From a virus, in IMG/VR virus record IMGVR_UViG_3300034159_000051, positions 1-64,000 of that record: DNA of 64,000 bases. One strand, given 5' to 3'. This document shows positions 1 through 64,000 of this stretch, piece after piece; positions within the stretch are counted from its first letter, which is position 1, and each line of letters opens with the position of its first letter. The position numbers were made by a program, and so were the translations under genes. Below the pieces are notes generated by a model. That model was not told the DNA's origin. It worked only from the letters and a program-made list of their open reading frames with translations, and did not search any database.

Positions 1-89
1 ACGCCGCTCTTGGCGACCAGCCGAAGCGTAAGCGTGGACGCCCGCGCAAATCCAACGCGGACACCGGCCCATGCCCGAGCCAAGTCTGA
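1..89 (+). CDS. C-terminal end of upstream gene, probably portal protein (partial)
   Basis: A frame is open from the window edge to a TGA at 87-89. The last ~28 residues include a basic AT-hook-like stretch, KRKRGRPRKS, then a short polar tail. The end overlaps the minor head gene by 19 nt. In phages with DUF2213 protease and DUF2184 capsid genes, the portal normally lies just before the minor head gene, so portal is inferred from position only; the visible residues cannot prove it. Confidence 0.5.
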   Translation, partial: AALGDQPKRKRGRPRKSNADTGPCPSQV

Positions 90-1030
90 AACCTCGTAAG
101 AGCGCCAGAACGGGGGAAAGGGTTCTGCGCGGCGTTCGGCCGTGCGCGGGGCTTGAAGCCGCCTATAGGTCGCGCCTCGTTGCGCTCGTGGCGAAAATCC
201 ACAGGAGCGTCCTTTGGTGGACGCGGGCCGAGTACAGGAAGCACCCGCCCGCCATCGTGCAGGACGGAAGCAATATTGCTTTTGTCAATATTGCTCAAGA
301 CGCCTCGCCATTCGAGTGGATGCGACGCATCCTCGCTCAACTCCGCAAGCGTTGGCTTAAAGCCATCGAGGCGACGGCGCCGAAGCTGGCGGAATATTAC
401 GCGCTGGCGGTCGGGAAGCGCGTCGACACAGATCTGCAGAAAATTCTGCGGGATGGCGGGTTTTTGATCGACTTCCAGGCGACCAAGGCGATGCGCGACG
501 TGCGCGCCGCGTCGATCGCGGAGAATGTGAGCCTGATCAGGTCGATCCCAGAGCAGTATTTTACGCAGATCGAGGGGATCATAAGCCGGGGTTACGCGCA
601 AGGCTACGACCTCAAGCGGGTCACGGACGCCCTGCAGGAGCGGTTCAAGGTCACGCGCAAGCGGGCGGCCTTCATCGCGCGCGATCAGGGCAACAAACTG
701 AACGCGCAGCTAACGCGGGCGCGCTATCTCGAATCCGGGATCACGCACGCCATCTGGCGGCACTCAATGGCCGGGAAAGAGCCGCGCCGGACGCATATCG
801 AAATGGACGGCGAGCCGTTCGACCTCGCCGAGGGCATGTACGACCCGGACCCAAAGGTGCGTCGGCATATTCACCCGGGCGAGCTGATCAACTGCCGCTG
901 CATCGCCCGGCCGATCGTGCCATTCGGGCGCGCGTGGGCGAACAACAACCCGCCGCGCTCGGTTCAGTTCGTCAAGCCGGTGCGTGAACAGAAAGTCTAT
1001 AAGGGCGGCCATCCGAAGGCGACCGCCTAG
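71..1030 (+). CDS. Minor head protein (Mu gpF / SPP1 gp7 head morphogenesis family)
   Basis: 319 residues. The C-terminal half carries the family signature: TRKRAAFIARDQ near residues 195-206, the ARYLESGITHAIWRHS strand, and HPGELINCRCIARP with N274-C275-R276-C277. Proteins of this family sit inside or at the portal vertex of the procapsid and help head assembly and sometimes DNA ejection. It follows the probable portal and precedes the maturation protease, the standard order. The ATG at 71 is within the end of the previous gene, suggesting translational coupling. The N-terminal ~50 residues are unusually basic. Confidence 0.85.
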   Translation: MPEPSLKPRKSARTGERVLRGVRPCAGLEAAYRSRLVALVAKIHRSVLWWTRAEYRKHPPAIVQDGSNIAFVNIAQDASPFEWMRRILAQLRKRWLKAIEATAPKLAEYYALAVGKRVDTDLQKILRDGGFLIDFQATKAMRDVRAASIAENVSLIRSIPEQYFTQIEGIISRGYAQGYDLKRVTDALQERFKVTRKRAAFIARDQGNKLNAQLTRARYLESGITHAIWRHSMAGKEPRRTHIEMDGEPFDLAEGMYDPDPKVRRHIHPGELINCRCIARPIVPFGRAWANNNPPRSVQFVKPVREQKVYKGGHPKATA

Positions 1031-1225
1031 AACACTCCGATCCAGCGACAGTAAGCGAGCGCAGCGGCGAAAAGAGCTATGGCGATGATGATCATGGTGT
1101 TTTGCGGGCGCTCCCGGAAGGCGAAAGAGCGGGCAGCATACAGTTAATTTCGGCTTTATGCGATGGGGAAAAGAAGCTTCTTTCGTCGCACCAAGCTTAC
1201 AAAACGCAAATGAAAGCCAGCGCTT
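1031..1225. other. Gap between minor head and protease genes
   Basis: 195 nt. Two mutually opposed 22-codon frames exist here (rightward 1079-1147, leftward 1027-1095, the latter a hydrophobic peptide MIIIAIALFAAALAY). Neither has a good ribosome site, so no gene is claimed. Confidence 0.4.
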
Positions 1226-3256
1226 ATGGATATGATGCAGCATATCGCGGACGCAGTCGAAGCGTGGCGAAGCCACACGGGCGAGCGATCTACAGAAGGA
1301 GCAGCGCTCGCCTTCGACTACTCCGCCCGGTCCATCGACCAGGACGGGCATATGTATGTCACGAACTGCCTCCTGACCAAGGGCGTCGTGAACCCATACA
1401 AGGGATCGGAGATCCCAGACTACAAAGCTCTTGGTCTCAAAGCCAACGAGATTTATCAGCTTTACCGCGATCCAAAGGAACTGGAGAAGGGCGTCGCCAC
1501 GCTCCAGGGCAAGCCGCTGCTTCTCGATCATCAGCCGATCAGCGCGGACGATCACCCGAACCGGATCGTTGTCGGCACCATCATGAATCCGTTTTTCGCC
1601 GATGGGGAAATCCATGGCGACCTCGTCGTCTGGAAGAAGGATGCGATCGACGAGATCGAAGATGGATCGAAGAGGGAGTTGTCGTGCGGCTACCGCTATA
1701 AGCCGATCATGCAGGCCGGGCAGACGCCCGGCGGCGAGCAGTATGACGGCCGCATGACCGAAATTCAGTTCAACCATGTTGCGCTTGTCGCCGAGGGGCG
1801 CGTATCCGGCGCCATCGTTGCGGATTCCGCCGTCGAACTCGTATGGCTCAAATTAGGTAAGCTTATATCGGAAGCATTCTCCGTAGGTTCTGAGGATGAG
1901 CAATGGGTCGCACTAAGCCTTGCACTTGATGCTTGGAACGAGCAGGCGCATCCTCGCGGCGGAAATCCTGGCAACAAAGGCCAATTCAGCAAGGGATCAG
2001 GTGGAGGCGCAGCACCTGCGCCAGCGCGGTCTTCACGCCGAAGAAGCGGTACACCCCGAGCCGAACTCATCCGGCAAGCTCAAACCTTTGGCATGAGTTT
2101 TCATCGGGCCTCGCATAAGCGTGTGGCGGTGCTTGAGAAGGCAGTGGCGCTACTTCGCGGCGAAGCGGCTCCACGGGCTGAAGCGCCATCAATCCCCGTA
2201 GCAACGCAGGCTCCATCAGTCACACGGGCGACACCGGCTCCGCAGCGGGAATCAGAGCAGCGCCCCAGTACGCAATCACGCGCCAGCAAGAAGGAGCTTC
2301 TTAAGTCTCTCCTCGAAAAGACCGGCAAAAATCCTCTCAAAAAGCTCAAGGAGAAGGGTTTTGAGCCGACCAAGAAGTCCGTCTATTACATGGACAAGGT
2401 GGAGTTGCAAAAGGCGCTTGAGCACCTTGAGAAGAAGGATGGTAAGTCCGAGCGTGCAACGCCTCCCGCTCCCGCTGCGCCGAGACTAACACCGATCCAA
2501 GAAAAGGTTCAAAAGGCTTTCGAGAAAAAGGTAACCGATCTGAAGCCTGCGGACTTCGACGGATACCTTGGCGCGGGTGAGCGAACTAATAGAAGTTTTC
2601 CGGCGCTTGCCCAAAAGCGCAAACTTGCAGCCCTCTTTAACACTTATATCAAAATCAACCCGGGATACTTTACCGATTGCATGACGCATGGCTTGAATGC
2701 CAGAACTATCCTTAGCCCGAGCCAATACGGTGAGACTTTGGCGGTTGTAGGGTCATTTGGCATTGGCGGCAGCATGACCCGGCGTTTTAATTTTGCAAAC
2801 AAATCCGTCGAGCACTCCTATCTTCAGATGCCAAGCGGGCAACAAGGCGGCGGAACAGCCAAGAAACTTTTTCAATCTCAGGTTGAGACTTATAAGCAAT
2901 TAGGGTTGGAGAAAGTTGGGGTTCATGCTAATATAGATGTCGGGTCCTACTGCTGGGCGAAATACGGTTTTATACCAAGGCAGGATAGCTGGGACCAATT
3001 TAGGGGTGAGATGAAGAGTAAGTTAGAACGTCTTTCTGCTGTTCATTCCGATACAAAGGAAAGAGTTAAGCTTATTCTCAATTCATCAGACCCAAAAGCG
3101 ATTTGGGCTTTATCAGACTTGCCGGATACTCATATGTCTAATGGGGAGAAAAAATCCGTCGCCAAAAGCCTGATGATGAACGAGCACTGGTATGCCGACT
3201 TGAACCTGAAAAACGAAGACGCGATGAAAAGATTCAACAATTATGTCAACCGATAA
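1226..3256 (+). CDS. DUF2213 prohead protease-like protein with C-terminal GNAT-like domain
   Basis: 676 residues in three parts. Residues ~1-205 match DUF2213, the phage maturation protease/scaffold family (GKPLLLDHQPISADDHP, KRELSCGYRYKP, QFNHVALVAEGR). A Gly/Ser linker around 236-270 holds HPRGGNPGNKGQFSKG, a motif often seen before variable C-terminal domains in phage head proteins. Residues ~350-405 are a Lys-rich helical, SAP-like segment. The last ~200 residues look like an N-acetyltransferase fold: HSYLQMP strand, QQGGGTAKKLF as the acetyl-CoA loop, then DVGSYCWAKYGF. DNA from about 2570 to 3240 is visibly more AT-rich than its neighbours, suggesting the C-terminal part was acquired. 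DUF2213 proteins usually continue into a scaffold; here the scaffold-like part is the separate gene at 3592. The DUF2213 call is firm; the acetyltransferase call rests on motif pattern only. Confidence 0.8.
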   Translation: MDMMQHIADAVEAWRSHTGERSTEGAALAFDYSARSIDQDGHMYVTNCLLTKGVVNPYKGSEIPDYKALGLKANEIYQLYRDPKELEKGVATLQGKPLLLDHQPISADDHPNRIVVGTIMNPFFADGEIHGDLVVWKKDAIDEIEDGSKRELSCGYRYKPIMQAGQTPGGEQYDGRMTEIQFNHVALVAEGRVSGAIVADSAVELVWLKLGKLISEAFSVGSEDEQWVALSLALDAWNEQAHPRGGNPGNKGQFSKGSGGGAAPAPARSSRRRSGTPRAELIRQAQTFGMSFHRASHKRVAVLEKAVALLRGEAAPRAEAPSIPVATQAPSVTRATPAPQRESEQRPSTQSRASKKELLKSLLEKTGKNPLKKLKEKGFEPTKKSVYYMDKVELQKALEHLEKKDGKSERATPPAPAAPRLTPIQEKVQKAFEKKVTDLKPADFDGYLGAGERTNRSFPALAQKRKLAALFNTYIKINPGYFTDCMTHGLNARTILSPSQYGETLAVVGSFGIGGSMTRRFNFANKSVEHSYLQMPSGQQGGGTAKKLFQSQVETYKQLGLEKVGVHANIDVGSYCWAKYGFIPRQDSWDQFRGEMKSKLERLSAVHSDTKERVKLILNSSDPKAIWALSDLPDTHMSNGEKKSVAKSLMMNEHWYADLNLKNEDAMKRFNNYVNR

Positions 3257-3485
3257 AGGCAAAGCCGCCAAGCCAGAAGAAGGCGGAAACGAGCTGTTCT
3301 ACCTGGACGAGAACGGCAAGAAGCAAGACGCCTCGCTTCACGATGAAATTATGAAGGGCGCGGAAGACGAGCCGGGCGCGTTCGATGATCTTATCGAGAG
3401 CCTCGGGTTGTCCGAGAAGTTTGCAGAGACCTTCAAAGACAAGGATTATTCGCCCGCGAAAGAAAAACCGTCTCGCTCTCAATGA
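3243..3485 (+). CDS. Small acidic protein coupled to the DUF2213-GNAT gene
   Basis: 80 residues, strongly acidic in the middle and basic at the end. No family recognised. The ATG lies 14 nt inside the preceding gene, so the two are translationally coupled, and a strong terminator follows at 3533. Tight coupling to a gene with an acquired enzyme-like domain would fit a partner or neutralising protein, but that is inference; a small head accessory protein is equally possible. Confidence 0.65.
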   Translation: MSTDKGKAAKPEEGGNELFYLDENGKKQDASLHDEIMKGAEDEPGAFDDLIESLGLSEKFAETFKDKDYSPAKEKPSRSQ

Positions 3486-3532
3486 TGGCCGCCGCCAAAA
3501 AGTAAGCATCTTCTAAACAAGATAAAATTTAA

Positions 3533-3557
3533 AGCCCGCTTCGGCGGGCTTTTTTTG
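3533..3557 (+). terminator. Rho-independent terminator
   Basis: Seven-base-pair stem AGCCCGC/GCGGGCT with a TTCG tetraloop, followed by an uninterrupted T run. It separates the protease unit from the scaffold and capsid unit. Confidence 0.9.
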
Positions 3558-3591
3558 TGCCTGCGTTCCAAACCTTCCCAAGGAAAGAGAA

Positions 3592-4713
3592 ATGACACAA
3601 CCGATCGTTGACGCGCTTCGGAAGCGGTTCAAATCGCCCGAGGCCGTATTGAGCGCGCTCGGCCTCGATGAGGCTTTGCTGCGCGGCGGCGGCACCGAAA
3701 AGCGCTCAGCGGTCGCCGAAGCGCTTAAGGCCGCCATCAAGACCAAGACCGGCATCGCCCAGGACGCCGAGCTTAGCGACCTCCTGGAGATGCTCGACGC
3801 TCTCAAAGCTACGCAGGAAAGCGCGCTCAAGGAAATCGGCGCCGTTGAGGCCGAGGCCCAAGAAGAAGTCGGCGAAGAGGAGGTTGGTGAAAAAGCGGCC
3901 AGCCTATTCGGCGGCGAGGGCGGCGGCGAGGAGGAGCGCGACGACGAGTACGAACCCGATAAACCCGCCAAAACCGAAGAGGATTCAAAGGATATGGCCG
4001 GAATGGAAGGCAACGCCGGGATTCCGGCTCTGGCCGAAGAGGACAAAAGGGACGAGCCGGCCGCCGAGGAGGAGGTTTCGACCGACGGCGATCCGGCTAC
4101 CCGGCTGCATATGCTTCTCAAGGGCAAGTTGTCCCAGGAAGAGATGCGCGAAGTCGGAGAAATTCTCGCCGATCTTTCGGGCGGCGAGTCTGAAGAGGAA
4201 GAGCCCGAAGTCGGGGCGGTGGAGCCCGCAAAAGCGGCGGAGCCCGAAAAGACGGAAGAGCCCGTAAAGGCGGAGGATGAGGAGGCCGTATCAATGACCA
4301 AAAGTGGAGCAGGCGCTTCGTCATCCGTCGAAGTGAAAACAGGAACTGAGGAGAAGGCTGCTGGCATGGACGCCGCAATCAAACTGGCCGTCGACACCGC
4401 CCTCAAGGGCGAGCGCGCAAACCAAAAGGCTATCCGCGAAGCAGAGCGCGCGGTGCGCCGCTACATCGGCGAGGTTCCGGCCATGTCGTTCGACTCGGCC
4501 GCTGAAGTTTATCGCCATGCCCTGGTCTCTCTTGGCGTAGAAGGCGCCGACAAGGTTCACGCATCCGCGCTGCCGATCCTTCTGAAGAACCTCCCCGTCC
4601 CTGGCTCGGAGGCGCGCGCCAAGCCCGCCAAATCGCTCGGCATGGATGCGGCTTCCGTCAAGGGTTTCGCCGAGATGTTCCCGAACGCAGCCCGCATCGT
4701 TCGCGCCATCTAA
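3592..4713 (+). CDS. Scaffold-like protein related to the C-terminal half of DUF2213 proteins
   Basis: 373 residues. Residues ~80-235 are a very acidic Glu/Ala/Pro-rich stretch expected to be disordered, typical of internal scaffolds. The last ~110 residues (AEVYRHALVSLGVEG, then a helix ending PNAARIVRAI) resemble the C-terminal region that normally continues from the DUF2213 protease in the same polypeptide. Role inferred: shapes the procapsid and is removed by the protease. AAGGAAAGAG upstream of the ATG is a good ribosome binding site. It directly precedes the cement and capsid genes. A stand-alone scaffold split from its protease is the notable point. Confidence 0.7.
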   Translation: MTQPIVDALRKRFKSPEAVLSALGLDEALLRGGGTEKRSAVAEALKAAIKTKTGIAQDAELSDLLEMLDALKATQESALKEIGAVEAEAQEEVGEEEVGEKAASLFGGEGGGEEERDDEYEPDKPAKTEEDSKDMAGMEGNAGIPALAEEDKRDEPAAEEEVSTDGDPATRLHMLLKGKLSQEEMREVGEILADLSGGESEEEEPEVGAVEPAKAAEPEKTEEPVKAEDEEAVSMTKSGAGASSSVEVKTGTEEKAAGMDAAIKLAVDTALKGERANQKAIREAERAVRRYIGEVPAMSFDSAAEVYRHALVSLGVEGADKVHASALPILLKNLPVPGSEARAKPAKSLGMDAASVKGFAEMFPNAARIVRAI

Positions 4714-4743
4714 TTTCTAATTTCCAATTGAAGGAACTACCAA

Positions 4744-5727
4744 ATGGGCTTTCAGACGCAGGTCTACGGGCGCAATGCTCCGGCCATCGCCGGTGATTGG
4801 GTCTCTTCGAACCCGTTTTCAACTTATCCTGCCGGCCCCGGCGGGCTTGTCGCGGGCGCTTCCGGCGTAACCGTCGGCCGCTTTGCTTGGGTTTCCCAGG
4901 CCGGGAAGGATTGGGATTCGGCTCCGGCGATCGTCAATAATTCAGTTGGCGTCAGCATCACCTCGCCGAGTGGATTCGTCCATCGCGAGCAGCAGGCGCT
5001 TATCACTGCATACCTCGCAGAATCTGGCTCCGTTGTCCCGCAAGGGCTTATGGTCAATCTTCTGACCTCCGGCGATGTCTGGGTCAAGAACGCCGGTTCG
5101 GGTCAGGCGCTTTTCGGCCATAAGGCATACGCAAGCCTTACGGACGGCTCCGTGACCTTCGCGGCGACGTCTTCGCCGACGACCGCAAGCGCTACGGCGT
5201 CGACCGTCTCCGCAGGCACGGCCGCGACTGCAACCGGGACGATTTCCGGCAATGTGCTCACGACATCCGGCGCGGTGACGAACACCATCTATCCTGGCGC
5301 GGTTGTGACGGGAACCAACGTTGCAACCGGCACCGTGATCGTCGCCCAGCTCTCTGGCACCACGGGCGGCGCCGGAACCTACGCCGTTAATATCGGCGAG
5401 CAGACCGTTGCATCGACGACTTTGACCGCAACGCCAAGCGTCCTTGACACTACAAGCGGCACCGTGACCGGCACGGTTGCGATCGGGGGCATGATTGCTT
5501 CCGCATCGACGGGCACAACCGGAACAGTGGTCGGCATGGCCGTGACCGCCGTCTACGCGGCTACGGACGGAAAATGGGTCGTCGCTCCGGCCCAAGGCGC
5601 GACCGCCGTCGGGTCGAATACGAGCGCCACGATCACCGTCCAGTCAAACATCGAAACCAAGTGGTTCGCTGTTTCGGAAGGCCTTGCTGGCGAGGTCGTG
5701 AAGATTTCATCGCAGACCCTTGGTTAA
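4744..5727 (+). CDS. Capsid cement/decoration protein with inserted beta module
   Basis: 327 residues. The first ~140 residues resemble structural cement proteins found just before DUF2184 capsids (VTVGRFAWVS, LITAYLAESG, VPQGLMVNLLTSGDVWVKN) and the ending resumes that fold (WFAVSEGLAGEVVKISS). Between them, residues ~164-230 are a Thr/Gly-rich module found in four other proteins of this window (see repeat at 5233). Expected to bind the outer capsid surface and stabilise it. It lies 25 nt before the major capsid gene. Confidence 0.7.
   Translation: MGFQTQVYGRNAPAIAGDWVSSNPFSTYPAGPGGLVAGASGVTVGRFAWVSQAGKDWDSAPAIVNNSVGVSITSPSGFVHREQQALITAYLAESGSVVPQGLMVNLLTSGDVWVKNAGSGQALFGHKAYASLTDGSVTFAATSSPTTASATASTVSAGTAATATGTISGNVLTTSGAVTNTIYPGAVVTGTNVATGTVIVAQLSGTTGGAGTYAVNIGEQTVASTTLTATPSVLDTTSGTVTGTVAIGGMIASASTGTTGTVVGMAVTAVYAATDGKWVVAPAQGATAVGSNTSATITVQSNIETKWFAVSEGLAGEVVKISSQTLG
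5233..5433 (+). repeat. Thr/Gly-rich beta module, copy 1 (in cement protein)
   Basis: About 67 codons encoding a pattern shared by five proteins here: G-x-I-x-G-x-x-L-T, then G-x-V-V-T-G, V-x-x-G-T-x-I, a Gly-rich turn, GTY-x-V, Q-T-V-A-S-T-T. The other copies are at 11697, 21082, 22177 and 33283. The function of this domain type in phage proteins is not known to me. Confidence 0.75.
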
Positions 5728-5752
5728 TCCACTCGCTCTAGGAGAACGCATA

Positions 5753-6859
5753 ATGAATATTCAGGAATCCAGGGCGGCCTGGAAAGCCTACGGCCCGACG
5801 CTCGCCGAAAAGGGCATCGTGTTTATGGAGCCCGTCCATGGCTTCGCAACCGATGAACTGAAGCGCAATTACGCGCTCGCGCTCGACGCGCAGCCTGTGC
5901 TTTCGACATCGGCGAACGCGGGCATCCCGGCGCTGCTCACCACTTACATCGATCCCGAAGTGGTCAATATCGCCTTCGCCGCCCTTAAGGCCGCCGAAAT
6001 CCTTGGCGAACGCAAAACGGGCGATTGGCTGACAGAGACGGCGATGTTCCCGGTCGTGGAAGCTACCGGCGAAGTCACCACGTATGGCGACTATAACCAA
6101 ACCGGATCGACCGGCGTCAACACCAACTGGCCCCAACGCCAGAGCTACCACTTCCAGACGATGGTCCGGTATGGCGAGCGCGAAATGGAGCGAGCCGGCC
6201 TCGCCCGAATCAATTGGGTGTCGTCTCTCAACAAAGCCGCAGCGATGGTCCTCAATCGCTACAGCAACTACACGTATTTCTACGGCGTCGCAGGCCTTCA
6301 GAATTACGGCCTCCTGAATGATCCCAACTTGCCAGCCAGCCTGACCCCAGGCACCAAGGCGAATTATGGCACGTCCGGGTCGAACGGGTGGATCACCTCC
6401 GGCGGCGCCATCAACGCCACCGCGAACGAGGTCTATGCTGATTTCCAGTCTCTCTTTTATCAGCTCGTATCTCAGACGCTCGGACTCGTGAAAGAGGATG
6501 ACAAGCTCGTCCTGGCGCTTTCGCCGCAGTCCGCTGTCGCGCTCACGATCACCAACTCCTTCGGCGTCAACGTCATGGAGCTGATCAAGGCGCAGTTCCC
6601 GAATGTGCGGATCGAGAAGGCGACGCAGTACGCCATGCGGTCCTCAATCAATCCAGAAGGCGTGGCGGCCGGAAACTATATCCAGCTCATCGCCGAGGAG
6701 ATCGAGGGCGAGGGAACTGGCTACGCTGCGTTCACGGAAAAGCTGCGGATGCACAAGCTGATCCCTGACACATCGTCCTTCAAGCAGAAGGCGACGTCTG
6801 GGAGCTGGGGCTTTGTTCTGAAAAAGCCTCTTGCCGTCGCTTCGATGGTTGGCGTCTGA
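5753..6859 (+). CDS. Major capsid protein (DUF2184 family)
   Basis: 368 residues from the ATG at 5753, chosen because AGGAGA lies 8 nt upstream; an in-frame GTG-type start at 5720 inside the previous gene has no such site. The protein shows the DUF2184 capsid pattern: AGIPALLTTYIDPEVV near the N terminus, YGDYNQTGSTGVN, YHFQTMVRYGEREMERA, then the C-terminal GTGYAAFTEKLRMHKLIPD segment. It builds the icosahedral shell. Position after scaffold and cement genes, and a hairpin terminator just downstream, are as expected for a highly expressed capsid gene. Confidence 0.92.
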   Translation: MNIQESRAAWKAYGPTLAEKGIVFMEPVHGFATDELKRNYALALDAQPVLSTSANAGIPALLTTYIDPEVVNIAFAALKAAEILGERKTGDWLTETAMFPVVEATGEVTTYGDYNQTGSTGVNTNWPQRQSYHFQTMVRYGEREMERAGLARINWVSSLNKAAAMVLNRYSNYTYFYGVAGLQNYGLLNDPNLPASLTPGTKANYGTSGSNGWITSGGAINATANEVYADFQSLFYQLVSQTLGLVKEDDKLVLALSPQSAVALTITNSFGVNVMELIKAQFPNVRIEKATQYAMRSSINPEGVAAGNYIQLIAEEIEGEGTGYAAFTEKLRMHKLIPDTSSFKQKATSGSWGFVLKKPLAVASMVGV

Positions 6860-6899
6860 GCACAAAAAACAGGTTGCGAGAATGACAACCCAGAAACCG

Positions 6900-6924
6900 G
6901 GCCGCCCGAAAGGGCGGCCTTCTT
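6900..6924 (+). terminator. Hairpin after major capsid gene
   Basis: Perfect 8-bp stem GGCCGCCC/GGGCGGCC with a GAAA tetraloop, then a short interrupted T stretch (TTCTTC). Probably a partial terminator or a 3' end stabiliser for capsid mRNA. Confidence 0.7.
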
Positions 6925-6944
6925 CATTTGAGGAAGAGAAAAGA

Positions 6945-7403
6945 ATGGCCTCTGCAAGCGCTCCCGCAACCGGGACCGACACTGTTGTGGTTTATTGCAA
7001 GCATCCCCAAGGGATTATCCTTCAGGCCGGCGAGTTTTTCGAGCGCGTCGAAGGCTCTATCGATGGGCGCCCGCGCAACGTCCGCGAATGGCGGAGAACC
7101 GCCGATCCTTTCGTGGTGGCGGGTCCGGCGACGCCTTTCGGACAGCAGCCGAAATCCGTAGTCGTTGGCGGCTACGCGCTGACGATGGGCGTTCCGCGTG
7201 ACCTTTGGGAAAAATGGCTTTCCGAAAACGAGCGGACTCCGATTGTTCAGAACGGCCTCATCTTCGCGCGCGACGCCGTCGATTACGCGGGCAAGGCCAA
7301 GGAGCAGGAATCCATCAAGACTGGTCTAGAGCCTTTGGCGCAAGGCAAAGACCCGCGCGTGCCCGGCTCAGAGCGCCTCGAAACCATGGACAAGGCCGCT
7401 TAA
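6945..7403 (+). CDS. Head-region protein of unknown function
   Basis: 152 residues from the ATG at 6945, which has GAGGAAGAGAAAAG just upstream and lies after the capsid hairpin; an upstream in-frame extension would read through that hairpin. The N-terminal half (VVVYCKHPQGIILQAG) looks like a beta-rich head accessory protein; the C-terminal half is helical and charged and mentions a trans-membrane segment nowhere. Similar small proteins follow DUF2184 capsids in other phages. No function assigned. Confidence 0.75.
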   Translation: MASASAPATGTDTVVVYCKHPQGIILQAGEFFERVEGSIDGRPRNVREWRRTADPFVVAGPATPFGQQPKSVVVGGYALTMGVPRDLWEKWLSENERTPIVQNGLIFARDAVDYAGKAKEQESIKTGLEPLAQGKDPRVPGSERLETMDKAA

Positions 7404-7430
7404 GGCCAAACCCTTTACAGGAGATTTCTG

Positions 7431-7943
7431 ATGACCGGCACATTATGGGATAGCGCGATCGGCGACGTACCCGACGCGGCCGTTTTTGCGCGCATGAAAG
7501 AGCAAGGCGCGGCCCCGCTTGCTTCTCCCGTCTTTACCAATTCCGCAAGCGCGCCACTCTTATCGACGATCGGCGCCAATGGCCAAGCCCTGAAGATCCG
7601 GGTGCTTGAGGAGCTGACGACAATCGCGGCGGCGGCCACGAGCACAACGACGATCCAGATCCCAGCCGGCGCGCTCGTTCTCGCCGTCCCTGTCCGCGTT
7701 GTAACGGCCCTCCCGGGCGCGGCCACAATGACGATCGGAGACGGAACGACCGCCGCCAAGTTCAACACCGGATCCAACATCGCCGTGGCGGCCGGAACGA
7801 CCGATGCCGGCACGAAGGCGGGGCCGACTTACTATGCGGCGGCGACCTCGATCGTCATCACGCCAAATGCAACGCCGTCCTCCGCAACCGGGCGCGTCCG
7901 CACGACGATCTTTTATATCCAGGTAACTCCGCCGACCGCGTAA
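7431..7943 (+). CDS. Probable capsid decoration protein
   Basis: 170 residues, rich in Ala and Thr with alternating beta pattern (TIQIPAGALVLAVPVRVVTALP, shortened here to its core PAGALVLAVPVRV; then MTIGDGTTAAKF). This pattern is common in phage surface proteins that form a jelly-roll or Ig-like sandwich. AGGAGA precedes the ATG. Its place just after the capsid gene suggests a head decoration rather than tail role. Confidence 0.65.
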   Translation: MTGTLWDSAIGDVPDAAVFARMKEQGAAPLASPVFTNSASAPLLSTIGANGQALKIRVLEELTTIAAAATSTTTIQIPAGALVLAVPVRVVTALPGAATMTIGDGTTAAKFNTGSNIAVAAGTTDAGTKAGPTYYAAATSIVITPNATPSSATGRVRTTIFYIQVTPPTA

Positions 7944-7997
7944 TGATCATCTTCAATGCGCTCAACACCCTAGAGCACCAAAGGAGCTAAACCCACC

Positions 7998-8465
7998 ATG
8001 GGCGTTTATTCAACGAACAATGCACTGGCAGGCACGCAGCAAGCCATATCGGCGACCTACAAAACGATCGTCGCATTGACCGCGGCGACCGCAACGCTGA
8101 CGAACGGCAGGATCATCGATCTTGATTTCGGCGCCAGCGGCACGCCCGCCGACAACTACATGGAGTATGATGTCTCTCGGCAAACCGCGGCGGGAACCTC
8201 TACGGCGGCGACGCCTGTTCCGCTCGATGGCGCGAGCCGGGCGGCGGGCATCGTCGGCTCCGTGAACTTCACGGCCGAGGGGACCATCACGGCGGCGTCG
8301 TCGGTGCTCTACATTCCTGTGAACCAGCGCGCGTCTTATCGTTGGGTCGCTGTCCCCGGTTCTGAACTTGTTATCCCCGGCACAAACTTAGCCGGGTTTG
8401 CAATCAGAGCCCGAAGCGCTGCATATACTGGGACGGTCGGCATCACCGCTTTCCATACCGAGTAA
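7998..8465 (+). CDS. Probable virion beta-sandwich protein
   Basis: 155 residues, almost entirely short beta strands separated by Gly/Ser/Thr turns, no signal peptide, no membrane segment. AAAGGAG precedes the start. Placed between a putative decoration protein and a zinc-ribbon protein in the head module. No specific family recognised. Confidence 0.6.
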   Translation: MGVYSTNNALAGTQQAISATYKTIVALTAATATLTNGRIIDLDFGASGTPADNYMEYDVSRQTAAGTSTAATPVPLDGASRAAGIVGSVNFTAEGTITAASSVLYIPVNQRASYRWVAVPGSELVIPGTNLAGFAIRARSAAYTGTVGITAFHTE

Positions 8466-8469
8466 CCGC

Positions 8470-8733
8470 ATGCGCAAACCTTCTGGCCTTATCCTTGAGA
8501 CGTCTCTCGACACTGGCAAGGTGCGCGAGATCGAATCGTTCATGTGCCACCATTGCAATCGGCACACGATCCTTTGGAAAGGCCAGAGGCCATCGGACAT
8601 CGGAGGCTTCTGCACAATCTGCGGGAGCCTCATTTGCAGCTCGTGCGTCGGCAAGGGCTGCGACCCGCTTGAAAAGAAAATCCAGCGCTGGGCCGATCAA
8701 GCTTACTTTCGCGCGCAAATGAAGGAGTGGTGA
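8470..8733 (+). CDS. Small zinc-ribbon protein
   Basis: 87 residues from the ATG at 8470, 4 nt after the previous stop. Four Cys pairs/positions suit one or two zinc sites: CHHC, CTIC, CSSC plus a later Cys, with nearby His. Small zinc-ribbon proteins of this sort occur in head operons of alphaproteobacterial phages; their role is unknown to me. GAAGGAG inside its 3' end serves the next gene. Confidence 0.7.
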   Translation: MRKPSGLILETSLDTGKVREIESFMCHHCNRHTILWKGQRPSDIGGFCTICGSLICSSCVGKGCDPLEKKIQRWADQAYFRAQMKEW

Positions 8734-8734
8734 T

Positions 8735-9286
8735 TTGGCTCTTGTCCCGCAACCCTTGCCATGGACCGTCACAGCCGGCCGAGAACTCGGCGACGGCAAT
8801 GGCAACGTCGTTCAATACACGACAGCCAACCTCGGGTTGATCTGCCTCGCCATTAATTCTCACGACCGCCTCACCGGTATTTTAGGGCGGGTCGAGACTT
8901 GGCTCCGAACAGATCCGGCGGAGCGCGCCGCGGAAGCGGATATCCTCGACCTTATTTCGAAGGCGACCGGGCGTCTCGGTTATGGCGTCCTCGCCTCTAA
9001 GATCGAAGACGCGCAGGAAGCGTCTCCGGAACTCGACCGGGCGCTCTCCGTCGAGCTTCAAATCCCGGAGGCCGCCTACACCTCCTCGATCGACGCGGCG
9101 CTTTCCCTGATCCCCGAAGGATGGTCCTTCGGCTTCACGAATAAGGAACAGGTCAATCCGTCGGCTGGCCAGCCGGCGCATTACGCCGCCGTTGAGCTGA
9201 AATCATCCGGCAAGACTTCCGCAGCGACGAGCCTTTCTCTCCCCCTCGCGATCTGTGCGGCGGCCCTGAAAACGCGAGAGCTTTGA
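8735..9286 (+). CDS. Phage ABA-sandwich-like protein
   Basis: 183 residues starting at TTG 8735, supported by GAAGGAG 7 nt upstream and the 1-nt gap from the previous stop. The C-terminal half (YTSSIDAALSLIPEGWSFGF ... LSLPLAICAAALKTREL) matches the pattern of small phage proteins annotated as ABA sandwich domain, which combine Asp-x-Ala-x-x-Leu-Val-Pro-Glu-Gly-Trp with a final Ala-rich helix. Function unknown. The N-terminal helix pair is an extra. Confidence 0.6.
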   Translation: MALVPQPLPWTVTAGRELGDGNGNVVQYTTANLGLICLAINSHDRLTGILGRVETWLRTDPAERAAEADILDLISKATGRLGYGVLASKIEDAQEASPELDRALSVELQIPEAAYTSSIDAALSLIPEGWSFGFTNKEQVNPSAGQPAHYAAVELKSSGKTSAATSLSLPLAICAAALKTREL

Positions 9287-9290
9287 TTCC

Positions 9291-9953
9291 ATGGCAAACA
9301 TGATTTTTGACCGGATCGCCGAGGCGTCGGCGACGACCGGGACGGGGAGCTTTGCGCTCGGCGGAGCCATATCCTCTGGGTATCGCTCTTTCCAGAGCAA
9401 GTTCTCCATCAATGACACGCCCCTTTATTTGGCGCAGGCCGTGGACGGCGTCGGCAACCCGACCGGACAGTGGGAGACCGGCAAGGGAACGCTAACAGCC
9501 TCGACGACGCTTGCGCGCACGGTCATCTTCGACAACTCCTTGAACAACACATCGGCGATCTCTTTCGCGGGCGGCAACCTGCAAATCTGGTGCGTACTGC
9601 CGGCGAACCTCTTCAAGATGATCCCGGGTTTCGCCGACTGCCCGATCTTTAACGCCAACCACACCTTCACGGCCGACGACGTGAATTGCCTGCTGCGCCA
9701 TACGGATGCGAACCCCTACACTTGGACGATCGACACCTACGCCAATACCAAAATTGGCAAGGGCAACGTCATCACCGGCAATTGCGAGAGCAGCGGGACG
9801 CTGACGATCGTCGCGCCGACCGGAGGGGACATCATCCGCCTCGACAGCACATCCGGCACCGGAAACCGAACGATCGGCGCATACGGCATGTTCACGCTGA
9901 TGAATTTGGACGGGGCCAATCTTTGGGGCATCACGGGAACCGGGGTTTCATGA
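9291..9953 (+). CDS. Fibre-like protein with shared N-terminal adapter domain
   Basis: 220 residues. Residues ~5-105 (RIAEASATTGTGSFALGGA, GYRSF, DTPLYLAQAVDGVGNPTGQWETGKGT) are a virion-attachment domain found at the N terminus of many phage fibres and repeated in the tailspike at 17696. The rest is a compact beta domain (TIVAPTGGDIIRLDSTSG). It ends by ATGA overlap with the beta-helix gene at 9950, implying a paired product. Likely a short fibre or an adapter for the next protein. Confidence 0.65.
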   Translation: MANMIFDRIAEASATTGTGSFALGGAISSGYRSFQSKFSINDTPLYLAQAVDGVGNPTGQWETGKGTLTASTTLARTVIFDNSLNNTSAISFAGGNLQIWCVLPANLFKMIPGFADCPIFNANHTFTADDVNCLLRHTDANPYTWTIDTYANTKIGKGNVITGNCESSGTLTIVAPTGGDIIRLDSTSGTGNRTIGAYGMFTLMNLDGANLWGITGTGVS

Positions 9954-12361
9954 CGATGAAGACTAAGACCATAAAATGGATAGTTTTTTCTTTATTGGTA
10001 AGCCTTTTTGTAACCGTCAGTTTTTCTCCAGGCGATAGCTTCGTCATCCCTGCTTATAGGCACGCCAGCACGGGGGCGGCCTCCATTCTCCCATCGCACA
10101 ACGACGCTTCGCTGAATTGGCAGAAAGCGGGGATGGCCGCCGTGGGCGGGATACCCTCTAGGACGACGGTTTGCGCGACCGTCAATCCGATAGGCGGCGG
10201 GTCCAGCGATTTCACCAATATTCAAAACGCGATCAACGCTTGCCCGGCCGGCCAAGTCGTCCAGCTCGGCTCCGGCGCATTTTCCGTCCAGATGAGCGAT
10301 TTGCCGATCAGGATTCCGACCGGCATCGTGCTGCGCGGAACGGGAAGCTGCACCGGTTCAAGCTCGCCCCATTGCGCGACGTCCATCACCGTTTCGGACG
10401 GCCTTCTTTTCTACGAAGGCGGGAATTGTGGAACGACGGCTCCAGGCTCTGCATGCTCAAACGGCGGGGCGTCCTTGATCGAGGTCACTCCGGCGGCGCC
10501 ATCGTATAATTATAGTTGGGCGCAGTGCGGAAATATCGGAGGACCGCATCAAACCGGAGATTCGTGCGGGGCCGTCTCCTTGGGCGCGGACGCCGCCAAA
10601 GGCGACACCACGATCCGGGTGTCGCAAACAAGCGGCCTTTCCGTCGGCGATTGGGTTTTGATCGACGAGGCTTCCGGCGCGGGCTGGGTCGCCGATCCCA
10701 TGAACGCCGTCACGGGATTTGGGAGCATATGGGCGGCTTCGGATTGGTTGAACTCTTCCGGCTCCCCGGCGACGGGGCGCGTTTCATGGCCGAAAGCCCA
10801 AAATCTCGGCTGGAACAACGGATGGGATTTCGGCGCTTCCGGGGATAATATTTACCCAACGACTCTGAATTCAGCTGGGTGCCAATACTCCTATTGCGAC
10901 AGAGTCACCAATGAGATGCACAAAATCTCAGCAATCGGCGGCGGCTCTTGTCCCGGCGCAGGCTGCACCGTAACATTCGATTCGCCGCTCACCATCGCAT
11001 ACAGGCAAAGTGGGAGCCACAACGCCCAGATTTACAGAGGCCCCTATCTTAACCAAGCCGGCAGCGGATCGCCTGTCGCCTTGATTGAAAATGCGGGCGT
11101 GGAGAACCTTTCGCTTCTCAGGGCTCCGAACGGCGGCATACGGATTCAGTTCTGCGTTTACTGTTGGGTGAAAAACGTCGAAGTCGGCAATTGGTACAAC
11201 GGCGGGATATCGATTGATTACTCGGCCCGAGTCGAGATCAACGCGGTTTACATCCATCATTGCTGGCATTCAGTGAACAGCGGCGGAGAATACCCGATAG
11301 CGCTGGATCAAGCCTCGACAGAAATCTTGATCACGAACAGCATCATCAACTTCGCTGGCAAGGGCATGGTCGCCAGGGCTGGCGGAGCCGGGTCGGTCGT
11401 TTCCTACAATTACGTCGATGACACCATGTACGACCAGCTTTCCGGAATCGGAAATTATTGGGTCGACATGGGCGTGAACGCCAGCCATTTCGCCGGTCCT
11501 CATCATGTCCTTTTCGAGGGAAACTGGGGAAACAACCTCGACAGCGACAACACCCACGGCAACGCCGTCTATATAACTTTCTTCAGGAACCACAGCACGG
11601 CGCTGAGAACCGCCTTTAACGATCCGAGCATCCCAGGTACGCCCCTTGTCGATGATTACGGCGGGACCGGCTACAGCAGCGGGAATAACGCCGTCGGCGG
11701 GATCTCAGGAACCACGCTCACGCTCTCGTCTGTTTCCGGCGCGATCTATGTCGGGTCGTATTTGACCGGGTACACGTCCGGCGTCACGGCCGGGACGCAT
11801 GTGACGGCGCAGCTCAGCGGAACGCCGAACGGCCCTGGAACCTACACCGTCACGCCAAGCCAAACGGTGGCCGGCGGAACGTCCTTCTACCTATATAATC
11901 CTGTTACCCCAGGCCCGCTTCGCGCGGTCGGGCCAATGTCTTATAATTACTGGTTCGCCGTCGTCGGCAACGTCCTTGGCGAAGCCGGGAAGACAACGGC
12001 GGCGAACGGGTGGACCTATCAAGGGGATTGGAGCGGCAAGCGAATCTTCATGCTCGGCTGGAACACCGGGCCTGGAGGCCAAGATCCCTACCTGAACGGG
12101 GTTTCCGGGTCTTATATCTACATCTCCGGGAACTATGATTACGTGAACGCCGGCGTCACCTGGGCCGACGCGAACCATACCTTGCCGAATTCCTACTATC
12201 TGAGCAGCGCTCCGTCGTTCTTCACCGGCGGTTCCTGCACATACTCCTGGCCGTGGGTCACTCCGACCGGGTCGCCGCAGATTCAGCAGAACAGTTGCAG
12301 CGGGTCCGGCCTCCCGGCGCTGGCGCGCTGGAATGCGGGCACGCCGTTCGTTCATCCGTAA
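9950..12361 (+). CDS. Beta-helix protein with hydrophobic N terminus (pectate-lyase-like)
   Basis: 803 residues. ATG 9950 overlaps the previous stop (ATGA). Residues ~8-26 (TIKWIVFSLLVSLFVTV) form a signal or anchor helix after a Lys-rich start, unusual for a virion protein. The core resembles right-handed beta-helix enzymes or tailspikes: GIVLRGTGSC, LIENAGVENLSLL, successive short strands, ITNSIINFAGKGMV. Residues ~580-650 hold the dispersed Thr/Gly module (copy 2). Polysaccharide cleavage is plausible but no catalytic residues could be fixed. Several Cys residues suggest disulfides, consistent with export. Confidence 0.7.
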   Translation: MTMKTKTIKWIVFSLLVSLFVTVSFSPGDSFVIPAYRHASTGAASILPSHNDASLNWQKAGMAAVGGIPSRTTVCATVNPIGGGSSDFTNIQNAINACPAGQVVQLGSGAFSVQMSDLPIRIPTGIVLRGTGSCTGSSSPHCATSITVSDGLLFYEGGNCGTTAPGSACSNGGASLIEVTPAAPSYNYSWAQCGNIGGPHQTGDSCGAVSLGADAAKGDTTIRVSQTSGLSVGDWVLIDEASGAGWVADPMNAVTGFGSIWAASDWLNSSGSPATGRVSWPKAQNLGWNNGWDFGASGDNIYPTTLNSAGCQYSYCDRVTNEMHKISAIGGGSCPGAGCTVTFDSPLTIAYRQSGSHNAQIYRGPYLNQAGSGSPVALIENAGVENLSLLRAPNGGIRIQFCVYCWVKNVEVGNWYNGGISIDYSARVEINAVYIHHCWHSVNSGGEYPIALDQASTEILITNSIINFAGKGMVARAGGAGSVVSYNYVDDTMYDQLSGIGNYWVDMGVNASHFAGPHHVLFEGNWGNNLDSDNTHGNAVYITFFRNHSTALRTAFNDPSIPGTPLVDDYGGTGYSSGNNAVGGISGTTLTLSSVSGAIYVGSYLTGYTSGVTAGTHVTAQLSGTPNGPGTYTVTPSQTVAGGTSFYLYNPVTPGPLRAVGPMSYNYWFAVVGNVLGEAGKTTAANGWTYQGDWSGKRIFMLGWNTGPGGQDPYLNGVSGSYIYISGNYDYVNAGVTWADANHTLPNSYYLSSAPSFFTGGSCTYSWPWVTPTGSPQIQQNSCSGSGLPALARWNAGTPFVHP
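11697..11900 (+). repeat. Thr/Gly-rich beta module, copy 2 (in beta-helix protein)
   Basis: Begins GISGTTLTLSSVSG, ends near GPGTYTVTPSQTVAGG. Sits between the beta-helix core and the C-terminal part. Confidence 0.75.
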
Positions 12362-12388
12362 ACCTCTCAAACCGGGAGCGCTCGCGCC

Positions 12389-13156
12389 ATGGCAATCGGA
12401 ATCTCGCTTCTTCTATCCGAGTTCGCCAGCGCGGGCGGCGGGAACTTCACCACAAGTTCGGTCACGCCGCCGAATAATTGCCTCCTTGTCGTCGTCATCC
12501 ATGCGATGGCCGACATCACGACGCAAACCGTGGCGGGCGTCACCTTGTCGGATAGCACAACCCTGACCTGGACAAAGCGAACCTCGGCCAGCGCCTTTTG
12601 CACGGGGGCGTCAGGCTACCAAACCGGCCTTGTTGTTTTCACGGCCCCCGTTACGACAGGGGCGAGCACGGTTCTTTCAATCGGCGGGTTCCAGACCGCG
12701 TCGAACGTCTGGTACACGGCGATCTACGCCATCACGGGACACAACACAGGAACGCCGGTCGGGGCGATGGCTATCAACAACAACAACACCTCGCTGACGC
12801 CGTCTTTCAGCCTATCGGCGTCCCCGGCGTCGTCCTCGCTTGTCATGTCGTTCACGAGCACGGTCGTTTCCAGCGGCACGACAGGCGTCACGCAAGGGTC
12901 CGGGTTCACGCTTGGGTATACTCTCGGGGCGTCCGGCTTTATGGCGGCCGGCGGGCAGTATCGAACAGGGACGACGTCTGCAACGATCGCCTGGGCCGGG
13001 ATCGATGACGGCGACTCCGGAATCTGGGGCGGCACAAATAGCGTTCAAACCGGCATTGAGTTCCTTGAGGCCGGCGGCGGCGAAGTCGTCACTATGGATA
13101 AATGGTGGCAGGCCCCGGCGTACCTCAAACCCAAAAACCAGATTGTAGGCTACTGA
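12389..13156 (+). CDS. Virion beta-sandwich protein ending in a KW repeat
   Basis: 255 residues, mostly beta structure rich in Thr, Ser and Gly, of a type seen in phage capsid or tail surface proteins. Its last ~20 residues (MDKWWQAPAYLKPK) match the final half-repeat of the next protein, so the two may share an assembly or anchoring motif. No catalytic motif. One base separates it from the repeat protein gene. Confidence 0.65.
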   Translation: MAIGISLLLSEFASAGGGNFTTSSVTPPNNCLLVVVIHAMADITTQTVAGVTLSDSTTLTWTKRTSASAFCTGASGYQTGLVVFTAPVTTGASTVLSIGGFQTASNVWYTAIYAITGHNTGTPVGAMAINNNNTSLTPSFSLSASPASSSLVMSFTSTVVSSGTTGVTQGSGFTLGYTLGASGFMAAGGQYRTGTTSATIAWAGIDDGDSGIWGGTNSVQTGIEFLEAGGGEVVTMDKWWQAPAYLKPKNQIVGY

Positions 13157-13157
13157 A

Positions 13158-14879
13158 ATGGCGCGCATCCTTTACCAGTCCGTTCAGCAGCCCGTTCCCG
13201 TCGTCGCGCCTGCTCCACCGCCGCCTCCATCCGCATGGGCGCAACCGACCTATCTCCAAATTCCCCCGGCCAAGAAACGGGGGATGTCCCAGGCCATACA
13301 GACGTCCGGCGCCTTCGTCAAAGCCGATCCGTTCCCAGGTTTTCTATACGCCGACAGGTGGTTTCGTGAATTATCTTTGCCGGTTCGGTTTAAGAAGGGG
13401 CTTTCGGCGCGGCATCAGCAGACAGCCTTCCACGTCAATTTTCTATCCTACGTCAAAGGGTCATGGGGCATCGCAGGAAGCCCCGTCGCTTCTCCGAGCC
13501 TTACGGAGTCCGATCCGGTTTTTGTCGACAGATGGCACCGCGAGTTTTCATTGCCGGTGCGAAAATCGCCAAGCCTGAGAACGGGCGCGCAGCAAGCCGT
13601 GGCGTTTGTCCAGGCCTCGCCGTTCAAGGAGACGGTTTCGTTCGACCGCTGGGCGACGCCGTTCGCTGAGCCGAGGCGCTACAAGAAGCGGCTTCCGACT
13701 GAAGCGCAACAAGCGACGGCTTTTGTCTGCCCATCGCTGACGATCGAGATCGTTACACTCGACAAATGGCGCCGGGATTTTTCGGAGCCGGTGCGATTCG
13801 AGCCCAGCATCAGGACGGCCTCTCAGCAAGCACTCTCCTTCTCAAAGGCCGAGCCGTTCGCCGAGACGGTTTCCCTGGACCGCTGGTCCGCTCCCCTTAG
13901 CGAACCGGTTCGGACCGAGCCCAGGCTCCACCCTGGCGCGCAACAAGCGGCGATCTTCTCCTATAAGCCGCCATCAACCGAAGTCGTCTACGCTGAAAAA
14001 TGGTTTCGCGAGCTTTCCATCCCGGTCCGCTACGAGCCGGGCCTTGAGACGGCGGCGCAGCAGGCGGCCGCCTTCTCAAAGGCGGCTCCCTTTGCGGAAT
14101 CGGTCACGCTCGATCGCTGGCGGCTTCCATTAGCTCAGCCTCGGACCCGGCCGTCCCTTGGCGCGGCCTTGAACCCGTTCCACACTTGGAATCCATTTGC
14201 GGCCGAAACCATCCCGCCCGAAACCATCAGTCCGGACAAGTGGTTCGCCCCGCTCAGCGAGTTTGTGCGTCTCGACCGGCTTTTGACTGCGCAGCAGCAG
14301 GCCCTCGCCTTGGTCAAGGGAGCGCCGTTCCCCGAAAGCGTTTCGCTCGATCGCTGGATGGTCCCGCTCTCAGGTCCGGTTCTGTTCAAGCCGGATCTCT
14401 TGACCGGGTCGAATCCGTTCTCGGCGTGGAGCGCCTACGTTCAGGCCCCCGTTGAGGCGATCTTTTCCGACAAGTGGTTCAAAGCGCTTTCCGAGCCTGT
14501 TCGGGTCCGCTCATCCGCAACCTCGAAAGCTGTCTCCGGCGGGTCGTTCAACCCCGCGTCATTGCCGAACGTGGTCATCATGGCGGCGTGGTTCGCCTCC
14601 TTGTCTGAGCCGGTGCGGTTCAAACCCGGCTTGGAGCCGGCGTCTCACCCGGCTTTCGCATTGGCCCAGGCCGCGCCGTTCGGAGAGGAGATCAACCTCG
14701 ATAAGTGGTTCAGGTCTTTGAGCGAGCCGGCGGCGTACCTCAAGAGGGTTCCATTTTTTGACTGGAACGTCTTCCTGACTGTGGTTCGCCAGCAGACCAT
14801 AACGGAAATCGGCAACTACTATATCGCCACCGCGCCGCGCCGATCGTTCGGCGTAAGCAGCCCACGGAAAAACGCATAA
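13158..14879 (+). CDS. Repeat protein with twelve ~40-residue KW/RW repeats
   Basis: 573 residues composed of twelve repeats with consensus D-[KR]-W-F-x-x-L-S-E-P-V-R-x-x-P-x-L, then a segment ending QQAxAFSKAxPFAE. Repeat cores begin at RWFRELSLPVR, RWHREFSLPVR, RWATPFAEPRR, KWRRDFSEPVR, RWSAPLSEPVR, KWFRELSIPVR, RWRLPLAQPR, KWFAPLSEFVR, RWMVPLSGPV, KWFKALSEPVR, AWFASLSEPVR and KWFRSLSEPAA. Every repeat is diverged, so this is an old array and not a recent expansion. Similar W-x-x-P-L-S-E-P-V-R proteins occur in phage head modules; function unknown. Probably a surface or fibre-linking virion protein. Confidence 0.75.
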   Translation: MARILYQSVQQPVPVVAPAPPPPPSAWAQPTYLQIPPAKKRGMSQAIQTSGAFVKADPFPGFLYADRWFRELSLPVRFKKGLSARHQQTAFHVNFLSYVKGSWGIAGSPVASPSLTESDPVFVDRWHREFSLPVRKSPSLRTGAQQAVAFVQASPFKETVSFDRWATPFAEPRRYKKRLPTEAQQATAFVCPSLTIEIVTLDKWRRDFSEPVRFEPSIRTASQQALSFSKAEPFAETVSLDRWSAPLSEPVRTEPRLHPGAQQAAIFSYKPPSTEVVYAEKWFRELSIPVRYEPGLETAAQQAAAFSKAAPFAESVTLDRWRLPLAQPRTRPSLGAALNPFHTWNPFAAETIPPETISPDKWFAPLSEFVRLDRLLTAQQQALALVKGAPFPESVSLDRWMVPLSGPVLFKPDLLTGSNPFSAWSAYVQAPVEAIFSDKWFKALSEPVRVRSSATSKAVSGGSFNPASLPNVVIMAAWFASLSEPVRFKPGLEPASHPAFALAQAAPFGEEINLDKWFRSLSEPAAYLKRVPFFDWNVFLTVVRQQTITEIGNYYIATAPRRSFGVSSPRKNA

Positions 14880-15214
14880 TGGCTCAGATCCCCGATCTTG
14901 TTCCGCCGATTGACGCCAATGAGAAGGCTTATGTCGCATTCGATTTTTCGCCGGAGATGACATCAGGAACGATCATCACCTCGGCCACGGTGACGTGCCT
15001 TTCCGTTCTGGGCGTCGATCCGACGCCCGAACTTCGACTCCTTGATTACGCGGCCATCGCTCCATCCCCATCTGGAACGCAAAGGCAGGCCGTCCGCCAG
15101 CTGATCGGCGAGATGGTTGGCGGGGAGCGATACCGCATTCAATGTCTTGCGCAAATCAGCGACGGGCAAATCTTCAACATCGACACGCATGTCGATTGCA
15201 ACGCGGTGAGATAA
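14879..15214 (+). CDS. Possible fibre-tail adaptor (small beta protein)
   Basis: 111 residues, ATG overlapping the previous TAA by one base. The order of strands (YVAFDFSPEM, GTIITSATVTCLS, GGERYRIQCLA, IDTHVDC) resembles short Ig-like phage proteins named fibre-tail adaptors, which pair an SxTW/SATV strand with a final strand of dipeptide-alternating residues. Identification is by pattern only. Confidence 0.55.
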   Translation: MAQIPDLVPPIDANEKAYVAFDFSPEMTSGTIITSATVTCLSVLGVDPTPELRLLDYAAIAPSPSGTQRQAVRQLIGEMVGGERYRIQCLAQISDGQIFNIDTHVDCNAVR

Positions 15215-15643
15215 ATGGGCGCGGTCGCGACATTCAACTACGAATTATGGTTCGCGCGTTACCCGGCGTTCTCCAACGTTTCGCAGGTTCAAGCGCAGCT
15301 TTGTTGGAACGAGGCCACAATCTACCATCGCAATGATGGGGGCGGCCCCGTGCAAGACCCCGCTATGCAGGCGGCGCTCCTGAACATGTTGACAGCCCAT
15401 ATCGCCTTTCTGTCCTACGGAACGGCGGACAGCCCGGCCTCGGCGTCACAGGGCCTCGTAGGACGCATATCAAGCGCGTCGCAGGGGTCGGTTTCCGTCT
15501 CCGTTGATCTGCAAGGCGTAGCGTCAAGCGCCTACAGCGCCAACCTCACGCAAACCCGCTACGGTCTTGATTATCTGGCGGCGACGGCTCCTTACCGCCT
15601 GATGCATTATCGGCCGGGACGCGGGCGCCGCGTTCCTTGGTAG
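15215..15643 (+). CDS. DUF4054 head-tail adaptor
   Basis: 142 residues. Matches DUF4054: F-x-x-x-Y-P-A-F near the start (WFARYPAFSNV), a helix with AALLNMLTAHIAFLSYG, then SSASQGSVSVSVDLQG and the aromatic end QTRYGLDYLAATAPYR. These proteins form the first ring below the portal. The gene immediately follows the adaptor at 14879 with no gap. In simpler relatives it lies close to the capsid gene; here ~8 kb of fibre-like genes lie between. Confidence 0.8.
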   Translation: MGAVATFNYELWFARYPAFSNVSQVQAQLCWNEATIYHRNDGGGPVQDPAMQAALLNMLTAHIAFLSYGTADSPASASQGLVGRISSASQGSVSVSVDLQGVASSAYSANLTQTRYGLDYLAATAPYRLMHYRPGRGRRVPW

Positions 15644-15683
15644 TGTAAGTAAGTTTATGGCGGCTTTTTACAAAGGAAACCTG

Positions 15684-16043
15684 ATGCCCCTTACCCAACT
15701 TCCAGAGTCTGGCGGAGACCTTTCCTCTGTTACGGATGTAATAGAGATCCAGAAAAATACGCTACAAGCAATCCGGGAGCTATCCGATTCGATGCTCTAT
15801 TTTGCATCGGCATTGCTGGAGAAATTGCCGATGCTGGATCAAAACGACAGGGCGCAAGTGAATGTCATGGCCGGCACGCTCACGACGCTTGGGACGATCA
15901 CGACAGTAACGACATTAGCGACGCTCACGTCGGCCACAAACCTAGTGAACCTGAATAATTTCGCAGGCGGCAATACAGCGCTGCTCCCCTATCAATTCGG
16001 TGCAGGCGCCTTCCACCTGTATAACAACATCGCGGTGAGCTAG
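15684..16043 (+). CDS. Small virion-associated protein of unknown function
   Basis: 119 residues from ATG 15684, preferred over the one 27 nt upstream because AAAGGAAA lies just before it. A helical N-terminal half (VIEIQKNTLQAIRELSDSM) is followed by a Thr/Leu-rich repeat-like stretch (TLTTLGTITTVTTLATLTS). The pattern is typical of small phage proteins next to fibre genes. It ends 3 nt before the propeller-like gene. Confidence 0.6.
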   Translation: MPLTQLPESGGDLSSVTDVIEIQKNTLQAIRELSDSMLYFASALLEKLPMLDQNDRAQVNVMAGTLTTLGTITTVTTLATLTSATNLVNLNNFAGGNTALLPYQFGAGAFHLYNNIAVS

Positions 16044-16046
16044 ACC

Positions 16047-17504
16047 ATGACCACGCAATTCAATCTGAGGAAGCTCCTGCACCGCAAGGCATGGGAGATG
16101 TGCACGCCCTCCATCTCGGCGCTCGCGCCAGTCAACACGGCGGCCGGGTCATTTGTAACGGGCGACAAGTTTGATCTGATCCCGCATTCGCTGGTCTATT
16201 TCGTCCAGGCTGCATCTGCTATCTACCGCTATGATGGCGATCAGGACGCGTGGCTCCAACTGCCGAACAGCGGCATCGCAGGCATTTTCGCCGCCGGCGC
16301 GTGTGGTGAGTTTCGCGCGCTCGGCGCAATGGGCGGCATTTTCACACAGACTGCGACGGGAGGCGGCGCGTCCACGATTAACACAGACAAAACCATAGCC
16401 AAGAACTTGGCGGGTTGCCGCATCCGCGCCGTGGCTGGCCTTGGCGTTGGGTTTGATGGGCTGGTCGTCAGCAACACGATCGGCGCGAACTCGGTCATTA
16501 CGACAAGCGCCGGCACCTTCAACAATACTACGCAGTTCCAGGTGTTCTCCGGTTCTCTCTGGTTCATGAACGCCGGGACATCAGCGGTCGGCTTCGCTGT
16601 TTACGATCGCGCGACCAACACATGGACGGCCCGCAGCGTGTCAGGCCTTCCGACCGCATGGGGCACAGACGCCGCCTTGGTTGGCACGATGAACCCGGCG
16701 ACGCCCATTTATACGGGTCAAAGCACGGGCTCAAATACATCCACGACGCTGAACAACACCGGAAAGTCGTGGGGTTCGAACATGTGGGCGAACTCCCAGG
16801 TTCGCATCACCGGCGGAACCGGCTCCGGGCAGATTCGCGCGATCGCCTCTAACACTGGGACGGCGCTGACCGTCTCTGTCGCCTGGACGATTACACCTGA
16901 TGCGACATCAACCTATGCGATCGAAGCGAACGAAGATTACCTGTATCTTATGGGAAATAACACAGGCACGCTCTATCGGTTCGGCGTGACCGGCAACGCA
17001 TGGTCCACTCTAGCCCCTGGCGTCGCCCGTGCGGCGGCGATGGGCGCAGGCGGCACAGCTTCGCATATAGTTTCAGTGGCGGGCTGGAATAATGAAACCC
17101 AGGTCGCAACCGGCTTCACTGGCCTTTACAAGCAGAATGGGCGCTACATCTTCTCGTTTCGCGGCGGCGGGTCCGCCGCCCTCGACGCCTATGACATTGC
17201 GGCGAATGCCTGGGTCAGCACCATTCCATATGGAAACCAGTTCGAAACGTTCACGACTGGCAGTTGCTATTGTGACGATGGCGCCAACATCTACATCCAA
17301 AAGGAGGCAACCGGGCGGATTTTTAAATTTGACACGGTTGATTGGGATTTGGAGGCGTTCACAGCTAACCCAGGCGTGCAAGGCGCCACCGTTGCGGGCC
17401 AGAAGATGTTCTTGCTCCCTTACACCGACGGCGCAACTAAGATTCCATTTATCTACACACAAGCCCACACACAGAACACCTTGTACAGGACGATGGTGAT
17501 CTAA
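16047..17504 (+). CDS. Kelch-like beta-propeller virion protein
   Basis: 485 residues with repeated propeller-like blades: YRYDGDQDAWLQLPN, FAVYDRATNTWTARSV, LYRFGVTGNAWSTLAP, LDAYDIAANAWVSTIP, IFKFDTVDWDLEAF. Each carries the aromatic/Gly spacing of Kelch blades (x-Y-D-x-x-x-N-x-W). Residues ~230-285 hold a small inserted beta domain with GSGQIRAIASNTGT. No signal peptide. Likely a capsid- or neck-attached surface protein that binds a ligand; the call rests on the blade pattern. Confidence 0.65.
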   Translation: MTTQFNLRKLLHRKAWEMCTPSISALAPVNTAAGSFVTGDKFDLIPHSLVYFVQAASAIYRYDGDQDAWLQLPNSGIAGIFAAGACGEFRALGAMGGIFTQTATGGGASTINTDKTIAKNLAGCRIRAVAGLGVGFDGLVVSNTIGANSVITTSAGTFNNTTQFQVFSGSLWFMNAGTSAVGFAVYDRATNTWTARSVSGLPTAWGTDAALVGTMNPATPIYTGQSTGSNTSTTLNNTGKSWGSNMWANSQVRITGGTGSGQIRAIASNTGTALTVSVAWTITPDATSTYAIEANEDYLYLMGNNTGTLYRFGVTGNAWSTLAPGVARAAAMGAGGTASHIVSVAGWNNETQVATGFTGLYKQNGRYIFSFRGGGSAALDAYDIAANAWVSTIPYGNQFETFTTGSCYCDDGANIYIQKEATGRIFKFDTVDWDLEAFTANPGVQGATVAGQKMFLLPYTDGATKIPFIYTQAHTQNTLYRTMVI

Positions 17505-17525
17505 ATTCTTAGGTCTCCGAAGAAG

Positions 17526-17560
17526 CTTAAAAAGAACGGCGCGCAGAGGACTGCGCGCCG
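17526..17560 (-). terminator. Leftward-facing terminator inside the rightward operon
   Basis: A perfect 9-bp stem GGCGCGCAG/CTGCGCGCC with a 4-nt loop. The T run (GTTCTTTTTAAG) exists only when read leftward; rightward the hairpin is followed by GACGCCTAAA. It would stop antisense transcription entering the propeller gene. Confidence 0.6.
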
Positions 17561-17569
17561 ACGCCTAAA

Positions 17570-17701
17570 TTAGCGCGCCCGCGAACCGAACGCCGCCTCG
17601 AAGTTTTCCCCGCGCCACTTCACATCCGCGCAGTCTCCCGGCTCGCCGCCATTGCCGAGCCAGCCCGAGACACTCCAGCCCTTTAGGATAATCTCATGAC
17701 C
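17570..17701 (-). pseudogene. Possible 3' remnant of a leftward gene
   Basis: A leftward frame of 43 codons with no ATG, ending at 17570 just before the leftward terminator. The peptide is protein-like (GWLGNGGEPGDCADVKW) but has no start, and its upstream part is occupied by the tailspike gene at 17696. Could be the end of a displaced gene, or chance. Confidence 0.2.
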
Positions 17702-19672
17702 TCATTTGCAGATCGCGTGTGTGAAACAACGCAAACGATTGGGACTGGTCCTGTCACCCTCCTTGGCGCGCTTTCTGAGGGATACCAGCCATTTTCGGCG
17801 GCGTTTGTTAACGGCGATACGCCATATTATGCAATCGTCGCCGTGGACGCTATCGGCAACCCAACCGGGCAATGGGAGATCGGCCGCGGGACGTTCGCCT
17901 ACCCGAATCTCTATCGCTCGACGGTTTATTCCGTCTCTCCAGGGGATGCGAGCCCCGTCGATTTTTCGGCGGGCACAAAACGCGTCTGGTGCGATATTCC
18001 AGCTTTTTTCGCTACGACTTTGCTCAATTGGCTTGTCCCAAATGTGAAGGATTTCGGTGCGATCGGGGACGAATCGCATAATGACACCAACGCCGTTTTG
18101 GCTATGGCGTCAGCTATGGGTTATGTGAGGTTTGGACCTGGATCATATTTTCTCAGCACGGCGACGGTCGATGCCCCGCTAATTTTCGACTACGGCGCCA
18201 GCCTTTATGCCGGAGCAGGCCAGACCATCACCATCACAAATAGGATCGAAGCTCCTCGGTATTGGATTTTTCAAGGAACAGGGGCTTATGGACTCCAGAA
18301 TGACGGGAACTCCGGCGAAGACGCCCGCCAAGTTCATGCGAGCTGGTTCGGCGCCGTTCCGACAGGGATTGATAATAGCGTTGATATGATCCCACGTTTT
18401 GCCGCTTTATTTGCTGCTGTTGGCAACACAAGGGAGAGCGTGGTCGATGTCGACATCGGCAGGTACACGGTAAAAAGCGGATGCGCTGTGCCGCGAGCGT
18501 GCATGATCCGTGGCATGCACACCCGCAGGACGGTTTTTGCTGTTGAGGGGAGCGGGTACGACGTTTTCACGACTTCCGGCGTTGGCGTCCGCTTTGAGGG
18601 CATCCAGTTTGAGACGTGGCCAACTAATTACATGCGGACGAGCGGTTCGTTCATCACGATCGATCATGGGGAGTGCGAAGCCGAAGACATCCAACTTCAG
18701 AACGCCGTGGATGGAATCGTCATTAATGCCCTCAACGCCAACATAAAAACAGTCAGAGCGACATATGCCGCCTATCCCGGCGCAGGGTCCAGCGTTGTTA
18801 GAGCCTCCGGATCTCAGTCTGATGTTTCGGGGATTTCAGTTGATACATCGTCAGCCTATGGCCCAGAAGCTCTTGTAAGCGTCGGCGGCGCTTCGACGGT
18901 ATCTGCGACCAGCGTGCGGAATTTGAAATATCTTTGTCCTAGCATTGCTGTTTTGCTGAATGCGTCGGCGGCGAATGTGGTGAGAACATCAGTCGATGAT
19001 GTTACTTGCAACACATACTCAGGCACGAAGAAGCCTGTTGTAAAAACCGTGACTGGCGGAGCCTCGATCGTACAAATATTGAATATGTCAAACATGAAGG
19101 CTAGCTCTTACGCATCTGCATTACTGCGAGTAGAGCAAGGAAGCTCTGGTTATACAGAAGAAATACTTCTTAACCAATGCTCGACAGCTTCCGAAAACGG
19201 TATTGAGCTGGTGCGCACAAGTGGCGCAATCCGCGATGTCATCGTGTCCGACACATGCAACCTGAAAAACTGCACAACGTCAGTTTTGGAGACAGGAACG
19301 TCGATTTCCAGCATCAGGGTTTCACCCTTCGCGCTCGCAGACGCAAACGTTCCTGTCTGCTATGGGCGCACGATCGCCGATGATGGCGTCGTTGTGATTG
19401 ATCTGATGCGTCCTGTGTACACGGGCAAGCTAACCATGACGCAAGGTGTGAATTTTGGAGAAGCAGCATTCCGAGCGGCGACAACCCCAACCCTTACAAG
19501 CATGGGACTGTCAGCGAATGTCAACCTTGCGGCGGCGGGAACCGTTTTGACAGGAACGACCGGCACAGACGGCAAGATCACGATCTCGGTTTCACCGGAA
19601 ACAATCTACGTCGAAAACAGGGGCGGATCGCAGCAGTTCTTCTCGATCGAGGTATCAACAGGCGTGATTTAA
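17696..19672 (+). CDS. Tailspike-like protein: adapter domain plus beta-helix
   Basis: 658 residues. Residues ~5-105 (RVCETTQTIGTGPVTLLGA, GYQPF, DTPYYAIVAVDAIGNPTGQWEIGRGT) match the attachment domain of the protein at 9291. NVKDFGAIGDESHNDTNAV begins a pectate-lyase-type right-handed beta-helix, the usual depolymerase scaffold of tailspikes, running to ~550. A short C-terminal beta domain follows. AGGATAATCTC precedes the ATG. Probably degrades or binds a surface polysaccharide; active-site residues not identified. Confidence 0.75.
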   Translation: MTSFADRVCETTQTIGTGPVTLLGALSEGYQPFSAAFVNGDTPYYAIVAVDAIGNPTGQWEIGRGTFAYPNLYRSTVYSVSPGDASPVDFSAGTKRVWCDIPAFFATTLLNWLVPNVKDFGAIGDESHNDTNAVLAMASAMGYVRFGPGSYFLSTATVDAPLIFDYGASLYAGAGQTITITNRIEAPRYWIFQGTGAYGLQNDGNSGEDARQVHASWFGAVPTGIDNSVDMIPRFAALFAAVGNTRESVVDVDIGRYTVKSGCAVPRACMIRGMHTRRTVFAVEGSGYDVFTTSGVGVRFEGIQFETWPTNYMRTSGSFITIDHGECEAEDIQLQNAVDGIVINALNANIKTVRATYAAYPGAGSSVVRASGSQSDVSGISVDTSSAYGPEALVSVGGASTVSATSVRNLKYLCPSIAVLLNASAANVVRTSVDDVTCNTYSGTKKPVVKTVTGGASIVQILNMSNMKASSYASALLRVEQGSSGYTEEILLNQCSTASENGIELVRTSGAIRDVIVSDTCNLKNCTTSVLETGTSISSIRVSPFALADANVPVCYGRTIADDGVVVIDLMRPVYTGKLTMTQGVNFGEAAFRAATTPTLTSMGLSANVNLAAAGTVLTGTTGTDGKITISVSPETIYVENRGGSQQFFSIEVSTGVI

Positions 19673-19767
19673 TCGCCCCTGCAGAACTTCTGGATAATTC
19701 TTGATGCTGGCAAGTTTTCCATTGCTCATCCATCGAACCCCTGATAAATAACTGAGAATCCCCAAAA

Positions 19768-20283
19768 ATGGCTACTTTGCGAGGCGGCGAAAAGCTAGAG
19801 GAAAAGCTCGGCGAGCTTGCAAAAGGCCTTTCCAAGGCCGCAACGCTCCGTGTCGGCTGGCCGGTCTCAACCGCCTATGAGGATGGAACCCAGGTCGGCC
19901 TGATCGCGGCGATCAACGAGTTCGGCGCGCCCTCGCGCGGGCAACCGCCCCGGCCTTTTATGAGGATCGCCATCCAGGACAACTCTCCGCATTGGCCCGG
20001 TCAAGTTGCGAGCCTTCTCGCGGCGTCCAATTATGACGCGACCGCAACCCTAAACCTTATGGGGGCGGAAGTCGTCGGTCAGGTCCAAGATTCCATTGAT
20101 GCCCTGATGGACCCGCCGCTCGCCGCATCCACAATAGCCAAGAAAGGGCACGACAAACCCCTTATTGAGACAAATCTGATGCGATCCAGCGTCACCTTCG
20201 AAGTCATCGAGGCCGAAGGGCGGCGGGGAGGCTGGGCGTCCCGACTTGCGCAATCGATTAGAAGCTTCTTCGGAGGATGGTGA
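19768..20283 (+). CDS. Phage virion morphogenesis / tail-completion protein (HK97 gp10- or Mu gpG-like)
   Basis: 171 residues. The order LRVGWPVSTAYEDGTQVGLIAAINEFGA (core VGLIAAINEFGAPSRGQPPR) then PRPFMRIAI is the classical signature of the gp10/virion morphogenesis family: a strand giving V-G-x-x-A, N-E-F-G, and P-x-R-P-F. These proteins form a neck ring joining head and tail. The C-terminal DKPLIETNLMRSSVTFEV segment is also typical. It begins the connector gene group after a 95-nt gap in which nothing is seen. Confidence 0.8.
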   Translation: MATLRGGEKLEEKLGELAKGLSKAATLRVGWPVSTAYEDGTQVGLIAAINEFGAPSRGQPPRPFMRIAIQDNSPHWPGQVASLLAASNYDATATLNLMGAEVVGQVQDSIDALMDPPLAASTIAKKGHDKPLIETNLMRSSVTFEVIEAEGRRGGWASRLAQSIRSFFGGW

Positions 20284-20285
20284 CC

Positions 20286-20480
20286 ATGGACGTGATGGAC
20301 GGAGTGCCCGGCATCTTCATCCCGCTTTGGCTGATCTGGAAAGCATTTCAGATCGCAGGCGGCGTCGCGTGCCTATGGGCGGCCTTCCGCCTCGGCAGGT
20401 GGTCTGCGCAACCGTTGCCGACATTCGAAGCGGAGGAGGATGCGACCATCAACCGGAAAGTCGTGGCGATCCGCGCATGA
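20286..20480 (+). CDS. Small membrane protein in the neck gene cluster
   Basis: 64 residues from ATG 20286, chosen because GGAGG lies 9 nt upstream; the ATG at 20277 overlaps that site. One hydrophobic segment (FIPLWLIWKAFQIAGGVACLW). Ends by ATGA overlap with the next connector gene. Function unknown; a membrane peptide in a structural operon is unusual. Confidence 0.6.
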   Translation: MDVMDGVPGIFIPLWLIWKAFQIAGGVACLWAAFRLGRWSAQPLPTFEAEEDATINRKVVAIRA

Positions 20481-20857
20481 ACCTCTTCGCCATTACAGCT
20501 CCGCTTGTCTCCGCCGTCAACCCTCGCGAGCGCGTGACGGTTTATGCATCGACCGGAAGCACGACAGACGCCGATGGAGGCCGCACGCCGTCTTACGGGG
20601 CCGGCGTCTCGGTGTTGGCGCAGATCCAAGAACTCACCCATACCGACCTTATGATGCTAGACGGCCTCAATATCCAGGCTGAAACGGTCGTCATGTACCT
20701 ACCTGGGAAGTGGTCCGCGGCATCTCGCGCCGATCAAAAGGGCGGGGACCGCATCATCCGCGCCGACGGGACAAACTGGTTACTGACTGTTCTGGACGAG
20801 AGCTGGCAGGGCGCTTCCGGGTGGTGTCGGATCATCGCAACCCGGCAGGTTCCCTGA
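20477..20857 (+). CDS. Probable neck / head-closure protein
   Basis: 126 residues from ATG 20477 (ATGA overlap with the previous gene). Beta-rich with VTVYASTGSTTDADGGRTPSYG (quoted core TDADGGRTPSYG), resembling head-closure or tail-joining proteins that lie between virion morphogenesis and neck terminator genes. Assignment rests mainly on position and size. Confidence 0.6.
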   Translation: MNLFAITAPLVSAVNPRERVTVYASTGSTTDADGGRTPSYGAGVSVLAQIQELTHTDLMMLDGLNIQAETVVMYLPGKWSAASRADQKGGDRIIRADGTNWLLTVLDESWQGASGWCRIIATRQVP

Positions 20858-21591
20858 TGTCCATCGTTCTTTCCCTTTCGGAATCCCAAGCGCTGACCGC
20901 CTTGCGTGGCGCATTGACGGCTATGCTGCCGTCGGGCGTCGAGGTCATCAAGGCCCAGCAAAACCGCGTTCCCGAGCCGCTCGCTGGCGATTTTGTCGTG
21001 ATGACGCCGATCTTGCGCACCCGACTTGAAACCAACACGGATATGTACCAGGACGTTCGCTTCACAGGGAGCGCGTCAGGCGTGGTTTTGACCGTCGAAA
21101 GCGTTGATTTTGGCGTTCTGCAAACCGCCTATATCCCGTTGTTGTTTGGCCCGACCGTGACGGCGGGAACGATTATTGCCGATCAGACATCGGGATCGCC
21201 CGGTGGCGCCGGAACCTACACGATCTCGAAGAGCCAAACCATCGCCACTGGCGAGCTTTCCGCGGGTCTCGTCGGCATCAAGCAGCCGGTGCAATTCACC
21301 GTGCAGCTCGACGTTCACGGCCCGTCAAGCGGAGACAATGCGCAGATCATCTCGACGCTGTTGCGCGATATTTACGGCGCGGATTTGTTCGCTGCGTCCG
21401 GCTACGACGTCACTCCGCTTTTCGCAGGGGATCCGCATCAAGCTCCATTTCAAAACGCCGAAAAGCAGACCGAGTGGCGCTGGATTTGCGACGCCCAGCT
21501 TCAGGTCAATTCGATCGTGTTTGCGCCGCAGCAATTTATGGATACGGCGATTGTGGCCGTCGGTCCGCCCGAAGACGCGTACCAGCTTTAA
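20857..21591 (+). CDS. Neck terminator protein (gp12-like, LIC_12616 family) with inserted module
   Basis: 244 residues from ATG 20857, overlapping the previous stop by one base. The start (LRGALTAMLPSGVEVIKAQQNRVPEP) and end (FTVQLDVHGPSSGDNAQII ... QTEWRWICDAQLQVNSIV) match neck terminator proteins that cap the tail tube before head joining. Residues ~76-139 are the dispersed Thr/Gly module (copy 3), placed between two beta strands of the native fold. A terminator follows. Confidence 0.75.
   Translation: MSIVLSLSESQALTALRGALTAMLPSGVEVIKAQQNRVPEPLAGDFVVMTPILRTRLETNTDMYQDVRFTGSASGVVLTVESVDFGVLQTAYIPLLFGPTVTAGTIIADQTSGSPGGAGTYTISKSQTIATGELSAGLVGIKQPVQFTVQLDVHGPSSGDNAQIISTLLRDIYGADLFAASGYDVTPLFAGDPHQAPFQNAEKQTEWRWICDAQLQVNSIVFAPQQFMDTAIVAVGPPEDAYQL
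21082..21273 (+). repeat. Thr/Gly-rich beta module, copy 3 (in neck terminator)
   Basis: The most diverged copy: VVLTVESVDFGVL, TVTAGTIIADQTSGSPG, GAGTYTISKSQTIATG. It is inserted in mid-protein. Confidence 0.65.
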
Positions 21592-21617
21592 AGCAAAACC
21601 ATCCATCCAACCCAGAA

Positions 21618-21643
21618 AGGCCCGTTAACGCGGGCCTTTTTTT
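21618..21643 (+). terminator. Rho-independent terminator
   Basis: Stem GGCCCG/CGGGCC with a six-base loop, then seven Ts. Ends the neck gene unit before the tail sheath. Confidence 0.88.
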
Positions 21644-21675
21644 ATTGGGCGCTTACCTAGAAGGACTCACAATCG

Positions 21676-23430
21676 ATGACGATTCCGGCAAATTATATTG
21701 CCCGCGTGATCCCCGGCGTGGTGACTGCCGGTGGGTCGGCGATGCAAATGAACGGCGTGTTCTTGACCGGCAGCACGCGGGTTCCTTTAAGCTCAAACGG
21801 TTATCCAACCGTCCAGAGCTTCACGTCCGCGCTCGATGTCTCTCAGTTTTTCGGGGCCACGTCCGATGAATACGAGGCGGCGAAAATTTACTTTGCGGGC
21901 TTCCTGAATTGCACGAAGTACCCGGCCGCCATGTATTTCGCGCAATATCCGGGCGGAGCAACAAGCGCGGCGGTCGCCGCATGGCTCAGAAGCGGCAACG
22001 TCTCCGGCCTCGGCCTTCCAGCGATCAAAGCGATCACATCGGGCACGCTGACCGTGACCATCGACGGATACGCCCACACCGCGGCGGCGCTTGATCTTTC
22101 AGGGGCGACCTCCTTTAGCTCGGCCGCGGCTCTCATCCAATCCGCGATCAACGCCTCAAACCCGAGCGTGGCGTCCGTCACGGGAGCCATTGCGTCGACA
22201 ACGCTCACGGTGACGGCGGTTTCAAGCGGAACGCTTTCTGTCGGGCAAACCATCACGGGCGGCACCATCCCGGCCGGAACGATCATCACGGCTCTCGGTA
22301 CAGGAACGGGATTGACCGGCACTTACACCGTCAATCAGGCCGTCACTCAGACCTCAACCACAATCACCGCCCTGCCGACGCTTCCCACCGTCACCTACGA
22401 CAGCATCAGGGGGGCCTTTGTCGTCACGTCCGGGATTACAGGGGCCGCGTCGCAGGCCGCCTACGCCACCGGCACGCTGGCCAACACGCTGCTTCTTTCA
22501 TCCTCTAAGGGCGCGATGATCTCGCAGGGGGCGCCGGCGATAGCCCCAGGCTCCTTTATGGACAACCTCTCCCAGATCAACCAGAATTGGGGGACGTTCA
22601 CGACCATTTTCGACCCGGACAACAGCGTCGGCAATACTCAGAAGCTGGCCTTTTGCGCATGGGCGAACAGTCAGGCCAACCGCTTCGCCTATGTATGTTG
22701 GGACGCCGACGTCAGCCCGACGACATCGAACAACGCGACCGGGAGCCTTGGCTACCTCATCGGGACGTCCGGGAACAACTATTCCGGGATTTGCCTAGTC
22801 TGGGATTCGAGCTATATCGGCGCAACATTTGCAATGAGCTTTGCGGCCTCGCTCGACTTCCAAGCCTATAACGGGCGGGCCACGCTCGCGTTCAAGAGTC
22901 AAAATGGCCTTGTCGCCAAGGTCACGCAGCAGCTTATCGCGTCGAACCTGACCGCAAACGGATACAACTACTATGGGGCTTGGGCGACGGCGAACCAAGA
23001 CTTCTTGTTCATGTATCCGGGCGAGATTAGCGGCCCGTTCCTCTGGTTCGATTCTTACATCAACCAGATTTGGCTTTCGAATCAGCTTCAGCTCGCGATT
23101 ATGAACCTGTTCACGCAGGTCAAGTCGATCCCCTATAACGTGGCGGGCTACACCATGATCGAGGCGGCTTGCATGGACCCAATTCTGCAAGGCGTCAACT
23201 TCGGCGCGATCCGAGCAGGCGTCACCCTTTCACAGGGGCAAATCTCGCAGGTTAACTCGGTCGCCGGAAAATCGATCGACCAGACGTTGTCGCAGCGCGG
23301 CTGGTATTTCCTCGTTCAGGACGCCCAGCCGCAGGTCCGCGCGGCTCGGCAATCGCCGCCCTGTTACCTTTGGTACATGGACGGCCAGAGCGTCCAGGCG
23401 CTGACGATCAACTCTCTCGACGTCCTCTAA
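21676..23430 (+). CDS. Tail sheath protein (DUF3383 family)
   Basis: 584 residues. Matches the DUF3383 sheath family: VIPGVVTAGGSAMQMNG start, VSQFFGATSDEYEAAKIYF, the ITSGTLTVTIDG insertion, YNYYGAWATANQDFLFMYPG, and the C-terminal VNSVAGKSIDQTLSQRGW region that binds the tube. This is the main evidence for a contractile tail. Residues ~168-235 carry the Thr/Gly module (copy 4). The gene lies alone between two terminators, as highly expressed sheath genes often do. Confidence 0.9.
   Translation: MTIPANYIARVIPGVVTAGGSAMQMNGVFLTGSTRVPLSSNGYPTVQSFTSALDVSQFFGATSDEYEAAKIYFAGFLNCTKYPAAMYFAQYPGGATSAAVAAWLRSGNVSGLGLPAIKAITSGTLTVTIDGYAHTAAALDLSGATSFSSAAALIQSAINASNPSVASVTGAIASTTLTVTAVSSGTLSVGQTITGGTIPAGTIITALGTGTGLTGTYTVNQAVTQTSTTITALPTLPTVTYDSIRGAFVVTSGITGAASQAAYATGTLANTLLLSSSKGAMISQGAPAIAPGSFMDNLSQINQNWGTFTTIFDPDNSVGNTQKLAFCAWANSQANRFAYVCWDADVSPTTSNNATGSLGYLIGTSGNNYSGICLVWDSSYIGATFAMSFAASLDFQAYNGRATLAFKSQNGLVAKVTQQLIASNLTANGYNYYGAWATANQDFLFMYPGEISGPFLWFDSYINQIWLSNQLQLAIMNLFTQVKSIPYNVAGYTMIEAACMDPILQGVNFGAIRAGVTLSQGQISQVNSVAGKSIDQTLSQRGWYFLVQDAQPQVRAARQSPPCYLWYMDGQSVQALTINSLDVL
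22177..22380 (+). repeat. Thr/Gly-rich beta module, copy 4 (in tail sheath)
   Basis: VTGAIASTTLTVTAVSSG to TGTYTVNQAVTQTSTT. Nearest in sequence to copy 5. Confidence 0.8.
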
Positions 23431-23456
23431 TCCACCCAACCCCTTCCACCCGCAAG

Positions 23457-23478
23457 GCCGCCAGCAAGGCGGCTTTTT
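23457..23478 (+). terminator. Rho-independent terminator
   Basis: Stem GCCGCC/GGCGGC with an AGCAA loop and five Ts after the sheath gene. Confidence 0.85.
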
Positions 23479-23498
23479 CAATTTAGGGAGCCGCTTCA

Positions 23499-23927
23499 AT
23501 GGCGAGCATTACCTCGGTAAACAGCGTCTACATCCTGGCGGTCCCCGGTGTGTTCGCCGCCACCCAGCTGCAAGGGTTTGCGGCCGACGACATTTACGGA
23601 ACCGACCCCGTCGAACTCGCCGAGACCATGATGGGCGTCGATGGCATTTTGTCGGCCGGCTTCGTCAAGATGCCGATCCGGCAGGGCATCAGTTTGCAAG
23701 CGGATTCGCTCTCGATCCAGTATTTCGAGCAGTGGAACGTCGCACAGCGCGCCATCAACGACGTCTATTTCGCAAACGCGACCATCACGCTCACCTCGAT
23801 AGGGCGCAAATACAACTGCGAGCGCGGCGTACTCGGAACCTATCCGATTCTCTCAGACGCCGGCCGCGTCCTCAAGCCCAGGCGCTTCCAGCTCACATGG
23901 CAGAGCATCACCCCGGCCGCAATTTAG
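23499..23927 (+). CDS. Tail tube protein
   Basis: 142 residues. Sits directly after the sheath and before the assembly chaperone, the fixed position of tube genes in myoviruses. Features fit the tube fold: ETMMGVDGILSAGF, MPIRQGISLQADS, QWNVAQRAINDVYFANATI and a final beta hairpin RRFQLTWQSI. It polymerises into the inner tail tube on the baseplate. Confidence 0.8.
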   Translation: MASITSVNSVYILAVPGVFAATQLQGFAADDIYGTDPVELAETMMGVDGILSAGFVKMPIRQGISLQADSLSIQYFEQWNVAQRAINDVYFANATITLTSIGRKYNCERGVLGTYPILSDAGRVLKPRRFQLTWQSITPAAI

Positions 23928-23939
23928 TAAGGAGCGACC

Positions 23940-24353
23940 ATGGCGCGCAAAGAAATCACGATTATGATCGCGGAGGATGGGCGGGACAAGGGAAAGCAGT
24001 TCCGCATCCGTGAAATGGACGCCGACAAGGCGGAATGGTGGGCGATCCGAACTTTACTCGCGCTCGGCAAGGCGAATCCGGATCTCGGCAACGCCTACGA
24101 AGCCGGCATGGGTATGGCCGCCCTCGCGGTCGCTGGGCTCAAGTCGTTTATGATGTTGCACCCGGAAGACGCCAAGCCGCTTTTGGATGAGATGATGTCC
24201 TGCATCGACGTCTTGCCAGATCCGAAAAATCCGAACGTCATTCGCCCGCTCTTCCCCGAAGACATCGAGGAAGTGGCCACGCGCCTTAAGCTGAGAAGCG
24301 AGGTGTTCCAGCTTCACACGGGTTTTTTGCTACCCGGAAGACGGTCGAGTTAG
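23940..24353 (+). CDS. Tail assembly chaperone, short (zero-frame) product
   Basis: 137 residues. Mixed helical protein (MDADKAEWWAIRTLLALGK, DEMMSCIDVLPDPKNPNVIRPL shown here only to its core IDVLPDPKNPNVIRPL) with the composition of the upstream chaperone product. It ends shortly after a T TTT TTG heptamer at 24323-24329. It binds the tape measure during tail assembly and is not expected in virions. The last eight residues (LLPGRRSS) are out of character, consistent with reading past a shift site. Confidence 0.82.
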   Translation: MARKEITIMIAEDGRDKGKQFRIREMDADKAEWWAIRTLLALGKANPDLGNAYEAGMGMAALAVAGLKSFMMLHPEDAKPLLDEMMSCIDVLPDPKNPNVIRPLFPEDIEEVATRLKLRSEVFQLHTGFLLPGRRSS

Positions 24354-24556
24354 ACCTCGGCACAGACGAGTTTTCCGGGCTGGCTGAATACACGAACATC
24401 CCGCGCACCATCGGGGCCGTCGTTTCGAGTGGGAAAGCCACTCTTCGAGAATGCCAATCTTGGTACTCTATCGAAGATGTATATAATATTTTGGAGGTAA
24501 TTTCAATCGATGCACATAATCGCCGCGTCGTAGAAAAAGCTCCACCGCAAGATTAA
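23940..24556 (+). CDS. Tail assembly chaperone, -1 frameshift fusion product
   Basis: A -1 shift on T TTT TTG continues from codon GCT at 24329 to TAA at 24554-24556, adding 75 residues for ~205 in all. The added part has no stop and reads as a chaperone tail domain: VELDLGTDEFSGLAEYTNIP, then GKATLRECQSWYS, IEDVYNILEVISIDAHNRR. It has no start codon or ribosome site of its own and fills exactly the space before the tape measure gene. Conserved frameshifting at this locus is well known for long-tailed phages (lambda G/GT type), where the fusion is made at low ratio. Confidence 0.85.
24323..24329 (+). promoter_or_regulatory. Programmed -1 frameshift slippery site
   Basis: The heptamer T TTT TTG in the zero frame of the chaperone gene (codons GGT TTT TTG) fits X XXY YYZ and allows full re-pairing at the first codon and near-full at the second. 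The zero-frame stop is at 24351-24353. No strong downstream pseudoknot was recognised by eye. Confidence 0.82.
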
Positions 24557-24572
24557 GGAACCCATCAATCCA

Positions 24573-27113
24573 ATGAGCACGGTTCTCGACTCCATTTTGG
24601 TCGAACTCGGGCTCGACCCGTCGAAATTCATCGACGGCATGAAGAAGACGATCGAGGAATCCCGCAAGGGCACCGATGAGCTTGAGAGCCATTTCAAACG
24701 GCTGAAGGGGACAACGGACGCTGCGTCTTCCTCGATCGAGGTGTTGACCAAGGCAGCAGGGAAACTCTTCGCGGCCCTGGCCTCCGTGCAGACCGCCAAG
24801 GCCTTTGCGACGTTCGCAACGCATATCGCCATGAACGACGCCGCGCTTGGGCGCGTCGCCGCAAATATCGGGATCAAGCCACAAGACCTTGCAGCGTGGG
24901 GCATGGCGGCCGAGCGAATTGGCGGAAGCCCGCAGGCGACCTATTCTTCGGTCCGAAATCTGCAAGACAAGATCAATTCGACGACTATCGGCGGCGTCAT
25001 GCCGAATGAGTTTTTCTATATCAGCCAAGAGGCGGAGCGGCTCGGCGCCAAGAAAATCCCGTGGGGCAAGAACGTAAACCCGAACGATACGATTTTCGGG
25101 CTCAACAGTTCCTTGCATGTCCTCGGCAAACAAAACAGGCCGCTCGCAAGCAAGCTCGCCAGAGACATCGGCTACGACGACAGCACGACAAACCTGCTTA
25201 TCCAGAAAGGCCCTGAATTCCTCAGGGAATGGCAGGACATTCGCCAGAAGCTAACGCCGAGCGATGAAGACATCCGGGCGGGCGAGCGCCTGCAAGCGGC
25301 GTGGGCGAAGCTCTACCAGACCTTTGATCAACTGGTCCGCATCATCGAGACGGCGAACAACAAGGAATTTGTCGGCCTTATCGATTTTTTCACGTCCCTC
25401 GTCGATCAGCTGATTCGAATTGTCGAGCTTGGGAGGCTGAGCGGCGGCGGCGCGGCTGGAACCGGCGAAACGCTTTATCGGCGCATTGAGCTTCCCGGCA
25501 CATACAATCGGATTCAGCGCGCACTCGGACGCGGTGGATACCGATACGAAAAAGCAAGAGGCGGCGGCGGCGGAGGGTCGTCAGGCGGAGGCGGAGCCTA
25601 TTACTACGGCGGGGCGGCCGGAGGCGGCGGTGGCGCGCAGGGAGGCCAGAGGGAAGACACCTACCAGCGCGTGCCTTTGCCCGGAACACATAACCGCATT
25701 CAACGCGCACTTGGGCGCGGCGGCTATAAGTACGAAAAAGTGCAAGGCGGAGGCGGATCGGCTGGATCTGTAGGATGGGCGGCGCCAGCGCCGGGATGGA
25801 TCACAAAACCAGAAAAACAGGCTATCGCCAGATCCGTAGTCGAAAAATGGCGCAAAGAAGGCGCATCAGACGCAGCCATCGCTGGCGTTCTCGCCAACCT
25901 TCGTGATGAAACGCCATTTGACCCAAATCTTCGAGAATACGATCAGCCAAGATTTTCAAGATCTGATGAGCGTGGCTATGCCCACGGCCTTTATCAAGAG
26001 GGGGCGGGGGAGTGGACGGCTTACTCAAAGTGGCTAAACGGGCGCGATTGGCGGGATCACAATCTGCAAAGCGAGTTTGCGGCCTATAATCTTAGAACGA
26101 ATTATCCGTCGACATGGGCAAAAATGAATGCCGCCACCAAAGAGCAAGCGGCACAAATCTATGTTAATGAATACCTGAAACCCGCAACACGGTGGCGTAT
26201 CCCGAGGATGAACAAATATGCACGCGGCGTCCCCGGCATAGAATATTATACCGAGGGTCGCGGTGGCCAAGGAACATCGCCGGCATTGGGCTCCGCCGGG
26301 CCGGCGAACGTCGGCGGAGGGGGCGGCGGCCTTGTCTCTCCCGTTACGGGGGATTTTGGCGGCTGGTCAAGCAACCATTACGGAGCGGCGCGGGGATGGC
26401 GGCGACGCCATTCTGGTGTTGACTGGCATGCCGCCACAGGCTCGGCGGCTTACGCCATGAAGGGCGGCACCGTCATTTATAGAGGTTATTCCCAAGGCTA
26501 CCAGGGAAATATCGCAATCCTCGATGACGATGGGACAACGATCAGGCGATACGCTGTTCACGGCGCGACCGAGAATTTAGCAATTGGCGCAAAGGTTGCT
26601 GCGGGGTCCAGGATCGGGACGATCGATAGGGGCCATCTCCATTATGAGGAGATTCCTCGAGACCTTAATGGGAGGCCGAACTACGTTTTCCGAGAATTTC
26701 TGGCAAACTCCAGAAGCAATTCGTTTACGTCGACAGCCCATCAGCGCGGAACGCAACTTCCGCTCGGCGGACGTCTGCCCTACGGAACGCAGGTGCAGGC
26801 GGGCTCCCTCCTCTTTCCGAACGAACCAAACCGCGATTTGCGCGGCTATCTGAACCACCATCGCGAAACGCTGCGCAAAGAACACATCCGCCGAATCATC
26901 CGCGTCCACGGCGCGGCTCTTTCGTCGGCGAGCGGCCCAACCGTCCGCCACACAACCAATACAACGGATTCTCATTTTCACTCTCCCGTGGTTGTCCACT
27001 CCAACGCCATGACCGGAAAGGAGCTGATGGGACACATCAAAGACGCCATCGCTAGGAAGGCCAAGCGGGCGGAGAAGCCGTTATCCGAAAGCACCGAACG
27101 CGCAGAGAAGTAA
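24573..27113 (+). CDS. Tape measure protein 1 with tail-lysozyme and M23 peptidase domains
   Basis: 846 residues. The first ~290 residues are the tape measure region (ILVELGLDPSKFIDGMKKT, MNDAALGRVAANIG). Residues ~300-410 hold two copies of a Gly-rich cassette around NRIQRALGRGGY. Residues ~410-560 resemble phage tail lysozyme (VVEKWRKEGASDAAIAGVLAN, LRDETPFDPN, AHGLYQEGAGEW). Residues ~595-700 are an M23 metallopeptidase with H613/D617 (HSGVD), H663 and H688-x-H690 (HLH). It probably sets tail length and cuts peptidoglycan during entry. It is short for a tape measure, shares its N terminus with the next gene, and carries both a glycan- and a peptide-cutting domain. Confidence 0.85.
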   Translation: MSTVLDSILVELGLDPSKFIDGMKKTIEESRKGTDELESHFKRLKGTTDAASSSIEVLTKAAGKLFAALASVQTAKAFATFATHIAMNDAALGRVAANIGIKPQDLAAWGMAAERIGGSPQATYSSVRNLQDKINSTTIGGVMPNEFFYISQEAERLGAKKIPWGKNVNPNDTIFGLNSSLHVLGKQNRPLASKLARDIGYDDSTTNLLIQKGPEFLREWQDIRQKLTPSDEDIRAGERLQAAWAKLYQTFDQLVRIIETANNKEFVGLIDFFTSLVDQLIRIVELGRLSGGGAAGTGETLYRRIELPGTYNRIQRALGRGGYRYEKARGGGGGGSSGGGGAYYYGGAAGGGGGAQGGQREDTYQRVPLPGTHNRIQRALGRGGYKYEKVQGGGGSAGSVGWAAPAPGWITKPEKQAIARSVVEKWRKEGASDAAIAGVLANLRDETPFDPNLREYDQPRFSRSDERGYAHGLYQEGAGEWTAYSKWLNGRDWRDHNLQSEFAAYNLRTNYPSTWAKMNAATKEQAAQIYVNEYLKPATRWRIPRMNKYARGVPGIEYYTEGRGGQGTSPALGSAGPANVGGGGGGLVSPVTGDFGGWSSNHYGAARGWRRRHSGVDWHAATGSAAYAMKGGTVIYRGYSQGYQGNIAILDDDGTTIRRYAVHGATENLAIGAKVAAGSRIGTIDRGHLHYEEIPRDLNGRPNYVFREFLANSRSNSFTSTAHQRGTQLPLGGRLPYGTQVQAGSLLFPNEPNRDLRGYLNHHRETLRKEHIRRIIRVHGAALSSASGPTVRHTTNTTDSHFHSPVVVHSNAMTGKELMGHIKDAIARKAKRAEKPLSESTERAEK

Positions 27114-27131
27114 AAACCGGATCATCTGAAA

Positions 27132-28943
27132 ATGAGCAACCTTCTCGAAACCCTCCTGATCGAAATCGGGCTCGACCCGGACAAGTTTCTGGGCGGGATG
27201 GCGCAAACCCTTGAGGCGTCCAAAAAGGGCAAGGAGGCCATCCTCAAAGACGCCAACAAAATCGAGCAGGCGCAAAACAAGGCCGCCGACGCCGTCAACA
27301 AATTGAAGCGTGAGGTCCAGGGCTTCCTGTCGATCATCGCGGGCGGCTACAGCGCCGCGGCCATCGCCAATTTTGTGACCAACCTCGCCAACGCCGACGC
27401 GGCGGCCGGGCGTCTTGCGGCGAATATCGGCATGCTTCCGGAGAAGCTCCAGGCGTATGGCCTCGCCGCCGAGCGCATGGGCGGCGACAAAAACGCGGCG
27501 ATGAACTCGGTCAGAAACGTTCGCGACATGATCACGCGGACGGAGACGGGCGGCCAGCTGCCCTTGTCCTTCTTCCAACTCGGAAGCCAAGGCCTCGGCG
27601 GTGGCAGCATCCCCTACGGAGCCGGCGTCAGTTTTGAAAATCAGACCATGCCGAAGATCGCCGAGGCGCTCTACAACATGGCCAACGGCAACGCCGCGCT
27701 TGGCGTCGCCGCCAACCGGCCGCGCGCAAGCCAATACGGCCGCGATCTCGGCATGGACGACAATTTCGTCAACCTCTTAATGAAGGAGGGCCGGCCCGGC
27801 TGGGAGAAGCTCGAAAAACTCAGCAAGACGCTGGTCGCAAAAAAGGAAGACATCGAAGCGGCGGAACAACTGCAAGAGGCGTGGTGGACCTTAAAACAGA
27901 CCGTCACTCGCCTAATGACAATCATATCAACAAAACTCAATCCTCTTTTTACCGGCGTCCTGAAGTTTCTTACTGATGTTTTTGTCGCATTGGGAGGATT
28001 GGAGACTCCAAAAGAGCGAGAGGAATACAACAAGCTGCGCGATGAACAATACAAGAGGGAGCACCCGGACGGGCCGCCTTTGGCTCCAAGCAAGATCTTC
28101 CCTGAACTCTTTGGGGGAAATACTTCAGGAGGAGCGGGAGCGGATGCTCCGCAGGTAAGTCAACCAAGCGATTCCGCAGGAGGCTCGCCGCCGGCCGCCA
28201 CCGTTGCGCCAGCAGAATCGCCTCCGCCGTCTGCGCCGTCCAGCTCATCATCGCCAACGGGCGCGCCTGCGCCATCGGGCGGCAATCAGCCGAAGATGCA
28301 AGACCGCCTGTTGCCAGAGCAAAAACGGGCGCCGGGCGTGTGGAATTGGTTCAAGCGCCGATTGAACACGGGTGGATATGAATCGACGGCGCCGCAAGGC
28401 GAGCAACCCAAAACGCTGGACATATCGCCGAAGGATTTCGAATCGCAGGCTCCGTCCGGGGCTTCAGGCTCTGGGCCGAAGACGCAAGACCGCCTGCCCG
28501 AGGGAGCGACGGGATCTGCCGGAAATTCGTCCGCCTGGGATCCCTTTATCGGATCGAAGGACGTGAAACGCGGCGGCGATCTCCCAAGTCAATACGACGC
28601 CTTCATGAAAGATTTGGGGAACCAAGGGATCAAAGACGTCCCGTCGCTCGGCTCTCCTTCCTCGCGGTCCCCTATCCGCAGGTACATGGAGAGGAGAAGG
28701 TCCGCCGAAAATATCGGGGCGTGGCACGCCGCCATGGCGAGCGCCGGCCCAGGAGGGGCGTCGCTCTCTGCGGCGCGGAGCGCAGCCGTCGGGAACATGA
28801 CGACGAACCAGTCGAGCATGAACATCCTGGGGCCGATTCAATTCCACGGGGTCGGGGATGATCCGCGCGGCTTATCTCCGATCGTGAGGCCGGCGCTCAA
28901 GCGCCAGAGTTACGGCTACTGCAGCAACCAAGGAGCGTGTTAG
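27132..28943 (+). CDS. Tape measure protein 2 (paralogue of gene 24573)
   Basis: 603 residues. The first ~280 match tape measure 1 in order and spacing: LLIEIGLDPDKFLGGMAQT, NADAAAGRLAANIGMLPEKL, AYGLAAERMGGDKNAA, AEQLQEAWWTLKQTV. The rest is a Pro/Ser/Ala-rich low-complexity stretch (~330-420) and a polar tail with no lytic domain. This is a tandem duplication, with only copy 1 keeping or gaining enzyme domains. Whether the two copolymerise or specialise is unknown. AAAACCGGATCATCTGAAA precedes the start without a strong ribosome site. Confidence 0.8.
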   Translation: MSNLLETLLIEIGLDPDKFLGGMAQTLEASKKGKEAILKDANKIEQAQNKAADAVNKLKREVQGFLSIIAGGYSAAAIANFVTNLANADAAAGRLAANIGMLPEKLQAYGLAAERMGGDKNAAMNSVRNVRDMITRTETGGQLPLSFFQLGSQGLGGGSIPYGAGVSFENQTMPKIAEALYNMANGNAALGVAANRPRASQYGRDLGMDDNFVNLLMKEGRPGWEKLEKLSKTLVAKKEDIEAAEQLQEAWWTLKQTVTRLMTIISTKLNPLFTGVLKFLTDVFVALGGLETPKEREEYNKLRDEQYKREHPDGPPLAPSKIFPELFGGNTSGGAGADAPQVSQPSDSAGGSPPAATVAPAESPPPSAPSSSSSPTGAPAPSGGNQPKMQDRLLPEQKRAPGVWNWFKRRLNTGGYESTAPQGEQPKTLDISPKDFESQAPSGASGSGPKTQDRLPEGATGSAGNSSAWDPFIGSKDVKRGGDLPSQYDAFMKDLGNQGIKDVPSLGSPSSRSPIRRYMERRRSAENIGAWHAAMASAGPGGASLSAARSAAVGNMTTNQSSMNILGPIQFHGVGDDPRGLSPIVRPALKRQSYGYCSNQGAC

Positions 28944-28945
28944 AA

Positions 28946-29548
28946 ATGGCCGATGTCGTCGCTGGCTTCCCGACGCTCCTGACCGGCGCGCTGACATCTT
29001 TTTCCAATATCACGTTTCTGACGACCGATCTTGTTTCAGGCCTCGGCTACTCGAATGGATCGCAATGGGGTCTTTTTTCGAAGGGGAGGGCCATCATAAG
29101 CGCCGACACCGTTCTTAGCTTCGCATACAAGCAGGAATGGGTGATCGCTAATTATCCGCTTGAGCAAGGCGCTTTCGAAACCTACGACAAGGTCTCGACC
29201 CCTTATGACGTTCGCATCAGGTTTGTGAAAGGCGGGTCTGATTCGGCCCGATCGAAATTCCTTTCGTCGATCGCGTCGATCGCTGGGGATTACAAGCTGT
29301 ACGACGCCGTGGTCCCGGAGGCGGTCTATACCTCCTGCAATGTGCGGCATTATGATTTTCACCGCACATCGCAAAACGGTCTCGGCCTACTGATGGTCGA
29401 CGTTTTCCTGCAGCAGGTCCGGTTGATCGCGAGCGGGGGATCGAGCATCGCTTCGGCGATTTCCGGCGCGACGTCCACCGTGAACGGGCAGGTAAGCACA
29501 ACCGCGGCGACCGGCGCACAAACCTCTCAAGCAACGGGGACGCGATAA
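28946..29548 (+). CDS. Baseplate/distal tail protein
   Basis: 200 residues from ATG 28946, 10 nt after AGGAG; the GTG at 28937 is too close to that site. Beta-rich core with YDVRIRFVKGGSDSARSKF and FHRTSQNGLGLLMVDVFLQQVR, which resembles the protein that follows the tape measure in DUF3383 phages and begins the baseplate hub. The C-terminal ~40 residues are Ser/Thr-rich and probably flexible. Confidence 0.7.
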   Translation: MADVVAGFPTLLTGALTSFSNITFLTTDLVSGLGYSNGSQWGLFSKGRAIISADTVLSFAYKQEWVIANYPLEQGAFETYDKVSTPYDVRIRFVKGGSDSARSKFLSSIASIAGDYKLYDAVVPEAVYTSCNVRHYDFHRTSQNGLGLLMVDVFLQQVRLIASGGSSIASAISGATSTVNGQVSTTAATGAQTSQATGTR

Positions 29549-29859
29549 TGCGGATCATCCCTTTGAGCGCAACGCCGAGCCAAACGCTGCTCGTCGATCT
29601 GGCGAGCCAGCAATGCCAGATCGACATCTATCAGAAATTGACGGGCGTTTACTGTGATTTTCGGATCAACAATTCGACAGCGGCGACCGTAGCCGGGCGC
29701 ATCTGCCTCGACCGGACCTTGATTGTGCGTGAAGACTATTTGGGGTTTTCCGGCGATATCGCCTTTGTCGATCAGCGTGGAGAAAGCGACCCGGATTACA
29801 CGGGATTCGGAAGCCGCTTCCTCCTTTACTATTTCGAAAAATCCGATCTCCAGGCTTAG
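29548..29859 (+). CDS. Baseplate plug protein (Pam3 gp18-like)
   Basis: 103 residues, one-base overlap with the previous gene. Fits the small plug family by order and pattern: IIPLSATPSQTLLVDL, CQIDIYQKLTGVYCDF, GRICLDRTLIVREDYLGF, GDIAFVDQRGESDPDYTG, GSRFLLYY. It closes the hub end of the tail tube in minimal contractile systems. Confidence 0.82.
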   Translation: MRIIPLSATPSQTLLVDLASQQCQIDIYQKLTGVYCDFRINNSTAATVAGRICLDRTLIVREDYLGFSGDIAFVDQRGESDPDYTGFGSRFLLYYFEKSDLQA

Positions 29860-29889
29860 GGAAAAGAAAGCGCCCAAAACGGAACATCC

Positions 29890-30750
29890 ATGACCTTTGT
29901 TTCACGGCAGATCAACATCTCCTTTATGGGCGGAGCCGGCATTTTCAAAGGGAACACTGATTTCACGGGCTTGCGCATTTCGGCGCATATCGACGGCCCC
30001 GGCGGAGAGGACGGCATGATCGCGTCCGCCGCGATCTGGGGCATGCCGCTTTCGACCATGAACCAGCTCTCGATCGTCGGGCGGCAGGTCTGGCAGGCGT
30101 CAAAAAACAAAGTCTCGATCATGGCCGGCGACGCCACAAGCGGAATGCGGCTTGTCTTCATCGGCGACATCACCTCGGCTTATGTTGACGCCCAATCTCA
30201 GCCCGATGTTTGCTTTCGCATCGAGGCGCGGCCGAACGGCTATTTCAATGCGGCGAACGCCGCCGTGACCAGCATCAAGGGGCAATCCGAAGCGGGCCAA
30301 GTCTTTCAGCAACTCGCGCAGAAATGCGGCCTCGGGTTCCAGAATTACGGCGTCAACGCGCAGCTGAGAAACCTGTACCTCCCAAGCTCATACGGCAAGC
30401 AAATCAAGCTTTTGGCGCGCATGGTCGGATGCGAGCACATCATCGATCGCGGGACGCTTTCCGTCTGGAAGCCGGGCGAGAACAAGGGCGGCAACACCTT
30501 CCTGTCGCGGCAAACCGGCATGGTTGGATATCCGGCTTTCGATCAACGCAACATTATCGTTCGTTCGATCTTCAACCCGGAGATTCGGAACCCGAACACG
30601 ATCACGGTTCAGAGCGACATAACCCCGGCCTGCGGCACTTGGCACATCAACCACGTCACCCACGAGATTGAGAGCCAAATGCCGAACGGGAAGTGGTTTA
30701 CGACTGTTTTAGCAAGCCCCCCAGGTAGCGACGGAGGAGCCGCGCCATGA
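29890..30750 (+). CDS. Baseplate hub protein (T4 gp27-like role)
   Basis: 286 residues. Lies between the plug and the spike, as hub genes do. Visible hub-like parts: VSRQINISFMG, RISAHIDGPGGEDGM, VFQQLAQKCGLGFQNYGVN, KQIKLLARMVGCEHIIDRG and a final beta domain with WHINHVTHEIESQMP. It should form the trimer adapting the six-fold tube to the spike. The end overlaps the spike gene by ATGA. Confidence 0.78.
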   Translation: MTFVSRQINISFMGGAGIFKGNTDFTGLRISAHIDGPGGEDGMIASAAIWGMPLSTMNQLSIVGRQVWQASKNKVSIMAGDATSGMRLVFIGDITSAYVDAQSQPDVCFRIEARPNGYFNAANAAVTSIKGQSEAGQVFQQLAQKCGLGFQNYGVNAQLRNLYLPSSYGKQIKLLARMVGCEHIIDRGTLSVWKPGENKGGNTFLSRQTGMVGYPAFDQRNIIVRSIFNPEIRNPNTITVQSDITPACGTWHINHVTHEIESQMPNGKWFTTVLASPPGSDGGAAP

Positions 30751-31724
30751 GCGAAGGATCAGGCGGAGGAGAGAGCGCCGTCGGCTGGCTCGGCGCAAGC
30801 GACCCGAACTCCGCGCACAACCTGCATCATTTTCACGTTCGCCAGCACGTCGCCCACATCCGCACGAATTGTCCTGTCGAGATCAAAGCCGTCCACAAAG
30901 ACAACGACGGAAATTACACCGTCGATGTGCAGCCACTCGTCCACCAGACCGACGGCGGCGGAAACACGCAAGAGCATGGCACGGTCTATGGAATCCCTGT
31001 TCATGCGGCGACCGGGAAAAACGGATCGCACCTAATCGCGCCGACCGTCGGCGACAAGGGATGGATCGCCATCGGAGACAGGGATCATTCCTCGGTCCTT
31101 GCATCCGGGAAGGCGTCGCCGCCTGGGTCGCGCCGCCAGCACAGCTTTTCGGACTCTTATTACAAGGGAGGCTTCGGATCCCTGAATAAGCCCGATAACT
31201 CCATCACCCAGGATGGGGATGGGGTTACCCACAAAACAAAGAAGAGCCACACCTTCAACGCCGACGAAGACCACACCGTCAACGCCAAGAAAACAAACAT
31301 CAATTCCCCAACAGAAGGCGTCAACATCAAGGGCGACCTGAAACCGCGCGACGGGAGCTGGAACCTCGGAACAGCTGGGAACGCCTGGAACGGCGGCACG
31401 GTTCAAAATGCCTTCTCCGTCATTTCGGATCAGCGCGAGAAAATCGTCGATGCGGCGCCGCCGCTCGGTCTGAGCTTCGTTCTTTCGCTCCGGCCCGTTT
31501 CTTACCGCTGGGCGGACGGCGGCCGGCGGCGGCATTGGGGTTTGCTGGCGCAGGAGGTCAAAGCCTCTCTCGATGCGGCGGGCGTCGATTTTGGTGGCTG
31601 GGTGCTCGCCGACGTCGCGGATCCCGAAAGCCGGCAGGCGCTTCGTTATGAGGAATTCATCGCGCCTTTGATCAGGGCCGTGCAGGAGCTAACGGCTCGC
31701 ATCGAGGAGCTTGAGAAGCAATGA
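30747..31724 (+). CDS. Baseplate spike (gpV/Gp138-like) fused to S74 intramolecular chaperone
   Basis: 325 residues. Residues ~40-150 are the Gp138/gpV OB-fold (IKAVHKDNDGNYTVDVQPLV, PTVGDKGWIAIGDRD). Residues ~155-220 are a narrow beta-helix stretch (THKTKKSHTFNADEDHTVNA). Residues ~222-325 match Peptidase S74: S227-D-Q-R-E-K232 (the Ser-Lys dyad), LRPVSYRWADGG, HWGLLAQEVKASL, then a C-terminal coiled coil LIRAVQELTARIEELE. S74 domains trimerise a protein, then cut themselves off. They are usual on fibres and tailspikes; on a membrane-piercing spike it is unusual. The mature spike would end near residue 226. Confidence 0.82.
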   Translation: MSEGSGGGESAVGWLGASDPNSAHNLHHFHVRQHVAHIRTNCPVEIKAVHKDNDGNYTVDVQPLVHQTDGGGNTQEHGTVYGIPVHAATGKNGSHLIAPTVGDKGWIAIGDRDHSSVLASGKASPPGSRRQHSFSDSYYKGGFGSLNKPDNSITQDGDGVTHKTKKSHTFNADEDHTVNAKKTNINSPTEGVNIKGDLKPRDGSWNLGTAGNAWNGGTVQNAFSVISDQREKIVDAAPPLGLSFVLSLRPVSYRWADGGRRRHWGLLAQEVKASLDAAGVDFGGWVLADVADPESRQALRYEEFIAPLIRAVQELTARIEELEKQ

Positions 31725-32077
31725 GCTATCAATCGATCCTGATCGACAACGAGGCCAATGATTTAGTGCTCGACATCTACGGCAACATCGCCGTTTGCGA
31801 CGAGCCGTACCGCCTCGCCCAGGACGCCGCGTGCGCATGCCGCCTGTTCCAGGGCGAACTCTATTACGACACCACGCAAGGCATCCCCTATTGGAGCCAA
31901 ATCCTGGGTCATTGGCCGCCGATCTCTCTCGTTAAGGCCTACCTCCAACAGGCCGCCCTCACCGTGCCCGGCGTCGTCTCCGCGGTCGTTTACATCACCG
32001 ATTTTAGCGACCGCAAATTAACCGGGCAGGTGCAGGTGACGGATCAATCTGGCAATATAACCGCCGCGGGCTTCTAA
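31721..32077 (+). CDS. Baseplate wedge protein (gp25 / gp46-like)
   Basis: 118 residues, ATGA overlap with the spike gene. Signature of the wedge family: [33 protein letters not shown] (core [20 protein letters not shown]), then [11 protein letters not shown] and [13 protein letters not shown]. This EPR/EPY-type motif attaches the sheath initiator to the wedge. Followed after 4 nt by the gpJ-like gene. Confidence 0.85.
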
Positions 32078-32081
32078 AAAC

Positions 32082-33569
32082 ATGGCAACCACAACGAATG
32101 TCCCGGCCCCTGTGTTGGGCGAAAACGGCTGCGCGGTCCCCGCTGAAAGCGAAATCCTTGCTGGCGTTCAGTCTGACATCAACGCCTCTTTCGGTAGCAA
32201 CTTAAACTTCACCACGACGTCTGGCGGCCGCACGAACCCGACGCCGCAGGGCCAACTCTCCAATTCGATGACGGCCATGCTTGGCTTTGTCAATGACATG
32301 TACCTGTTTTTCTGCAATCAAACAGATCCGGCCTATGCGTCAGGGCGCTTTCAAGACGCCATCGGGCGCATCTATTACATCGATCGGATCAAGTCGGAGC
32401 CGACCGTTCTCCAGGTCTCCTGCATCGGCCTACAGGACGTCCCGATCCCGGTAAATGCTACAGTCCGGGACCAATCCGGCAACATCTACAGATGCACGAC
32501 GGCAGGCGTCATCCCGTCGACAGGGGCGATCACGCTCCCTTTTTCATGCACCGTTGACGGGCCGATCGCCACGCCGTCCGATATCGAGATTTATCAGTCC
32601 ATCAGCGGATGGGATTCGGTGACGCTTATCTCAAGCGTCGTCGGGCAGGACGTCGAGAACCGCGCCAATTTCGAGACGCGCCGCTCCGAATCGACCGCGC
32701 TGAATTCGCGCGCCATGATCCAGTCGATCCGCGCCGCGCTTCGGGCGCTTCCAGGCGTAATCGACGCTTACGCCTACGATAATGATTTGGCGACATCGGC
32801 AACTATCCAAAATGTCACCATCCCGCCCCACTCGATTTATATCGCAGTCACGGGCGGGGACTCGGCGCAAATCGCGCAGACGATCTGGGCAAAAAAAGGC
32901 CCCGGCGCGCCTTACTATGTCGGGAGCGGGACGACAGCCATCGAAATCCAGGACACCGATGGATACGTCCCTCCCTATCCGACCTACACGGTGTCGTACC
33001 AAGTCCCGAACGATCTGCAAATTCTGATCAAAGTCAATCTGCTCAATACGCAGTACGTTCCAGGGAACGCGGCAAGCCTTGTTCAGCAGGCCATCTTGGC
33101 GTCATTCTCCGGTGGAGACGGCGGACCGATTGCCGGGCGCATCGCCGGCGAGTTGTTGGCTAGCCGCTTCTACGCATCCATCGCCTCCGCGACGATCAAC
33201 GGCGAGATGAACCCTCACTATCTTTCATGGGCGCAAATCCTCTCGATCAAGATCGGGTCGCCGAACTCGGCCGCAGCCTCTTTCACCGGCTCAATCGGCG
33301 CGTCGACCCTGACAGTCACAAGCGTTGCGGATGGAACGCTGGCCGTCGGGCAGACCCTGTTTTCCGCAACGGGCGGCGTTATCGCAGGAACGACCATTAC
33401 AGCCCTTGTGAGTGGCTCTGGAGGCACCGGAACCTATACGGTATCGGCGGCGCAAACAGTCGCCTTGAGGGCTATGACGGGCGTTGTGGCGACCCTTGAC
33501 GCGATTGTGCCGAACCTCGATCAAATCCCGACAACATCGGCGCCGCTCATAAGCGTCGCGCTGGCTTAA
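32082..33569 (+). CDS. Baseplate J-like wedge protein with inserted module
   Basis: 495 residues. The baseplate J pattern is clear: [40 protein letters not shown] (core [14 protein letters not shown]), [34 protein letters not shown] (core [14 protein letters not shown]), [20 protein letters not shown]. Residues ~400-468 are the Thr/Gly module (copy 5), near the C terminus. It forms the ring from which tail fibres hang. Confidence 0.85.
33283..33483 (+). repeat. Thr/Gly-rich beta module, copy 5 (in baseplate J protein)
   Basis: [18 protein letters not shown] to [17 protein letters not shown]; the clearest consensus copy. Confidence 0.8.
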
Positions 33570-33586
33570 GGGATTAGAAAAAAAAG

Positions 33587-34477
33587 ATGACAGGATTCTC
33601 CCCGATCTCCACGTCTCCTGTTGGAGACCCATTCCTTTCCACATTCACACCAAACGCTTCGTCGGAAAAAACCAGCGGTCCGGATTACCCATTTCCGGGC
33701 GGGCCTGGATCAAACGGGGTTGGGTTGGCCGCGATCGGCGTTGCTCCGACCGGCGACATCTCGCTTTTCGCCTTTTGGGATACGGTTTGCTCCCAATACG
33801 CCAACGCTCCGATTATGATGGGGATTTTGCAGCGCTTCCGCGAAGCGGTGGACCCTACAGAGCGGTTCGATGTGTGGTTTGACGATGTCTGGAACATCCA
33901 GACGGCGAAAGATGTCGGACTCGACATATGGGGCCGCATAGTCGGCGTCAACCGCTGCCTAAAGGTGGCGATCCCTTCATATTTCGGCTTTGCCGAGGCG
34001 CTTCCTTCGTCTCTGACCTGGAACACGGGGGAATCCCCATCGAACACGGGGGAATCCCTCTTTCAGTATGGCGGCTCCTTCTACGCAGGCGGGAATCTGA
34101 CTGAGAATTATCGCCTGGAGACGGAAAGCTACAGGCGCTTGATCTTGGCCAAAGCCGCGCAGAACATCACGAACTGCTCGATCCCGCATATCAATCAAAT
34201 CCTGCTGCGCCTGTTCCCAAACCGCGGGAACGCCTACGTTACGGACGGGTATAAAAGCGATCGATATTTTGGCTTCGCCGAATCGCGAAACGCCCTGACG
34301 TTCGGAGAAGGCGTCTTTTATAATGGGCAAAGCGTCCCGACCATGATCATGAGTTATGTTTTTGAGTTTCCTCTGACATCTGTCGAATTGGCTATCGTTA
34401 CGCAGTCCGGCGTGCTCCCGAGGCCGACCGGCGTCCATGCATCCGTCATCGTTAACGGCGTCACGGTCCTGCCCTGA
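33587..34477 (+). CDS. DUF2612-type tail protein (gpI-like)
   Basis: 296 residues. The DUF2612 pattern is visible: FDVWFDDVWNIQTAKDVGLD (core WNIQTAKDVGLDIWGRIVGV), YFGFAE, YRRLILAKAAQNITNCSIPHIN (core YRRLILAKAAQNIT), and IVTQSGVLPRPTGV. These proteins link baseplate wedges to fibres and follow gpJ. A small tandem duplication of NTGES (34021-34065) sits in a surface loop. A terminator follows, separating baseplate and fibre genes. Confidence 0.8.
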   Translation: MTGFSPISTSPVGDPFLSTFTPNASSEKTSGPDYPFPGGPGSNGVGLAAIGVAPTGDISLFAFWDTVCSQYANAPIMMGILQRFREAVDPTERFDVWFDDVWNIQTAKDVGLDIWGRIVGVNRCLKVAIPSYFGFAEALPSSLTWNTGESPSNTGESLFQYGGSFYAGGNLTENYRLETESYRRLILAKAAQNITNCSIPHINQILLRLFPNRGNAYVTDGYKSDRYFGFAESRNALTFGEGVFYNGQSVPTMIMSYVFEFPLTSVELAIVTQSGVLPRPTGVHASVIVNGVTVLP

Positions 34478-34507
34478 CGCGCAGCCGAAATCGCCTTCAC
34501 CAAAACA

Positions 34508-34530
34508 CCGCCGCTTCGGCGGTTTTTTTT
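34508..34530 (+). terminator. Rho-independent terminator
   Basis: Stem CCGCCG/CGGCGG with a CTT loop and eight Ts. Confidence 0.9.
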
Positions 34531-34551
34531 ACGCCCAAAGGTGGACATCCT

Positions 34552-35778
34552 ATGAAGCTTTCTGCCGTTCCCTACAAAATCCCCGTGGTTTGGGCGCAAA
34601 ATGCGGGAGTTGGTTATATCACCAATCCTATTCCGCAAACATCGCAAATCGGCGTTGTCGCGGGTCGGGCTTCCTGGCCGGATGGTTTCGTGCCCGCCAG
34701 CTTTGTTCCGACTGGATCAGGCGGGACGCCTCCCTGGGGGCAGGATTTCAACGGCGTCCTCAACATCGTTACAGCGTGGTCGCGATGGTATAATGCGGGC
34801 GGAACAGTTCTTTATGACCTTTCCTTTTCGAACACTATCGGCGGGTATCCGCGCGGCGCGATCTTGGGGTCCGCAGTAGCTGGTCAGCTTTGGCTCAACA
34901 CGATCGACGATAATACAACAAATCCCGACGCAGTTGGCGCGGTCGGCTGGATCGCCATCATCACCCAGGCCGCCGTCAAGCCGTCAGCCGTCATTGATTT
35001 TTACGTGAACGGCGCCATCGGAAACGACGCCAACGACGGATTGGCGAACACAGTAGGCCATGCCTTTGCGACCCTTCAGGGAGCCGTCAATTCGATCACA
35101 TCGAAATACATCGCGCTATATCAGGCTGTGCTCCATGTGTCCGACGGAACCTATGCTGGCGTCAGCATCGGGCCGTCCGCGGTCGCAAATTGGTCTCTCG
35201 TGGGAAACACGGCGATACCCTCCAGCTGCCTCATCTCCGCGACCAATACCTCCAATAATAAAGGCAGAGCCGTCTATGTAAGCGGGGGGTCCGCCAGCGT
35301 CGCGCTCGATGGATTCATATACCAATCTTATTTTGAGAACGTCGTGTCCAACGGGGCTCTTGTCACGTTTTCCGGTTCGTGCGGGTTCAACGCGCCGACA
35401 AGCGCCTTTATTGGTCTTGGCGCTTATTACGGTGGACGCATCGTTCTTTGCGGATCGCACACCTATACCGGCGCATTCTCAAGCTTCATCTTCGCGTCAA
35501 ATAGCGCTTTGATTTTGGTTGGAGACTCCGACGGCATTACAAATCGACCTCTAACATTGACGGCTTCCGGAACGCCGTCATTCTCCGGCGCTTTTGCGGG
35601 TTGCACAGCAGGCGGCTCATTGAGGTTCTATCCAGGTCTTGTGACTTTCGCCGGGTCAGCGACCGGGCCACGCTATGCAGCCACGCTAAATGGGACGATC
35701 GACACCAATGGCGCCGGCGCGAGCTTCCTGCCGGGAACTCTGGGCGGAGGGACTTCGACAGGCGGGCAATATTACTAA
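34552..35778 (+). CDS. Tail fibre / tailspike 1
   Basis: 408 residues. The first ~145 residues look like a virion attachment domain (IPVVWAQNAGVGYITNPIP, PPWGQDFNGVLNIVTAWSRW). From VIDFYVNGAIGNDANDGLANTVGHAFATL the pattern is that of DUF1565/pectate-lyase-type beta-helices (core GNDANDGLANTVGHAFATLQ). The C terminus is Gly/Thr-rich. Likely a receptor-binding protein or depolymerase; no catalytic motif fixed. Confidence 0.7.
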   Translation: MKLSAVPYKIPVVWAQNAGVGYITNPIPQTSQIGVVAGRASWPDGFVPASFVPTGSGGTPPWGQDFNGVLNIVTAWSRWYNAGGTVLYDLSFSNTIGGYPRGAILGSAVAGQLWLNTIDDNTTNPDAVGAVGWIAIITQAAVKPSAVIDFYVNGAIGNDANDGLANTVGHAFATLQGAVNSITSKYIALYQAVLHVSDGTYAGVSIGPSAVANWSLVGNTAIPSSCLISATNTSNNKGRAVYVSGGSASVALDGFIYQSYFENVVSNGALVTFSGSCGFNAPTSAFIGLGAYYGGRIVLCGSHTYTGAFSSFIFASNSALILVGDSDGITNRPLTLTASGTPSFSGAFAGCTAGGSLRFYPGLVTFAGSATGPRYAATLNGTIDTNGAGASFLPGTLGGGTSTGGQYY

Positions 35779-35798
35779 TACGGAGTTCTGATTGAATC

Positions 35799-35864
35799 AT
35801 GGGAAACTCCCCGAACTGGTCTTATAAATACGTCCCAACTACAGCCGAGTGGAACTTCTGGTTT
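35799..35864 (+). repeat. Fibre anchor repeat, copy A
   Basis: Encodes MGNSPNWSYKYVPTTAEWNF plus two residues. Most differences from copy B (37841) are silent, and the leader before the ATG is also similar (CGGAGT-TCTGATTGA against CGGAGT-CTAATTGA). Confidence 0.85.
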
Positions 35865-37817
35865 GGCGCAAAGCAGGATGATTTGTCGTTATCTGCGGCG
35901 TCCAGGATTGCGCTTGTCGCAGGCGCCGGACTTCCAAACGGGTTCGCCAAGCTGGATGCTGGCGGGCTCCTGCCACAAGAGGTCTTGCCGGCGAACGCTG
36001 GCAACGTGCTGTTGTCTGGTACGCCATCAGGCGGTCAAATCGCGGAGTGGGTGGATGGAACGCATATCCAGGGGTCGGCGACAACTGGAACTGGCGGCAT
36101 CGTGCGCGCTGCAGCTCCAACGCTTTCGAATCCGATCGTCGGAACCCAGCCTCTTGCAGACAACTCGACCAAAGCGGCGTCAACCGCGTATGTCGAGATG
36201 GCGCTTGCCAGCGTCAAGGCATACGGGGCGAAGGGCGATGGCGTAGACGTGACATCCTCCGTATCCATTGCGAGCGGAGATGCGGCTTTGACTGTGTCTG
36301 GAGCGTCTTTTGCATCAGCGGACGTTGGCAAGGTTATTGCCGTGCCGGGGGCTGGAACAGCCGGGGCGACGCTATGGAGCACAATTTCCGCCAGGACGTC
36401 ATCAACACAAGTCACCCTTGCGAATGCAGCGTCAACCACGCTTTCCGTCGTATCTAAAACGGTGTCCTATGGGACGGATGACACGGCGGGAATTCAAGCT
36501 GCTGTTAACCACGCCGTTTCTAATTCTCACGGGCTATATGTTCCGGCCGGCATCTACTTTGTATCTAATATAACGCTTCCGCACGACACGAGACAGGATT
36601 CAGGATTAAAGGAGCATCTTGTCCCAGCCATCAATTTCGAATCCGGGGCGGCGTGGCGAAAGACAAATGGCGGGGTTCCGAACTATCTTTTAGCGTCCGG
36701 AAGATGGGCGGACAATACAGGGTATTCGAACTCTCCAATAATTATTCGGAATGGCGTTTTTGACGGGTTCGGAATCGCCTATTCTTGCTATGAAGATATT
36801 TCCTACTGGTCAACATACGAAAAGTGCGTGTTCAAGAACGCCGTTTATCACGGCTATCATGCGCCACAGACGACAATGAATGTGAGCACGCCAACAACAT
36901 CTCGTTCGAACACAATTCTTAATCGATGCATGTTTCATGATAATGGATATAATGGAATATATGTTGATCCTGGTGCAGTAGCAGTTGCGGACTTCTGGTT
37001 CATTGACAATATAGCGTATAACAACAAGCGCGAAAATGTAAATATTCTCCAAAGCGCCGGATGGGTTATTAAGGGGAATCATTGCTACTACACGGTAGCT
37101 CCATCCTCTGGAACAGCAAGCGCCATTGTGCAAGGCGACTATAGTGCTCCGTTTAGTGGGAATATCTGGGAAGGGTATTCAACGACGCATTACGGGTTGC
37201 GTTTGGTTAATTCAGGGACGCACGTCACACTGGAGGGAGACAGCTTCGAGGTTGGGCTTGGGCTTGATTGCACTTTCATAGGATCGGAAGCCACGACGCG
37301 TGTTCTTGGGTGCTCATTTCATGGTTCCTCTACTCTGAACCACGGCACAAACAACGCGACGACAGAGGTTCGCTCTATCGGAAATGTCTTCGAAGCTTCG
37401 GCGCCTTACACCTGGAGCGGCGGAGGCGCTGGCGTGATTAACGCCATCGGCGACACGATCAACGGGAACCGATTCATCATCGAGGGAACTCAGACGTCTG
37501 GATCTGTCACAGGGCGCGCGATACGCGGCATAACCTACCCAGGTGCTTTTCCATATTCGGTCACTAGCGCGACAAAGGATGTTATCCGCTGCACGGCTGC
37601 GCTCGCCGCCGATATCACTATAACATTCCCAGCGTCCCCACTGACAGGGCTTCGCTACCGGGTCATCAGGACCGCGACGGCGACCGGAGCCTACAATATC
37701 CTTTTGAAAAATTCAGGCGGGACAACCGTCGGGACCATGTCAACGGCTGCAAAATTTTTCGACATGGAATTTGACGGGACGGCCTGGATTATCACGGCGG
37801 CAGGCGACGCCGCCTAG
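35799..37817 (+). CDS. Tailspike 2 with duplicated N-terminal anchor
   Basis: 672 residues. The first ~60 residues (MGNSPNWSYKYVPTTAEWNF onward) are an anchor shared with the gene at 37841. AYGAKGDGVDVTSS starts a beta-helix, with DDTAGIQAAVNHAVSNSHGLYVPAG (core TAGIQAAVNHAVSNSHGLYV) typical of pectate-lyase-like spikes. The C-terminal ~110 residues form a separate cap (VIRCTAALAADITITFP). DNA in the helix part (about 36540-37150) is notably AT-rich, suggesting exchange of the host-specific portion. Confidence 0.75.
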   Translation: MGNSPNWSYKYVPTTAEWNFWFGAKQDDLSLSAASRIALVAGAGLPNGFAKLDAGGLLPQEVLPANAGNVLLSGTPSGGQIAEWVDGTHIQGSATTGTGGIVRAAAPTLSNPIVGTQPLADNSTKAASTAYVEMALASVKAYGAKGDGVDVTSSVSIASGDAALTVSGASFASADVGKVIAVPGAGTAGATLWSTISARTSSTQVTLANAASTTLSVVSKTVSYGTDDTAGIQAAVNHAVSNSHGLYVPAGIYFVSNITLPHDTRQDSGLKEHLVPAINFESGAAWRKTNGGVPNYLLASGRWADNTGYSNSPIIIRNGVFDGFGIAYSCYEDISYWSTYEKCVFKNAVYHGYHAPQTTMNVSTPTTSRSNTILNRCMFHDNGYNGIYVDPGAVAVADFWFIDNIAYNNKRENVNILQSAGWVIKGNHCYYTVAPSSGTASAIVQGDYSAPFSGNIWEGYSTTHYGLRLVNSGTHVTLEGDSFEVGLGLDCTFIGSEATTRVLGCSFHGSSTLNHGTNNATTEVRSIGNVFEASAPYTWSGGGAGVINAIGDTINGNRFIIEGTQTSGSVTGRAIRGITYPGAFPYSVTSATKDVIRCTAALAADITITFPASPLTGLRYRVIRTATATGAYNILLKNSGGTTVGTMSTAAKFFDMEFDGTAWIITAAGDAA

Positions 37818-37840
37818 CAGCCACGGAGTCTAATTGAGCT

Positions 37841-37906
37841 ATGGGAAACTCCCCAAACTGGTCCTACAAGTACGTCCCGACCACAGCCGAGTGGAATTTT
37901 TGGTTC
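37841..37906 (+). repeat. Fibre anchor repeat, copy B
   Basis: Second copy of the 22-codon anchor start; see 35799. Confidence 0.85.
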
Positions 37907-38254
37907 TCCCAGAAGCAGGATGATCTTGGGCTGTCGCTGCAAACCCGAATCCTTTTGCAGGCCGGGCTGAATACGGCCAACGGCATTGCGACGCTTGATG
38001 GAAATGGAAAGATTCCATTCGCGCAGCTCCCTATTGTCAAAGGGACTTTTACGCTTGCGGCAAACGAGACGACGACGACGGTCATCGTCACCGGAACCGA
38101 CTTCACAAGCACGGCTTTTTGGAGCCCTATAACGGAAAATGCAGCGGCGCAAATGTCGCTGCTTCGCGGGTCTTGCGCCATGAATTCGTTGAACCTGACG
38201 CACGGAGACAACCCGAACACCGACCAAACATTTTCCTATTTCGTGGTCCTTTAA
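37841..38254 (+). CDS. Short fibre protein with the same anchor as tailspike 2
   Basis: 137 residues. The anchor (residues 1-60) matches tailspike 2 almost exactly, then a ~75-residue small beta domain (VKGTFTLAANETTTTVIVTG, MSLLRGSCAMNSLNLTHGDN) replaces the beta-helix. Such small C-terminal domains occur at the ends of many fibres. It could occupy the same baseplate sites as tailspike 2 or form a joint for the next gene product. Confidence 0.75.
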   Translation: MGNSPNWSYKYVPTTAEWNFWFSQKQDDLGLSLQTRILLQAGLNTANGIATLDGNGKIPFAQLPIVKGTFTLAANETTTTVIVTGTDFTSTAFWSPITENAAAQMSLLRGSCAMNSLNLTHGDNPNTDQTFSYFVVL

Positions 38255-38275
38255 TTTCTCTCCAGGAGAAGACGG

Positions 38276-39799
38276 ATGACTTTTTTGCGTCTTGCGGCGG
38301 CGATCGTCGCGCTTTTTGCGTCGTTCTCGCTTGCCTTCGCGGCGGCATCGAAGGTCTCGACAAACGACGGCACATGGAAGAGCCCCGGCGCGATCCCGAT
38401 CACATGGTACGGGGCGATCGGAGATGACGCTTCGGACAATTGCACGGCGCTTACCGCTGCGGTCGCGTCCGGCGCGAAGGCGCTTTTGATCCCGCCCGGA
38501 ATTTTTAGGACGTCTTGCGCCATAACGCCCGCCGCCGGCCAACAGATTACGGGGACCGCAAAGAGGCAGTCCATCATCAAAATTGGGTTCAGCGGCAATC
38601 TCTTTGTTGTAAGCAACGTCGATGTCGTTCTAAGTAATTTCAGTATAACATCAGCAACCCCAAGGACAAGCGGTTGCTATATCTATGCAACAAACAATGT
38701 AATGGTCAGCGATATAGTTGCGGACAATTATTATTGCTTCGCTGACAACGAAGGGGCGAGTTCAGTCGCTCGGATCAACACTAAATATTCTAATATTCAC
38801 ACCTTTAGTCCGACCACTACGGCGACGTCGGCGGGCGGATGGTGCATCAAGTGGCAGAACTACACCTCGGTCTACGCATCCAATATTCTTTGCAGCGGAT
38901 ATGCAGGCGTCGCACAGCCATCGTATGGGTTGATCATCGCGGACGGCGATACGTTCATTGGAACAGGTCTGCATATTGTTGGGCACGGCTTGAACCTTCG
39001 AATCTCCCCAACGGCAGGAAATTTCGCCGGGGCGGTTCAAATCGCGAATTCGCTGTTTGATAGCGCTTACACGACGGCAAATGTTGCGATCGATCCTCCA
39101 TCTACGGCAAATGTCGTTGGGACTATGTTCGCGAACGTCGAAATTGGAAACTCGACGGGAACGGGCAACCACGGCCTTATTCTGGATGGCTCCGCCGGGA
39201 CGGTCGATGGTTTCGCCTGCTCAAATTGTCGCTTCGAACACAACACCGGCAGCGGCGCTTATCTGATCGGGGCGAATGCGAAGAATATCCACATCAACGG
39301 CGGATGGAGCGCAGGAAACACCCTGGCCGGAATCAGCGTCGGCAGCGTTTCAAACGCGACCATCAGCGGATTGAAAATCGGACCGGCTGGCGGATGGGGC
39401 GGAAACGGCAACGGCGGCATCGACATCTTAGGCGGCACGACGCCAGTGAACCTTGTCATAGCCGGGAATGTCGTGACGGGGAACACAAACTACCAGATTG
39501 GGAATTTCAGCTCGACGACAACCACAAAAATCAGCGGCAACTCGGGATACAACCCTGTCGGCGTAACGGCCGCCGCGACGACCTGCGCCAGTCCCTGCAC
39601 GGTCACAAACGGCCCAAGCCCATCGACCTATTATTTCAGGCAGTCTGCGACGAACACGGCGACAATCACGCAGGGAGGCCAGCAGACGGCCGCGCTCGCA
39701 AACGCCTCGACTTACTATCCTATTGAGCTGGGGCCAAACGAAAGCGTCGTCGTGACGTGGGCGACCACGGCCCCGACTTATACGATCTGCACGCATTAA
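38276..39799 (+). CDS. Beta-helix protein with Sec-type signal peptide
   Basis: 507 residues. Begins with a clear signal peptide (MTFLRLAAAIVALFASFSLA, likely cut near residue 22-24, AFA-AAS). ITWYGAIGDDASDNCTALTA starts a pectate-lyase-like beta-helix; several paired Cys residues suit an exported, oxidised protein. The C-terminal ~75 residues (YYFRQSATNTATIT, NESVVVTWATTAPTY) look like a trimerising or binding cap. AGGAGA precedes the ATG. A Sec signal is not expected on an intracellularly assembled spike. It may be secreted as a free enzyme before lysis, or the signal could be a leftover. Confidence 0.75.
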   Translation: MTFLRLAAAIVALFASFSLAFAAASKVSTNDGTWKSPGAIPITWYGAIGDDASDNCTALTAAVASGAKALLIPPGIFRTSCAITPAAGQQITGTAKRQSIIKIGFSGNLFVVSNVDVVLSNFSITSATPRTSGCYIYATNNVMVSDIVADNYYCFADNEGASSVARINTKYSNIHTFSPTTTATSAGGWCIKWQNYTSVYASNILCSGYAGVAQPSYGLIIADGDTFIGTGLHIVGHGLNLRISPTAGNFAGAVQIANSLFDSAYTTANVAIDPPSTANVVGTMFANVEIGNSTGTGNHGLILDGSAGTVDGFACSNCRFEHNTGSGAYLIGANAKNIHINGGWSAGNTLAGISVGSVSNATISGLKIGPAGGWGGNGNGGIDILGGTTPVNLVIAGNVVTGNTNYQIGNFSSTTTTKISGNSGYNPVGVTAAATTCASPCTVTNGPSPSTYYFRQSATNTATITQGGQQTAALANASTYYPIELGPNESVVVTWATTAPTYTICTH

Positions 39800-39825
39800 G
39801 CCATTGCAATGGCGGAGACTTCGCT

Positions 39826-41070
39826 ATGGAATTGACCCCATCCCAAAAGCTCCTTTGCGAGCGGATCATCAATGTCTTTGAGACCAGCAGCATTCATGGA
39901 GACTACGGGAATATCAGCATCTTTCGAGATGGCCCTGGCCGGATACGGCAGATCACGTTTGGTCGCTCACAGACAACGGAATATGGCAATCTTCGCGAGC
40001 TTGTCTCGATGTATGTGGAGGCGGGCGGCGTCTATTCCGAGCGCTTGCGCCCATTTGTTTCTCTGATCGGACGACAGGCGCTTGTCAATAACGTGGCGTT
40101 CAAAGACCTCTTGAAGCGGGCCGGGCGCGGCGACCCGATCATGGAGACGACGCAGGACGCTTTCTTCGATAAGCGCTATTTCCAGCCCGCGCTCAAGTGG
40201 GCGCAGGATCACGGGTTCTCGCGGGCGCTTTCGGTGCTCGTGATCTATGACAGCTTCATTCACTCGGGCGGGATACTCGACTTGCTCCGCGCCCGGTTTT
40301 CGGAGCGGCCTCCCAGCAAAGGCGGCAGGGAGGAAGTCTGGATCCGCCAGTATGTCGAGGCTCGCAACGATTGGCTGCGCACGCACTCGAATAGAATTCT
40401 CCGCCCAACCGTTTATCGGACGCAATGCTTTTTGCGCGAGATCAAGCGCGAGAATTGGGATTTGGCTCAACTCCCGATCGTCGCTCATGGCGTTTCTGTC
40501 GACGATAAGCCCCTTGCGCAATCGAGTTCCGCTCCCGTTGCGTTCTTGTCCGACTACGCCGATGCATCCCTGTTTTCGAGTATCATCTTCAAAATCAAGG
40601 AGATCGCCATGTTTTGGCAAGCGGTTCTCATCAACCTTATCCCCAACTTAGCCAGTAAGGTCATCAACATGGCGAGCGATGCTTTTGCGACTGAAACAGC
40701 GCCAGCCCCCGCCAAGGCGGAGGCAAAGGTGGAAACACGAGCGGCCACGGCCGGCGTCAACCTCAGCAAGACGACGGTCGCGACGGGTCTAGCCGGGACG
40801 ATCTTTGGAACCGTCATCGCCATAGCGTCGCCTTTTTTGATCGCGCTCGATCCGAGCGCGCAGCATGTCATCAGCGGCGTCTTCACCGGCTTGGCGGGCC
40901 TCGGAGCCGTCATCGCGTCTGTTTGGCAACTGTTCCACCTGAATGCGACCACATCGGACAATACGCTGTCGATGATCAACAGCGCAACGGAGGCGGCGAA
41001 GCAGCTAGCTGATATTGTCAGCAAGCCAGGGGCTCAACCATCGGACCCTACCCACGCGGCGAGCGCATGA
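39826..41070 (+). CDS. Chitosanase-like (GH46) lysin fused to a holin-like domain
   Basis: 414 residues from ATG 39826, with GGAG upstream. Residues 1-250 resemble GH46 chitosanases as used by phages for lysis: LTPSQKLLCERIINVFETSS with E19 as likely acid, YGNISIFRDGPGRIRQITFGR with D35 as likely base, QDAFFDKRYFQPALKWAQ, and the long helix VLVIYDSFIHSGG. Residues ~305-350 and ~355-380 form two membrane segments (VATGLAGTIFGTVIAIASPF, VISGVFTGLAGLGAVIASVW). Endolysin and holin are normally separate. An internal ATG with a strong ribosome site (see 40609) could release the holin alone. Confidence 0.78.
   Translation: MELTPSQKLLCERIINVFETSSIHGDYGNISIFRDGPGRIRQITFGRSQTTEYGNLRELVSMYVEAGGVYSERLRPFVSLIGRQALVNNVAFKDLLKRAGRGDPIMETTQDAFFDKRYFQPALKWAQDHGFSRALSVLVIYDSFIHSGGILDLLRARFSERPPSKGGREEVWIRQYVEARNDWLRTHSNRILRPTVYRTQCFLREIKRENWDLAQLPIVAHGVSVDDKPLAQSSSAPVAFLSDYADASLFSSIIFKIKEIAMFWQAVLINLIPNLASKVINMASDAFATETAPAPAKAEAKVETRAATAGVNLSKTTVATGLAGTIFGTVIAIASPFLIALDPSAQHVISGVFTGLAGLGAVIASVWQLFHLNATTSDNTLSMINSATEAAKQLADIVSKPGAQPSDPTHAASA
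40609..41070 (+). CDS. Holin-like protein from an internal start (inferred)
   Basis: In the same frame as the lysin gene, AAGGAG at 40597-40602 lies 6 nt before ATG 40609. This would make a 153-residue protein starting MFWQAVLINLIPNLASKVIN, containing an Ala/Lys-rich linker and both membrane segments, with no lysin part. This is the size and layout of small two-helix holins. The ribosome site is better than that of the full-length gene. Confidence 0.6.
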   Translation: MFWQAVLINLIPNLASKVINMASDAFATETAPAPAKAEAKVETRAATAGVNLSKTTVATGLAGTIFGTVIAIASPFLIALDPSAQHVISGVFTGLAGLGAVIASVWQLFHLNATTSDNTLSMINSATEAAKQLADIVSKPGAQPSDPTHAASA

Positions 41071-41435
41071 GCAGCCGCGAATATCACGAACTAAAACACG
41101 AGCTTGTCCGTTTAAAACAAGACCTTCACCACCTGAACCAGGAGATAAAACGCATGAAGCTTGACCTCGACAAAATCAGGGCGGCCGCCGCGAAACTCGT
41201 ATTGGACGTCGATAAGCTCCGCGTCGATGTCCCCGCTGCGATTCTGGCGGCGGCGGCAGGCGCAGACGATGCGGCAAATCAGGCCGCTATCGACGGCATC
41301 GCCTTGGCGCTCACAGGCGTCTCGGAATCTCTAACGGCGCTTGACACAAGCATCCATCCGGCGCCAGCCGAGGAGCCAGTTCCTCCTGTCGAAGCTCCTC
41401 CCGCCGAAGCTCCTGCGGAGCCGGCCGCGGCCTAG
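41067..41435 (+). CDS. Coiled-coil protein in the lysis cassette
   Basis: 122 residues, ATGA overlap with the holin domain. Residues 5-55 form a strong heptad pattern (LVRLKQDLHHLNQEIKRMKL); the C terminus is Pro/Ala/Glu repeats (APPAEAPAEP). No signal peptide or membrane helix. Small coiled-coil proteins after holins occur in Rhizobiales phages; role unknown, perhaps a lysis regulator. Confidence 0.7.
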   Translation: MSSREYHELKHELVRLKQDLHHLNQEIKRMKLDLDKIRAAAAKLVLDVDKLRVDVPAAILAAAAGADDAANQAAIDGIALALTGVSESLTALDTSIHPAPAEEPVPPVEAPPAEAPAEPAAA

Positions 41436-41438
41436 AAC

Positions 41439-41624
41439 CTATCGGATTTCCGGGGAAGCTTGGCTTTCCCGGTTGTCTCCGTTATCGAGTATCCGGTTCA
41501 TGCGCCGCCTCGCGGAAAGAAGCGTGACCTTAAGGCCAATGTCATTTGGATTGCTTGTTAGTGCAGACTCAATCGCAGTAACCTTGGCGCAGGCTGCATT
41601 ACGTTCATCCACCAAACCTTCCAT
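41439..41624 (-). CDS. Orphan leftward small gene inside the lysis cassette
   Basis: 61 residues, helical and charged (MEGLVDERNAACAKVTAIES, NDIGLKVTLLSARRRMN), resembling small phage proteins of unknown function. AGGAAAAAATTATAG before the ATG gives a plausible ribosome site. It points against its neighbours and is bracketed by two similar hairpins (41450, 41661). No real rightward gene occupies this space. Confidence 0.5.
   Translation of the reverse strand: MEGLVDERNAACAKVTAIESALTSNPNDIGLKVTLLSARRRMNRILDNGDNRESQASPEIR
41450..41472 (+). repeat. Hairpin repeat, left copy
   Basis: CCGGGGAAGCTTGGCTTTCC (then CGG) can fold on CCGGG/CCCGG with GAAGC/GCTTT partly paired. It is followed by TTGTCTCC. 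Compare 41661. Confidence 0.5.
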
Positions 41625-41660
41625 CTATAATTTTTTCCTAGAGCAGCCTATCTGGGAATG

Positions 41661-41690
41661 CCGGGGAGCTTAGGCTCTTCCGGTTGTTTT
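41661..41690 (+). terminator. Hairpin repeat, right copy, with T run
   Basis: CCGGGGAGCTTAGGCTCTTC (then CGG) followed by TTGTTTT. It closely matches the left copy in sequence and in the TTGT that follows. The T run makes this copy a likely rightward terminator. Confidence 0.55.
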
Positions 41691-41724
41691 GCGTTTCACG
41701 CAACCCAAAACCGAAACGACCCAA

Positions 41725-42327
41725 ATGGAAACCCAAACCACAAGCAACGAGGCCACGCGCTCTAACACGCGGCCCCGTCTAGCCGCAGCAGAGGAGACTG
41801 CCTTGGCGTCCCAGCATATGAATGGAGTTTACAACGAAAGCGGAGGCGATGCTATTCCGTCGTCAGATCAAAGTTTATGGAAAGTCATAAGGGCGGAATG
41901 GCGCGTGATCGGAATGGTGCTCAGTCCGTTTGCTCTAGCCCTCGCGGTCTACTTTGTCCCGGCGACACAAGGCGGGCTTGATGGCGTCCGCACCGAAGCC
42001 GCGGCGAAACTCGAACTCACAAAGACCGATATCGGCGGCCAGCTAAATCAGGTAAAGACCGAACTCAATGGTCAGATAGCCGTCATTACAACTCGCATCA
42101 ACGGGCTGCAGGAAACCTTAACTCACACCCAATCCGGCGTCGATGAACTCCTCCGCCGATCGGCCCCACCTCCCCGCCAATACGATTCTCCCCAGATCGC
42201 GGCGTCTTCGTCCGCCCCTCCCCAAGATAATCCCCCCCAAGAAGCTCGCAGAGCTACGAAAAAGAAGCCGATCGCGGCCAAGCCGCAACCGCAGCCGCAG
42301 CCGACCGGATTCCTCTTTTTCAGATAA
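41725..42327 (+). CDS. Membrane-anchored coiled-coil protein, spanin-like candidate
   Basis: 200 residues from ATG 41725; a TTG at 41689 in frame is possible, and neither has a good ribosome site. A central membrane helix (VIGMVLSPFALALAVYFV) is followed by a long coiled coil (LELTKTDIGGQLNQVKTELN) and a Pro/Gln/Lys-rich tail (KPQPQPQPTG). One helix, a periplasm-sized coil and a place after the holin suggest an inner-membrane spanin, but the helix is internal and no outer partner was found. Confidence 0.55.
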   Translation: METQTTSNEATRSNTRPRLAAAEETALASQHMNGVYNESGGDAIPSSDQSLWKVIRAEWRVIGMVLSPFALALAVYFVPATQGGLDGVRTEAAAKLELTKTDIGGQLNQVKTELNGQIAVITTRINGLQETLTHTQSGVDELLRRSAPPPRQYDSPQIAASSSAPPQDNPPQEARRATKKKPIAAKPQPQPQPTGFLFFR

Positions 42328-42333
42328 GCGTTT

Positions 42334-42468
42334 ATGAGTTTTATTCCGGCCAACGAAGAGGATAATGCAACCATCCATTTGTCGCCTCTGAGCAACAGCG
42401 CACACAGGATTCGTCCTAAGAAATCACTTTTTGTTTCGAATATCGGGACAAATCGCGCTAGGGCGTAG
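42334..42468 (+). CDS. Possible 44-residue peptide
   Basis: A frame starting MSFIPANEEDNATIHLSPLS and ending before the outer-membrane protein gene. No clear ribosome site and no recognised family. The 200-nt gap otherwise probably holds the promoter of the next gene; no convincing -35/-10 pair was fixed. Confidence 0.25.
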   Translation: MSFIPANEEDNATIHLSPLSNSAHRIRPKKSLFVSNIGTNRARA

Positions 42469-42527
42469 TCCCCCGTGTGTTGTGTTTGTTGCGTCTGCGT
42501 TGATCCATTCAACAAAGGACTCAACCT

Positions 42528-43220
42528 ATGAGGCATATCCGTACCCTTCTCGCAGCCGCTGCGCTGCTCAGCGTCGCGGCTTCGGCCCAGGCGGCGGACC
42601 TCTACCCTGGAAGCACGAAAGACGCGCCTGCCTCCTCTTATACGGCAAATACGTGGACTGGGTTTTATGTTGGCGCCGGCGTCACAGGAAACTTTGTGGA
42701 CCACGTTCTTTCCAACCCATCTGGGTCAACTGTGTTCGATGGACTGGCGGCACAAGGCGTGGGAGGGTCGTTCTTCGGCGGCGTGAATTATCAGGTTCAG
42801 CGGATCGTTTTTGGCGTTGAGGGGAACTTCGATCTATCAAACGCCGATACATCGCTTATCGCCTCTGATGACGAGGTTAGGCTTGCCCTCAATCACACTT
42901 GGGGCGTAACCGCTCGTGGCGGCGTCCTGGCCACGCCTCAAACACTGATCTATGGCAAGGTCGGCTATGGCGGCGCCGAGTTTGAGGCCAAAGGAACCAT
43001 TGTTTCGACCAAGAACGCGACAACCTATTCCTCCGAGGGGATGATCGCTGGCGGCGGCATCGAGACGCGAATCTGGGAAAACTTCACGATCCGTGCGGAA
43101 TATTCATGGCTCGGCTTGGACAGCAAGACAATCGAAGATGCAGCCAAGTTCGACACGGACATTCAGACGGTCAAGCTTGGCGTCTCCTATTTGATCCCGG
43201 TCAAAACGCCGTTGAATTAA
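42528..43220 (+). CDS. Outer-membrane beta-barrel protein (Omp25/Omp31 family)
   Basis: 230 residues. Signal peptide MRHIRTLLAAAALLSVAASA, probably cut after AQA at residue 22. Then the family hallmark (NTWTGFYVGAGVTGNF), VGGSFFGGVNYQ, GVEGNFDLS, HTWGVTARGGVLAT, LIYGKVGYGGAEFE, and FTIRAEYSWLGLD: eight alternating amphipathic strands. This is a host-type surface protein, not a virion component. AAAGGA lies 9 nt before the ATG. It ends ...SYLIPVKTPLN and lacks the final Phe typical of barrels, which may affect insertion. Likely role: changing the lysogen surface or blocking reinfection. Confidence 0.85.
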   Translation: MRHIRTLLAAAALLSVAASAQAADLYPGSTKDAPASSYTANTWTGFYVGAGVTGNFVDHVLSNPSGSTVFDGLAAQGVGGSFFGGVNYQVQRIVFGVEGNFDLSNADTSLIASDDEVRLALNHTWGVTARGGVLATPQTLIYGKVGYGGAEFEAKGTIVSTKNATTYSSEGMIAGGGIETRIWENFTIRAEYSWLGLDSKTIEDAAKFDTDIQTVKLGVSYLIPVKTPLN

Positions 43221-43264
43221 GGGTTTTCCGGGACGGGATTCCCTCCCTTAGACCCGGAAATAGA

Positions 43265-43305
43265 GGCGGCGCTCCATCGTACAGACGGAGCGCCGCCAGT
43301 TTTTT
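43265..43305 (+). terminator. Terminator between the convergent late and early regions
   Basis: Perfect 11-bp stem GGCGGCGCTCC/GGAGCGCCGCC followed by AGTTTTTT. It lies between the rightward barrel gene and the leftward stop at 43304. Read leftward the T run is poor (TCTATTT), so it mainly stops the late transcript. Confidence 0.9.
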
Positions 43306-43528
43306 AGGACGAACCATCGTCCGATATTTCTTCCACCCCCGCCTCCCTGCGGATCACGTTCCTGATTTTGAGACTTCCGGGGATGGTACTCAGCCAAAGT
43401 TCGGCCCGATGCATAACGCTCAGCAGGGCTTCGATCCGTTCCTCAAGCTCTATGATTTTGGCTTCACTCTCCGTCGGTTCGGTGAAAAATTGGGCGGAGC
43501 GCTCTGCATCTTCATCGACTGCGCTCAT
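43304..43528 (-). CDS. Small coiled-coil protein
   Basis: 74 residues from the ATG at 43528 (ATGA overlap with the upstream gene). A central helix ESEAKIIELEERIEALLSVM is followed by a basic then acidic end. Last gene of the leftward region. Function unknown. Confidence 0.65.
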   Translation of the reverse strand: MSAVDEDAERSAQFFTEPTESEAKIIELEERIEALLSVMHRAELWLSTIPGSLKIRNVIRREAGVEEISDDGSS

Positions 43529-43872
43529 GGCTTTGCCTCGGCGGATTGACCATCGAATGTGAAATGGCCGGAATGACCCCACCCGGTACTGTTCCATTTC
43601 AGGCGTATTGATTTGGATGGATTGGCCGGATCGAGACAAAGACCGCCATCGACGCCAGGATTTTGCGCCATCAGGTTCGCAGCGGCCAAGCAAGCGTCCG
43701 CCGACGGGAACGGGATCGAATAAGAGAACGACACCGTCCCGATCTTGCCCGTCAACCGGATATCCGATTTGTAGAAGTGGAAGAGGCCCATAACGGGCGG
43801 GACGGTTTGGGCTTGCGCGCTGGCCGATCCCAGGACCGCGATCGCGGCTAAATACAAGATTCTCAAAGCCAA
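43525..43872 (-). CDS. Exported protein of unknown function
   Basis: 115 residues. Signal peptide MALRILYLAAIAVLGSASAQ, likely cut after AQA. The mature part is a small beta-rich protein with two Cys residues (DACLAAANLM, GGLCLDPA) that may form a disulfide. Exported small proteins beside an integrase are often lysogen-expressed; no family recognised. Confidence 0.7.
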   Translation of the reverse strand: MALRILYLAAIAVLGSASAQAQTVPPVMGLFHFYKSDIRLTGKIGTVSFSYSIPFPSADACLAAANLMAQNPGVDGGLCLDPANPSKSIRLKWNSTGWGHSGHFTFDGQSAEAKP

Positions 43873-44189
43873 ACCTCCACGATCATCCGATCGTCGTCGC
43901 TCCTACGGGGCTGCCAGAAAAGCTTGCGCGGGAGTTGGGCGCGCACGCTCTCAAGCGTCTTGCCTGCAATGAAATAATCGGTTTGCAGGATCTTCGGTTT
44001 TGTAAAGGACATGCGCGCGACGAACTCTTCCGGGTCGTCAGAGGTTCGGCAAACCGTCCATATCGGGCGCCGGTCCGCATTCTCGACATGGATGATTTCA
44101 AGCGGCGTCAGGGGCGCTTCGACCTTTTTCTCAGGCGTGATATACCGCTGCTTTTTCTTCCCGCCGCCGAACCTGAAATGATTGATCAT
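43863..44189 (-). CDS. Hypothetical protein
   Basis: 108 residues from the ATG at 44189 (GAGGT upstream; ATGA overlap with the previous gene). A basic N terminus (HFRFGGGKKKQR) precedes a mixed domain with IIHVENADRRPIWTVCRTSD. No family recognised. Confidence 0.65.
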   Translation of the reverse strand: MINHFRFGGGKKKQRYITPEKKVEAPLTPLEIIHVENADRRPIWTVCRTSDDPEEFVARMSFTKPKILQTDYFIAGKTLESVRAQLPRKLFWQPRRSDDDRMIVEVWL

Positions 44190-44476
44190 GGCTTTTTTAC
44201 CTCGCCTTCTGACGCGGCAGCTTCCAGGGTTCCGCTCCACGTTTTGGCGCAGATATCTCCAAAAAACGCCATGTCGTTCACATCCCAGAATGCTCTTTTA
44301 ATGCGCTCTGTTGGCGTCATAGCCGCTAGAGCGCGAAGAGCGGCGCGCATCTTGTTTATCCATTCTGCGGCGGTATCCGGGTTCGCAGCCTTGAAATCTT
44401 CCCATGAAGTCCAGTCCAGCTCGAAAGCGGCTTTTGCCATTACTTCTGCCGGTATTAGTGTCTCGCTCATTGTCAT
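44186..44476 (-). CDS. Hypothetical protein
   Basis: 96 residues, mainly helical and acidic (KAAFELDWTSWEDFKAANPD). Starts inside the end of the upstream gene and overlaps the next by ATGA, so it is translationally coupled on both sides. No family recognised. Confidence 0.65.
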   Translation of the reverse strand: MTMSETLIPAEVMAKAAFELDWTSWEDFKAANPDTAAEWINKMRAALRALAAMTPTERIKRAFWDVNDMAFFGDICAKTWSGTLEAAASEGEVKKP

Positions 44477-44811
44477 GACATCGCGCTCCTGGGCGGAACG
44501 CGCTGGATCGTATTATCGAGCCCAGAGCTTTTTGCGTTGGCGATAGAGTTGATCACGGCTCTCATAAATCGGCCCAGCGTATTTCCAGCCGCGGCACCGT
44601 CAGGCTCCGACGCTGCGATCAAGGCGCCGGACGCAAGGGCTAAAGCCGCAAGGGCCTCATCCTGCGAGAAAAAGACCTCCTGCTCCTTTGAATCCCCAAT
44701 TGTCACAAGCTTAAAGATCCCGAGGGCGAGCTTATTGGCCCGTTCGTTTTTCTCATCGCAGGCGACTCTCTCGCTGCAGGCGTCGCACTTGATTTCGCAC
44801 ATATCTGCCAT
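44473..44811 (-). CDS. Cys-rich N-terminal hypothetical protein
   Basis: 112 residues. The start holds CEIKCDACSERVAC, a likely metal site; the rest is an Ala-rich helical domain. Starts at the ATG directly abutting a start-associated motif (44811). No family recognised. Confidence 0.7.
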   Translation of the reverse strand: MADMCEIKCDACSERVACDEKNERANKLALGIFKLVTIGDSKEQEVFFSQDEALAALALASGALIAASEPDGAAAGNTLGRFMRAVINSIANAKSSGLDNTIQRVPPRSAMS

Positions 44812-44823
44812 CTGATCCCCTTT
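44811..44823 (-). promoter_or_regulatory. Start-associated motif 1
   Basis: Leftward reading AAAGGGGATCAG-ATG. First of at least 22 copies of AAAGGGATCAGA or near variants (consensus: purine run, GGGATCAGA) before leftward start codons. This copy follows the integrase stop by 3 nt and its last A is the A of the start codon. The purine half can pair with 16S rRNA; the conserved GATCAGA half cannot be explained by that alone. Confidence 0.85.
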
Positions 44824-44825
44824 CT

Positions 44826-45791
44826 TTAGTCCGCCACTATGGCGCTAAGAGCCGCGGCGACTTGTCCGCCGTGGTCTGCTCTATTGTCATCATACCGCAG
44901 AATCGTTTTTATATCCAAGTGTCTAGAGAACTTTCCAACCTTTCTGAAATCGCCGCCAAAAACATCGAGCGCCGCGGTGATGGCGCTATGGCGCAGGCCG
45001 TGCGGACGCGCAATGATGCCGATCTCCTCGCCAAGCTTCCGCACGATCTTATGGATGGCGGACCCGCTGAGTCTTGTATGCGTCGGAGGCGTCGAGAGGC
45101 TGATAAAGAGCGGAGCGTCCGCCGCATCGTCGCCGCGCAGGGCGAGCCACGCCGCCAGGGCGTCGCGTACAACCCCGGCCGGGAGCGTCAATGTCTCGCG
45201 CTCGCTTCGCCCCTTTCCCATTATCGAAAGCGTTCCGTTGAGGTCGACATGCCCGACATTGAGGCTGGCGATCTCCCCTCTCCGAAGCCCGAGGCCAAAA
45301 CCCAACAGCAGAATCGCGACGTCGCGCGCCGCCTTGTTCGGGTTCTTGTGCTCGCCAGCCGCCTTGATCATTTTTCGGACGTTGGCGACCCCAGGCCCCC
45401 GCGTATCGCGGTAGGCTTGCGTAGCCTCCCCCTTGATCTCCAGGCGCAGCTCTGTCGCCCCGAACCCGCGAGCGGCCGTCACGAATGAATTCAGCGCGAA
45501 CAGGCTGCGATTGATCGAGGATGGCGACAAGCCCTCCTTGAGTTTATTCTGCCTCCATGCAGCTACTACGGCGCGGGCTTGGCCATCATCAAGAGCAAGA
45601 AACCACCGGATCGCATCAGCAAGATCGCCAGCCTTTACAAAGGAAGCAAACGCCTTCAATTCATATTTGTAAGCGCGCTTCGTATTGTCCGAGGGGAACC
45701 CGGCCAGCCATAGGCCGAGCGCCGTTTCGGCGGTAATATCCTGGGTAAGCGTCAGGCTACGCCCTTGGCTTATCTCAATTAGATCGTTCAC
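44826..45791 (-). CDS. int: Tyrosine recombinase / integrase
   Basis: 321 residues. An N-terminal SAM-like core-binding region (NTKRAYKYELKAFASFV) is followed by the catalytic domain with a full active site: R in GLRRGEIASL, K in MGKGRSERE, H-x-x-R in RPHGLRHS, H in FSRHLDIKT and Y in ILRYDDN. It should integrate and excise the phage genome at an attachment site, which was not identified. The gene is next to the convergent point between the late and early regions, a common site for integrases. It starts by overlap with the stop of the upstream gene. Confidence 0.93.
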   Translation of the reverse strand: MNDLIEISQGRSLTLTQDITAETALGLWLAGFPSDNTKRAYKYELKAFASFVKAGDLADAIRWFLALDDGQARAVVAAWRQNKLKEGLSPSSINRSLFALNSFVTAARGFGATELRLEIKGEATQAYRDTRGPGVANVRKMIKAAGEHKNPNKAARDVAILLLGFGLGLRRGEIASLNVGHVDLNGTLSIMGKGRSERETLTLPAGVVRDALAAWLALRGDDAADAPLFISLSTPPTHTRLSGSAIHKIVRKLGEEIGIIARPHGLRHSAITAALDVFGGDFRKVGKFSRHLDIKTILRYDDNRADHGGQVAAALSAIVAD

Positions 45792-46078
45792 TATTTTACC
45801 TCGATAAAGGCTTCGGACTGCTTCACCAGCTTGTCGACGGCCGCGCCGATCTTGCCGGGTTCATTCTGGCAGAGGACGATGCAAACATCCTGATCCTCGC
45901 GGTTGATGATCTTGCCCGCTGTAAGGCTGACTTGGCCGGTCCTTAGCACCTCGCATTCGTACCGGCCCCCGCTGTCGATAAAACGCTGGGCCAAGGCCTC
46001 GATGGCAGCGGGCCGATGAATGACGCGCGGCTCGCGGCGACCGTTTGGAAGGAAGAACTGCGTAAAGTTGATTCCCAT
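45791..46078 (-). CDS. Hypothetical protein upstream of the integrase
   Basis: 95 residues from the ATG at 46078, supported by a start-associated motif 2 nt upstream. Mixed fold (RVIHRPAAIEALAQRFIDSG, AGKIINREDQDVCIVLCQN). It overlaps the integrase start by one base, so it is coupled to it. No family recognised; a size like an excisionase is not matched by any visible DNA-binding motif. Confidence 0.7.
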   Translation of the reverse strand: MGINFTQFFLPNGRREPRVIHRPAAIEALAQRFIDSGGRYECEVLRTGQVSLTAGKIINREDQDVCIVLCQNEPGKIGAAVDKLVKQSEAFIEVK

Positions 46079-46080
46079 TG

Positions 46081-46092
46081 TCTGATCCCTCA
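46081..46092 (-). promoter_or_regulatory. Start-associated motif 2
   Basis: GAGGGATCAGA, 2 nt before ATG 46078. It shares a longer flank (CTAACTCTTT) with motif 3. Confidence 0.85.
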
Positions 46093-46097
46093 AAGAG

Positions 46098-46514
46098 TTA
46101 GAGTGCTTGATCAACATAGTAGAAGACAAAATACGGATAGCCGCTGGATGCGTTACACCCTTCCGAGATAGCCAAGCCCGTTGTTGGCTTCCCAAAGTAT
46201 GCTGACAGGAATTTGTTCATATCGGCTTTCGTAAATTGGTCAATGCGCTTCCTCGGGACGCTGGCGCACGCTTTCTCCCATGCCGCATTATCCCAGCCGC
46301 GCATCCGATCATCGTAGGCGGCTTGCACGCCTTTGGCCTTTAGCTTGTCGTGCGGGACGGTGCGGAGAATGAAGTGATCCGAGTAGCTGTAGGGATGCGC
46401 TTCTTTGGTCCGCTTTTCTCGTGCCCCCCATTCCGTCCAGTCGTAACGATCGAAAGCCTCCTCTTCCAATCCAAAAGCCGACATTCTGTCCAGTATCTTG
46501 TGTTTCGAAATCAT
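46098..46514 (-). CDS. Hypothetical protein
   Basis: 138 residues from the ATG at 46514, chosen for the motif 1 nt upstream. Trp- and Tyr-rich N-terminal part (FDRYDWTEWGAREKR), a helix PRKRIDQFTKADMNKFLSAY, and an aromatic end (YPYFVFYYVD). Its start region resembles the gene at 46534 in promoter layout only. No family recognised. Confidence 0.7.
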   Translation of the reverse strand: MISKHKILDRMSAFGLEEEAFDRYDWTEWGAREKRTKEAHPYSYSDHFILRTVPHDKLKAKGVQAAYDDRMRGWDNAAWEKACASVPRKRIDQFTKADMNKFLSAYFGKPTTGLAISEGCNASSGYPYFVFYYVDQAL

Positions 46515-46515
46515 G

Positions 46516-46528
46516 TCTGATCCCTCAA
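46516..46528 (-). promoter_or_regulatory. Start-associated motif 3
   Basis: TTGAGGGATCAGA, 1 nt before ATG 46514. The 20 nt upstream match those of motif 2, so motifs 2 and 3 arose by copying a longer unit. Confidence 0.85.
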
Positions 46529-46533
46529 AAGAG

Positions 46534-46749
46534 TTAGAACTTAACCGGCTCGCGGTGGCCGCGCTCGATCCAATGCGTCGGAGCGTAGCCCTTGTCTTCC
46601 GCAATCTGCTTGGCCGCAGGCAACGACATGGCTCCATCAAGCTCGATAAGCTCCACGGCCTCTGCGACTTGCTTGCGCAGGTAGAACGGCGCTCGCGTGA
46701 ACTCCCTATCGAAGACGATCATCTCTTCTGGAAAGCCTGGAATTGGCAT
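46534..46749 (-). CDS. Hypothetical protein
   Basis: 71 residues. Helical (LRKQVAEAVELIELDGAMSL) with a C-terminal HWIERGHREP. Motif 4 lies 2 nt upstream of the ATG, with a good promoter above it. No family recognised. Confidence 0.7.
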   Translation of the reverse strand: MPIPGFPEEMIVFDREFTRAPFYLRKQVAEAVELIELDGAMSLPAAKQIAEDKGYAPTHWIERGHREPVKF

Positions 46750-46751
46750 CG

Positions 46752-46763
46752 TCTGATCCCCTT
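46752..46763 (-). promoter_or_regulatory. Start-associated motif 4
   Basis: AAGGGGATCAGA, 2 nt before ATG 46749 and 2 nt after the -10 element of the promoter at 46766; the predicted first base falls inside the motif. Confidence 0.85.
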
Positions 46764-46765
46764 GG

Positions 46766-46795
46766 TTTATATCTCGCGCGCCCGGCCAGTTTCAA
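46766..46795 (-). promoter_or_regulatory. Sigma70-type promoter for gene 46534
   Basis: Leftward TTGAAA (46795-46790), 18-nt spacer, TATAAA (46771-46766). It lies in the only sizeable gap in this part of the leftward region. Confidence 0.65.
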
Positions 46796-46804
46796 TTGCG
46801 CCGT

Positions 46805-47107
46805 TCATTCGCCTCTCCCCGCAGCCGGAACCCAGATTTCAAATTCAGGATCAACCATGCGGACGAATCGAACGATGTCTCCAAATTTGTAGAAATGTTG
46901 GGCCTTAAGCCGCACTCCAAGACGGAGGGAGGCTTCTTGTCTCCTTTCCGGGCCAAGGGCCGAGCAGACAAGCTCGCTGGCGATCTCCCCGTTCCAGCTC
47001 CCATCGTCGTTGATATCGACGCATAGCGCCCACGGCGATTCTCCCGGCAGGCTGACCTTGAAAAACTCACCGACTACCGGATTCCTTAGCTCTCCCGGTG
47101 GCGCCAT
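46805..47107 (-). CDS. Hypothetical protein
   Basis: 100 residues from the ATG at 47107 (variant motif 3 nt upstream). Beta-rich (VGEFFKVSLPGESPWALCVD, HFYKFGDIVRFVRM, FEIWVPAAG). Starts 41 nt inside the upstream gene. No family recognised. Confidence 0.65.
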   Translation of the reverse strand: MAPPGELRNPVVGEFFKVSLPGESPWALCVDINDDGSWNGEIASELVCSALGPERRQEASLRLGVRLKAQHFYKFGDIVRFVRMVDPEFEIWVPAAGRGE

Positions 47108-47324
47108 GATTTGATCCCTTCTCTGACCTCTTCTTGATTGCGGCCTTCGCGGCGGCGCGCGCCTTTTCCCGTGCGCCGTAGGCGATGCAGCCGCTGCTGA
47201 GCTTCTTGCCGTCCGGAAAATACACCTCCCAGAGGTAACCCTTTGTAAGCGGCGGCTCAGACCCCGGATGAAACGGCACGTTAATGACTTCAATCCGCGG
47301 TTTCTTCGGCGTCTCTTTATTCAC
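47067..47324 (-). CDS. Small basic hypothetical protein (GTG start)
   Basis: 85 residues from the GTG at 47324, supported by motif 6 at 2 nt. N-terminal beta part (LWEVYFPDGKKLSSGCIAYG) then an Ala/Lys/Arg helix (KARAAAKAAIKKRSEKG). The 3' end contains the motif and start of the next gene, so translation is interleaved. Confidence 0.6.
   Translation of the reverse strand: MNKETPKKPRIEVINVPFHPGSEPPLTKGYLWEVYFPDGKKLSSGCIAYGAREKARAAAKAAIKKRSEKGSNHGATGRAKESGSR
47111..47120 (-). promoter_or_regulatory. Start-associated motif 5 (variant)
   Basis: AAGGGATCAA, 3 nt before ATG 47107; lies within the coding part of gene 47067. Confidence 0.65.
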
Positions 47325-47326
47325 GA

Positions 47327-47339
47327 TCTGATCCCCCTT
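47327..47339 (-). promoter_or_regulatory. Start-associated motif 6
   Basis: AAGGGGGATCAGA, 2 nt before the GTG start at 47324; its AA belongs to the TAA stop of gene 47338. Confidence 0.8.
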
Positions 47340-47577
47340 AGTGAGTCACGACGCGTTCGTCTTGGCGATGATCATCAGGGGCAAGGTCTTCGCCGCCGCC
47401 GTCATCCTCATCGTCGAGTATGGTTTCGATGTCGATCCATTTTCCTATGAGGACAAGGGAGAGCATGCCCCATCCCGACTGAGAAAGCCAAGCAACCCCC
47501 AGCGCGATCACAATAATCCCGCCCAGGACCATCGCGTTGTTGCGATAGACGGCCAGCGTTTTTTCTTCGTTCATCAT
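47338..47577 (-). CDS. Membrane protein with acidic tail
   Basis: 79 residues, ATGA overlap with the upstream gene. One or two hydrophobic segments (AMVLGGIIVIALGVAWLSQS, then LSLVLIGKW) followed by a strongly acidic tail (ILDDEDDGGGEDLAPDD). Function unknown. Confidence 0.65.
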   Translation of the reverse strand: MMNEEKTLAVYRNNAMVLGGIIVIALGVAWLSQSGWGMLSLVLIGKWIDIETILDDEDDGGGEDLAPDDHRQDERVVTH

Positions 47578-47780
47578 TGTTTAGGCTCCGCCTTATTATC
47601 GATTGCGTAAGCTGCAGCCAGCGCGGCTCGCATTTCTTCGAAGCTCCGCACGATGAACGGGTCGCTCCAGCTTCCTCCGGTTTCGCCGGGTCCGGTTTGC
47701 TCTATCGTGTCGCAGCCATACCATTTGAGCAATGCTGCTTCGATGGCTTCCTTTGACGGTTCCATGATCCCGACCTTCAT
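47574..47780 (-). CDS. Hypothetical protein
   Basis: 68 residues. The layout (EPSKEAIEAALLKWYGCDTI ... FEEMRAALAAAYAIDN) is the common phage pattern of a short protein with a helix, a Gly/Pro loop and a final helix. Motif 7 lies 3 nt upstream of the ATG. Confidence 0.7.
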   Translation of the reverse strand: MKVGIMEPSKEAIEAALLKWYGCDTIEQTGPGETGGSWSDPFIVRSFEEMRAALAAAYAIDNKAEPKQ

Positions 47781-47783
47781 AGT

Positions 47784-47795
47784 TCTGATCCCTTA
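47784..47795 (-). promoter_or_regulatory. Start-associated motif 7
   Basis: TAAGGGATCAGA, 3 nt before ATG 47780; the TAA is the stop codon of gene 47793. Confidence 0.85.
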
Positions 47796-48068
47796 GTAAA
47801 TGACTTTCCAGAGCTTATCGGGTCTTAGGTAGTTTGTTCCTCCGCTCATAAAGACGCCTACGAGCAGATCGCCCTCTTTCGTATCTCCGCCATGATAACG
47901 ACGACGGTGATCCGCCAGGACTGTGTCGGCGCGCTTGAAACAAGTCACGCGCTTTGAGTTGCAGGCGACAATATAGTCGATATCGGACCGCGCAGGGTCC
48001 GCTACGCTCTTAAGAATGACGCTATCATCTACCGCAAGGTTGTCTTCTGTGGCGTCTACGAGCTTCAT
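47793..48068 (-). CDS. Hypothetical protein
   Basis: 91 residues, beta-rich (VDDSVILKSVADPARSDIDY, GDLLVGVFMSGGTNYLRPDK). GAGAGG lies upstream of the ATG; no start-associated motif here. No family recognised. Confidence 0.65.
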   Translation of the reverse strand: MKLVDATEDNLAVDDSVILKSVADPARSDIDYIVACNSKRVTCFKRADTVLADHRRRYHGGDTKEGDLLVGVFMSGGTNYLRPDKLWKVIY

Positions 48069-48080
48069 GGATTTGGCCTC

Positions 48081-48323
48081 TCACTCATCCAAAAATGGGT
48101 CGGCATCGGACGTCCACCCGGCGCCATCATAGACGTCGAGCATCTTGCCATAGCGGAAAAGAGCAACCGTTCGCGTCGGAATCGCATTCGCATTTCTTGC
48201 ATCGAACATCTCAATGGCGATTTGACGGGCGACGCGCTCATCGGTTCCGAGGTGGAACCCGTGTTTGAAAGACGAACCTTCAACGGGCTCGATTGAAAGA
48301 ACGAAAGGCTGGTCGCTTTTCAT
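48081..48323 (-). CDS. Hypothetical protein
   Basis: 80 residues (FVLSIEPVEGSSFKHGFHLG, ERVARQIAIEMFDARNANAI). Motif 8 lies 3 nt upstream and a strong promoter lies above. No family recognised. First gene of a transcription unit. Confidence 0.7.
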   Translation of the reverse strand: MKSDQPFVLSIEPVEGSSFKHGFHLGTDERVARQIAIEMFDARNANAIPTRTVALFRYGKMLDVYDGAGWTSDADPFLDE

Positions 48324-48326
48324 GGC

Positions 48327-48336
48327 TCTGATCCCC
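48327..48336 (-). promoter_or_regulatory. Start-associated motif 8
   Basis: GGGGATCAGA, 3 nt before ATG 48323; begins 7 nt after the -10 element at 48344, where transcription should start. Confidence 0.85.
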
Positions 48337-48343
48337 TATGAAT

Positions 48344-48372
48344 AATATAGCCGTTTTATGGTTATATAGCAA
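48344..48372 (-). promoter_or_regulatory. Sigma70-type promoter for gene 48081
   Basis: Leftward TTGCTA (48372-48367), 17-nt spacer, TATATT (48349-48344). It overlaps the end of gene 48362. Confidence 0.7.
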
Positions 48373-48583
48373 GCCCCTTCTCCGCACATACATCGTCCAA
48401 GAATTTGTCTACCTGCGGCTTATCCTGGTGCGACAGCAGGAGCTTAATCGCGTCGACCAGCAACCCTTCGGTGGAATACTTTTCGCCCTGCAGGCGGGCC
48501 AGCTCTTTCGCGAATTCTTTTTGTCCTGTGCGACAAAGGTGGGTGTATAGCCGATCAAGGATTGACGGAGCCATGACGGTCAC
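48362..48583 (-). CDS. Hypothetical protein
   Basis: 73 residues (or 70 from a second ATG at 48574). All helical (ILDRLYTHLCRTGQKEFAKE, GLLVDAIKLLLSHQDKPQVD). ATGA overlap with the upstream gene. No family recognised. Confidence 0.65.
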   Translation of the reverse strand: MTVMAPSILDRLYTHLCRTGQKEFAKELARLQGEKYSTEGLLVDAIKLLLSHQDKPQVDKFLDDVCAEKGLAI

Positions 48584-48789
48584 TCGTCTTCTACTTCAGC
48601 CAGGATCTCGGACAGCTCCGTCCCCTCGATCCGAGCGTAAGCAAGTTCGGCAAAGCGCCAGCAGGCGCGCTCTTGCGGGTGACGGGCCTTATCGAAGCGA
48701 TAGCCTTCTGGAACGAGATAGCCCTGAGCTGCGTAGAATTCGCGCGCCAGCTCATTCGCTTGCTTTAATATTTCTTCTGGGGTCTTCAT
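48580..48789 (-). CDS. Hypothetical protein
   Basis: 69 residues from the ATG at 48789 (ATGA overlap). Helical (EEILKQANELAREFYAAQGY, ACWRFAELAYARIEGTELSE); a phage protein type with unknown role. Confidence 0.65.
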   Translation of the reverse strand: MKTPEEILKQANELAREFYAAQGYLVPEGYRFDKARHPQERACWRFAELAYARIEGTELSEILAEVEDE

Positions 48790-49025
48790 GCTGCATCCTC
48801 CGTATCCCAATTGCGAGCGCGAGCTTGCGCTTTGTAGGCGCGATCTGCCTTGATCGAAAGCGCGGAATATTTCGGCTCGTTGCCTATTTCGTATTGTTCG
48901 CGGGCTTCCCAGAGAAGAGCGTCCGTCTCGCCTTCGCTCGCAAGCTCGGCGTTCAGCATTTCCCACCAAGCAACGAAGCTTAGCTTTTTCTTGGTGAGGG
49001 TCTTTTCCCGTTCTGTGAAGGCCAT
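48786..49025 (-). CDS. Hypothetical protein
   Basis: 79 residues, helical and charged (MAFTEREKTLTKKKLSFVAW, LLWEAREQYEIGNEPKYSAL). Motif 9 lies 3 nt upstream of the ATG. No family recognised. Confidence 0.7.
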   Translation of the reverse strand: MAFTEREKTLTKKKLSFVAWWEMLNAELASEGETDALLWEAREQYEIGNEPKYSALSIKADRAYKAQARARNWDTEDAA

Positions 49026-49028
49026 GAT

Positions 49029-49040
49029 TCTGATCCCTTT
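49029..49040 (-). promoter_or_regulatory. Start-associated motif 9
   Basis: AAAGGGATCAGA (exact consensus), 3 nt before ATG 49025. Confidence 0.88.
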
Positions 49041-49054
49041 TCCGAGTTTTTAAT

Positions 49055-49264
49055 TTAATAAATAACTGCAAGTCTTAAGCACGTATAGCCGAGTTCGGTC
49101 GGGTTCCCGTCCCATATTTTGAGGGCCTCGTCAGCGTCTATTTGACGTCCATGCGCAGCGGAGATGTATTTGCAGATGGCTTCGTCTTTGGACTGAGCCA
49201 TCGAAAGGCTAACCTCTTTTCCGCTTGGATCGATTACGACCCAGAATGTTGTTTTCGTCGCCAT
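49055..49264 (-). CDS. Hypothetical protein
   Basis: 69 residues from the ATG at 49264. N-terminal strand pair (TKTTFWVVIDPSGKEVSLSM) and a helix with a final strand (YTCLRLAVIY). No start-associated motif; one nt separates it from the upstream stop. Confidence 0.6.
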   Translation of the reverse strand: MATKTTFWVVIDPSGKEVSLSMAQSKDEAICKYISAAHGRQIDADEALKIWDGNPTELGYTCLRLAVIY

Positions 49265-49265
49265 G

Positions 49266-49529
49266 TCAACGCGGCCTTGTTTCGGAAGTGAAGCCGATTG
49301 TGAACTGACGCCAGATCCACGCCTTTTGCTTGACGTCCCAGGCGAACCCTTCGTTTGGGTCATCCGGCATATTGACCTTGATCATGATCACGTTGCGGTA
49401 TTCGTTGATGGCTTGGCGCAGGCAGGTCTTGGTCTTGCGCTGGGTCCAGCCGAGGTGGAGGAAAAGCCCGCCCGGGCCACGAAGCGCCATCTCATATTTT
49501 GTCGTCTTGACTGATCCCATCATGGACAT
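49266..49529 (-). CDS. Hypothetical protein
   Basis: 87 residues from the ATG at 49529 (variant motif 10 at 3 nt). Beta-rich (YEMALRGPGGLFLHLGWTQR, NVIMIKVNMPDDPNEGFAWD). No family recognised. Confidence 0.65.
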   Translation of the reverse strand: MSMMGSVKTTKYEMALRGPGGLFLHLGWTQRKTKTCLRQAINEYRNVIMIKVNMPDDPNEGFAWDVKQKAWIWRQFTIGFTSETRPR

Positions 49530-49749
49530 GGTTCTGGTCCCTTGGTGGAGGGCGCTTAATGTGCGCCGCCTCGGCTTGCTCAAACTTGCGCTTTTCGCCT
49601 TCACGAATTAGGGCGCAGATTTTATCGTTGACCTCCGTTTCGATCCCGGCTGCTTCAAGCAAGCCGAGGATGTCATCTTCGAGTTGTGTTGTATCGCCGC
49701 ACTGCACATCGCAATGGCGGTCCCAGGCCTGAGAGGGACATGAGATCAT
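49492..49749 (-). CDS. Hypothetical protein running into the next gene
   Basis: 85 residues; the last 13 codons overlap gene 49266. The body is helical (LEDDILGLLEAAGIETEVND). The end (AEAAHIKRPPPRDQNHV) is a read-through of the hairpin-and-motif unit in which related genes stop, so an ancestral stop seems to have been lost by a small frame change. Confidence 0.6.
   Translation of the reverse strand: MISCPSQAWDRHCDVQCGDTTQLEDDILGLLEAAGIETEVNDKICALIREGEKRKFEQAEAAHIKRPPPRDQNHVHDGISQDDKI
49533..49543 (-). promoter_or_regulatory. Start-associated motif 10 (variant)
   Basis: AAGGGACCAGA, 3 nt before ATG 49529; preceded by CCTCCACC and a GGCGC/GCGCC inverted repeat, as in motifs 11-13. Confidence 0.75.
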
Positions 49750-50111
49750 GACCGGGCCGCCTGTTTTCGCTGAAACCTAAGTTTGTCGAGTTCCCAGTAG
49801 GTTGGCATATCGTCATCAAGCGCCGGGGCGATATTCACGCGGACGGCTGAGTCGGCCGGCAGGCAGCGATTAGCCTCGGCCTCGGCTTCCTGCGGTGAAT
49901 CAAACAGTTGCGCGCGCGACCGGTCCGCCCAATAGGCGCCGCTCCGCTCCATCGATGGGAGCAGATAGATGTGGAACGGCTCTGGGATCTGTCCAGGATG
50001 GTTCGGCCCGCGAGCCGGACGGAAATCCGTGGTCGACATCGAACGAACGACCCATTTCTTCTGAAGAACTGCGCGGAGAGCTTTGATTCTTTCTTCGCGT
50101 GACTGTGTCAT
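49746..50111 (-). CDS. Hypothetical protein
   Basis: 121 residues. ATGA overlap with the next gene. Helical start (REERIKALRAVLQKKWVV), a middle with PGQIPEPFHIYLLPSMERSG, and DSPQEAEAEANRCLPADSAV. GAGGAA lies before the ATG with motif 11 above. No family recognised. Confidence 0.7.
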   Translation of the reverse strand: MTQSREERIKALRAVLQKKWVVRSMSTTDFRPARGPNHPGQIPEPFHIYLLPSMERSGAYWADRSRAQLFDSPQEAEAEANRCLPADSAVRVNIAPALDDDMPTYWELDKLRFQRKQAARS

Positions 50112-50126
50112 CTCTATATTCCTCTA

Positions 50127-50137
50127 TCTGATCCCTT
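50127..50137 (-). promoter_or_regulatory. Start-associated motif 11 (distant)
   Basis: AAGGGATCAGA, 15 nt before ATG 50111. A separate ribosome site, GAGGAA, lies between, so this copy cannot itself be the ribosome site. Confidence 0.85.
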
Positions 50138-50145
50138 GGTGGAGG

Positions 50146-50160
50146 TGCGCTTAGCGCGCC
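50146..50160 (-). repeat. Intercistronic hairpin around a stop codon
   Basis: Leftward GGCGCGCTAAGCGCA: the TAA stop of gene 50151 sits in the loop of a GGCGC/GCGC(C) inverted repeat. The same unit occurs at 50420-50434 and 50740-50754, and altered at 49551-49567, each just before CC-rich sequence and a start-associated motif. Confidence 0.7.
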
Positions 50161-50387
50161 TCGATAACCTGCCAAAACTCCGAACGAGCGAAGTTCCAAT
50201 ATTTGGCCCTGTAGTCATGCTCTTGCATTAGAACACCTTCAAGGTGAGCAAAAGCATGATCATGGTCGGCCTTCTGCTCGATGGCTTTCATTGCGTGGGC
50301 TCGGCCAAGGTTACGCATGATGTTTTTGCAAGCGGTGCGATAGGCTGGGTTCTGTTCAAGTTCTGAAAGTTCTTCACGGAGCGCCAT
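50151..50387 (-). CDS. Hypothetical protein
   Basis: 78 residues from the ATG at 50387 (AGGAAC before it, motif 12 above). Helical with several His (NIMRNLGRAHAMKAIEQKAD). Ends ...VIEAR in the hairpin unit. No family recognised. Confidence 0.65.
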   Translation of the reverse strand: MALREELSELEQNPAYRTACKNIMRNLGRAHAMKAIEQKADHDHAFAHLEGVLMQEHDYRAKYWNFARSEFWQVIEAR

Positions 50388-50401
50388 TTGATTTGTTCCT
50401 A

Positions 50402-50412
50402 TCTGACCCCTT
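50402..50412 (-). promoter_or_regulatory. Start-associated motif 12 (variant, distant)
   Basis: AAGGGGTCAGA, 14 nt before ATG 50387, with AGGAAC between. Confidence 0.75.
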
Positions 50413-50419
50413 GAAGGAG

Positions 50420-50434
50420 GGCGCTTATCGCGCC
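50420..50434 (-). repeat. Intercistronic hairpin, second unit
   Basis: GGCGCGATAAGCGCC; TAA of gene 50425 in the loop. Confidence 0.7.
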
Positions 50435-50709
50435 ACCTCGGCCTCGATGATTTCCTTACGAACGATGCGAACGCCTTCCTTTTTGTTCGCGCAGCTTTCG
50501 GAGGCTTGGTCGGCGGCGATGCGCGTGCTGGAAAATCCAGTCTTGAGGGCTTGTCGGTGCTGGCCCTTGAGGACGGCGCCGGTGATCGGATCAAAAGACC
50601 AAGGAATGTCGAGTTCGACGAGCCAGCCGTAACGAAGCGTGGCGTTTGTCGTCGTGCGCGAGATCGCCGATCCGTCTTCGAAGGTCACCGTGAGTTTCCG
50701 TTTTGCCAT
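50425..50709 (-). CDS. Hypothetical protein
   Basis: 94 residues (LTVTFEDGSAISRTTTNATL, DIPWSFDPITGAVLKG): a beta-rich first half and a helical basic second half ending ...AEVAR. GGAAGC and motif 13 precede the ATG. No family recognised. Confidence 0.65.
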   Translation of the reverse strand: MAKRKLTVTFEDGSAISRTTTNATLRYGWLVELDIPWSFDPITGAVLKGQHRQALKTGFSSTRIAADQASESCANKKEGVRIVRKEIIEAEVAR

Positions 50710-50720
50710 TTTCGTGCTTC

Positions 50721-50729
50721 CTGATCCCT
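50721..50729 (-). promoter_or_regulatory. Start-associated motif 13 (variant, distant)
   Basis: AGGGATCAG(GAAG), 11 nt before ATG 50709; the following GGAAGC is a likely ribosome site. Confidence 0.7.
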
Positions 50730-50739
50730 GGGGGCGGCC

Positions 50740-50754
50740 GGCGCTTAGAGCGCC
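50740..50754 (-). repeat. Intercistronic hairpin, third unit
   Basis: GGCGCTCTAAGCGCC; TAA of gene 50745 in the loop. Confidence 0.7.
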
Positions 50755-50933
50755 TCCACCAAATTCACCGTATCCATGACGCGGGTGTGCTGCTTCGCGT
50801 TCGGATCAAGGCACTTCACATCGGCCATCCAGCGCTCCTTGCTCCTGCGGGTGCTGAGCCAAGGGCCGTGAACGATTTCGTAGGATTTCCCGTTCAGCTT
50901 GTGTCTGTAAACTTTTCCAGCTTCGAGTTTCAT
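50745..50933 (-). CDS. Hypothetical protein
   Basis: 62 residues: an SH3-like small beta protein pattern (MKLEAGKVYRHKLNGKSYEI, then WMADVKCLDPN, ending LVEAL). First gene after a strong promoter. Function unknown. Confidence 0.7.
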   Translation of the reverse strand: MKLEAGKVYRHKLNGKSYEIVHGPWLSTRRSKERWMADVKCLDPNAKQHTRVMDTVNLVEAL

Positions 50934-50948
50934 TTTCGTGTCCGTCTC

Positions 50949-50958
50949 TCTGATCCCT
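50949..50958 (-). promoter_or_regulatory. Start-associated motif 14 (distant)
   Basis: AGGGATCAGA, 15 nt before ATG 50933, beginning about 8 nt after the -10 element at 50967, that is at the predicted transcript start. Confidence 0.85.
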
Positions 50959-50966
50959 ATGTCATA

Positions 50967-50995
50967 AATATAAGCACTTCAAAGACGGTTGGCAA
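50967..50995 (-). promoter_or_regulatory. Sigma70-type promoter for genes from 50933 leftward
   Basis: Leftward TTGCCA (50995-50990), exactly 17 nt, TATATT (50972-50967). It lies in a ~110-nt AT-rich gap between gene 51048 and gene 50745. Confidence 0.78.
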
Positions 50996-51047
50996 GAGAA
51001 AAACGGTTGCGATAATGCTAATTTAAACAACCGCTCAACCCTTCAGG

Positions 51048-51446
51048 TTAGCGTGCGCATCCGGCAACCTTAAGTGGGTTTATATCCACCCATAGCCGAC
51101 GCCTATTCCATGCAGCAAATAATTCGATGTTTGATTCCGGCGGCGGGTCTTTGGTTGTGAGCAGCGTTTCGAACTCGGCGGCGGTGCGCATCCACTTGAT
51201 CCTGTCGCAAGCGACGCAGGCCGTGTAAATATTATGCAGGCCCGACGTGCCGCCCCGGCTCGCGGGCGTGGCGTGATCGCCGACCGCGCCTTCAAGCGGG
51301 ATCGGCTCGAAACAATACCGACACCGACCGCCGTCGCGCTCATAGGCCAAGAGCTTGATCCGCCGCCGCCTCTTGCTGTTGTGCCTTCCGTTGTTGGCTC
51401 GCGACGTCCGGGCGCAATGTCCGGCGCTGCCGATCACGGCGCTCAT
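51048..51446 (-). CDS. HNH endonuclease
   Basis: 132 residues from the ATG at 51446 (ATGA overlap with the methyltransferase). CRYCFEPI, then GDHATPASRGGTSGLHNIYT, then CVACDRIKW give the HNH pattern with two CxxC zinc pairs, D-H, and N. A basic N terminus (NNGRHNSKRRRRIKLL) may bind DNA. Could serve packaging, homing or attack on other DNA. Coupling to an adenine methyltransferase suggests related use, but a restriction system is not shown. Confidence 0.82.
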   Translation of the reverse strand: MSAVIGSAGHCARTSRANNGRHNSKRRRRIKLLAYERDGGRCRYCFEPIPLEGAVGDHATPASRGGTSGLHNIYTACVACDRIKWMRTAAEFETLLTTKDPPPESNIELFAAWNRRRLWVDINPLKVAGCAR

Positions 51447-52060
51447 CGGGGCCGCCCCACAAATAGGTCTTTTTGCGACAAATCGACTTTGGATGCAGGG
51501 CGCGGAGAATATTCCGGGGCCGCTTGCCGCCCCCACGAGACCCAGTTGGGACGCTCCCCGCGCGCGAACAACTCTATATAAGGACCGGGAGAACAGGCCT
51601 CGATCAGCGCGTACTGCTCATCGGGTTTTCGCGAGTGCTCCCGCTTGCGGGTGGAGATAGAGTTGACTTGTCTGCGGCCGGGCGCAAGCGTGCGCGCATT
51701 CTTGCCGCGAACTCCGAATAGCAGCAGTTCCGTCACGTTACGGAAGTAGAAGCCGACGCCGCGCCCGTCCGGGCCGCCATCCTTTCGGATCTTGTGCCAG
51801 ACGATGTTGGTTTTGTACATAAATCCCCACGCTTTCATTACCTCTCCGGCCTCAAACAGAAGTGCGTTCGGCGTCCAAAGGTACAGATGGCAGGTCGGCG
51901 CCGCTATCTCGGCGACAGGCAACGCCTTGATTGCGTCCAAGGCCATAGTTTCGTAGCGGTGCAGCCGTCCATGTTCCGGGGCGACCTTTCCCGTCGCGTT
52001 TTGAAACCTCCACGGCGGATCGCAAAGGATAGCGCCGAAGCGTTGATTGGGGAGAATCAT
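51443..52060 (-). CDS. MT-A70 family adenine-N6 DNA methyltransferase
   Basis: 205 residues from the ATG at 52060 (ATGA overlap with the upstream gene). FGAILCDPPWRFQNATG holds the DPPW catalytic motif; then LYLWTPNALLFEAGEVMKAW, WHKIRKDG and LLLFGVRGKNARTL, the usual MT-A70 order, and PYIELFARGERPNWVSWG for S-adenosylmethionine binding. Phage enzymes of this type (Dam-like or MunI-like) methylate adenine in the phage genome and can block host restriction. Followed by an HNH gene. Confidence 0.9.
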   Translation of the reverse strand: MILPNQRFGAILCDPPWRFQNATGKVAPEHGRLHRYETMALDAIKALPVAEIAAPTCHLYLWTPNALLFEAGEVMKAWGFMYKTNIVWHKIRKDGGPDGRGVGFYFRNVTELLLFGVRGKNARTLAPGRRQVNSISTRKREHSRKPDEQYALIEACSPGPYIELFARGERPNWVSWGRQAAPEYSPRPASKVDLSQKDLFVGRPR

Positions 52061-52446
52061 CTGGACGGCCCTTCGAGTGTCGCGATCCGGGCCTGCAGCT
52101 CGCGCCAAATCTTCGGAGCCCGCTGCGCAAGCTGGGCGCGGTCGGTTCCAAGGCCGGCCGCCGGCCAAACGACAGTCACTCCCGCGTCCATCGCCTGCGC
52201 GATTCGCATCCAGGCGCCCATTGTTTTTTCGACCCACTCATCGTAGTTTGCGTCGCAAAGGAAGGCATAGGACGCCATGGATGGCGCGCGTTTGGTGGCG
52301 ATCCCGACGCAGTTCGGCTCGCCCCGGCATTCCTTGGCCTGCCCGCCGAACCCTCGGCGCGCGAAGTTGTCGCCGAACACGTAAAGGCGATCGGGATGGC
52401 GGCGGATTTCAGCTCTGACATACCAGTCAACGATCAGAGCCGGCAT
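52057..52446 (-). CDS. DUF7831-like protein
   Basis: 129 residues from the ATG at 52446. RLYVFGDNFARRGFGGQAKE, RGEPNCVGIATKRAPSM and CDANYDEW match a widespread phage and bacterial protein type with a conserved G-D-N-x-x-x-x-G-x-G-G-Q-A motif, which I know as DUF7831. Function unknown; the Gly-rich motif suggests nucleotide or ADP-ribose binding. Coupled to the methyltransferase by ATGA overlap. Confidence 0.7.
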   Translation of the reverse strand: MPALIVDWYVRAEIRRHPDRLYVFGDNFARRGFGGQAKECRGEPNCVGIATKRAPSMASYAFLCDANYDEWVEKTMGAWMRIAQAMDAGVTVVWPAAGLGTDRAQLAQRAPKIWRELQARIATLEGPSR

Positions 52447-52730
52447 CGCCACCACTTGCGCGCAATAACGATTGGATCGGACCATCTTTTGATCTCTGCG
52501 TCCGATATGAAGATCGACCCGTTCCCGTAGTTATCTTTGACGCCGTATCCGGGGGCGAGGAGTTCGCTCTGCTTTTTGAATCCGCGCATAGGTCGAACGT
52601 AAAAAACGACGTTGCACGGCATCGTGCGCCAGAGCGAATGGTCCATGAAATATTCGGCGCCATTCGAGACGCGGAACCGGACGCGAGGGAGGTTGTCGGC
52701 TTCCAGTTGCCGGATAGTTGGGATCGTCAT
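52434..52730 (-). CDS. Hypothetical protein
   Basis: 98 residues (IRQLEADNLPRVRFRVSNGA, SLWRTMPCNVVFYVRPMRGF). Overlaps the next gene by 13 nt and starts where the upstream gene stops. No family recognised. Confidence 0.65.
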   Translation of the reverse strand: MTIPTIRQLEADNLPRVRFRVSNGAEYFMDHSLWRTMPCNVVFYVRPMRGFKKQSELLAPGYGVKDNYGNGSIFISDAEIKRWSDPIVIARKWWRCRL

Positions 52731-53191
52731 CAGCTATCGTTCCGTCTCGGCGGTTGTCCTCTAACTAGAAAATAGATTGCAAACGGTAAAACAAGCACCA
52801 TCAACTGGATGAAAATAGCATTCCCAAGGCACAAACGAGCTTGCGCTTCATCTAGGGTGTATCCAAAATCAACAAAAACATCGGCCAATATTGAATCTGG
52901 TTGCATCCTCGGAATTTTAATTGAAAACAAAGAGACGGACAACTGAAGCAGATTCCAAAGGAATATCCATATAAACAAAATAATATATATGATTTTTACT
53001 ATGAAGTTTTCTGAATATAAAACATAGACCGGGATCACCGACATAAATATTATGTTTGAAAGAACTGACCAAACTGACCAAAACCCAGCATTGATGAACG
53101 AGGATAGATAAGTTTCAATACAAACAAGAAGGATCGCGGAAGCTAGCGCGATCGACAAGGCAACACGGTTGACGTGCAGCGGCATTTGCAT
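52730..53191 (-). CDS. AT-rich four-helix membrane protein
   Basis: 153 residues from the ATG at 53191 (TGATG junction). Four hydrophobic helices: LSIALASAILLVCIETYL, VLSNIIFMSVIPVYVLYS, IYIILFIWIFLWNLLQLSVS and IQLMVLVLPFAIYFLV. Base composition from about 52780 to 53100 is clearly AT-rich against GC-rich neighbours, with several rare AT-ending codons, so it was probably acquired. Could be a lysogen-expressed or superinfection-related membrane protein; no family recognised. Confidence 0.7.
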   Translation of the reverse strand: MQMPLHVNRVALSIALASAILLVCIETYLSSFINAGFWSVWSVLSNIIFMSVIPVYVLYSENFIVKIIYIILFIWIFLWNLLQLSVSLFSIKIPRMQPDSILADVFVDFGYTLDEAQARLCLGNAIFIQLMVLVLPFAIYFLVRGQPPRRNDS

Positions 53192-53565
53192 CACGGTTTC
53201 ACCCTCAATTCCGACGGCAGGGCAAGCCAAAGGTCGGCAACGGCTTCTTCCGGTGTTGCGCCTTCAAAAATCCACCCCATCAAAAGCTCGCTGTAATGGC
53301 GATAAGACGCCACGTAGCGGCCGGGCTTCTTTTCCAGGGAGAACCAGCCGCGTCCGCCGCGCCCGTCCTCGATTTCTTCCGGGCACCCGTCGATCAACTC
53401 CTCAAGCGCCGGGCTGTAGGCGATAGGAAGCGATGTCTGCCAGGGCACGGCAGTCTTATTTCCAGCAACGACGTACTCTCCGCTTCCCGGCCCGAGATCC
53501 TGATAGACCGGTTGTCGCCAGCCGGCCTCTTTGAGCGCCTGCGCCTTTTTGAAGGATAGCGTCAT
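53191..53565 (-). CDS. Hypothetical protein
   Basis: 124 residues. A conserved-looking phage protein type (DGRGGRGWFSLEKKPGRYVA, EGATPEEAVADLWLALPS), with the last part resembling small domains in which a strand precedes an EEA-helix. Overlaps the gene upstream by ATGA. Function unknown. Confidence 0.7.
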   Translation of the reverse strand: MTLSFKKAQALKEAGWRQPVYQDLGPGSGEYVVAGNKTAVPWQTSLPIAYSPALEELIDGCPEEIEDGRGGRGWFSLEKKPGRYVASYRHYSELLMGWIFEGATPEEAVADLWLALPSELRVKP

Positions 53566-53870
53566 GGCGTCACCTGCTTGAGCCGTTCTTCGCAGGCGCG
53601 AAGTATGCGCCGGAATAGCTCTTGATCTGCCTCAACGAGCGTCGGCGACGTCAGGCCCGCTTGAAGCTCCATTTCTGCGAGCGCTTGGAAGGAGGTTTCG
53701 AGGGCGGCGTAGCCATTTGCTTTACATGCGCAGGTCCGCGCGCCGTCGGCGACCTCCTTATCGTCGCAAAAAACACGGCGCCCATCTACGGTGGCTCCGC
53801 AGCAATCCTCATCCCGGATCGCTGCGGACACCTTATGCCATAGCGTTTTGAAGGGGTCGTTAGAGGCCAT
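53562..53870 (-). CDS. Cys-rich hypothetical protein
   Basis: 102 residues from the ATG at 53870; a TTG three codons further up is possible. Several Cys (DEDCCGATVDGRRVFCDD, ARTCACKA) suggest a metal site; then helices. Overlaps the upstream gene by 11 nt. Confidence 0.65.
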   Translation of the reverse strand: MASNDPFKTLWHKVSAAIRDEDCCGATVDGRRVFCDDKEVADGARTCACKANGYAALETSFQALAEMELQAGLTSPTLVEADQELFRRILRACEERLKQVTP

Positions 53871-54153
53871 GAACGACAATCCTCTCGATCTCGTCGTCGG
53901 TCAGCTCGTACAAGATAGCTTTTTCGCCAACCCGGATATCATCGAGCGTGAAGAAGACCTTGCTGTCCGCATTTTCGCGGCACGCCGCCAAAATCCCCGC
54001 CAAGAAATTGCGCGGCGTCAGCGGGACAATTGGCCCCGGTCGTAAGGATTCCGGGATGAGCCGCGGGCTGATCTTGAGGGCGACGCAGTAAAGAAAATAG
54101 CAGACGCTCTCCGGCATGAGACGATGAAGCGTCACCCAAAACCGATTGATCAC
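53860..54153 (-). CDS. Hypothetical protein (GTG start)
   Basis: 97 residues from GTG 54153, chosen because GGAGG lies 5 nt upstream and GTGA overlaps the previous stop. Helical start (FWVTLHRLMPESVCYFLYCV), then an acidic C-terminal domain (VFFTLDDIRVGEKAILYELT). No family recognised. Confidence 0.65.
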   Translation of the reverse strand: MINRFWVTLHRLMPESVCYFLYCVALKISPRLIPESLRPGPIVPLTPRNFLAGILAACRENADSKVFFTLDDIRVGEKAILYELTDDEIERIVVHGL

Positions 54154-54581
54154 GATTTCCTCCTTTGGAATGGATTCCAGCGCCGCGGCCGCGGCTGCGC
54201 CCTGCATCCTGACTCGTTGGCGTTGACGCCCTGGATGCAGGATAGGTCATAGAGGCCGTGCTCTGCGTCGAGTTCCGTCTGCACACGCTCGTCTCTTACG
54301 CGCATGAGTTCGAGCTGTTGCTTCTCGCGCCGCAGACGGTATTGATCAACCCCCTCCCACGCATCCAGCTCCCCAGACCAGTGATCGGCTGTCTCAGGCT
54401 GGATGCGAGTAGCCTGCGCCGTGGCCGGCTTGACGACTTCATACGTCGTATCGATCACGGCCGGTGGCGGACTTGGCGAGGAGACGGCAGGAAGGGTTTG
54501 CTTTTCCTCCTTCCCAGTTTGTTGTTCCTCCTCCCCAAACGTAGCGACGGTGTGACGCCCAACTAGAAAATTAACGGCCAT
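54150..54581 (-). CDS. Hypothetical protein with basic tail
   Basis: 143 residues. A strong extended ribosome site, AAAGGAGTGATCA, precedes the ATG. Low-complexity Pro/Ser/Glu N-terminal half, a charged coiled-coil middle (YRLRREKQQLELMRVRDERV), and a basic end (RAQPRPRRWNPFQRRK). Function unknown. Confidence 0.7.
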   Translation of the reverse strand: MAVNFLVGRHTVATFGEEEQQTGKEEKQTLPAVSSPSPPPAVIDTTYEVVKPATAQATRIQPETADHWSGELDAWEGVDQYRLRREKQQLELMRVRDERVQTELDAEHGLYDLSCIQGVNANESGCRAQPRPRRWNPFQRRKS

Positions 54582-54648
54582 TGATCACTCCTTTTACTTT
54601 CTTCGTAGTCGAGAAACGAAGCGTCATCTCCGCTGGCTCGACCTTCAT
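54571..54648 (-). CDS. Possible 25-residue protein
   Basis: ATGA overlap with the upstream membrane protein gene; peptide MKVEPAEMTLRFSTTKKVKG plus five residues. Its end contains the ribosome site and first codons of gene 54150. The tight coupling argues for a real gene; the size argues caution. Confidence 0.35.
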   Translation of the reverse strand: MKVEPAEMTLRFSTTKKVKGVINGR

Positions 54649-54848
54649 CGCGGACCGCCCTCGCCACCCTTTTTATGGAAGGCGCAGAGTATTATTTTTC
54701 CGATCTCGACGGTGACCCCTCCGAGGATGGCGCTGAACGCTAAACGCCAAAACCAGCCTGGGCTTTGATCGAAGCCGCCGGCGATATGGAGGGCGGACCC
54801 GACAACCATGGATGCGGCGAAAATAAAAATAGGATTTGATGTACGCAT
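54645..54848 (-). CDS. Small membrane protein
   Basis: 67 residues from ATG 54848 (TGATG junction; a GTG one codon up is less likely). Two hydrophobic segments (PIFIFAASMVVGSALHIAGG, AFSAILGGVTVEIGKIILCA) and a Lys/Gly end. Holin-like in size but far from the lysis cassette. Confidence 0.65.
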   Translation of the reverse strand: MRTSNPIFIFAASMVVGSALHIAGGFDQSPGWFWRLAFSAILGGVTVEIGKIILCAFHKKGGEGGPR

Positions 54849-55051
54849 CACCCGTCACCTATCTTGCGTTCGATGCAATAATGGTCCGCGAACTCCTCTA
54901 TTGTGTGCTTGCCGTTCACGAGGCCGACGATATGGTCATGCAACTCTTTAAGCGCGTAGGCGTGCACGCCGCCATACATCTTGTCGCCGCGCTTGGCGGC
55001 GGACCCGGCGTTCTCGATCAGGCCCTTGAGGTTGACTTTCATGCCGCTCAT
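54848..55051 (-). CDS. Hypothetical protein
   Basis: 67 residues from the ATG at 55051 abutting motif 15. Helical (LIENAGSAAKRGDKMYGGVH, ELHDHIVGLVNGKHTIEEFA). No family recognised. Confidence 0.7.
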   Translation of the reverse strand: MSGMKVNLKGLIENAGSAAKRGDKMYGGVHAYALKELHDHIVGLVNGKHTIEEFADHYCIERKIGDG

Positions 55052-55062
55052 CTGATCCCCTT
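55051..55062 (-). promoter_or_regulatory. Start-associated motif 15
   Basis: AAGGGGATCAG-ATG; its final A is the first base of the start codon, as in motifs 1 and 17. Confidence 0.85.
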
Positions 55063-55068
55063 CACTTT

Positions 55069-55269
55069 CTAATGGTACGGCGGAAAATAGAGGCGGCGGG
55101 CGGCCATGCCTTGCCGCTCGTCCTCGCATTTTTCAGGCTGCGGGCAGGCGATCGCAGCGAAGTTTCCACCCTTCGAAATCGGATCGTAGATCGATGTCGA
55201 ATACAGGTAGCAGTTGCAGGTCGAGCACCAGACTTTGCATTCGCACGGGTCTTCGGCGGCTTCGGTCAT
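55069..55269 (-). CDS. Cys-rich small protein
   Basis: 66 residues from the ATG at 55269 (ATGA overlap). CECKVWCSTCNCYLYS and CPQPEKC suggest bound metal. Function unknown. Confidence 0.65.
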   Translation of the reverse strand: MTEAAEDPCECKVWCSTCNCYLYSTSIYDPISKGGNFAAIACPQPEKCEDERQGMAARRLYFPPYH

Positions 55270-55445
55270 GTTGCGATCCAATAAGCTCCGACTAAGAGAC
55301 CAACACAAGGAATCGCCGCAAGAATAAAGGCCGCGACGGCGCATCCCTTATGGGGCGCGCCAGGATCGTATCCCCAGCCTGTTTTTGGGTCTGGCATAGG
55401 CATTACGCCAATGATAATTCCAGGGCCGTACTTGCGTTTGGTCAT
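55266..55445 (-). CDS. Small membrane protein
   Basis: 59 residues from the ATG at 55445, which follows the upstream stop and has AGGGAAGATG before it. One hydrophobic segment (CAVAAFILAAIPCVGLLVGA) at the C terminus, after a Gly/Pro-rich start. Confidence 0.6.
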   Translation of the reverse strand: MTKRKYGPGIIIGVMPMPDPKTGWGYDPGAPHKGCAVAAFILAAIPCVGLLVGAYWIAT

Positions 55446-55458
55446 CGGCTCATCTTCC

Positions 55459-55770
55459 CTACACAAACATCTGCAACCAGTTGTCTTCTTCGTCGTAGCG
55501 GACGCCGCAGCGGATCAAGGTGATGATGTCCTCCTCAGTCGCCGCCTCGGCCAGCGCTTCAAGGTCGACGTCAAGCCCGATTTCATCGTGCCCGGCGTCG
55601 CCGACGATATCGCGGTTGCCCGGAACAAGCTTATCGAGCAAGAGGAAGGCGCACAGGTCCGGGCGCTTGCTTAGCGGGTTCTCGATGCGGCTGAATTCGA
55701 GGAGTTCTCCAGTCCCGTCGGTATCTGTTCCGTCGTATTTTTCGAAGGTCTTTTTTAGGTCGATCGCCAT
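55459..55770 (-). CDS. Acidic hypothetical protein
   Basis: 103 residues (MAIDLKKTFEKYDGTDTDGT, LCAFLLLDKLVPGNRDIVGD, ATEEDIITLIRCGVRYDEED). Motif 16 lies 3 nt upstream. A similar two-part pattern occurs in other phage early proteins; function unknown. Confidence 0.7.
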   Translation of the reverse strand: MAIDLKKTFEKYDGTDTDGTGELLEFSRIENPLSKRPDLCAFLLLDKLVPGNRDIVGDAGHDEIGLDVDLEALAEAATEEDIITLIRCGVRYDEEDNWLQMFV

Positions 55771-55773
55771 TAA

Positions 55774-55785
55774 TCTGATCCCTTT
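55774..55785 (-). promoter_or_regulatory. Start-associated motif 16
   Basis: AAAGGGATCAGA (exact), 3 nt before ATG 55770. Confidence 0.88.
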
Positions 55786-55798
55786 CAGTTCTTAACTT

Positions 55799-56023
55799 TT
55801 AACGGAATGCAGGGCATTTTGCAATGCCCTGCATTCGGACGGCGATCGGATCGTAGCGGTCGCAATGCGCCTCGATGACTATCGTTTCGCCGTGCAAGAC
55901 GATTTCCATGCGGCGCCACTCGAAACGCTGCCAGCTTTGCATATAGGATTTCGGAGCAAGCTGGAGCCAGCATGTTTTTGCGTTCGGGCAGGTCTTGTTG
56001 GTGCACATCGTCAGATCGGCCAC
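55799..56023 (-). CDS. Cys-containing hypothetical protein
   Basis: 74 residues (MCTNKTCPNAKTCWLQ, then ETIVIEAHCDRYDPIAV and KCPAF). Five Cys and a His may bind metal. Upstream gene ends 1 nt before its start. Confidence 0.65.
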   Translation of the reverse strand: MADLTMCTNKTCPNAKTCWLQLAPKSYMQSWQRFEWRRMEIVLHGETIVIEAHCDRYDPIAVRMQGIAKCPAFR

Positions 56024-56024
56024 G

Positions 56025-56300
56025 TCACCCGGCCCCCAAGAATCGGCCGCGCCGGTTCAGAGCCGCCTTGTATTGCCGCTTCACGCCGTCGTCGAGTTGA
56101 GATAGAGCCGCATCCGTCAACCACCCGCCGTAGGGATTGCCGTTGTGCTTGATCAGGTCGAGCTTGATCGCCTCGGCGAGTACGCTGGCGATGGTTCTCG
56201 GCCCAAAAGGAAGGGCGAGGATGGTTTGCCCAACGCCGCCCTTGATTGTCCCCATGGCGTAGGCCTCAATCACCTTTTGGATCGTCAGCTTCTCGCTCAT
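56025..56300 (-). CDS. Hypothetical protein
   Basis: 91 residues, helical with a Gly-rich middle (VIEAYAMGTIKGGVGQTILA, KRQYKAALNRRGRFLGAG). The helix-Gly-helix arrangement could be a small winged helix (FGPRTIASVLAEAIKLDLIK). ATGA overlap with the upstream gene. Confidence 0.65.
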   Translation of the reverse strand: MSEKLTIQKVIEAYAMGTIKGGVGQTILALPFGPRTIASVLAEAIKLDLIKHNGNPYGGWLTDAALSQLDDGVKRQYKAALNRRGRFLGAG

Positions 56301-56515
56301 TGCGCGCTCCTGACATGCAAAAGAGCGCAGGTTGCGCAGACATAGATGCGCCGCACGTTGCCGATCGCATAGAACGGTTGGCCGGCCGTCATCGGCTTAT
56401 GGCACGGCCCGTCGCATATCTCTCCGGCCCTAGCCGTAAAATCGTCGACCTTCATGGCGTCCACCTGGACCGACTCTTGCGTCGTCGCCTGGCTTATTAT
56501 GGTTCGATCAGCCAT
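56297..56515 (-). CDS. Small zinc-binding protein
   Basis: 72 residues from the ATG at 56515, inside the last codons of the upstream gene (AATGGCTGA). CDGPCHKPMTAGQPFYAIGN and VCATCALLH form a four-Cys site of the kind in small zinc-ribbon phage proteins. Confidence 0.68.
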   Translation of the reverse strand: MADRTIISQATTQESVQVDAMKVDDFTARAGEICDGPCHKPMTAGQPFYAIGNVRRIYVCATCALLHVRSAQ

Positions 56516-56714
56516 TTGCAAGTTTCTCCAGAAATTCAGCAAGTTTTTGGAGATCCCCCGCCGTGATCTCGATAAGGCGCATGCCACCGTTTTGGTCTGG
56601 CGCGGCGCGGGAGATGAGGGACTCCCTCGTGGGCATGGTTTTGGTCGCGGAAGCCATTTCGATGAATGGCCTCGCAACAATAGGGTCGTAGATATTCATA
56701 GGCTTATCGGACAT
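56508..56714 (-). CDS. Hypothetical protein
   Basis: 68 residues from the ATG at 56714 abutting motif 17. Short polar N terminus, then a helix (LIEITAGDLQKLAEFLEKLA). No family recognised. Confidence 0.65.
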   Translation of the reverse strand: MSDKPMNIYDPIVARPFIEMASATKTMPTRESLISRAAPDQNGGMRLIEITAGDLQKLAEFLEKLANG

Positions 56715-56725
56715 CTGATCCCTCC
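56714..56725 (-). promoter_or_regulatory. Start-associated motif 17
   Basis: GGAGGGATCAG-ATG, overlapping the start codon; AAGGAGG here makes an especially strong ribosome site. Confidence 0.82.
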
Positions 56726-57211
56726 TTATGCGCCAGTCATCGCCGGGGCGAGTTTGTCTGCAAACATGGTTTTTGGACGCGGCGGCGGTGCGCTGCACGC
56801 TATCAGGTACATAAAACAAAGGATTGAAACGTCGGACAAGGTCAAGGCGAAGCCATCCATTCTCCAGCCGAGAAGCGAATGCGTCGGGACAAAAATAGAT
56901 AGGATAGTCCACCAAAAGAGCCTAGAAAAAACAGAATGATACCGCTCTGGATTGGCTGATGTCCCGGAGTGTCTTTCCGCTTGCATGGAGCGGATATAAA
57001 GATAAAAGACAAGCATGGCCGATATTCCAAGCCCAAAAGGTCTGTAATCAAAGATCATGCATGACGCATATACAGAACCGATGTACACCGCCAACGTCAT
57101 GCGCGCTTGCTGGAAGCAGGATAGACCAGTCCACCATTCCAGACGCCATGAAACAGGCTCGACGACATTATCGAGGAACCATATATCGAATTTTGTAATC
57201 TTGCCGAACAT
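56726..57211 (-). CDS. Membrane protein, three to four helices
   Basis: 161 residues from the ATG at 57211 (motif 18 at 6 nt). Hydrophobic segments QARMTLAVYIGSVYASCMIF, GLGISAMLVFYLYIRSM, FSRLFWWTILSIFVPTHSLL and VSILCFMYLIACSA. Starts 44 nt inside the HNH-like gene upstream. Function unknown. Confidence 0.68.
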   Translation of the reverse strand: MFGKITKFDIWFLDNVVEPVSWRLEWWTGLSCFQQARMTLAVYIGSVYASCMIFDYRPFGLGISAMLVFYLYIRSMQAERHSGTSANPERYHSVFSRLFWWTILSIFVPTHSLLGWRMDGFALTLSDVSILCFMYLIACSAPPPRPKTMFADKLAPAMTGA

Positions 57212-57824
57212 CTTCTTTCTGATCCCTTTCCTTTTTCGGCTTCTTTGGGAAGCCTCTCGACTTGATGGCGACCTTCGCGCCATCGCTTTTCTGAAAGCCC
57301 CTCGACTTTATGGGCGCCTTCTTCCTGCCCTTTCCGGTTTCGCCGCGGATGCGCTTGCCCTTGGCTATGATGGCGAAGTCTTTTTTATCTTTTTCTAGAG
57401 AGCAAGGGTTGCAACACCAGTACTCCTGATTTTCCGGCCGGTCCGGGTCTTCCCCGGGGGAGCACAGTTCTCGCGCCTTGACATGCTCTCTGCGGAGATT
57501 GTTTCGCGCTAATATTCGGCCACAGCCGCACCCGCACCGGATGTGAGCGCCGTGATAAAACAATGCGTCAAGGGTTTGCGCCTCCGTCGGCGCCCGGCCG
57601 CGCAAGCCGGGTTTCAGGCATCGTTCGCGGACAAAAGCTTGGATGGCTCTATCGAATTGCGTATCCGTTATCGATAGCCTTGATCCACACCCACACCCGC
57701 AGAAGGCAGTCATCCTTTGCCGGAAAAGGATAATAAGCGCCGTCGACACATTGATCGGTTTGCGCTTCGGCGCTTTGGCGACGATGAGCGGCGGCTTCAT
57801 CTTCGGAAGCGCAAGATCGCTCAT
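57168..57824 (-). CDS. HNH-like zinc protein with repeated CGCGCG motifs
   Basis: 218 residues from the ATG at 57824 (ATGA overlap). Two CGCGCGxxL motifs (residues ~42-50 and ~98-106), then REHVKARELCSPGEDPD and YWCCNPCSLEKD, which looks like a variant HNH finger. The C terminus has two SRGF-(P/Q)KK repeats and then reads through motif 18 (KKERDQKED), so its stop may have shifted downstream. Confidence 0.68.
   Translation of the reverse strand: MSDLALPKMKPPLIVAKAPKRKPINVSTALIILFRQRMTAFCGCGCGSRLSITDTQFDRAIQAFVRERCLKPGLRGRAPTEAQTLDALFYHGAHIRCGCGCGRILARNNLRREHVKARELCSPGEDPDRPENQEYWCCNPCSLEKDKKDFAIIAKGKRIRGETGKGRKKAPIKSRGFQKSDGAKVAIKSRGFPKKPKKERDQKEDVRQDYKIRYMVPR
57218..57229 (-). promoter_or_regulatory. 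Start-associated motif 18
   Basis: AAAGGGATCAGA (exact), 6 nt before ATG 57211, inside the end of gene 57168. Confidence 0.85.
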
Positions 57825-58090
57825 GTGCCGCAAACCCAAATAGGCTTCTCGGTCCGGACCGCTTCCGGCTCCGTCCGATCAAAATAGGCGTATTCGCCTT
57901 CGAAGCGAATGGTGCGCCCATGTTCGGAAACCTCAGCCTTAAGGTAGGTCTCTGTGTAGCCGGCCGCGGCGAGCAGCTCGCGAACCATCGCAGCCGGGAT
58001 CTGCGTCGTAACGCAGGTGGACGGCAGCTCCTTGGCGAGCTTCACCAAATCCTCTACGGAATCGATATTCATCTCAAAAGCGATCTGCAT
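57821..58090 (-). CDS. Hypothetical protein
   Basis: 89 residues from the ATG at 58090 (AGGA upstream). Helix-rich first half (SVEDLVKLAKELPSTCVTTQ, AAMVRELLAAAGYTETYL), then a beta hairpin (RTIRFEGEYAYFDRT). Overlaps the end of the Gp37/Gp68 gene by 17 nt. Confidence 0.65.
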   Translation of the reverse strand: MQIAFEMNIDSVEDLVKLAKELPSTCVTTQIPAAMVRELLAAAGYTETYLKAEVSEHGRTIRFEGEYAYFDRTEPEAVRTEKPIWVCGT

Positions 58091-59060
58091 TGTGCATCCT
58101 ATCGAAAATCGGCGGCGTCTGCGCCCAAGTCCGGCCATCGAGCAAAGGCATGGATATTTTCTTGCCGCCTTCGAGGCGCTGTTTCAAGAAAAACGGCGTG
58201 GACGAGGATACGCATTGATCACGAAGGTCTCGCTCCCACTCGATCTTCATCGGGCGGGCGAACGGGCCGCTTTCGCCGCCGCAGATCGCCCAATCGAGGC
58301 GCGGCTGATCCTGGCTTTCATCGAGCCAATCATTAAGCGTGACGCCTTCCAGGTAAGGCCGCAGGTTGACCTCGCCGAGCATCGGCTCGACGGAGACGCC
58401 GCGGACGGCGGCCGGCGTCCGAAGCAGGTGCGGGATATGCTCATCGGCGGCGCGCTGGTCCTCGGCCGACACCATCAGAACGACGTTCTGAAGCGGCCAC
58501 GGCGTTGCGTTGCCGAGCGGTTGCGGGAGCGCGGCAATTTTCCATCGTTCCGAAGCGACGCATTCTGACGTCGAAAGCCCGTCAGTCCTGTTATTCGGGT
58601 TATTGGAAAGATGATCCAACATCCGTGCGGAGCGCTTCGTCAGAACGATAAAGACGTGCTGCTGGCATAGCGCCATCACAGCGAAAATTTTATCGATCCA
58701 GCTGTCCGGCACGAAGAAGCCGAACAGATCCGTCATCGAGCACACAAAGATGACCCGGCCGCGTTTCCAGCGGATCGGCTGCGTCAGCATCTTTTCATCA
58801 AGGAAGAGACGAGACTCGCCGTTGCGGTAGCCCTTTTTCTCCTCGCAATAAAGATTGCCCGGCTTGAACTCAAGGCCGGTCCCGAGGCGCATATTCATGT
58901 TCTCGGCATAGCAGAATCGGCACCCCTCGCTGACGTGCTCGCAATGCCAGCCGATGCGCTCTTTGCCGCTGCCGTCGTTCTGGATTTCCCAGAACTTCGC
59001 GCGGATCGGCGTCCAGGTCGACCCGCCGTTTGTCCACTCGATTTTGGTTCTCGCCGCCAT
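58074..59060 (-). CDS. Phage Gp37/Gp68 family protein (DUF5131)
   Basis: 328 residues from the ATG at 59060. TKIEWTNGGSTWTPI starts the family pattern; CEHVSEGCRFCYAENM holds the conserved Cys cluster; then VFVCSMTDLFGFFVPDSWID, VFIVLTKRSARMLDHL, VSAEDQRAADEHIPHLL, VSVEPMLGEVNL and WAICGGESGPFARPM. These proteins are widespread in phages and prophages; biochemical function is unsettled to my knowledge, though the Cys cluster suggests an iron-sulfur or zinc site. Confidence 0.88.
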   Translation of the reverse strand: MAARTKIEWTNGGSTWTPIRAKFWEIQNDGSGKERIGWHCEHVSEGCRFCYAENMNMRLGTGLEFKPGNLYCEEKKGYRNGESRLFLDEKMLTQPIRWKRGRVIFVCSMTDLFGFFVPDSWIDKIFAVMALCQQHVFIVLTKRSARMLDHLSNNPNNRTDGLSTSECVASERWKIAALPQPLGNATPWPLQNVVLMVSAEDQRAADEHIPHLLRTPAAVRGVSVEPMLGEVNLRPYLEGVTLNDWLDESQDQPRLDWAICGGESGPFARPMKIEWERDLRDQCVSSSTPFFLKQRLEGGKKISMPLLDGRTWAQTPPIFDRMHNADRF

Positions 59061-59455
59061 CACGCCGCCTTTTGTTCAAGAGGTGTGCCATTAGGGATGA
59101 TGTCTTCGACGTCGAAGCGATACCCCTTGATCAGCCGCTTGAATGCAACCGAGGACGTCATGCGGAGCGTCTGTCGCCCGAAGGCGTCGCCTTGCGGGCT
59201 AATCCATTCGCGACGAAAGAATGTGCGCTCATGGCACCCTTTCGGGCGGTAGCGATCAACAACCGTGATCCGGCATTTTCCCATGCCGTGGGCATATGTG
59301 AAAGAACCTCCATTGCCTTCATTTTCGGTGATGGCGCCGGGCTTCCATTCGCCCTTCGGCCCCTCAAGAAAAGGAGGGTCATACGGCTTCCAGATGAACG
59401 GGTATTCAAATTCGTAGATTTCCGCCGCCTCGGCCTCTTCCGTCTGTTTTTTCAT
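59060..59455 (-). CDS. Hypothetical protein
   Basis: 131 residues from the ATG at 59455 (motif 19 at 3 nt). An acidic N terminus, then a beta-rich body (GGSFTYAHGMGKCRITVVDR, RTFFRREWISPQGDAFGRQT). The next gene starts in its stop codon. No family recognised. Confidence 0.68.
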   Translation of the reverse strand: MKKQTEEAEAAEIYEFEYPFIWKPYDPPFLEGPKGEWKPGAITENEGNGGSFTYAHGMGKCRITVVDRYRPKGCHERTFFRREWISPQGDAFGRQTLRMTSSVAFKRLIKGYRFDVEDIIPNGTPLEQKAA

Positions 59456-59458
59456 CGA

Positions 59459-59470
59459 TCTGATCCCTTT
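59459..59470 (-). promoter_or_regulatory. Start-associated motif 19
   Basis: AAAGGGATCAGA (exact), 3 nt before ATG 59455. Confidence 0.88.
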
Positions 59471-59485
59471 TTGCTTTGATTCGAA

Positions 59486-59513
59486 ACTATACCACGCCAA
59501 AGCCGAAGCTCAA
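59486..59513 (-). promoter_or_regulatory. Possible promoter for gene 59060
   Basis: Leftward TTGAGC (59513-59508), 16-nt spacer, TATAGT (59491-59486). The motif lies about 15 nt downstream of the -10 element. Confidence 0.4.
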
Positions 59514-59974
59514 AAGCCTCGCCTTGGTTTTGTCTCTATTTTCCGCGTAATTCGGTACTCTTTCGGATGCATAAACGCGATGACAAGGTCGCAGGAAACA
59601 GTCGACGATCCCTCATCATGCCGAAAGTCCGACGTGATCTGGACCCCCTCAAGAAGATCGCGAGCGACCTCGATAGCTTTTTCCGCAAGCGGTCCGGCCA
59701 CGCCCTGCGCGAGTCTGAACTCAAGCTCGCGAACAAGGTGCTGGAACGTCGGCTGCGCCCGCGCGTGATCGAAGGCGCTGAACACGTTCTCCAGGTGGGC
59801 GAGACGCCGCACCATCCGATCGAACTTCGCCTGATACAAGATGGCATCATCCTCCCGCTCCTGCTGCTTATTGAGGGCCTCGGCGCGGTTCCGGGCGGCC
59901 GCCAGGATTTCATCTTCGTGCTTGGCTAAGGTCTTCACCGTCTCGGCCTCCTTTTTTCGCCGCTCTCCTTCCAT
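59510..59974 (-). CDS. Coiled-coil hypothetical protein
   Basis: 154 residues; N-terminal coiled coil (KEAETVKTLAKHEDEILAAA) and a C-terminal mixed domain (TVSCDLVIAFMHPKEYRITR). Starts 40 nt inside the upstream gene. No family recognised. Confidence 0.68.
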   Translation of the reverse strand: MEGERRKKEAETVKTLAKHEDEILAAARNRAEALNKQQEREDDAILYQAKFDRMVRRLAHLENVFSAFDHARAQPTFQHLVRELEFRLAQGVAGPLAEKAIEVARDLLEGVQITSDFRHDEGSSTVSCDLVIAFMHPKEYRITRKIETKPRRGF

Positions 59975-60480
59975 TCCTGGATATCGAACCCGATTTTTTC
60001 ATACAGGAAATTGAAAATCTTGTTCGTGACCTCGCAGAACTTCTTTTCGCTGATGCTGTTCTCGCCCAGCGTAGCGATGCTGGCCGGGCGCAGGACGGCG
60101 ATGCATCCTCCTTCGACCTCCTGCGGCCAACCATAAAGCTTGTTCATGCGATCAGATTCCATCTGCGCCATCAAGACGCGCATGGAGAACTCTTTTTCTT
60201 TCTTTGTATTAAACGGAAGGGCCGCATAAGGCAGGATGTGCCCGGCCTTTACCGTTAGCCATTTACGCAACTGCGTTTCGTCGATCGGCGTGAAGTTGTC
60301 GATTTTTGCGAGCGTCTCCGCATCAGTCGGCCAAACCTCAAAAAGATGAGCGATGGCCGCAAAGAGAAGCCCCATGTGCTTTTCAGAGCGGGCGTCGTCG
60401 AGGATGTATCCACATCCCGGGCAATACGGAACCCCATCAGCCCACCTGATTCGTGTCGGTATTTTCTGACCCCTCGCCAT
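59935..60480 (-). CDS. Hypothetical protein with CPGC zinc knuckle
   Basis: 181 residues. GVPYCPGCGYILDD near the N terminus may bind zinc with later Cys residues. The body resembles phage replication/recombination accessory proteins of the DUF1367 type (KWLTVKAGHILPYAALPF, SISEKKFCEVTNKIFNFLYE), but the match is only in general pattern. Confidence 0.65.
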   Translation of the reverse strand: MARGQKIPTRIRWADGVPYCPGCGYILDDARSEKHMGLLFAAIAHLFEVWPTDAETLAKIDNFTPIDETQLRKWLTVKAGHILPYAALPFNTKKEKEFSMRVLMAQMESDRMNKLYGWPQEVEGGCIAVLRPASIATLGENSISEKKFCEVTNKIFNFLYEKIGFDIQEWKESGEKRRPRR

Positions 60481-60483
60481 GGA

Positions 60484-60681
60484 TTACTCCACAATCGGAT
60501 CGAGGTGCTTGATAGCGAGCATGATCCAGATCGTCCAGGCGATGGCATACGCCATCGGCCTAAAGACATAGGTTGCAAGCCCCTCCTTTGCTTGGGCGTA
60601 ATCTCGGTCGAGTTGCTCGCGCTCGGCGTCGGCGCGGAGCTTTTCGTTCTCCGGCGAACGCCAGTTGTCGTTATAGGTCAT
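60484..60681 (-). CDS. Small membrane protein
   Basis: 65 residues: a charged N-terminal helix (ENEKLRADAEREQLDRDYAQ) and one hydrophobic segment (FRPMAYAIAWTIWIMLAI). ATGA overlap with the upstream gene. Confidence 0.65.
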   Translation of the reverse strand: MTYNDNWRSPENEKLRADAEREQLDRDYAQAKEGLATYVFRPMAYAIAWTIWIMLAIKHLDPIVE

Positions 60682-60944
60682 TCTTTGTCCACAAGAGCAG
60701 TTAGAGCAGCGATCTCATGCAGCGCCGGCAGCACCGGCCCCAGCTGCTTGACGATCTTCCCGACGGCAAAAGCGACCTGCATCCGATGCCTGCGAACGTC
60801 ATCCGGGAAATCGACATGTTTTTGCTCCCCGCGCAGTTCAAGGAACTCTTTGTAATCCTGGACGATTTGCCGGAACCCGTCCAAAAGCTCCTTGTGACTG
60901 AACAGCGGCGCCGCCGCGGTTTTTGGCCCGTTATCTTCAGCCAT
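60678..60944 (-). CDS. Hypothetical protein
   Basis: 88 residues from the ATG at 60944, which lies within the final codons of the upstream gene (AATGGCTGA). Helical (ELLDGFRQIVQDYKEFLELR, MQVAFAVGKIVKQLGPVLPA). No family recognised. Confidence 0.65.
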   Translation of the reverse strand: MAEDNGPKTAAAPLFSHKELLDGFRQIVQDYKEFLELRGEQKHVDFPDDVRRHRMQVAFAVGKIVKQLGPVLPALHEIAALTALVDKE

Positions 60945-61299
60945 TCGATATGTCCTTCCTCTGTCCAAATCGCCCGTGCAGAGCGATGATTTTATCCAAA
61001 GTCACGGCGCGCATCTCCCGCGAGTTCCATTTTTCGGCGTTGCCGCTGCGCTTGGCGGTTTGATCCAGGTCCGACCAGATGTCGCGCAGAAGCTCGCGGG
61101 CGGAGACGGCCGCCGCCCGGCAGCGCGCAATATTCGCCCCCTGCTCAAGGATGGTGGCGTGCAGGGCCTCCTTTTGCGCCTGTAGCGTTCGGACCTGAGC
61201 TTCAAGGGAGTCGACCAGTAAAACCGCATCCGCCGCCCTGTTGCCCGGCAGGCTCCATCCGGCCGCCTTTCGAAGCCATGTCGTAATTTCGCCGATCAT
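60937..61299 (-). CDS. Coiled-coil hypothetical protein
   Basis: 120 residues with a long heptad region (LLVDSLEAQVRTLQAQKEAL). ATGA overlap with the upstream gene. No family recognised. Confidence 0.68.
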   Translation of the reverse strand: MIGEITTWLRKAAGWSLPGNRAADAVLLVDSLEAQVRTLQAQKEALHATILEQGANIARCRAAAVSARELLRDIWSDLDQTAKRSGNAEKWNSREMRAVTLDKIIALHGRFGQRKDISNG

Positions 61300-61664
61300 G
61301 CCGTCCCCTCGATTCTTCTCTTAATCGAATCAATATTCACCTTTAGCCACCTCAGCGTGCGCAGCGTGTCAAGTAGCCCCCGAAGCCGGAACTCGGCGTC
61401 GCCCGGCCCCATTGATCCGGCCTCCACCTTGTCGCGGTAGCAGTCCTCTATGCACTCAAAGACGATCCGGACAGATTGTATCTGATGGTCGATATTTGGA
61501 TTCTGACTTAGCCCCGGCTCGATCCATCGAGGCGCATACGCCTCGATATGATAGGGCTCGCCTTTCCGCCGCGTCTTACGGCCGACGAGCGGATCCTTGG
61601 GTGGATGGGGCGGCCCCTGGACAGGCCCCATCGCCCTCCTTTTTTGCCGGTTGCTCCGCGCCAT
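61296..61664 (-). CDS. Hypothetical protein
   Basis: 122 residues. A basic Pro-rich N terminus (GPVQGPPHPPKDPLVGRKTR) then helices (IVFECIEDCYRDKVEAGSMG). Follows the large coiled-coil gene by 2 nt. Confidence 0.68.
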   Translation of the reverse strand: MARSNRQKRRAMGPVQGPPHPPKDPLVGRKTRRKGEPYHIEAYAPRWIEPGLSQNPNIDHQIQSVRIVFECIEDCYRDKVEAGSMGPGDAEFRLRGLLDTLRTLRWLKVNIDSIKRRIEGTA

Positions 61665-61666
61665 GG

Positions 61667-62950
61667 TCAGAACTTGATGCAGAGCGGTTCGATCCGGCCG
61701 TCCAAAATCGCCTGGACGATGTTCGCCGCCTTCGCCTTGCTGATCCTGCCAGCATCCGCCACGCCAGCGATTACAGCGTCGATGATCGCAGTGCGATGCA
61801 GCACGTTCGCTTGGCGCTCGGCCTCTAGGCGGTCTTGGGTGGCGAGAAAGGCGAGGCGGGCCTGCTCGGCGTCTTCAGCCTTCCGGCGCTCCTCTGCCGC
61901 CGCCAGTTCGGCGGCCTCTTCGCGCTCGCGCTGGATGCGTTTCTCAAGCTCTTGCTTCTTGAATTCTTCCATGATGGCGTGCGTTTCAAGGCAAGCCGCA
62001 ATGTCCTTGCGGGCTTCGGCCATCAGCTCGTCGTAGCGCGGACGGAATTCCTGCCAGTCGCGCTCATGCGCCGCGACCGCATCGAACCCGCTGGCAAGAT
62101 ACTGAACGCGCTCCAATGAATTGTAAGGAGAGGTAATGTCTCTCACCATGCCGCACAGCGCGGCGAGCGCGGCCTCGTGACCGGCGATCCGCTTGCCTTC
62201 GGCCTGGATGAGCGCTTCCGCCTGCTCGGCCTCCTGGCGCTTCCTGGCGTCCTCCTCGGCTGCACGCTTGACACGCTCGGCGCGGAACGCTTCCAGCTCG
62301 GCCCGGTCCGCCTCATCCCGCGTAAGTTTATCAATACTTTCCTTTAGAGACTTGATCGTAAAGACCTTGGCCTCGACGCGGTCGACATCCCCATTGATCG
62401 CCTCCACGGTCGCCAGCCGGGCGCGGAGCGTCGCGCTGGTGTCGTCGGCGCTGATCATGCGGGCGGCGTCGAGAAAATCCAGGTCTTCCTTGATTTTCGC
62501 TTCGCGCTTGGCTTCCTCAGCCTTCCAGACGTCAAGGTCTTTCCGAACCCGCTTAACCAGCGCGTCTATATCCTCAAGGATATCCTTTTTATCATCGTTC
62601 ACGGCTTTGGTCTTATCGCGATACTCTTTCGTCAGCTGCTTCGCCGCCTCCTCGATTGGGGACTTGCGCAGCGTCAACTGCTGGTAAGCGAAGGAGGTGA
62701 TCTCGTCGCGCTCGGCCTTCGTTCCGACGGTAAGCTTCCGCGCCTCAAAATCCTTGACGCGGTCCTTCAGCTCAGCCAGGAAAGCGGCGCGGATTTCCGC
62801 TCTTATCAGAACCGACGAAGGCCTGCCATTGACATAGTCAATGGCGGACGATTTCAGCTCCAAGACGGCGATTTCCTGGCCGGTTGCGATCTTCGTCAGC
62901 CCCGTCTCTTCGGAAGCCTCAGCCACATTTGGCATAGTCGAATTGTCCAT
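61667..62950 (-). CDS. Long coiled-coil protein of the recombination module
   Basis: 427 residues from the ATG at 62950 (motif 20 at 5 nt). Almost all helical with long charged repeats (AEEDARKRQEAEQAEALIQA, EKRIQREREEAAELAAAEER); the ending (AIIDAVIAGVADAGRISKAK ... ILDGRIEP) resembles the C terminus of phage proteins of DUF1351 type next to YqaJ-like exonucleases and single-strand annealing proteins. Suggested role: partner in phage recombination; not proven. Confidence 0.7.
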   Translation of the reverse strand: MDNSTMPNVAEASEETGLTKIATGQEIAVLELKSSAIDYVNGRPSSVLIRAEIRAAFLAELKDRVKDFEARKLTVGTKAERDEITSFAYQQLTLRKSPIEEAAKQLTKEYRDKTKAVNDDKKDILEDIDALVKRVRKDLDVWKAEEAKREAKIKEDLDFLDAARMISADDTSATLRARLATVEAINGDVDRVEAKVFTIKSLKESIDKLTRDEADRAELEAFRAERVKRAAEEDARKRQEAEQAEALIQAEGKRIAGHEAALAALCGMVRDITSPYNSLERVQYLASGFDAVAAHERDWQEFRPRYDELMAEARKDIAACLETHAIMEEFKKQELEKRIQREREEAAELAAAEERRKAEDAEQARLAFLATQDRLEAERQANVLHRTAIIDAVIAGVADAGRISKAKAANIVQAILDGRIEPLCIKF

Positions 62951-62955
62951 GATGA

Positions 62956-62967
62956 TCTGATCCCTTT
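62956..62967 (-). promoter_or_regulatory. Start-associated motif 20
   Basis: AAAGGGATCAGA (exact), 5 nt before ATG 62950. Confidence 0.88.
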
Positions 62968-62970
62968 TGT

Positions 62971-63237
62971 TTACATCCTGTCTTTTTCGACGCGGGCGAT
63001 CCGCGACAGGATCTCCGGGACGCTTTCCCTGACTGCAACCGATTCCTCGGAGCCAAGAACATTGAGCCACGACTGATAATCATTTCGAAGCGTTGGCGTG
63101 TAGGAAACGATCGTATCGATCCGAATGATCGCGGAACGGTTATCCGCCAGCGTCAGGACGATGCTGCGCGTTTTGTAAAGCTCCGCCTCCATCATCGAAA
63201 GGACTTCCGCTGTGGTTGGAATAATCACGTCTTTCAT
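62971..63237 (-). CDS. Hypothetical protein
   Basis: 88 residues (TTAEVLSMMEAELYKTRSIV, IRIDTIVSYTPTLRNDYQSW). Motif 21 lies 3 nt upstream. No family recognised. Confidence 0.68.
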   Translation of the reverse strand: MKDVIIPTTAEVLSMMEAELYKTRSIVLTLADNRSAIIRIDTIVSYTPTLRNDYQSWLNVLGSEESVAVRESVPEILSRIARVEKDRM

Positions 63238-63240
63238 CGA

Positions 63241-63252
63241 TCTGATCCCTTA
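63241..63252 (-). promoter_or_regulatory. Start-associated motif 21
   Basis: TAAGGGATCAGA, 3 nt before ATG 63237; the TAA is the stop of gene 63250. Confidence 0.86.
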
Positions 63253-63531
63253 TGCGCAGTCGCGAAGAATGTTGCAGATGGTCAGGCTGTCCCGACTTGG
63301 TTTCATTCGCCCGGACGGGCTATAAACATCTAGCTTCATGCCGACTGGTTTTTCGGCATCCTCGCGCCCAGCGAGCGCGGCCTCGTAGATGTCGAGAACT
63401 CGCTCCAATGCGAGCGTAGGATTGACGCGACTCATGCCGCCACGGCCGCGCGCCTCCTTAATGAAGTGGCGCAGTTCTCCGATGGAGATGTCTCCGCTTC
63501 TGGCGATGCGCTGCGCTTCTCGTTTATTCAT
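63250..63531 (-). CDS. Hypothetical protein
   Basis: 93 residues (EAQRIARSGDISIGELRHFI, TLALERVLDIYEAALAGRED). Helical with a basic Gly-rich loop (EARGRGGMSRVNP). Motif 22 lies 3 nt upstream of the ATG at 63531. Confidence 0.68.
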   Translation of the reverse strand: MNKREAQRIARSGDISIGELRHFIKEARGRGGMSRVNPTLALERVLDIYEAALAGREDAEKPVGMKLDVYSPSGRMKPSRDSLTICNILRDCA

Positions 63532-63534
63532 TCA

Positions 63535-63546
63535 TCTGATCCCTTT
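63535..63546 (-). promoter_or_regulatory. Start-associated motif 22
   Basis: AAAGGGATCAGA (exact), 3 nt before ATG 63531, beginning in the stop codon region of the exonuclease gene. Confidence 0.88.
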
Positions 63547-64000
63547 TATACGCCGTAGGCGCGAACGCGCTCGACGACGTCTGCAAGCTCATTGTTAAAC
63601 CTATCTACTTCGTTTGACAAGAGCCGAATATAGGCCGATTCCCGGTAGGCCCTCACCTTGTAATGCATCGTCTTCGCGCTGGGCGGCTTGCGATAGTAGA
63701 CAAAGAGATCTGTCCATTCCCTTTCTGCGACCCAGAGCTGGCCCTGGACCTGGGCCTTGAATTTTGGCGGGAAATCGGCCTTGAGAATCATCTCGATAAT
63801 CAAGTCAGGCAGGCAGGTTTTGATCTCCAGCATGCCGGCGGCGGCGATCAGGGAATCGGGCGACGCGCCCTTCTCGCCATTCTTGATGAACCCGACCTGC
63901 ACCGGCTCAGAGTCAGTCAGGAAGGCGTAAAACTCGCGCGCCTCGGCCTCCAGGTCTTTTCCCCGCTGCATGTGACGGTTGGAGTAGCTCTCCATCGGCT
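63546..64000 (-). CDS. YqaJ / lambda-exonuclease-like recombinase (5' end outside window)
   Basis: The frame is open to the window edge; the visible ~151 residues lack the family N terminus, so the gene is partial. MQRGKDLEAEAREFYAF, then SPDSLI ... MLEIKTCLPD (the D and E-x-K of the PD-(D/E)XK site), then KFKAQVQGQLWVAEREWTDL and FVYYRKP are the usual order. These nucleases chew 5' ends of double-stranded DNA and work with an annealing protein. The 3' end meets motif 22. Confidence 0.85.
   Translation of the reverse strand, partial: PMESYSNRHMQRGKDLEAEAREFYAFLTDSEPVQVGFIKNGEKGASPDSLIAAAGMLEIKTCLPDLIIEMILKADFPPKFKAQVQGQLWVAEREWTDLFVYYRKPPSAKTMHYKVRAYRESAYIRLLSNEVDRFNNELADVVERVRAYGV

What the first reader, a model, noticed from the sequence alone, without database searches (positions are those of the whole stretch)
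1226..4713. Maturation protease split from its scaffold and fused to an acetyltransferase-like cargo domain
DUF2213 proteins usually run from protease into scaffold. Here the scaffold-like tail is a separate gene (3592), and the protease instead continues through a HPRGGNPGNKGQFSKG linker into a GNAT-like domain encoded by AT-richer DNA, followed by an overlapping small acidic gene. The domain could be packaged in the head and ejected into the host, where it would modify a host molecule, with the small gene as a possible partner.
Basis: partly seen in the sequence, partly recalled or inferred. Interest (0 to 1): 0.75.

Follow-up and report, generated by a model that had tools for sequence, protein, structure and literature searches.

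The report
Acetyltransferase-fold cargo on phage head protease
A bacterial virus has attached an acetyltransferase-like enzyme, with its own small partner gene, to the protease that matures its head; the same enzyme-plus-partner unit sits on other head proteins in other phages, so it is probably a swappable payload delivered into the host with the viral DNA.

Summary
ORF 1226-3256 is an intact DUF2213 head-maturation protease followed by an HPR..GQF linker and a C-terminal domain. That domain is predicted as a GNAT fold with high confidence (pLDDT 94, pTM 0.90; every listed PDB match is an acetyltransferase). Protease and scaffold share one ORF in 84 of 92 DUF2213 relatives but are separate here, and none of the 92 carries the GNAT. 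The GNAT is not a protease part. The whole module (linker, spacer, GNAT) is 39-42% identical to the C-terminus of portal proteins in two other phages, behind the same linker. The GNAT family also sits at either end of MuF head proteins, beside a second protease family, and at the C-terminus of actinobacterial T7SS (secreted-toxin type) proteins. The small acidic gene 3243 is a real, conserved partner: 88 of 90 relatives abut a GNAT ORF, and all nine loci found by searching with the small gene have the GNAT directly upstream. One correction: the split is probably independent of, and older than, the cargo. Best explanation: a modular, virion-packaged acetyltransferase effector. Packaging, ejection, activity, target and the partner's role are inferred, not shown. 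Known kind (MuF/polyvalent head effectors), new variant.

The parts
71..1030 (+). MuF-type minor head protein, without cargo in this phage
   Evidence: Pfam Phage_Mu_F E 1.7e-10; phrog_324 head morphogenesis E 1e-72
1226..3256 (+). Fusion gene, 676 aa: DUF2213 maturation protease + linker + spacer + GNAT-like cargo domain
1328..1813 (+). DUF2213 protease core; residues invariant among relatives are kept, including His in LLLDHQP, Ser in RELSCGYRY and the NHVAL His
1949..1996 (+). Linker HPRGGNPGNKGQFSKG, same type as in portal-GNAT fusions L020/L021/L032 and many other head fusions
2282..2455 (+). Lysine-rich helical spacer (aa 353-410) conserved with L020/L021 portal fusions
   Evidence: BLASTP alignment
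2645..3253 (+). GNAT-fold cargo domain (aa 474-676), with a helical insertion after the GSYCWAKYGF segment
   Evidence: AF2 pLDDT 94.3, pTM 0.90; PDB matches all acetyltransferases
2843..2860 (+). GNAT motif A, QGGGTA (Q540-A545), pattern Q/R-x-x-G-x-G/A, acyl-CoA binding loop by analogy
   Evidence: Q/R 56/69, G543 59/69
2942..2971 (+). Family signature GSYCWAKYGF; G573, Y575, W577, G581, F582 invariant in 69/69
3243..3485 (+). Small acidic partner gene (80 aa), overlapping the fusion gene by 14 nt
   Evidence: conserved next to GNAT ORFs
3531..3552 (+). Intrinsic-terminator-like hairpin (9 pairs, then T-run) between cassette and scaffold gene
   Evidence: such sites are not more frequent than in shuffles in this region
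3592..4713 (+). Separate scaffold gene, C-terminal half of the usual protease-scaffold protein
   Evidence: phrog_2229 positions 258-425, E 8e-22; end-to-end relative L207 scaffold
4744..5727 (+). Minor head protein (head operon context)
   Evidence: phrog_2122 E 1e-35
5753..6859 (+). Major head protein (head operon context)
   Evidence: phrog_264 E 9e-65

Best explanation
The C-terminal 435 residues of the protease gene, plus the overlapping small gene, are a mobile effector cassette: linker, spacer, GNAT-fold acetyltransferase and small partner. Phages graft it onto whichever head protein reaches the inside of the capsid: portal, MuF or maturation protease. Here it sits on the native C-terminus of a protease whose scaffold was already a separate gene. 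The protease carries it into the prohead. The cargo is then freed at or near the linker or stays attached, remains inside because it is too large to leave through the shell, and is ejected with the DNA into the next host, where it acylates a host macromolecule to aid takeover or counter defence. The small protein most likely binds the GNAT in the producing cell and keeps it inactive or deliverable. Shown: the fusion, the GNAT fold, exchange of the module between carriers, and the tight link with the small gene. Inferred: packaging, release at the linker, ejection, catalysis, target, and the partner's inhibitor or chaperone role.
For: GNAT fold: AF2 pLDDT 94.3, all listed Foldseek and VIA rows are acetyltransferases, best Z 8.1, motif A and family signature kept. 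Modularity: aa 239-676 is 42% and 39% identical to the C-terminus of portal proteins L020/L021 with the same linker (E 3e-89, 2e-81). The same GNAT family is C-terminal on 48 MuF proteins and N-terminal on 8, on further portals, beside a Peptidase_S78-capsid polyprotein (L226), and on T7SS/WXG proteins. GNAT was found in none of 92 DUF2213 relatives. Partner: 88/90 small-family hits abut a GNAT ORF; an independent small-seeded scan gave 9/9 with GNAT upstream. DUF2213 proteases carry other predicted effectors too: ART+Nudix in L207, Nudix in L199 and L202. Literature: head-packaged ART/GNAT/InPase polyvalent proteins (PMC5512222); Nudix fused to MuF, portal and capsid-processing peptidase (PMC9503650); GNAT Rac acting on host RNA polymerase (cited in PMC7824862).
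Against: No virion proteomics, activity or target data. GNAT-on-DUF2213 is seen once, in one metagenome-derived contig. Foldseek E-values are modest (best 1.2e-3) and Z middling, because of the insertions. Motif A is degenerate in some relatives (strict pattern in 32 of 69). About 60% of GNAT relatives lack the small gene. In several loci (L033, L039, L048, L099) the small domain runs on into another linker or cargo, which sits awkwardly with a pure immunity role. AF2 gives no confident fold for the small protein alone (pLDDT 67). Proteases and scaffolds normally leave the capsid, so retention of the cargo is an assumption.
Confidence: 0.66

Rival explanations
1. Polymorphic toxin with immunity: the GNAT is an antibacterial toxin of a temperate phage, used against competitors when virions or lysates reach them, and the small protein is classical immunity for the lysogen.
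For: [quoted passage not shown] same GNAT on T7SS/WXG proteins; integrase in this record; L022 has two small genes in tandem. Bxa, a MuF-family toxin of a Bacteroides prophage, has cognate immunity proteins (PMC11699363).
Against: The GNAT also occurs on head proteins of Abidjanvirus isolates Lucjan and AIIMS-Plu-RaNi, a genus I know as virulent (own knowledge), and those have no small-family gene. The late head operon is not normally expressed in a lysogen. The small domain is fused to further cargo in some loci.
Confidence: 0.2
2. Virion-internal role: the GNAT-fold domain acts during assembly (acetylating capsid or protease, or as an inert folding or scaffold-like module) and is never delivered.
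For: It is attached to assembly proteins only in the phages; the protease is an assembly enzyme; motif A is degenerate in some members.
Against: Exchange among portal, MuF, protease and T7SS carriers and absence from 92 DUF2213 relatives argue against a required assembly role; the same position holds ART, Nudix and pyrophosphatase domains in relatives.
Confidence: 0.1
3. Metagenome assembly chimera joining a protease gene to a portal-type cargo module.
For: Single example on DUF2213; GC drops from 57-63% to 47% across the junction.
Against: The ORF is continuous through a canonical linker at the native protease C-terminus, the small gene and a separate scaffold follow in the operon, and the record closes on itself by an exact 127-bp terminal repeat. 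The GC drop falls about 300 nt after the linker, not at the fusion point.
Confidence: 0.03

Closest known systems
Polyvalent proteins of phages (Iyer et al. 2017, PMC5512222), including two RimI-like GNAT families
   Same: GNAT in phage proteins, next to ART domains, predicted to be packaged in the head and injected; pyrophosphatase (InPase)-portal fusions as in L020/L021; L035 here carries ART and GNAT in one polypeptide
   Different: The carrier here is a maturation protease (DUF2213 is not mentioned in that paper); a dedicated small partner gene is part of the unit; whether this GNAT is one of Iyer's two families could not be checked
MuF polymorphic toxins (Jamet et al. 2017, PMC5576092)
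   Same: Variable C-terminal effector on a head protein, small gene directly downstream; 48 relatives of this GNAT are C-terminal on MuF
   Different: GNAT and acetyltransferase are not named there; carrier here is the protease
Nudix domains fused to MuF, portal and capsid-processing serine peptidase (PMC9503650)
   Same: An enzymatic cargo fused to a head-maturation protease; L199, L202 and L207 here show Nudix-DUF2213 fusions
   Different: Nudix rather than GNAT; no partner gene reported in the passages read
GNAT toxins of type II toxin-antitoxin systems (TacT, AtaT2, KacT)
   Same: GNAT fold (Z about 6), small partner encoded next to it
   Different: Those are free-standing proteins with ribbon-helix-helix antitoxins; here the GNAT is fused to a head protein and the partner has no recognised domain
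phiKMV Rac acetyltransferase (cited in PMC7824862)
   Same: Phage GNAT acting on a host macromolecule
   Different: Free-standing protein, not a head fusion

Membership tests
GNAT superfamily | GNAT fold | tested here: met
   AF2 pLDDT 94.3, pTM 0.90; all listed PDB rows are acetyltransferases; profile-sequence best hit 1y9k E 0.0026
GNAT superfamily | Motif A Q/R-x-x-G-x-G/A after strand 4 | tested here: met
   Q540-GGGTA; Q/R in 56/69, G543 in 59/69, A/G/S next
GNAT superfamily | Acyl-CoA binding and acyl transfer | not testable with these tools
   needs purified protein
DUF2213 head-maturation protease | DUF2213/phrog_2229 match with conserved His and Ser | tested here: met
DUF2213 head-maturation protease | Scaffold in the same ORF (usual form, not required) | tested here: not met
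   scaffold is gene 3592-4713; one ORF in 84/92 relatives
MuF polymorphic toxin | MuF domain in the same protein | tested here: not met
   window carrier is DUF2213; relatives of the GNAT are on MuF
MuF polymorphic toxin | Small gene directly downstream | tested here: met
Phage polyvalent / head-packaged effector proteins | Enzymatic effector domain fused to a virion head protein in the packaging operon | tested here: met
Phage polyvalent / head-packaged effector proteins | Packaged in the virion and injected | not testable with these tools
   needs virion mass spectrometry and an ejection assay
Type II TA GNAT toxin (TacT/AtaT/KacT) | Free-standing toxin with RHH antitoxin | tested here: not met
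   fused to head protein; the small protein has no Pfam, PHROG or NCBIfam match

The most novel reading that the evidence does not exclude
A dedicated family of phage-delivered acetyltransferases, with a cognate small regulator, moves as a two-gene cassette between portal, MuF and maturation-protease genes (and into T7SS toxins). Its HPR..GQF linker would be a general release site cut by the maturation protease so that the cargo stays in the head and is ejected.
Probability: 0.3. Interest if true: 0.8.

Novelty: new variant of a known kind. Interest (0 to 1): 0.62.

Why it matters
Head-packaged effectors are how phages act on a cell in the first moments of infection, before any phage gene is expressed; only a few, such as T4 Alt, are understood. 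This work defines a GNAT effector family that Pfam does not cover at its cut-offs, with a tightly linked partner gene, and shows the same unit on three kinds of head proteins and the same domain on actinobacterial secreted proteins. That makes target, inhibitor and packaging signal directly testable, and it points to maturation proteases as an under-noticed carrier class. The swappable linker could also be useful for loading proteins into phage heads.

Tried and rejected
Pfam and NCBIfam on the C-terminal part: only sub-threshold hits, e.g. PSRP-3 and NAPRTase, judged chance. Small-gene alignment A4 too diverse for a database scan; a closer subset worked. AF2 of the small protein alone gave no confident fold. 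Small gene in isolated phage records: only two weak hits, E 0.5, not used. The linker motif is not repeated as a convincing HPR..G[QR]F site in other large proteins of this record. A tree of 104 GNAT domains places the window with L020/L021 (support 94), but half of its branches are weak, so only the nearest neighbours and the clustering of the small gene (15 changes against 27.5 in shuffles) were used. The idea that the insertion itself split protease from scaffold was dropped because L139 and L207 are split without a GNAT. The structure matches do not single out tRNA-acetylating toxins: TacT, AtaT and KacT score no better than other GNATs.

Full report
What is there. The window opens in a phage head operon. 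The record (129,260 bases) ends with the same 127 bases with which it begins, so it is probably a complete circular or circularly permuted genome; the portal gene lies across the record end, with the terminase upstream. The order is terminase, portal, MuF (71-1030), protease fusion (1226-3256), small gene (3243-3485), terminator-like hairpin (3531-3552), scaffold (3592-4713), minor head protein (4744-5727), major head protein (5753-6859). The record carries a tyrosine-recombinase-type integrase, so the phage may be temperate.

The split. PHROG family 2229 describes protease and scaffold as one 428-residue protein. Positions 7-189 match the N-terminus of ORF 1226 and positions 258-425 match gene 3592. 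In 92 DUF2213 loci from viral contigs, 84 have both parts in one ORF, four are cut off by contig ends, and four (L139, L185, L191, L207) are genuinely separate. L185 and L191 carry about 300 extra residues with NPEGxNQYSGG repeats; L207 carries ART and Nudix domains in front of the protease. The window scaffold aligns end to end with the separate scaffold of L207 (31% over 399 aa). So the split form exists without the GNAT and is probably older; the cargo was added to the native C-terminus of an already separate protease (inference).

The cargo. With 69 relatives as alignment, AlphaFold2 gives aa 414-676 a mean pLDDT of 94.3 and pTM of 0.90. All 50 listed Foldseek rows, and all 50 VIA rows (best Z 8.1, 130 residues, 3.5 A), are acetyltransferases of the GNAT superfamily or contain such a domain. 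E-values are modest, and no subgroup stands out. Sequence adds a GNAT motif A (Q540-GGGTA) and an invariant family signature G-x-Y-x-W-x-x-x-G-F. The DNA is 47.2% GC, in the lowest 0.8% of 800-nt windows, with GC3 of 0.51 against 0.70-0.79 for the protease, scaffold and MuF genes, which fits later acquisition.

Exchange between carriers. The module from the linker to the end (aa 239-676) is 42% and 39% identical to the C-terminus of portal proteins in L020 and L021 (E 3e-89 and 2e-81), both with an HPR..G-F linker and with a pyrophosphatase domain between portal and linker. Among 138 distinct GNAT ORFs from viral and bacterial contigs, 48 carry the domain at the C-terminus of MuF, 8 at the N-terminus of MuF, 1 in the middle of MuF, 3 on portals, 1 on DUF2213 (the window), and the rest were not assigned by my profiles. 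Pfam adds portals of the lambda type (L246; three members of a set of 50) and one polyprotein with Peptidase_S78 and capsid (L226). In Nocardia and relatives the domain ends proteins with a T7SS signal or WXG-like domain. In isolates it is N-terminal on MuF of Pseudomonas phage Lucjan and Alteromonas phage R7M. On a GNAT tree the nearest relatives of the window are two portal and two MuF fusions.

The partner. Gene 3243 is not a chance ORF. A profile of it finds 90 ORFs in 2.39 Mb of fetched loci, 88 of them directly after a GNAT ORF; the other two (L226, L267) lie by the end of the GNAT domain in another frame (some loci of the two scans overlap, so 90 counts loci, not independent events). 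Because those loci were fetched with the GNAT, I also searched viral contigs with the small protein: nine loci, all nine with the GNAT directly upstream. 54 of 138 GNAT ORFs have it; the Bacteroidetes MuF, N-terminal MuF and T7SS versions do not. In the T7SS cases the next gene is instead an ADP-ribosylglycohydrolase. The core motif is FYxDExGxxQDAxxHxxIL. Role unknown: inhibitor/immunity is the usual reading, but in L033, L039, L048 and L099 the domain continues into another linker or cargo, so a co-delivered subunit or chaperone is nearly as likely.

Mechanism and limits. Placement on proteins at or inside the head, exchange among them, and replacement by ART, Nudix or pyrophosphatase domains in the same places point to a packaged effector delivered at infection. 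That fits published proposals for polyvalent proteins and MuF fusions (PMC5512222, PMC5576092), and the reported fusion of Nudix domains to MuF, portal and the capsid-processing peptidase (PMC9503650). Nothing here shows packaging, ejection or catalysis. Modification of a host protein is a guess by analogy with Rac. The DUF2213-GNAT fusion itself is a single case; a chimera is unlikely but not formally excluded.

Verdict. The finding is a new variant of a known kind: a GNAT effector cassette with a dedicated partner, on a maturation protease.

Noticed in passing
L113, L115-L117, L120-L124, L126 downstream of the GNAT ORF: Actinobacterial T7SS/WXG proteins ending in this GNAT are followed by a conserved ~470-507 aa ADP-ribosylglycohydrolase gene (PF03747 confirmed in L113 and L115), a possible immunity gene; an ADP-ribose hydrolase beside a GNAT is unexplained.
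   Followed up: partly
L226:3716-7861: One 1382-aa ORF holds GNAT, Peptidase_S78 protease and major capsid domains, with a small-partner reading frame overlapping inside it.
   Followed up: partly
L207:2306-4636, L199:2564-5425, L202:3386-5407: DUF2213 proteases with N-terminal ADP-ribosyltransferase and/or Nudix domains, some behind the same HPR linker: other cargos on the same protease family.
   Followed up: partly
L185:2703-4205 and L191: DUF2213 protease followed by about 300 residues with NPEGxNQYSGG repeats, scaffold separate; nature of the extension unknown.
   Followed up: no
L052:3-5483: MuF-bearing 1827-aa ORF with four copies of a PxGNxxGGQF-type linker, suggesting a string of several cargos ending in the GNAT.
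   Followed up: no
L022:5599-6168: Two small-partner genes in tandem after a MuF-GNAT fusion.
   Followed up: no
L031, L099, L253, L257, L268-L270: GNAT domain interrupted by a long acidic insertion after the GYAWAKYGF segment.
   Followed up: no
window 44880-45380 (-): Tyrosine recombinase (PF00589, E 4e-17): the phage may be temperate.
   Followed up: no
L129:28-2605 (record about 120027-122604): ORFs that look like 7-deazaguanine (queuosine/archaeosine-type) synthesis genes near the record end, by eye from translations; possible DNA modification.
   Followed up: no

Follow-up and report, generated by a model that had tools for sequence, protein, structure and literature searches.

Holin and endolysin usually come from different genes. 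A two-helix membrane domain at the C-terminus of the lysin is already known from Enc34 (ORF39) and M4Lys, and the Siskin endolysin, likewise of the Casjensviridae, carries such a domain too (PMC8943055, PMC7143992). Full-length M4Lys lyses E. coli without a holin, and its transmembrane domain alone is bacteriostatic (PMC8943055, PMC7143992). Two-polypeptide endolysins such as Ms6 LysA, CTP1L and LysIME-EF1 arise from in-frame internal starts with an internal ribosome-binding site (PMC9430671). Their nested products are mainly cell-wall-binding domains, they belong to Gram-positive and mycobacterial phages, and a published endolysin survey for nested starts excluded Gram-negative hosts as unlikely (PMC9430671).

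Here we analysed a gene that may bring these two designs together, in a stretch of 64,000 nucleotides (hereafter the window) that forms positions 1 to 64,000 of the virus record IMGVR_UViG_3300034159_000051 (129,260 bases). The record carries the gene set of a contractile-tailed phage, comprising a major head protein, a DUF3383 tail sheath, tape-measure-like proteins, baseplate J and a tyrosine integrase. The best phage matches to its sheath reach 38–43% identity, and a search for phage kin through baseplate J among viral contigs found none. Two adjacent tape-measure-like proteins (24573-27113 and 27132-28943) are paralogous over their first ~290 residues (36% identity, E 2e-48), the former additionally having lysozyme and M23 domains. 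By eye, we take the product of L096:15652-16443 (G000 119652-120443) to be like QueC of the 7-deazaguanine pathway, which suggests DNA base modification. The gene of interest lies 3' of the tail-fibre region, and it and its immediate neighbours comprise the following features:

39826..41070, + strand: full-length lysin-membrane-hairpin open reading frame of 414 aa, a single open frame from ATG 39826 to the stop at 41070
39826..40512, + strand: GH46 catalytic domain, residues 1-229 (Pfam PF01374, conserved columns, AF2, Foldseek)
40513..40608, + strand: linker, residues 230-261, containing APVAFLSDYADA, similar to the VPFLGD motif seen in extended homologues from bacteria
40597..40602, + strand: internal Shine-Dalgarno (SD) AAGGAG, followed by ATCGCC (6 nt gap) and ATG 40609-40611
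40609..41070, + strand: nested open reading frame from the internal ATG, predicted 153-aa holin-like product, in frame with 39826
40729..41070, + strand: rival internal start GTG (residue 302), which would yield a shorter hairpin-only product (SD -9.5 kcal/mol)
40789..40845, + strand: first hydrophobic (putative transmembrane) helix, residues 322-340, Kyte-Doolittle 2.0
40867..40923, + strand: second hydrophobic (putative transmembrane) helix, residues 348-366, Kyte-Doolittle 1.98
41067..41435, + strand: next gene, a 122-aa coiled-coil-like protein without a transmembrane segment, overlapping the fusion stop as ATGA
41725..42327, + strand: 200-aa protein with one transmembrane helix followed by a coiled coil, a putative i-spanin-like topology

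The N-terminal part had been proposed in an earlier note to be a GH46-like lysin domain, and the profile search, the active-site residues and the fold all bore this out. The PF01374 match covers residues 14-214 and scores 48.2 bits (cut-off 27; E=1.3e-12); E19 and D35, the catalytic Glu and Asp, are invariant in alignments of 27 and 36 sequences, and the catalytic T44 is also conserved (>90% in the larger alignment). An AlphaFold model (AF2) built from the 36 sequences reached a pLDDT of ~95 over residues 1-230, while a single-sequence model (pLDDT 39) was discarded. With the AF2 model of this domain, Foldseek retrieved chitosanases (E=5e-11) and, among phage proteins, the GH46 protein A0A6J7XBS0 of an uncultured Caudovirales phage (target TM-score 0.94), so that the window gene has the same catalytic fold as the GH46 phage lysins listed in PhaLP. 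By contrast, this domain is unrelated to the catalytic domain of the Enc34 lysin, PHA02564 (BLASTP E=3.4).

The nearest relatives are plasmid proteins of Rhizobium, Pararhizobium and Microvirga (50–62% identity), and further close relatives are found in the viral contig L006 (68%) and in Reyranella (67%). In the tree, the window sequence and L006 fall outside the main viral group (support 95/66), and their GH46 gene may therefore have been acquired separately. The earlier note had also called chitosanase-type phage lysins uncommon; this holds, but they are not rare, with 35 GH46 loci found here in IMG/VR and 10 GH46 entries in PhaLP (PMC8310338). On the rhizobial plasmids, GH46 enzymes share an operon with an L,D-transpeptidase and DUF3616 (L003:7878-12598, L004:3877-8595, L005:5815-9094), joined in two of the three by a gene for a caspase-family protein, and this operon looks like a putative wall-attack or cell-death module.

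The founder members of GH46 are chitosanases, and it could be argued that the window gene is not a lysis gene at all, its product being a hydrophobic-tailed enzyme that is chitosanase-like or associated with the virion. Its position 3' of the tail-fibre region and weak tape-measure matches would fit such an enzyme. However, other members of the clade are fused to peptidoglycan-type partners, namely YkuD_2 (L,D-transpeptidase, 1e-43), DUF2272/CHAP (4e-33) and PG_binding_1 (9e-13). Moreover, small stand-alone GH46 relatives occur in phages, some near lysis genes; one member of the clade adjoins a GH24 phage lysozyme and one a weak Rz-spanin match, and the window gene itself lies between the tail fibres and a spanin-like gene. 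We consider a role outside lysis very improbable. By association with these domain partners, the GH46 clade probably cuts peptidoglycan rather than chitosan, and the substrate implied by the label 'chitosanase' in the earlier note is probably wrong. Several bacterial relatives (L035, L036, L041, L043 and L054) swap their C-terminal wall-acting domains (YkuD_2, DUF2272/CHAP or a weak M15-like domain), and several of them have the VPFLGD-like linker motif in common.

The lysis-gene reading is drawn from the place of the cassette after the tail fibres, from the ATGA overlap with the next gene and from the lack of any other adjoining holin-like gene: none was found in the cassette within the 129-kb record. 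This differs from Enc34, in which a separate holin gene, ORF38, lies directly upstream of the lysin gene. Far from the cassette, a two-helix 68-aa ORF (54645-54851, − strand) is an alternative holin candidate. Family searches with the 41725..42327 product gave no match, and a scan of the + strand from 41000 to 44300 for lipoproteins (o-spanins) gave none. Directly 3' of the cassette, 42528-43220 encodes a beta-barrel outer-membrane protein of host-like type (OMP_b-brl, E 2e-13), which may serve in lysogenic conversion.

The C-terminal part had been described as a two-helix holin-like domain, of which the hydrophobic membrane hairpin is supported and the assignment to a holin family is not. As in Enc34 and M4Lys, the catalytic domain is followed by a predicted two-helix membrane domain, seen in the hydropathy profile and in AF2 helices of low confidence (residues 306-339 and 343-371). 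Of the two transmembrane helices in N-in/C-in topology that mark a class II (two-helix) holin, the sequence shows two hydrophobic peaks, and the topology can be read from charges only. Matches to holin profiles were not significant (PHROG holin E=0.084, Pfam Holin-X E=0.15), and family searches with the C-terminal 153 residues gave no significant match. Searches for relatives of the hairpin came up empty in viral contigs, plasmids, phage records and 398 Hyphomicrobiales genomes. The tblastn searches of phages and plasmids returned only weak matches to a protein of ~2,350 aa from jumbo phages of Vibrio/Photobacterium, which we discarded as hydrophobic chance. Membership in the KWW/SRTVWG holin-like family was not accepted either, as the score of 4.3 bits was reached by 97 of 2000 local shuffles (p ~0.05). 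Nor did any of the ~80 GH46 relatives checked have a membrane segment after the catalytic domain, and by these searches the combination of GH46 with a putative membrane hairpin is a singleton.

The in-frame fusion claimed for the two parts was confirmed as one 414-aa frame. Still, the GH46 phage lysins found here, unlike the window gene, nearly all consist of a single domain and end at its boundary at about residue 230-235, and every one of them lacks a membrane segment; the viral exceptions with an extra C-terminus are L092 (a peptidoglycan-binding domain) and L089 (a short tail). Two ordinary genes, a separate lysin and a separate holin, might thus have become one through the recent loss of a stop codon or through an assembly or sequencing error, the latter because the record is a metagenomic contig. 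A TAA at 40506 in another frame means that the stop could have been lost through a single-base indel, and the nested gene carries an SD of its own. On the other hand, the frame is open through all 32 linker codons. The linker's codon-position GC (0.44/0.44/0.69) is coding-like, and its APVAFLSDYADA resembles VPFLGD, albeit weakly (p=0.014 against linker shuffles, 0.088 against C-terminal shuffles), which together argue against a translated intergenic gap. We consider such a joining of two genes improbable.

The start signal at the junction, AAGGAG-6 nt-ATG at 40597-40611, is present as the earlier note described it and is in frame with ATG 39826 (offset 783 nt, or 261 codons). In having an in-frame internal start with its own ribosome-binding site, known here from the sequence, the window gene resembles the two-polypeptide endolysins, whereas its predicted nested product is a hydrophobic membrane hairpin rather than a wall-binding domain. 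The internal SD pairs with the anti-SD at -8.5 kcal/mol, the second strongest value among the listed phage gene starts. Within the fusion ORF, it ranks between the rival GTG 40729 (-9.5) and the full-length start ATG 39826 (SD GGCGGAG, -6.6 kcal/mol). Any in-frame strong SD-ATG was present in 3.2% of codon-shuffled versions of ORF 39826-41070, but protein-preserving synonymous shuffles retained an equally strong SD at ATG 40609 in 61% of cases (p 0.61), because Lys-Glu is spelled AAG GAG. We consequently rejected SD strength as proof of a nested start in this gene; taken singly, its internal SD is suggestive, i.e. weak evidence. ATG 40609 is base-paired in a static mRNA prediction, and accessibility of the SD was ordinary and uninformative.

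These observations leave room for the main rival explanation, in which the gene makes a tethered lysin only: the hairpin would be a membrane anchor or export device, the internal SD incidental, and any holin encoded elsewhere. The same architecture has been characterised in Enc34 and M4Lys (PMC8943055, PMC7143992). Enc34 has no strong nested start (best internal ATG SD -3.7 kcal/mol, compared with -8.5 for ATG 40609), codons in common use for Lys-Glu spell the window SD, and a holin might be encoded at a distance, by the two-helix ORF at 54645-54851. Against this stand the missing holin gene in the window cassette, where Enc34 has one directly upstream, and the retention of a nested start in fused GH108 lysins, as described below. 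On balance, we regard a tethered lysin only as rather unlikely, although it is the strongest competitor of the dual-product reading.

To see whether a start for the hairpin is retained once lysin and hairpin are fused, we gathered GH108 and GH24 lysins from Hyphomicrobiales and Alphaproteobacteria. A C-terminal hydrophobic helix was present in 23 of the 57 lysin ORFs, a set that includes that of the window. Unfused alphaproteobacterial lysins often precede an overlapping membrane-protein gene, several of them via ATGA with the SD inside the lysin gene; this arrangement is the likely ancestor of the fusions and would also fit two ordinary genes joined by stop-codon loss. Among the hairpins, the KWWxxSxTIW type also has a stand-alone relative of 74 aa (L158), which matches a PHROG holin family (E 6.5e-8). 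Scanning viral contigs for this KWW-type hairpin yielded 49 loci, 45 of which are fusions to a GH108 lysin (42 of the 45 non-redundant at 80%). All 45 fusions carry an in-frame start 5-24 codons 5' of the hairpin with an AAGG/GGAG/AGGA core. An SD of -7 kcal/mol or stronger was found in 30/45 junction windows compared with 4/277 same-size control windows from the catalytic part (Fisher p 8e-27, from related sequences). The SD core occurs in all three codon phases, which implies that nucleotides were kept rather than one peptide. Relative to synonymous shuffles the gain was modest (-7.1 versus -5.4 kcal/mol, Stouffer p 4e-4), and because the sequences are related, these p-values overstate significance. 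Host genomes contained 16 fused loci, overlapping with the earlier set, and 12 of these had an ATG with an SD of -5 kcal/mol or stronger. The lysins of the fusions match NF040573 (holin-associated N-acetylmuramidase) below its cut-off, and two have an N-terminal TIGR02594 domain. All three upstream neighbours that could be typed match the GTA megatron. Hyphomicrobiales GTA-like clusters (L189-L237 and L239-L254) encode lysin and holin-like hairpin within a single ORF, whose nested start is conserved.

Judged from these loci, a nested start is strongly conserved in the GH108 lysin-holin fusions of alphaproteobacterial GTA-like clusters. The window gene shares with them the in-frame fusion of a lysin to a hairpin and a junction start whose SD (-8.5 kcal/mol) is within the family range, and this same design of domains, reading frame and start signal is conserved in these unrelated lysins. 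It differs in that its catalytic domain is GH46 and not GH108, its hairpin is a different one (homology p ~0.05), and it lies in a large phage, whereas the GH108-KWW fusions are mostly in GTA-like clusters beside the GTA megatron. In our assessment, the comparative result lends strong and decisive support to the nested-start idea, though it comes from a different family. The fusion with a nested holin start that the earlier note envisaged thus has a sound gene model and a strong GH108 analogy, but its own SD is weak evidence (61% of shuffles) and GTG 40729 is a rival start.

We therefore favour, with somewhat better than even confidence, a dual-product lysis gene that makes a full-length tethered lysin and a free holin-like hairpin. 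In this reading, a large temperate phage with a contractile tail would use it for lysis. The long product would be a GH46-fold peptidoglycan hydrolase tethered to the inner membrane by its C-terminal two-helix hairpin, with the catalytic domain in the cytoplasm, and ribosomes that enter at the junction, most likely at ATG 40609, would give the hairpin domain alone. Free hairpins might then co-assemble with tethered ones, and this assembly would open the membrane, giving the enzyme, which would already sit at the hole, access to the wall. The ratio of the two products may time lysis, as the earlier note proposed. One gene may in this way both arm and trigger the bursting of the cell.

At about even odds in our judgement, the window gene exemplifies a recurrent design of alphaproteobacterial phages and GTAs, in which lysin and holin share one ORF, a nested holin start is under selection and two ribosome sites set the product ratio; it would have more than one origin, GTA-like clusters having used GH108 and this phage GH46. 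If true, a gene that makes both a tethered lysin and its free membrane partner would offer a direct test of how lysins of the Enc34/M4Lys type reach the wall, and a single start-codon change combined with lysis timing could probe the dual-product model. The conserved GTA-like version would also bear on how gene transfer agents open only part of a cell population.
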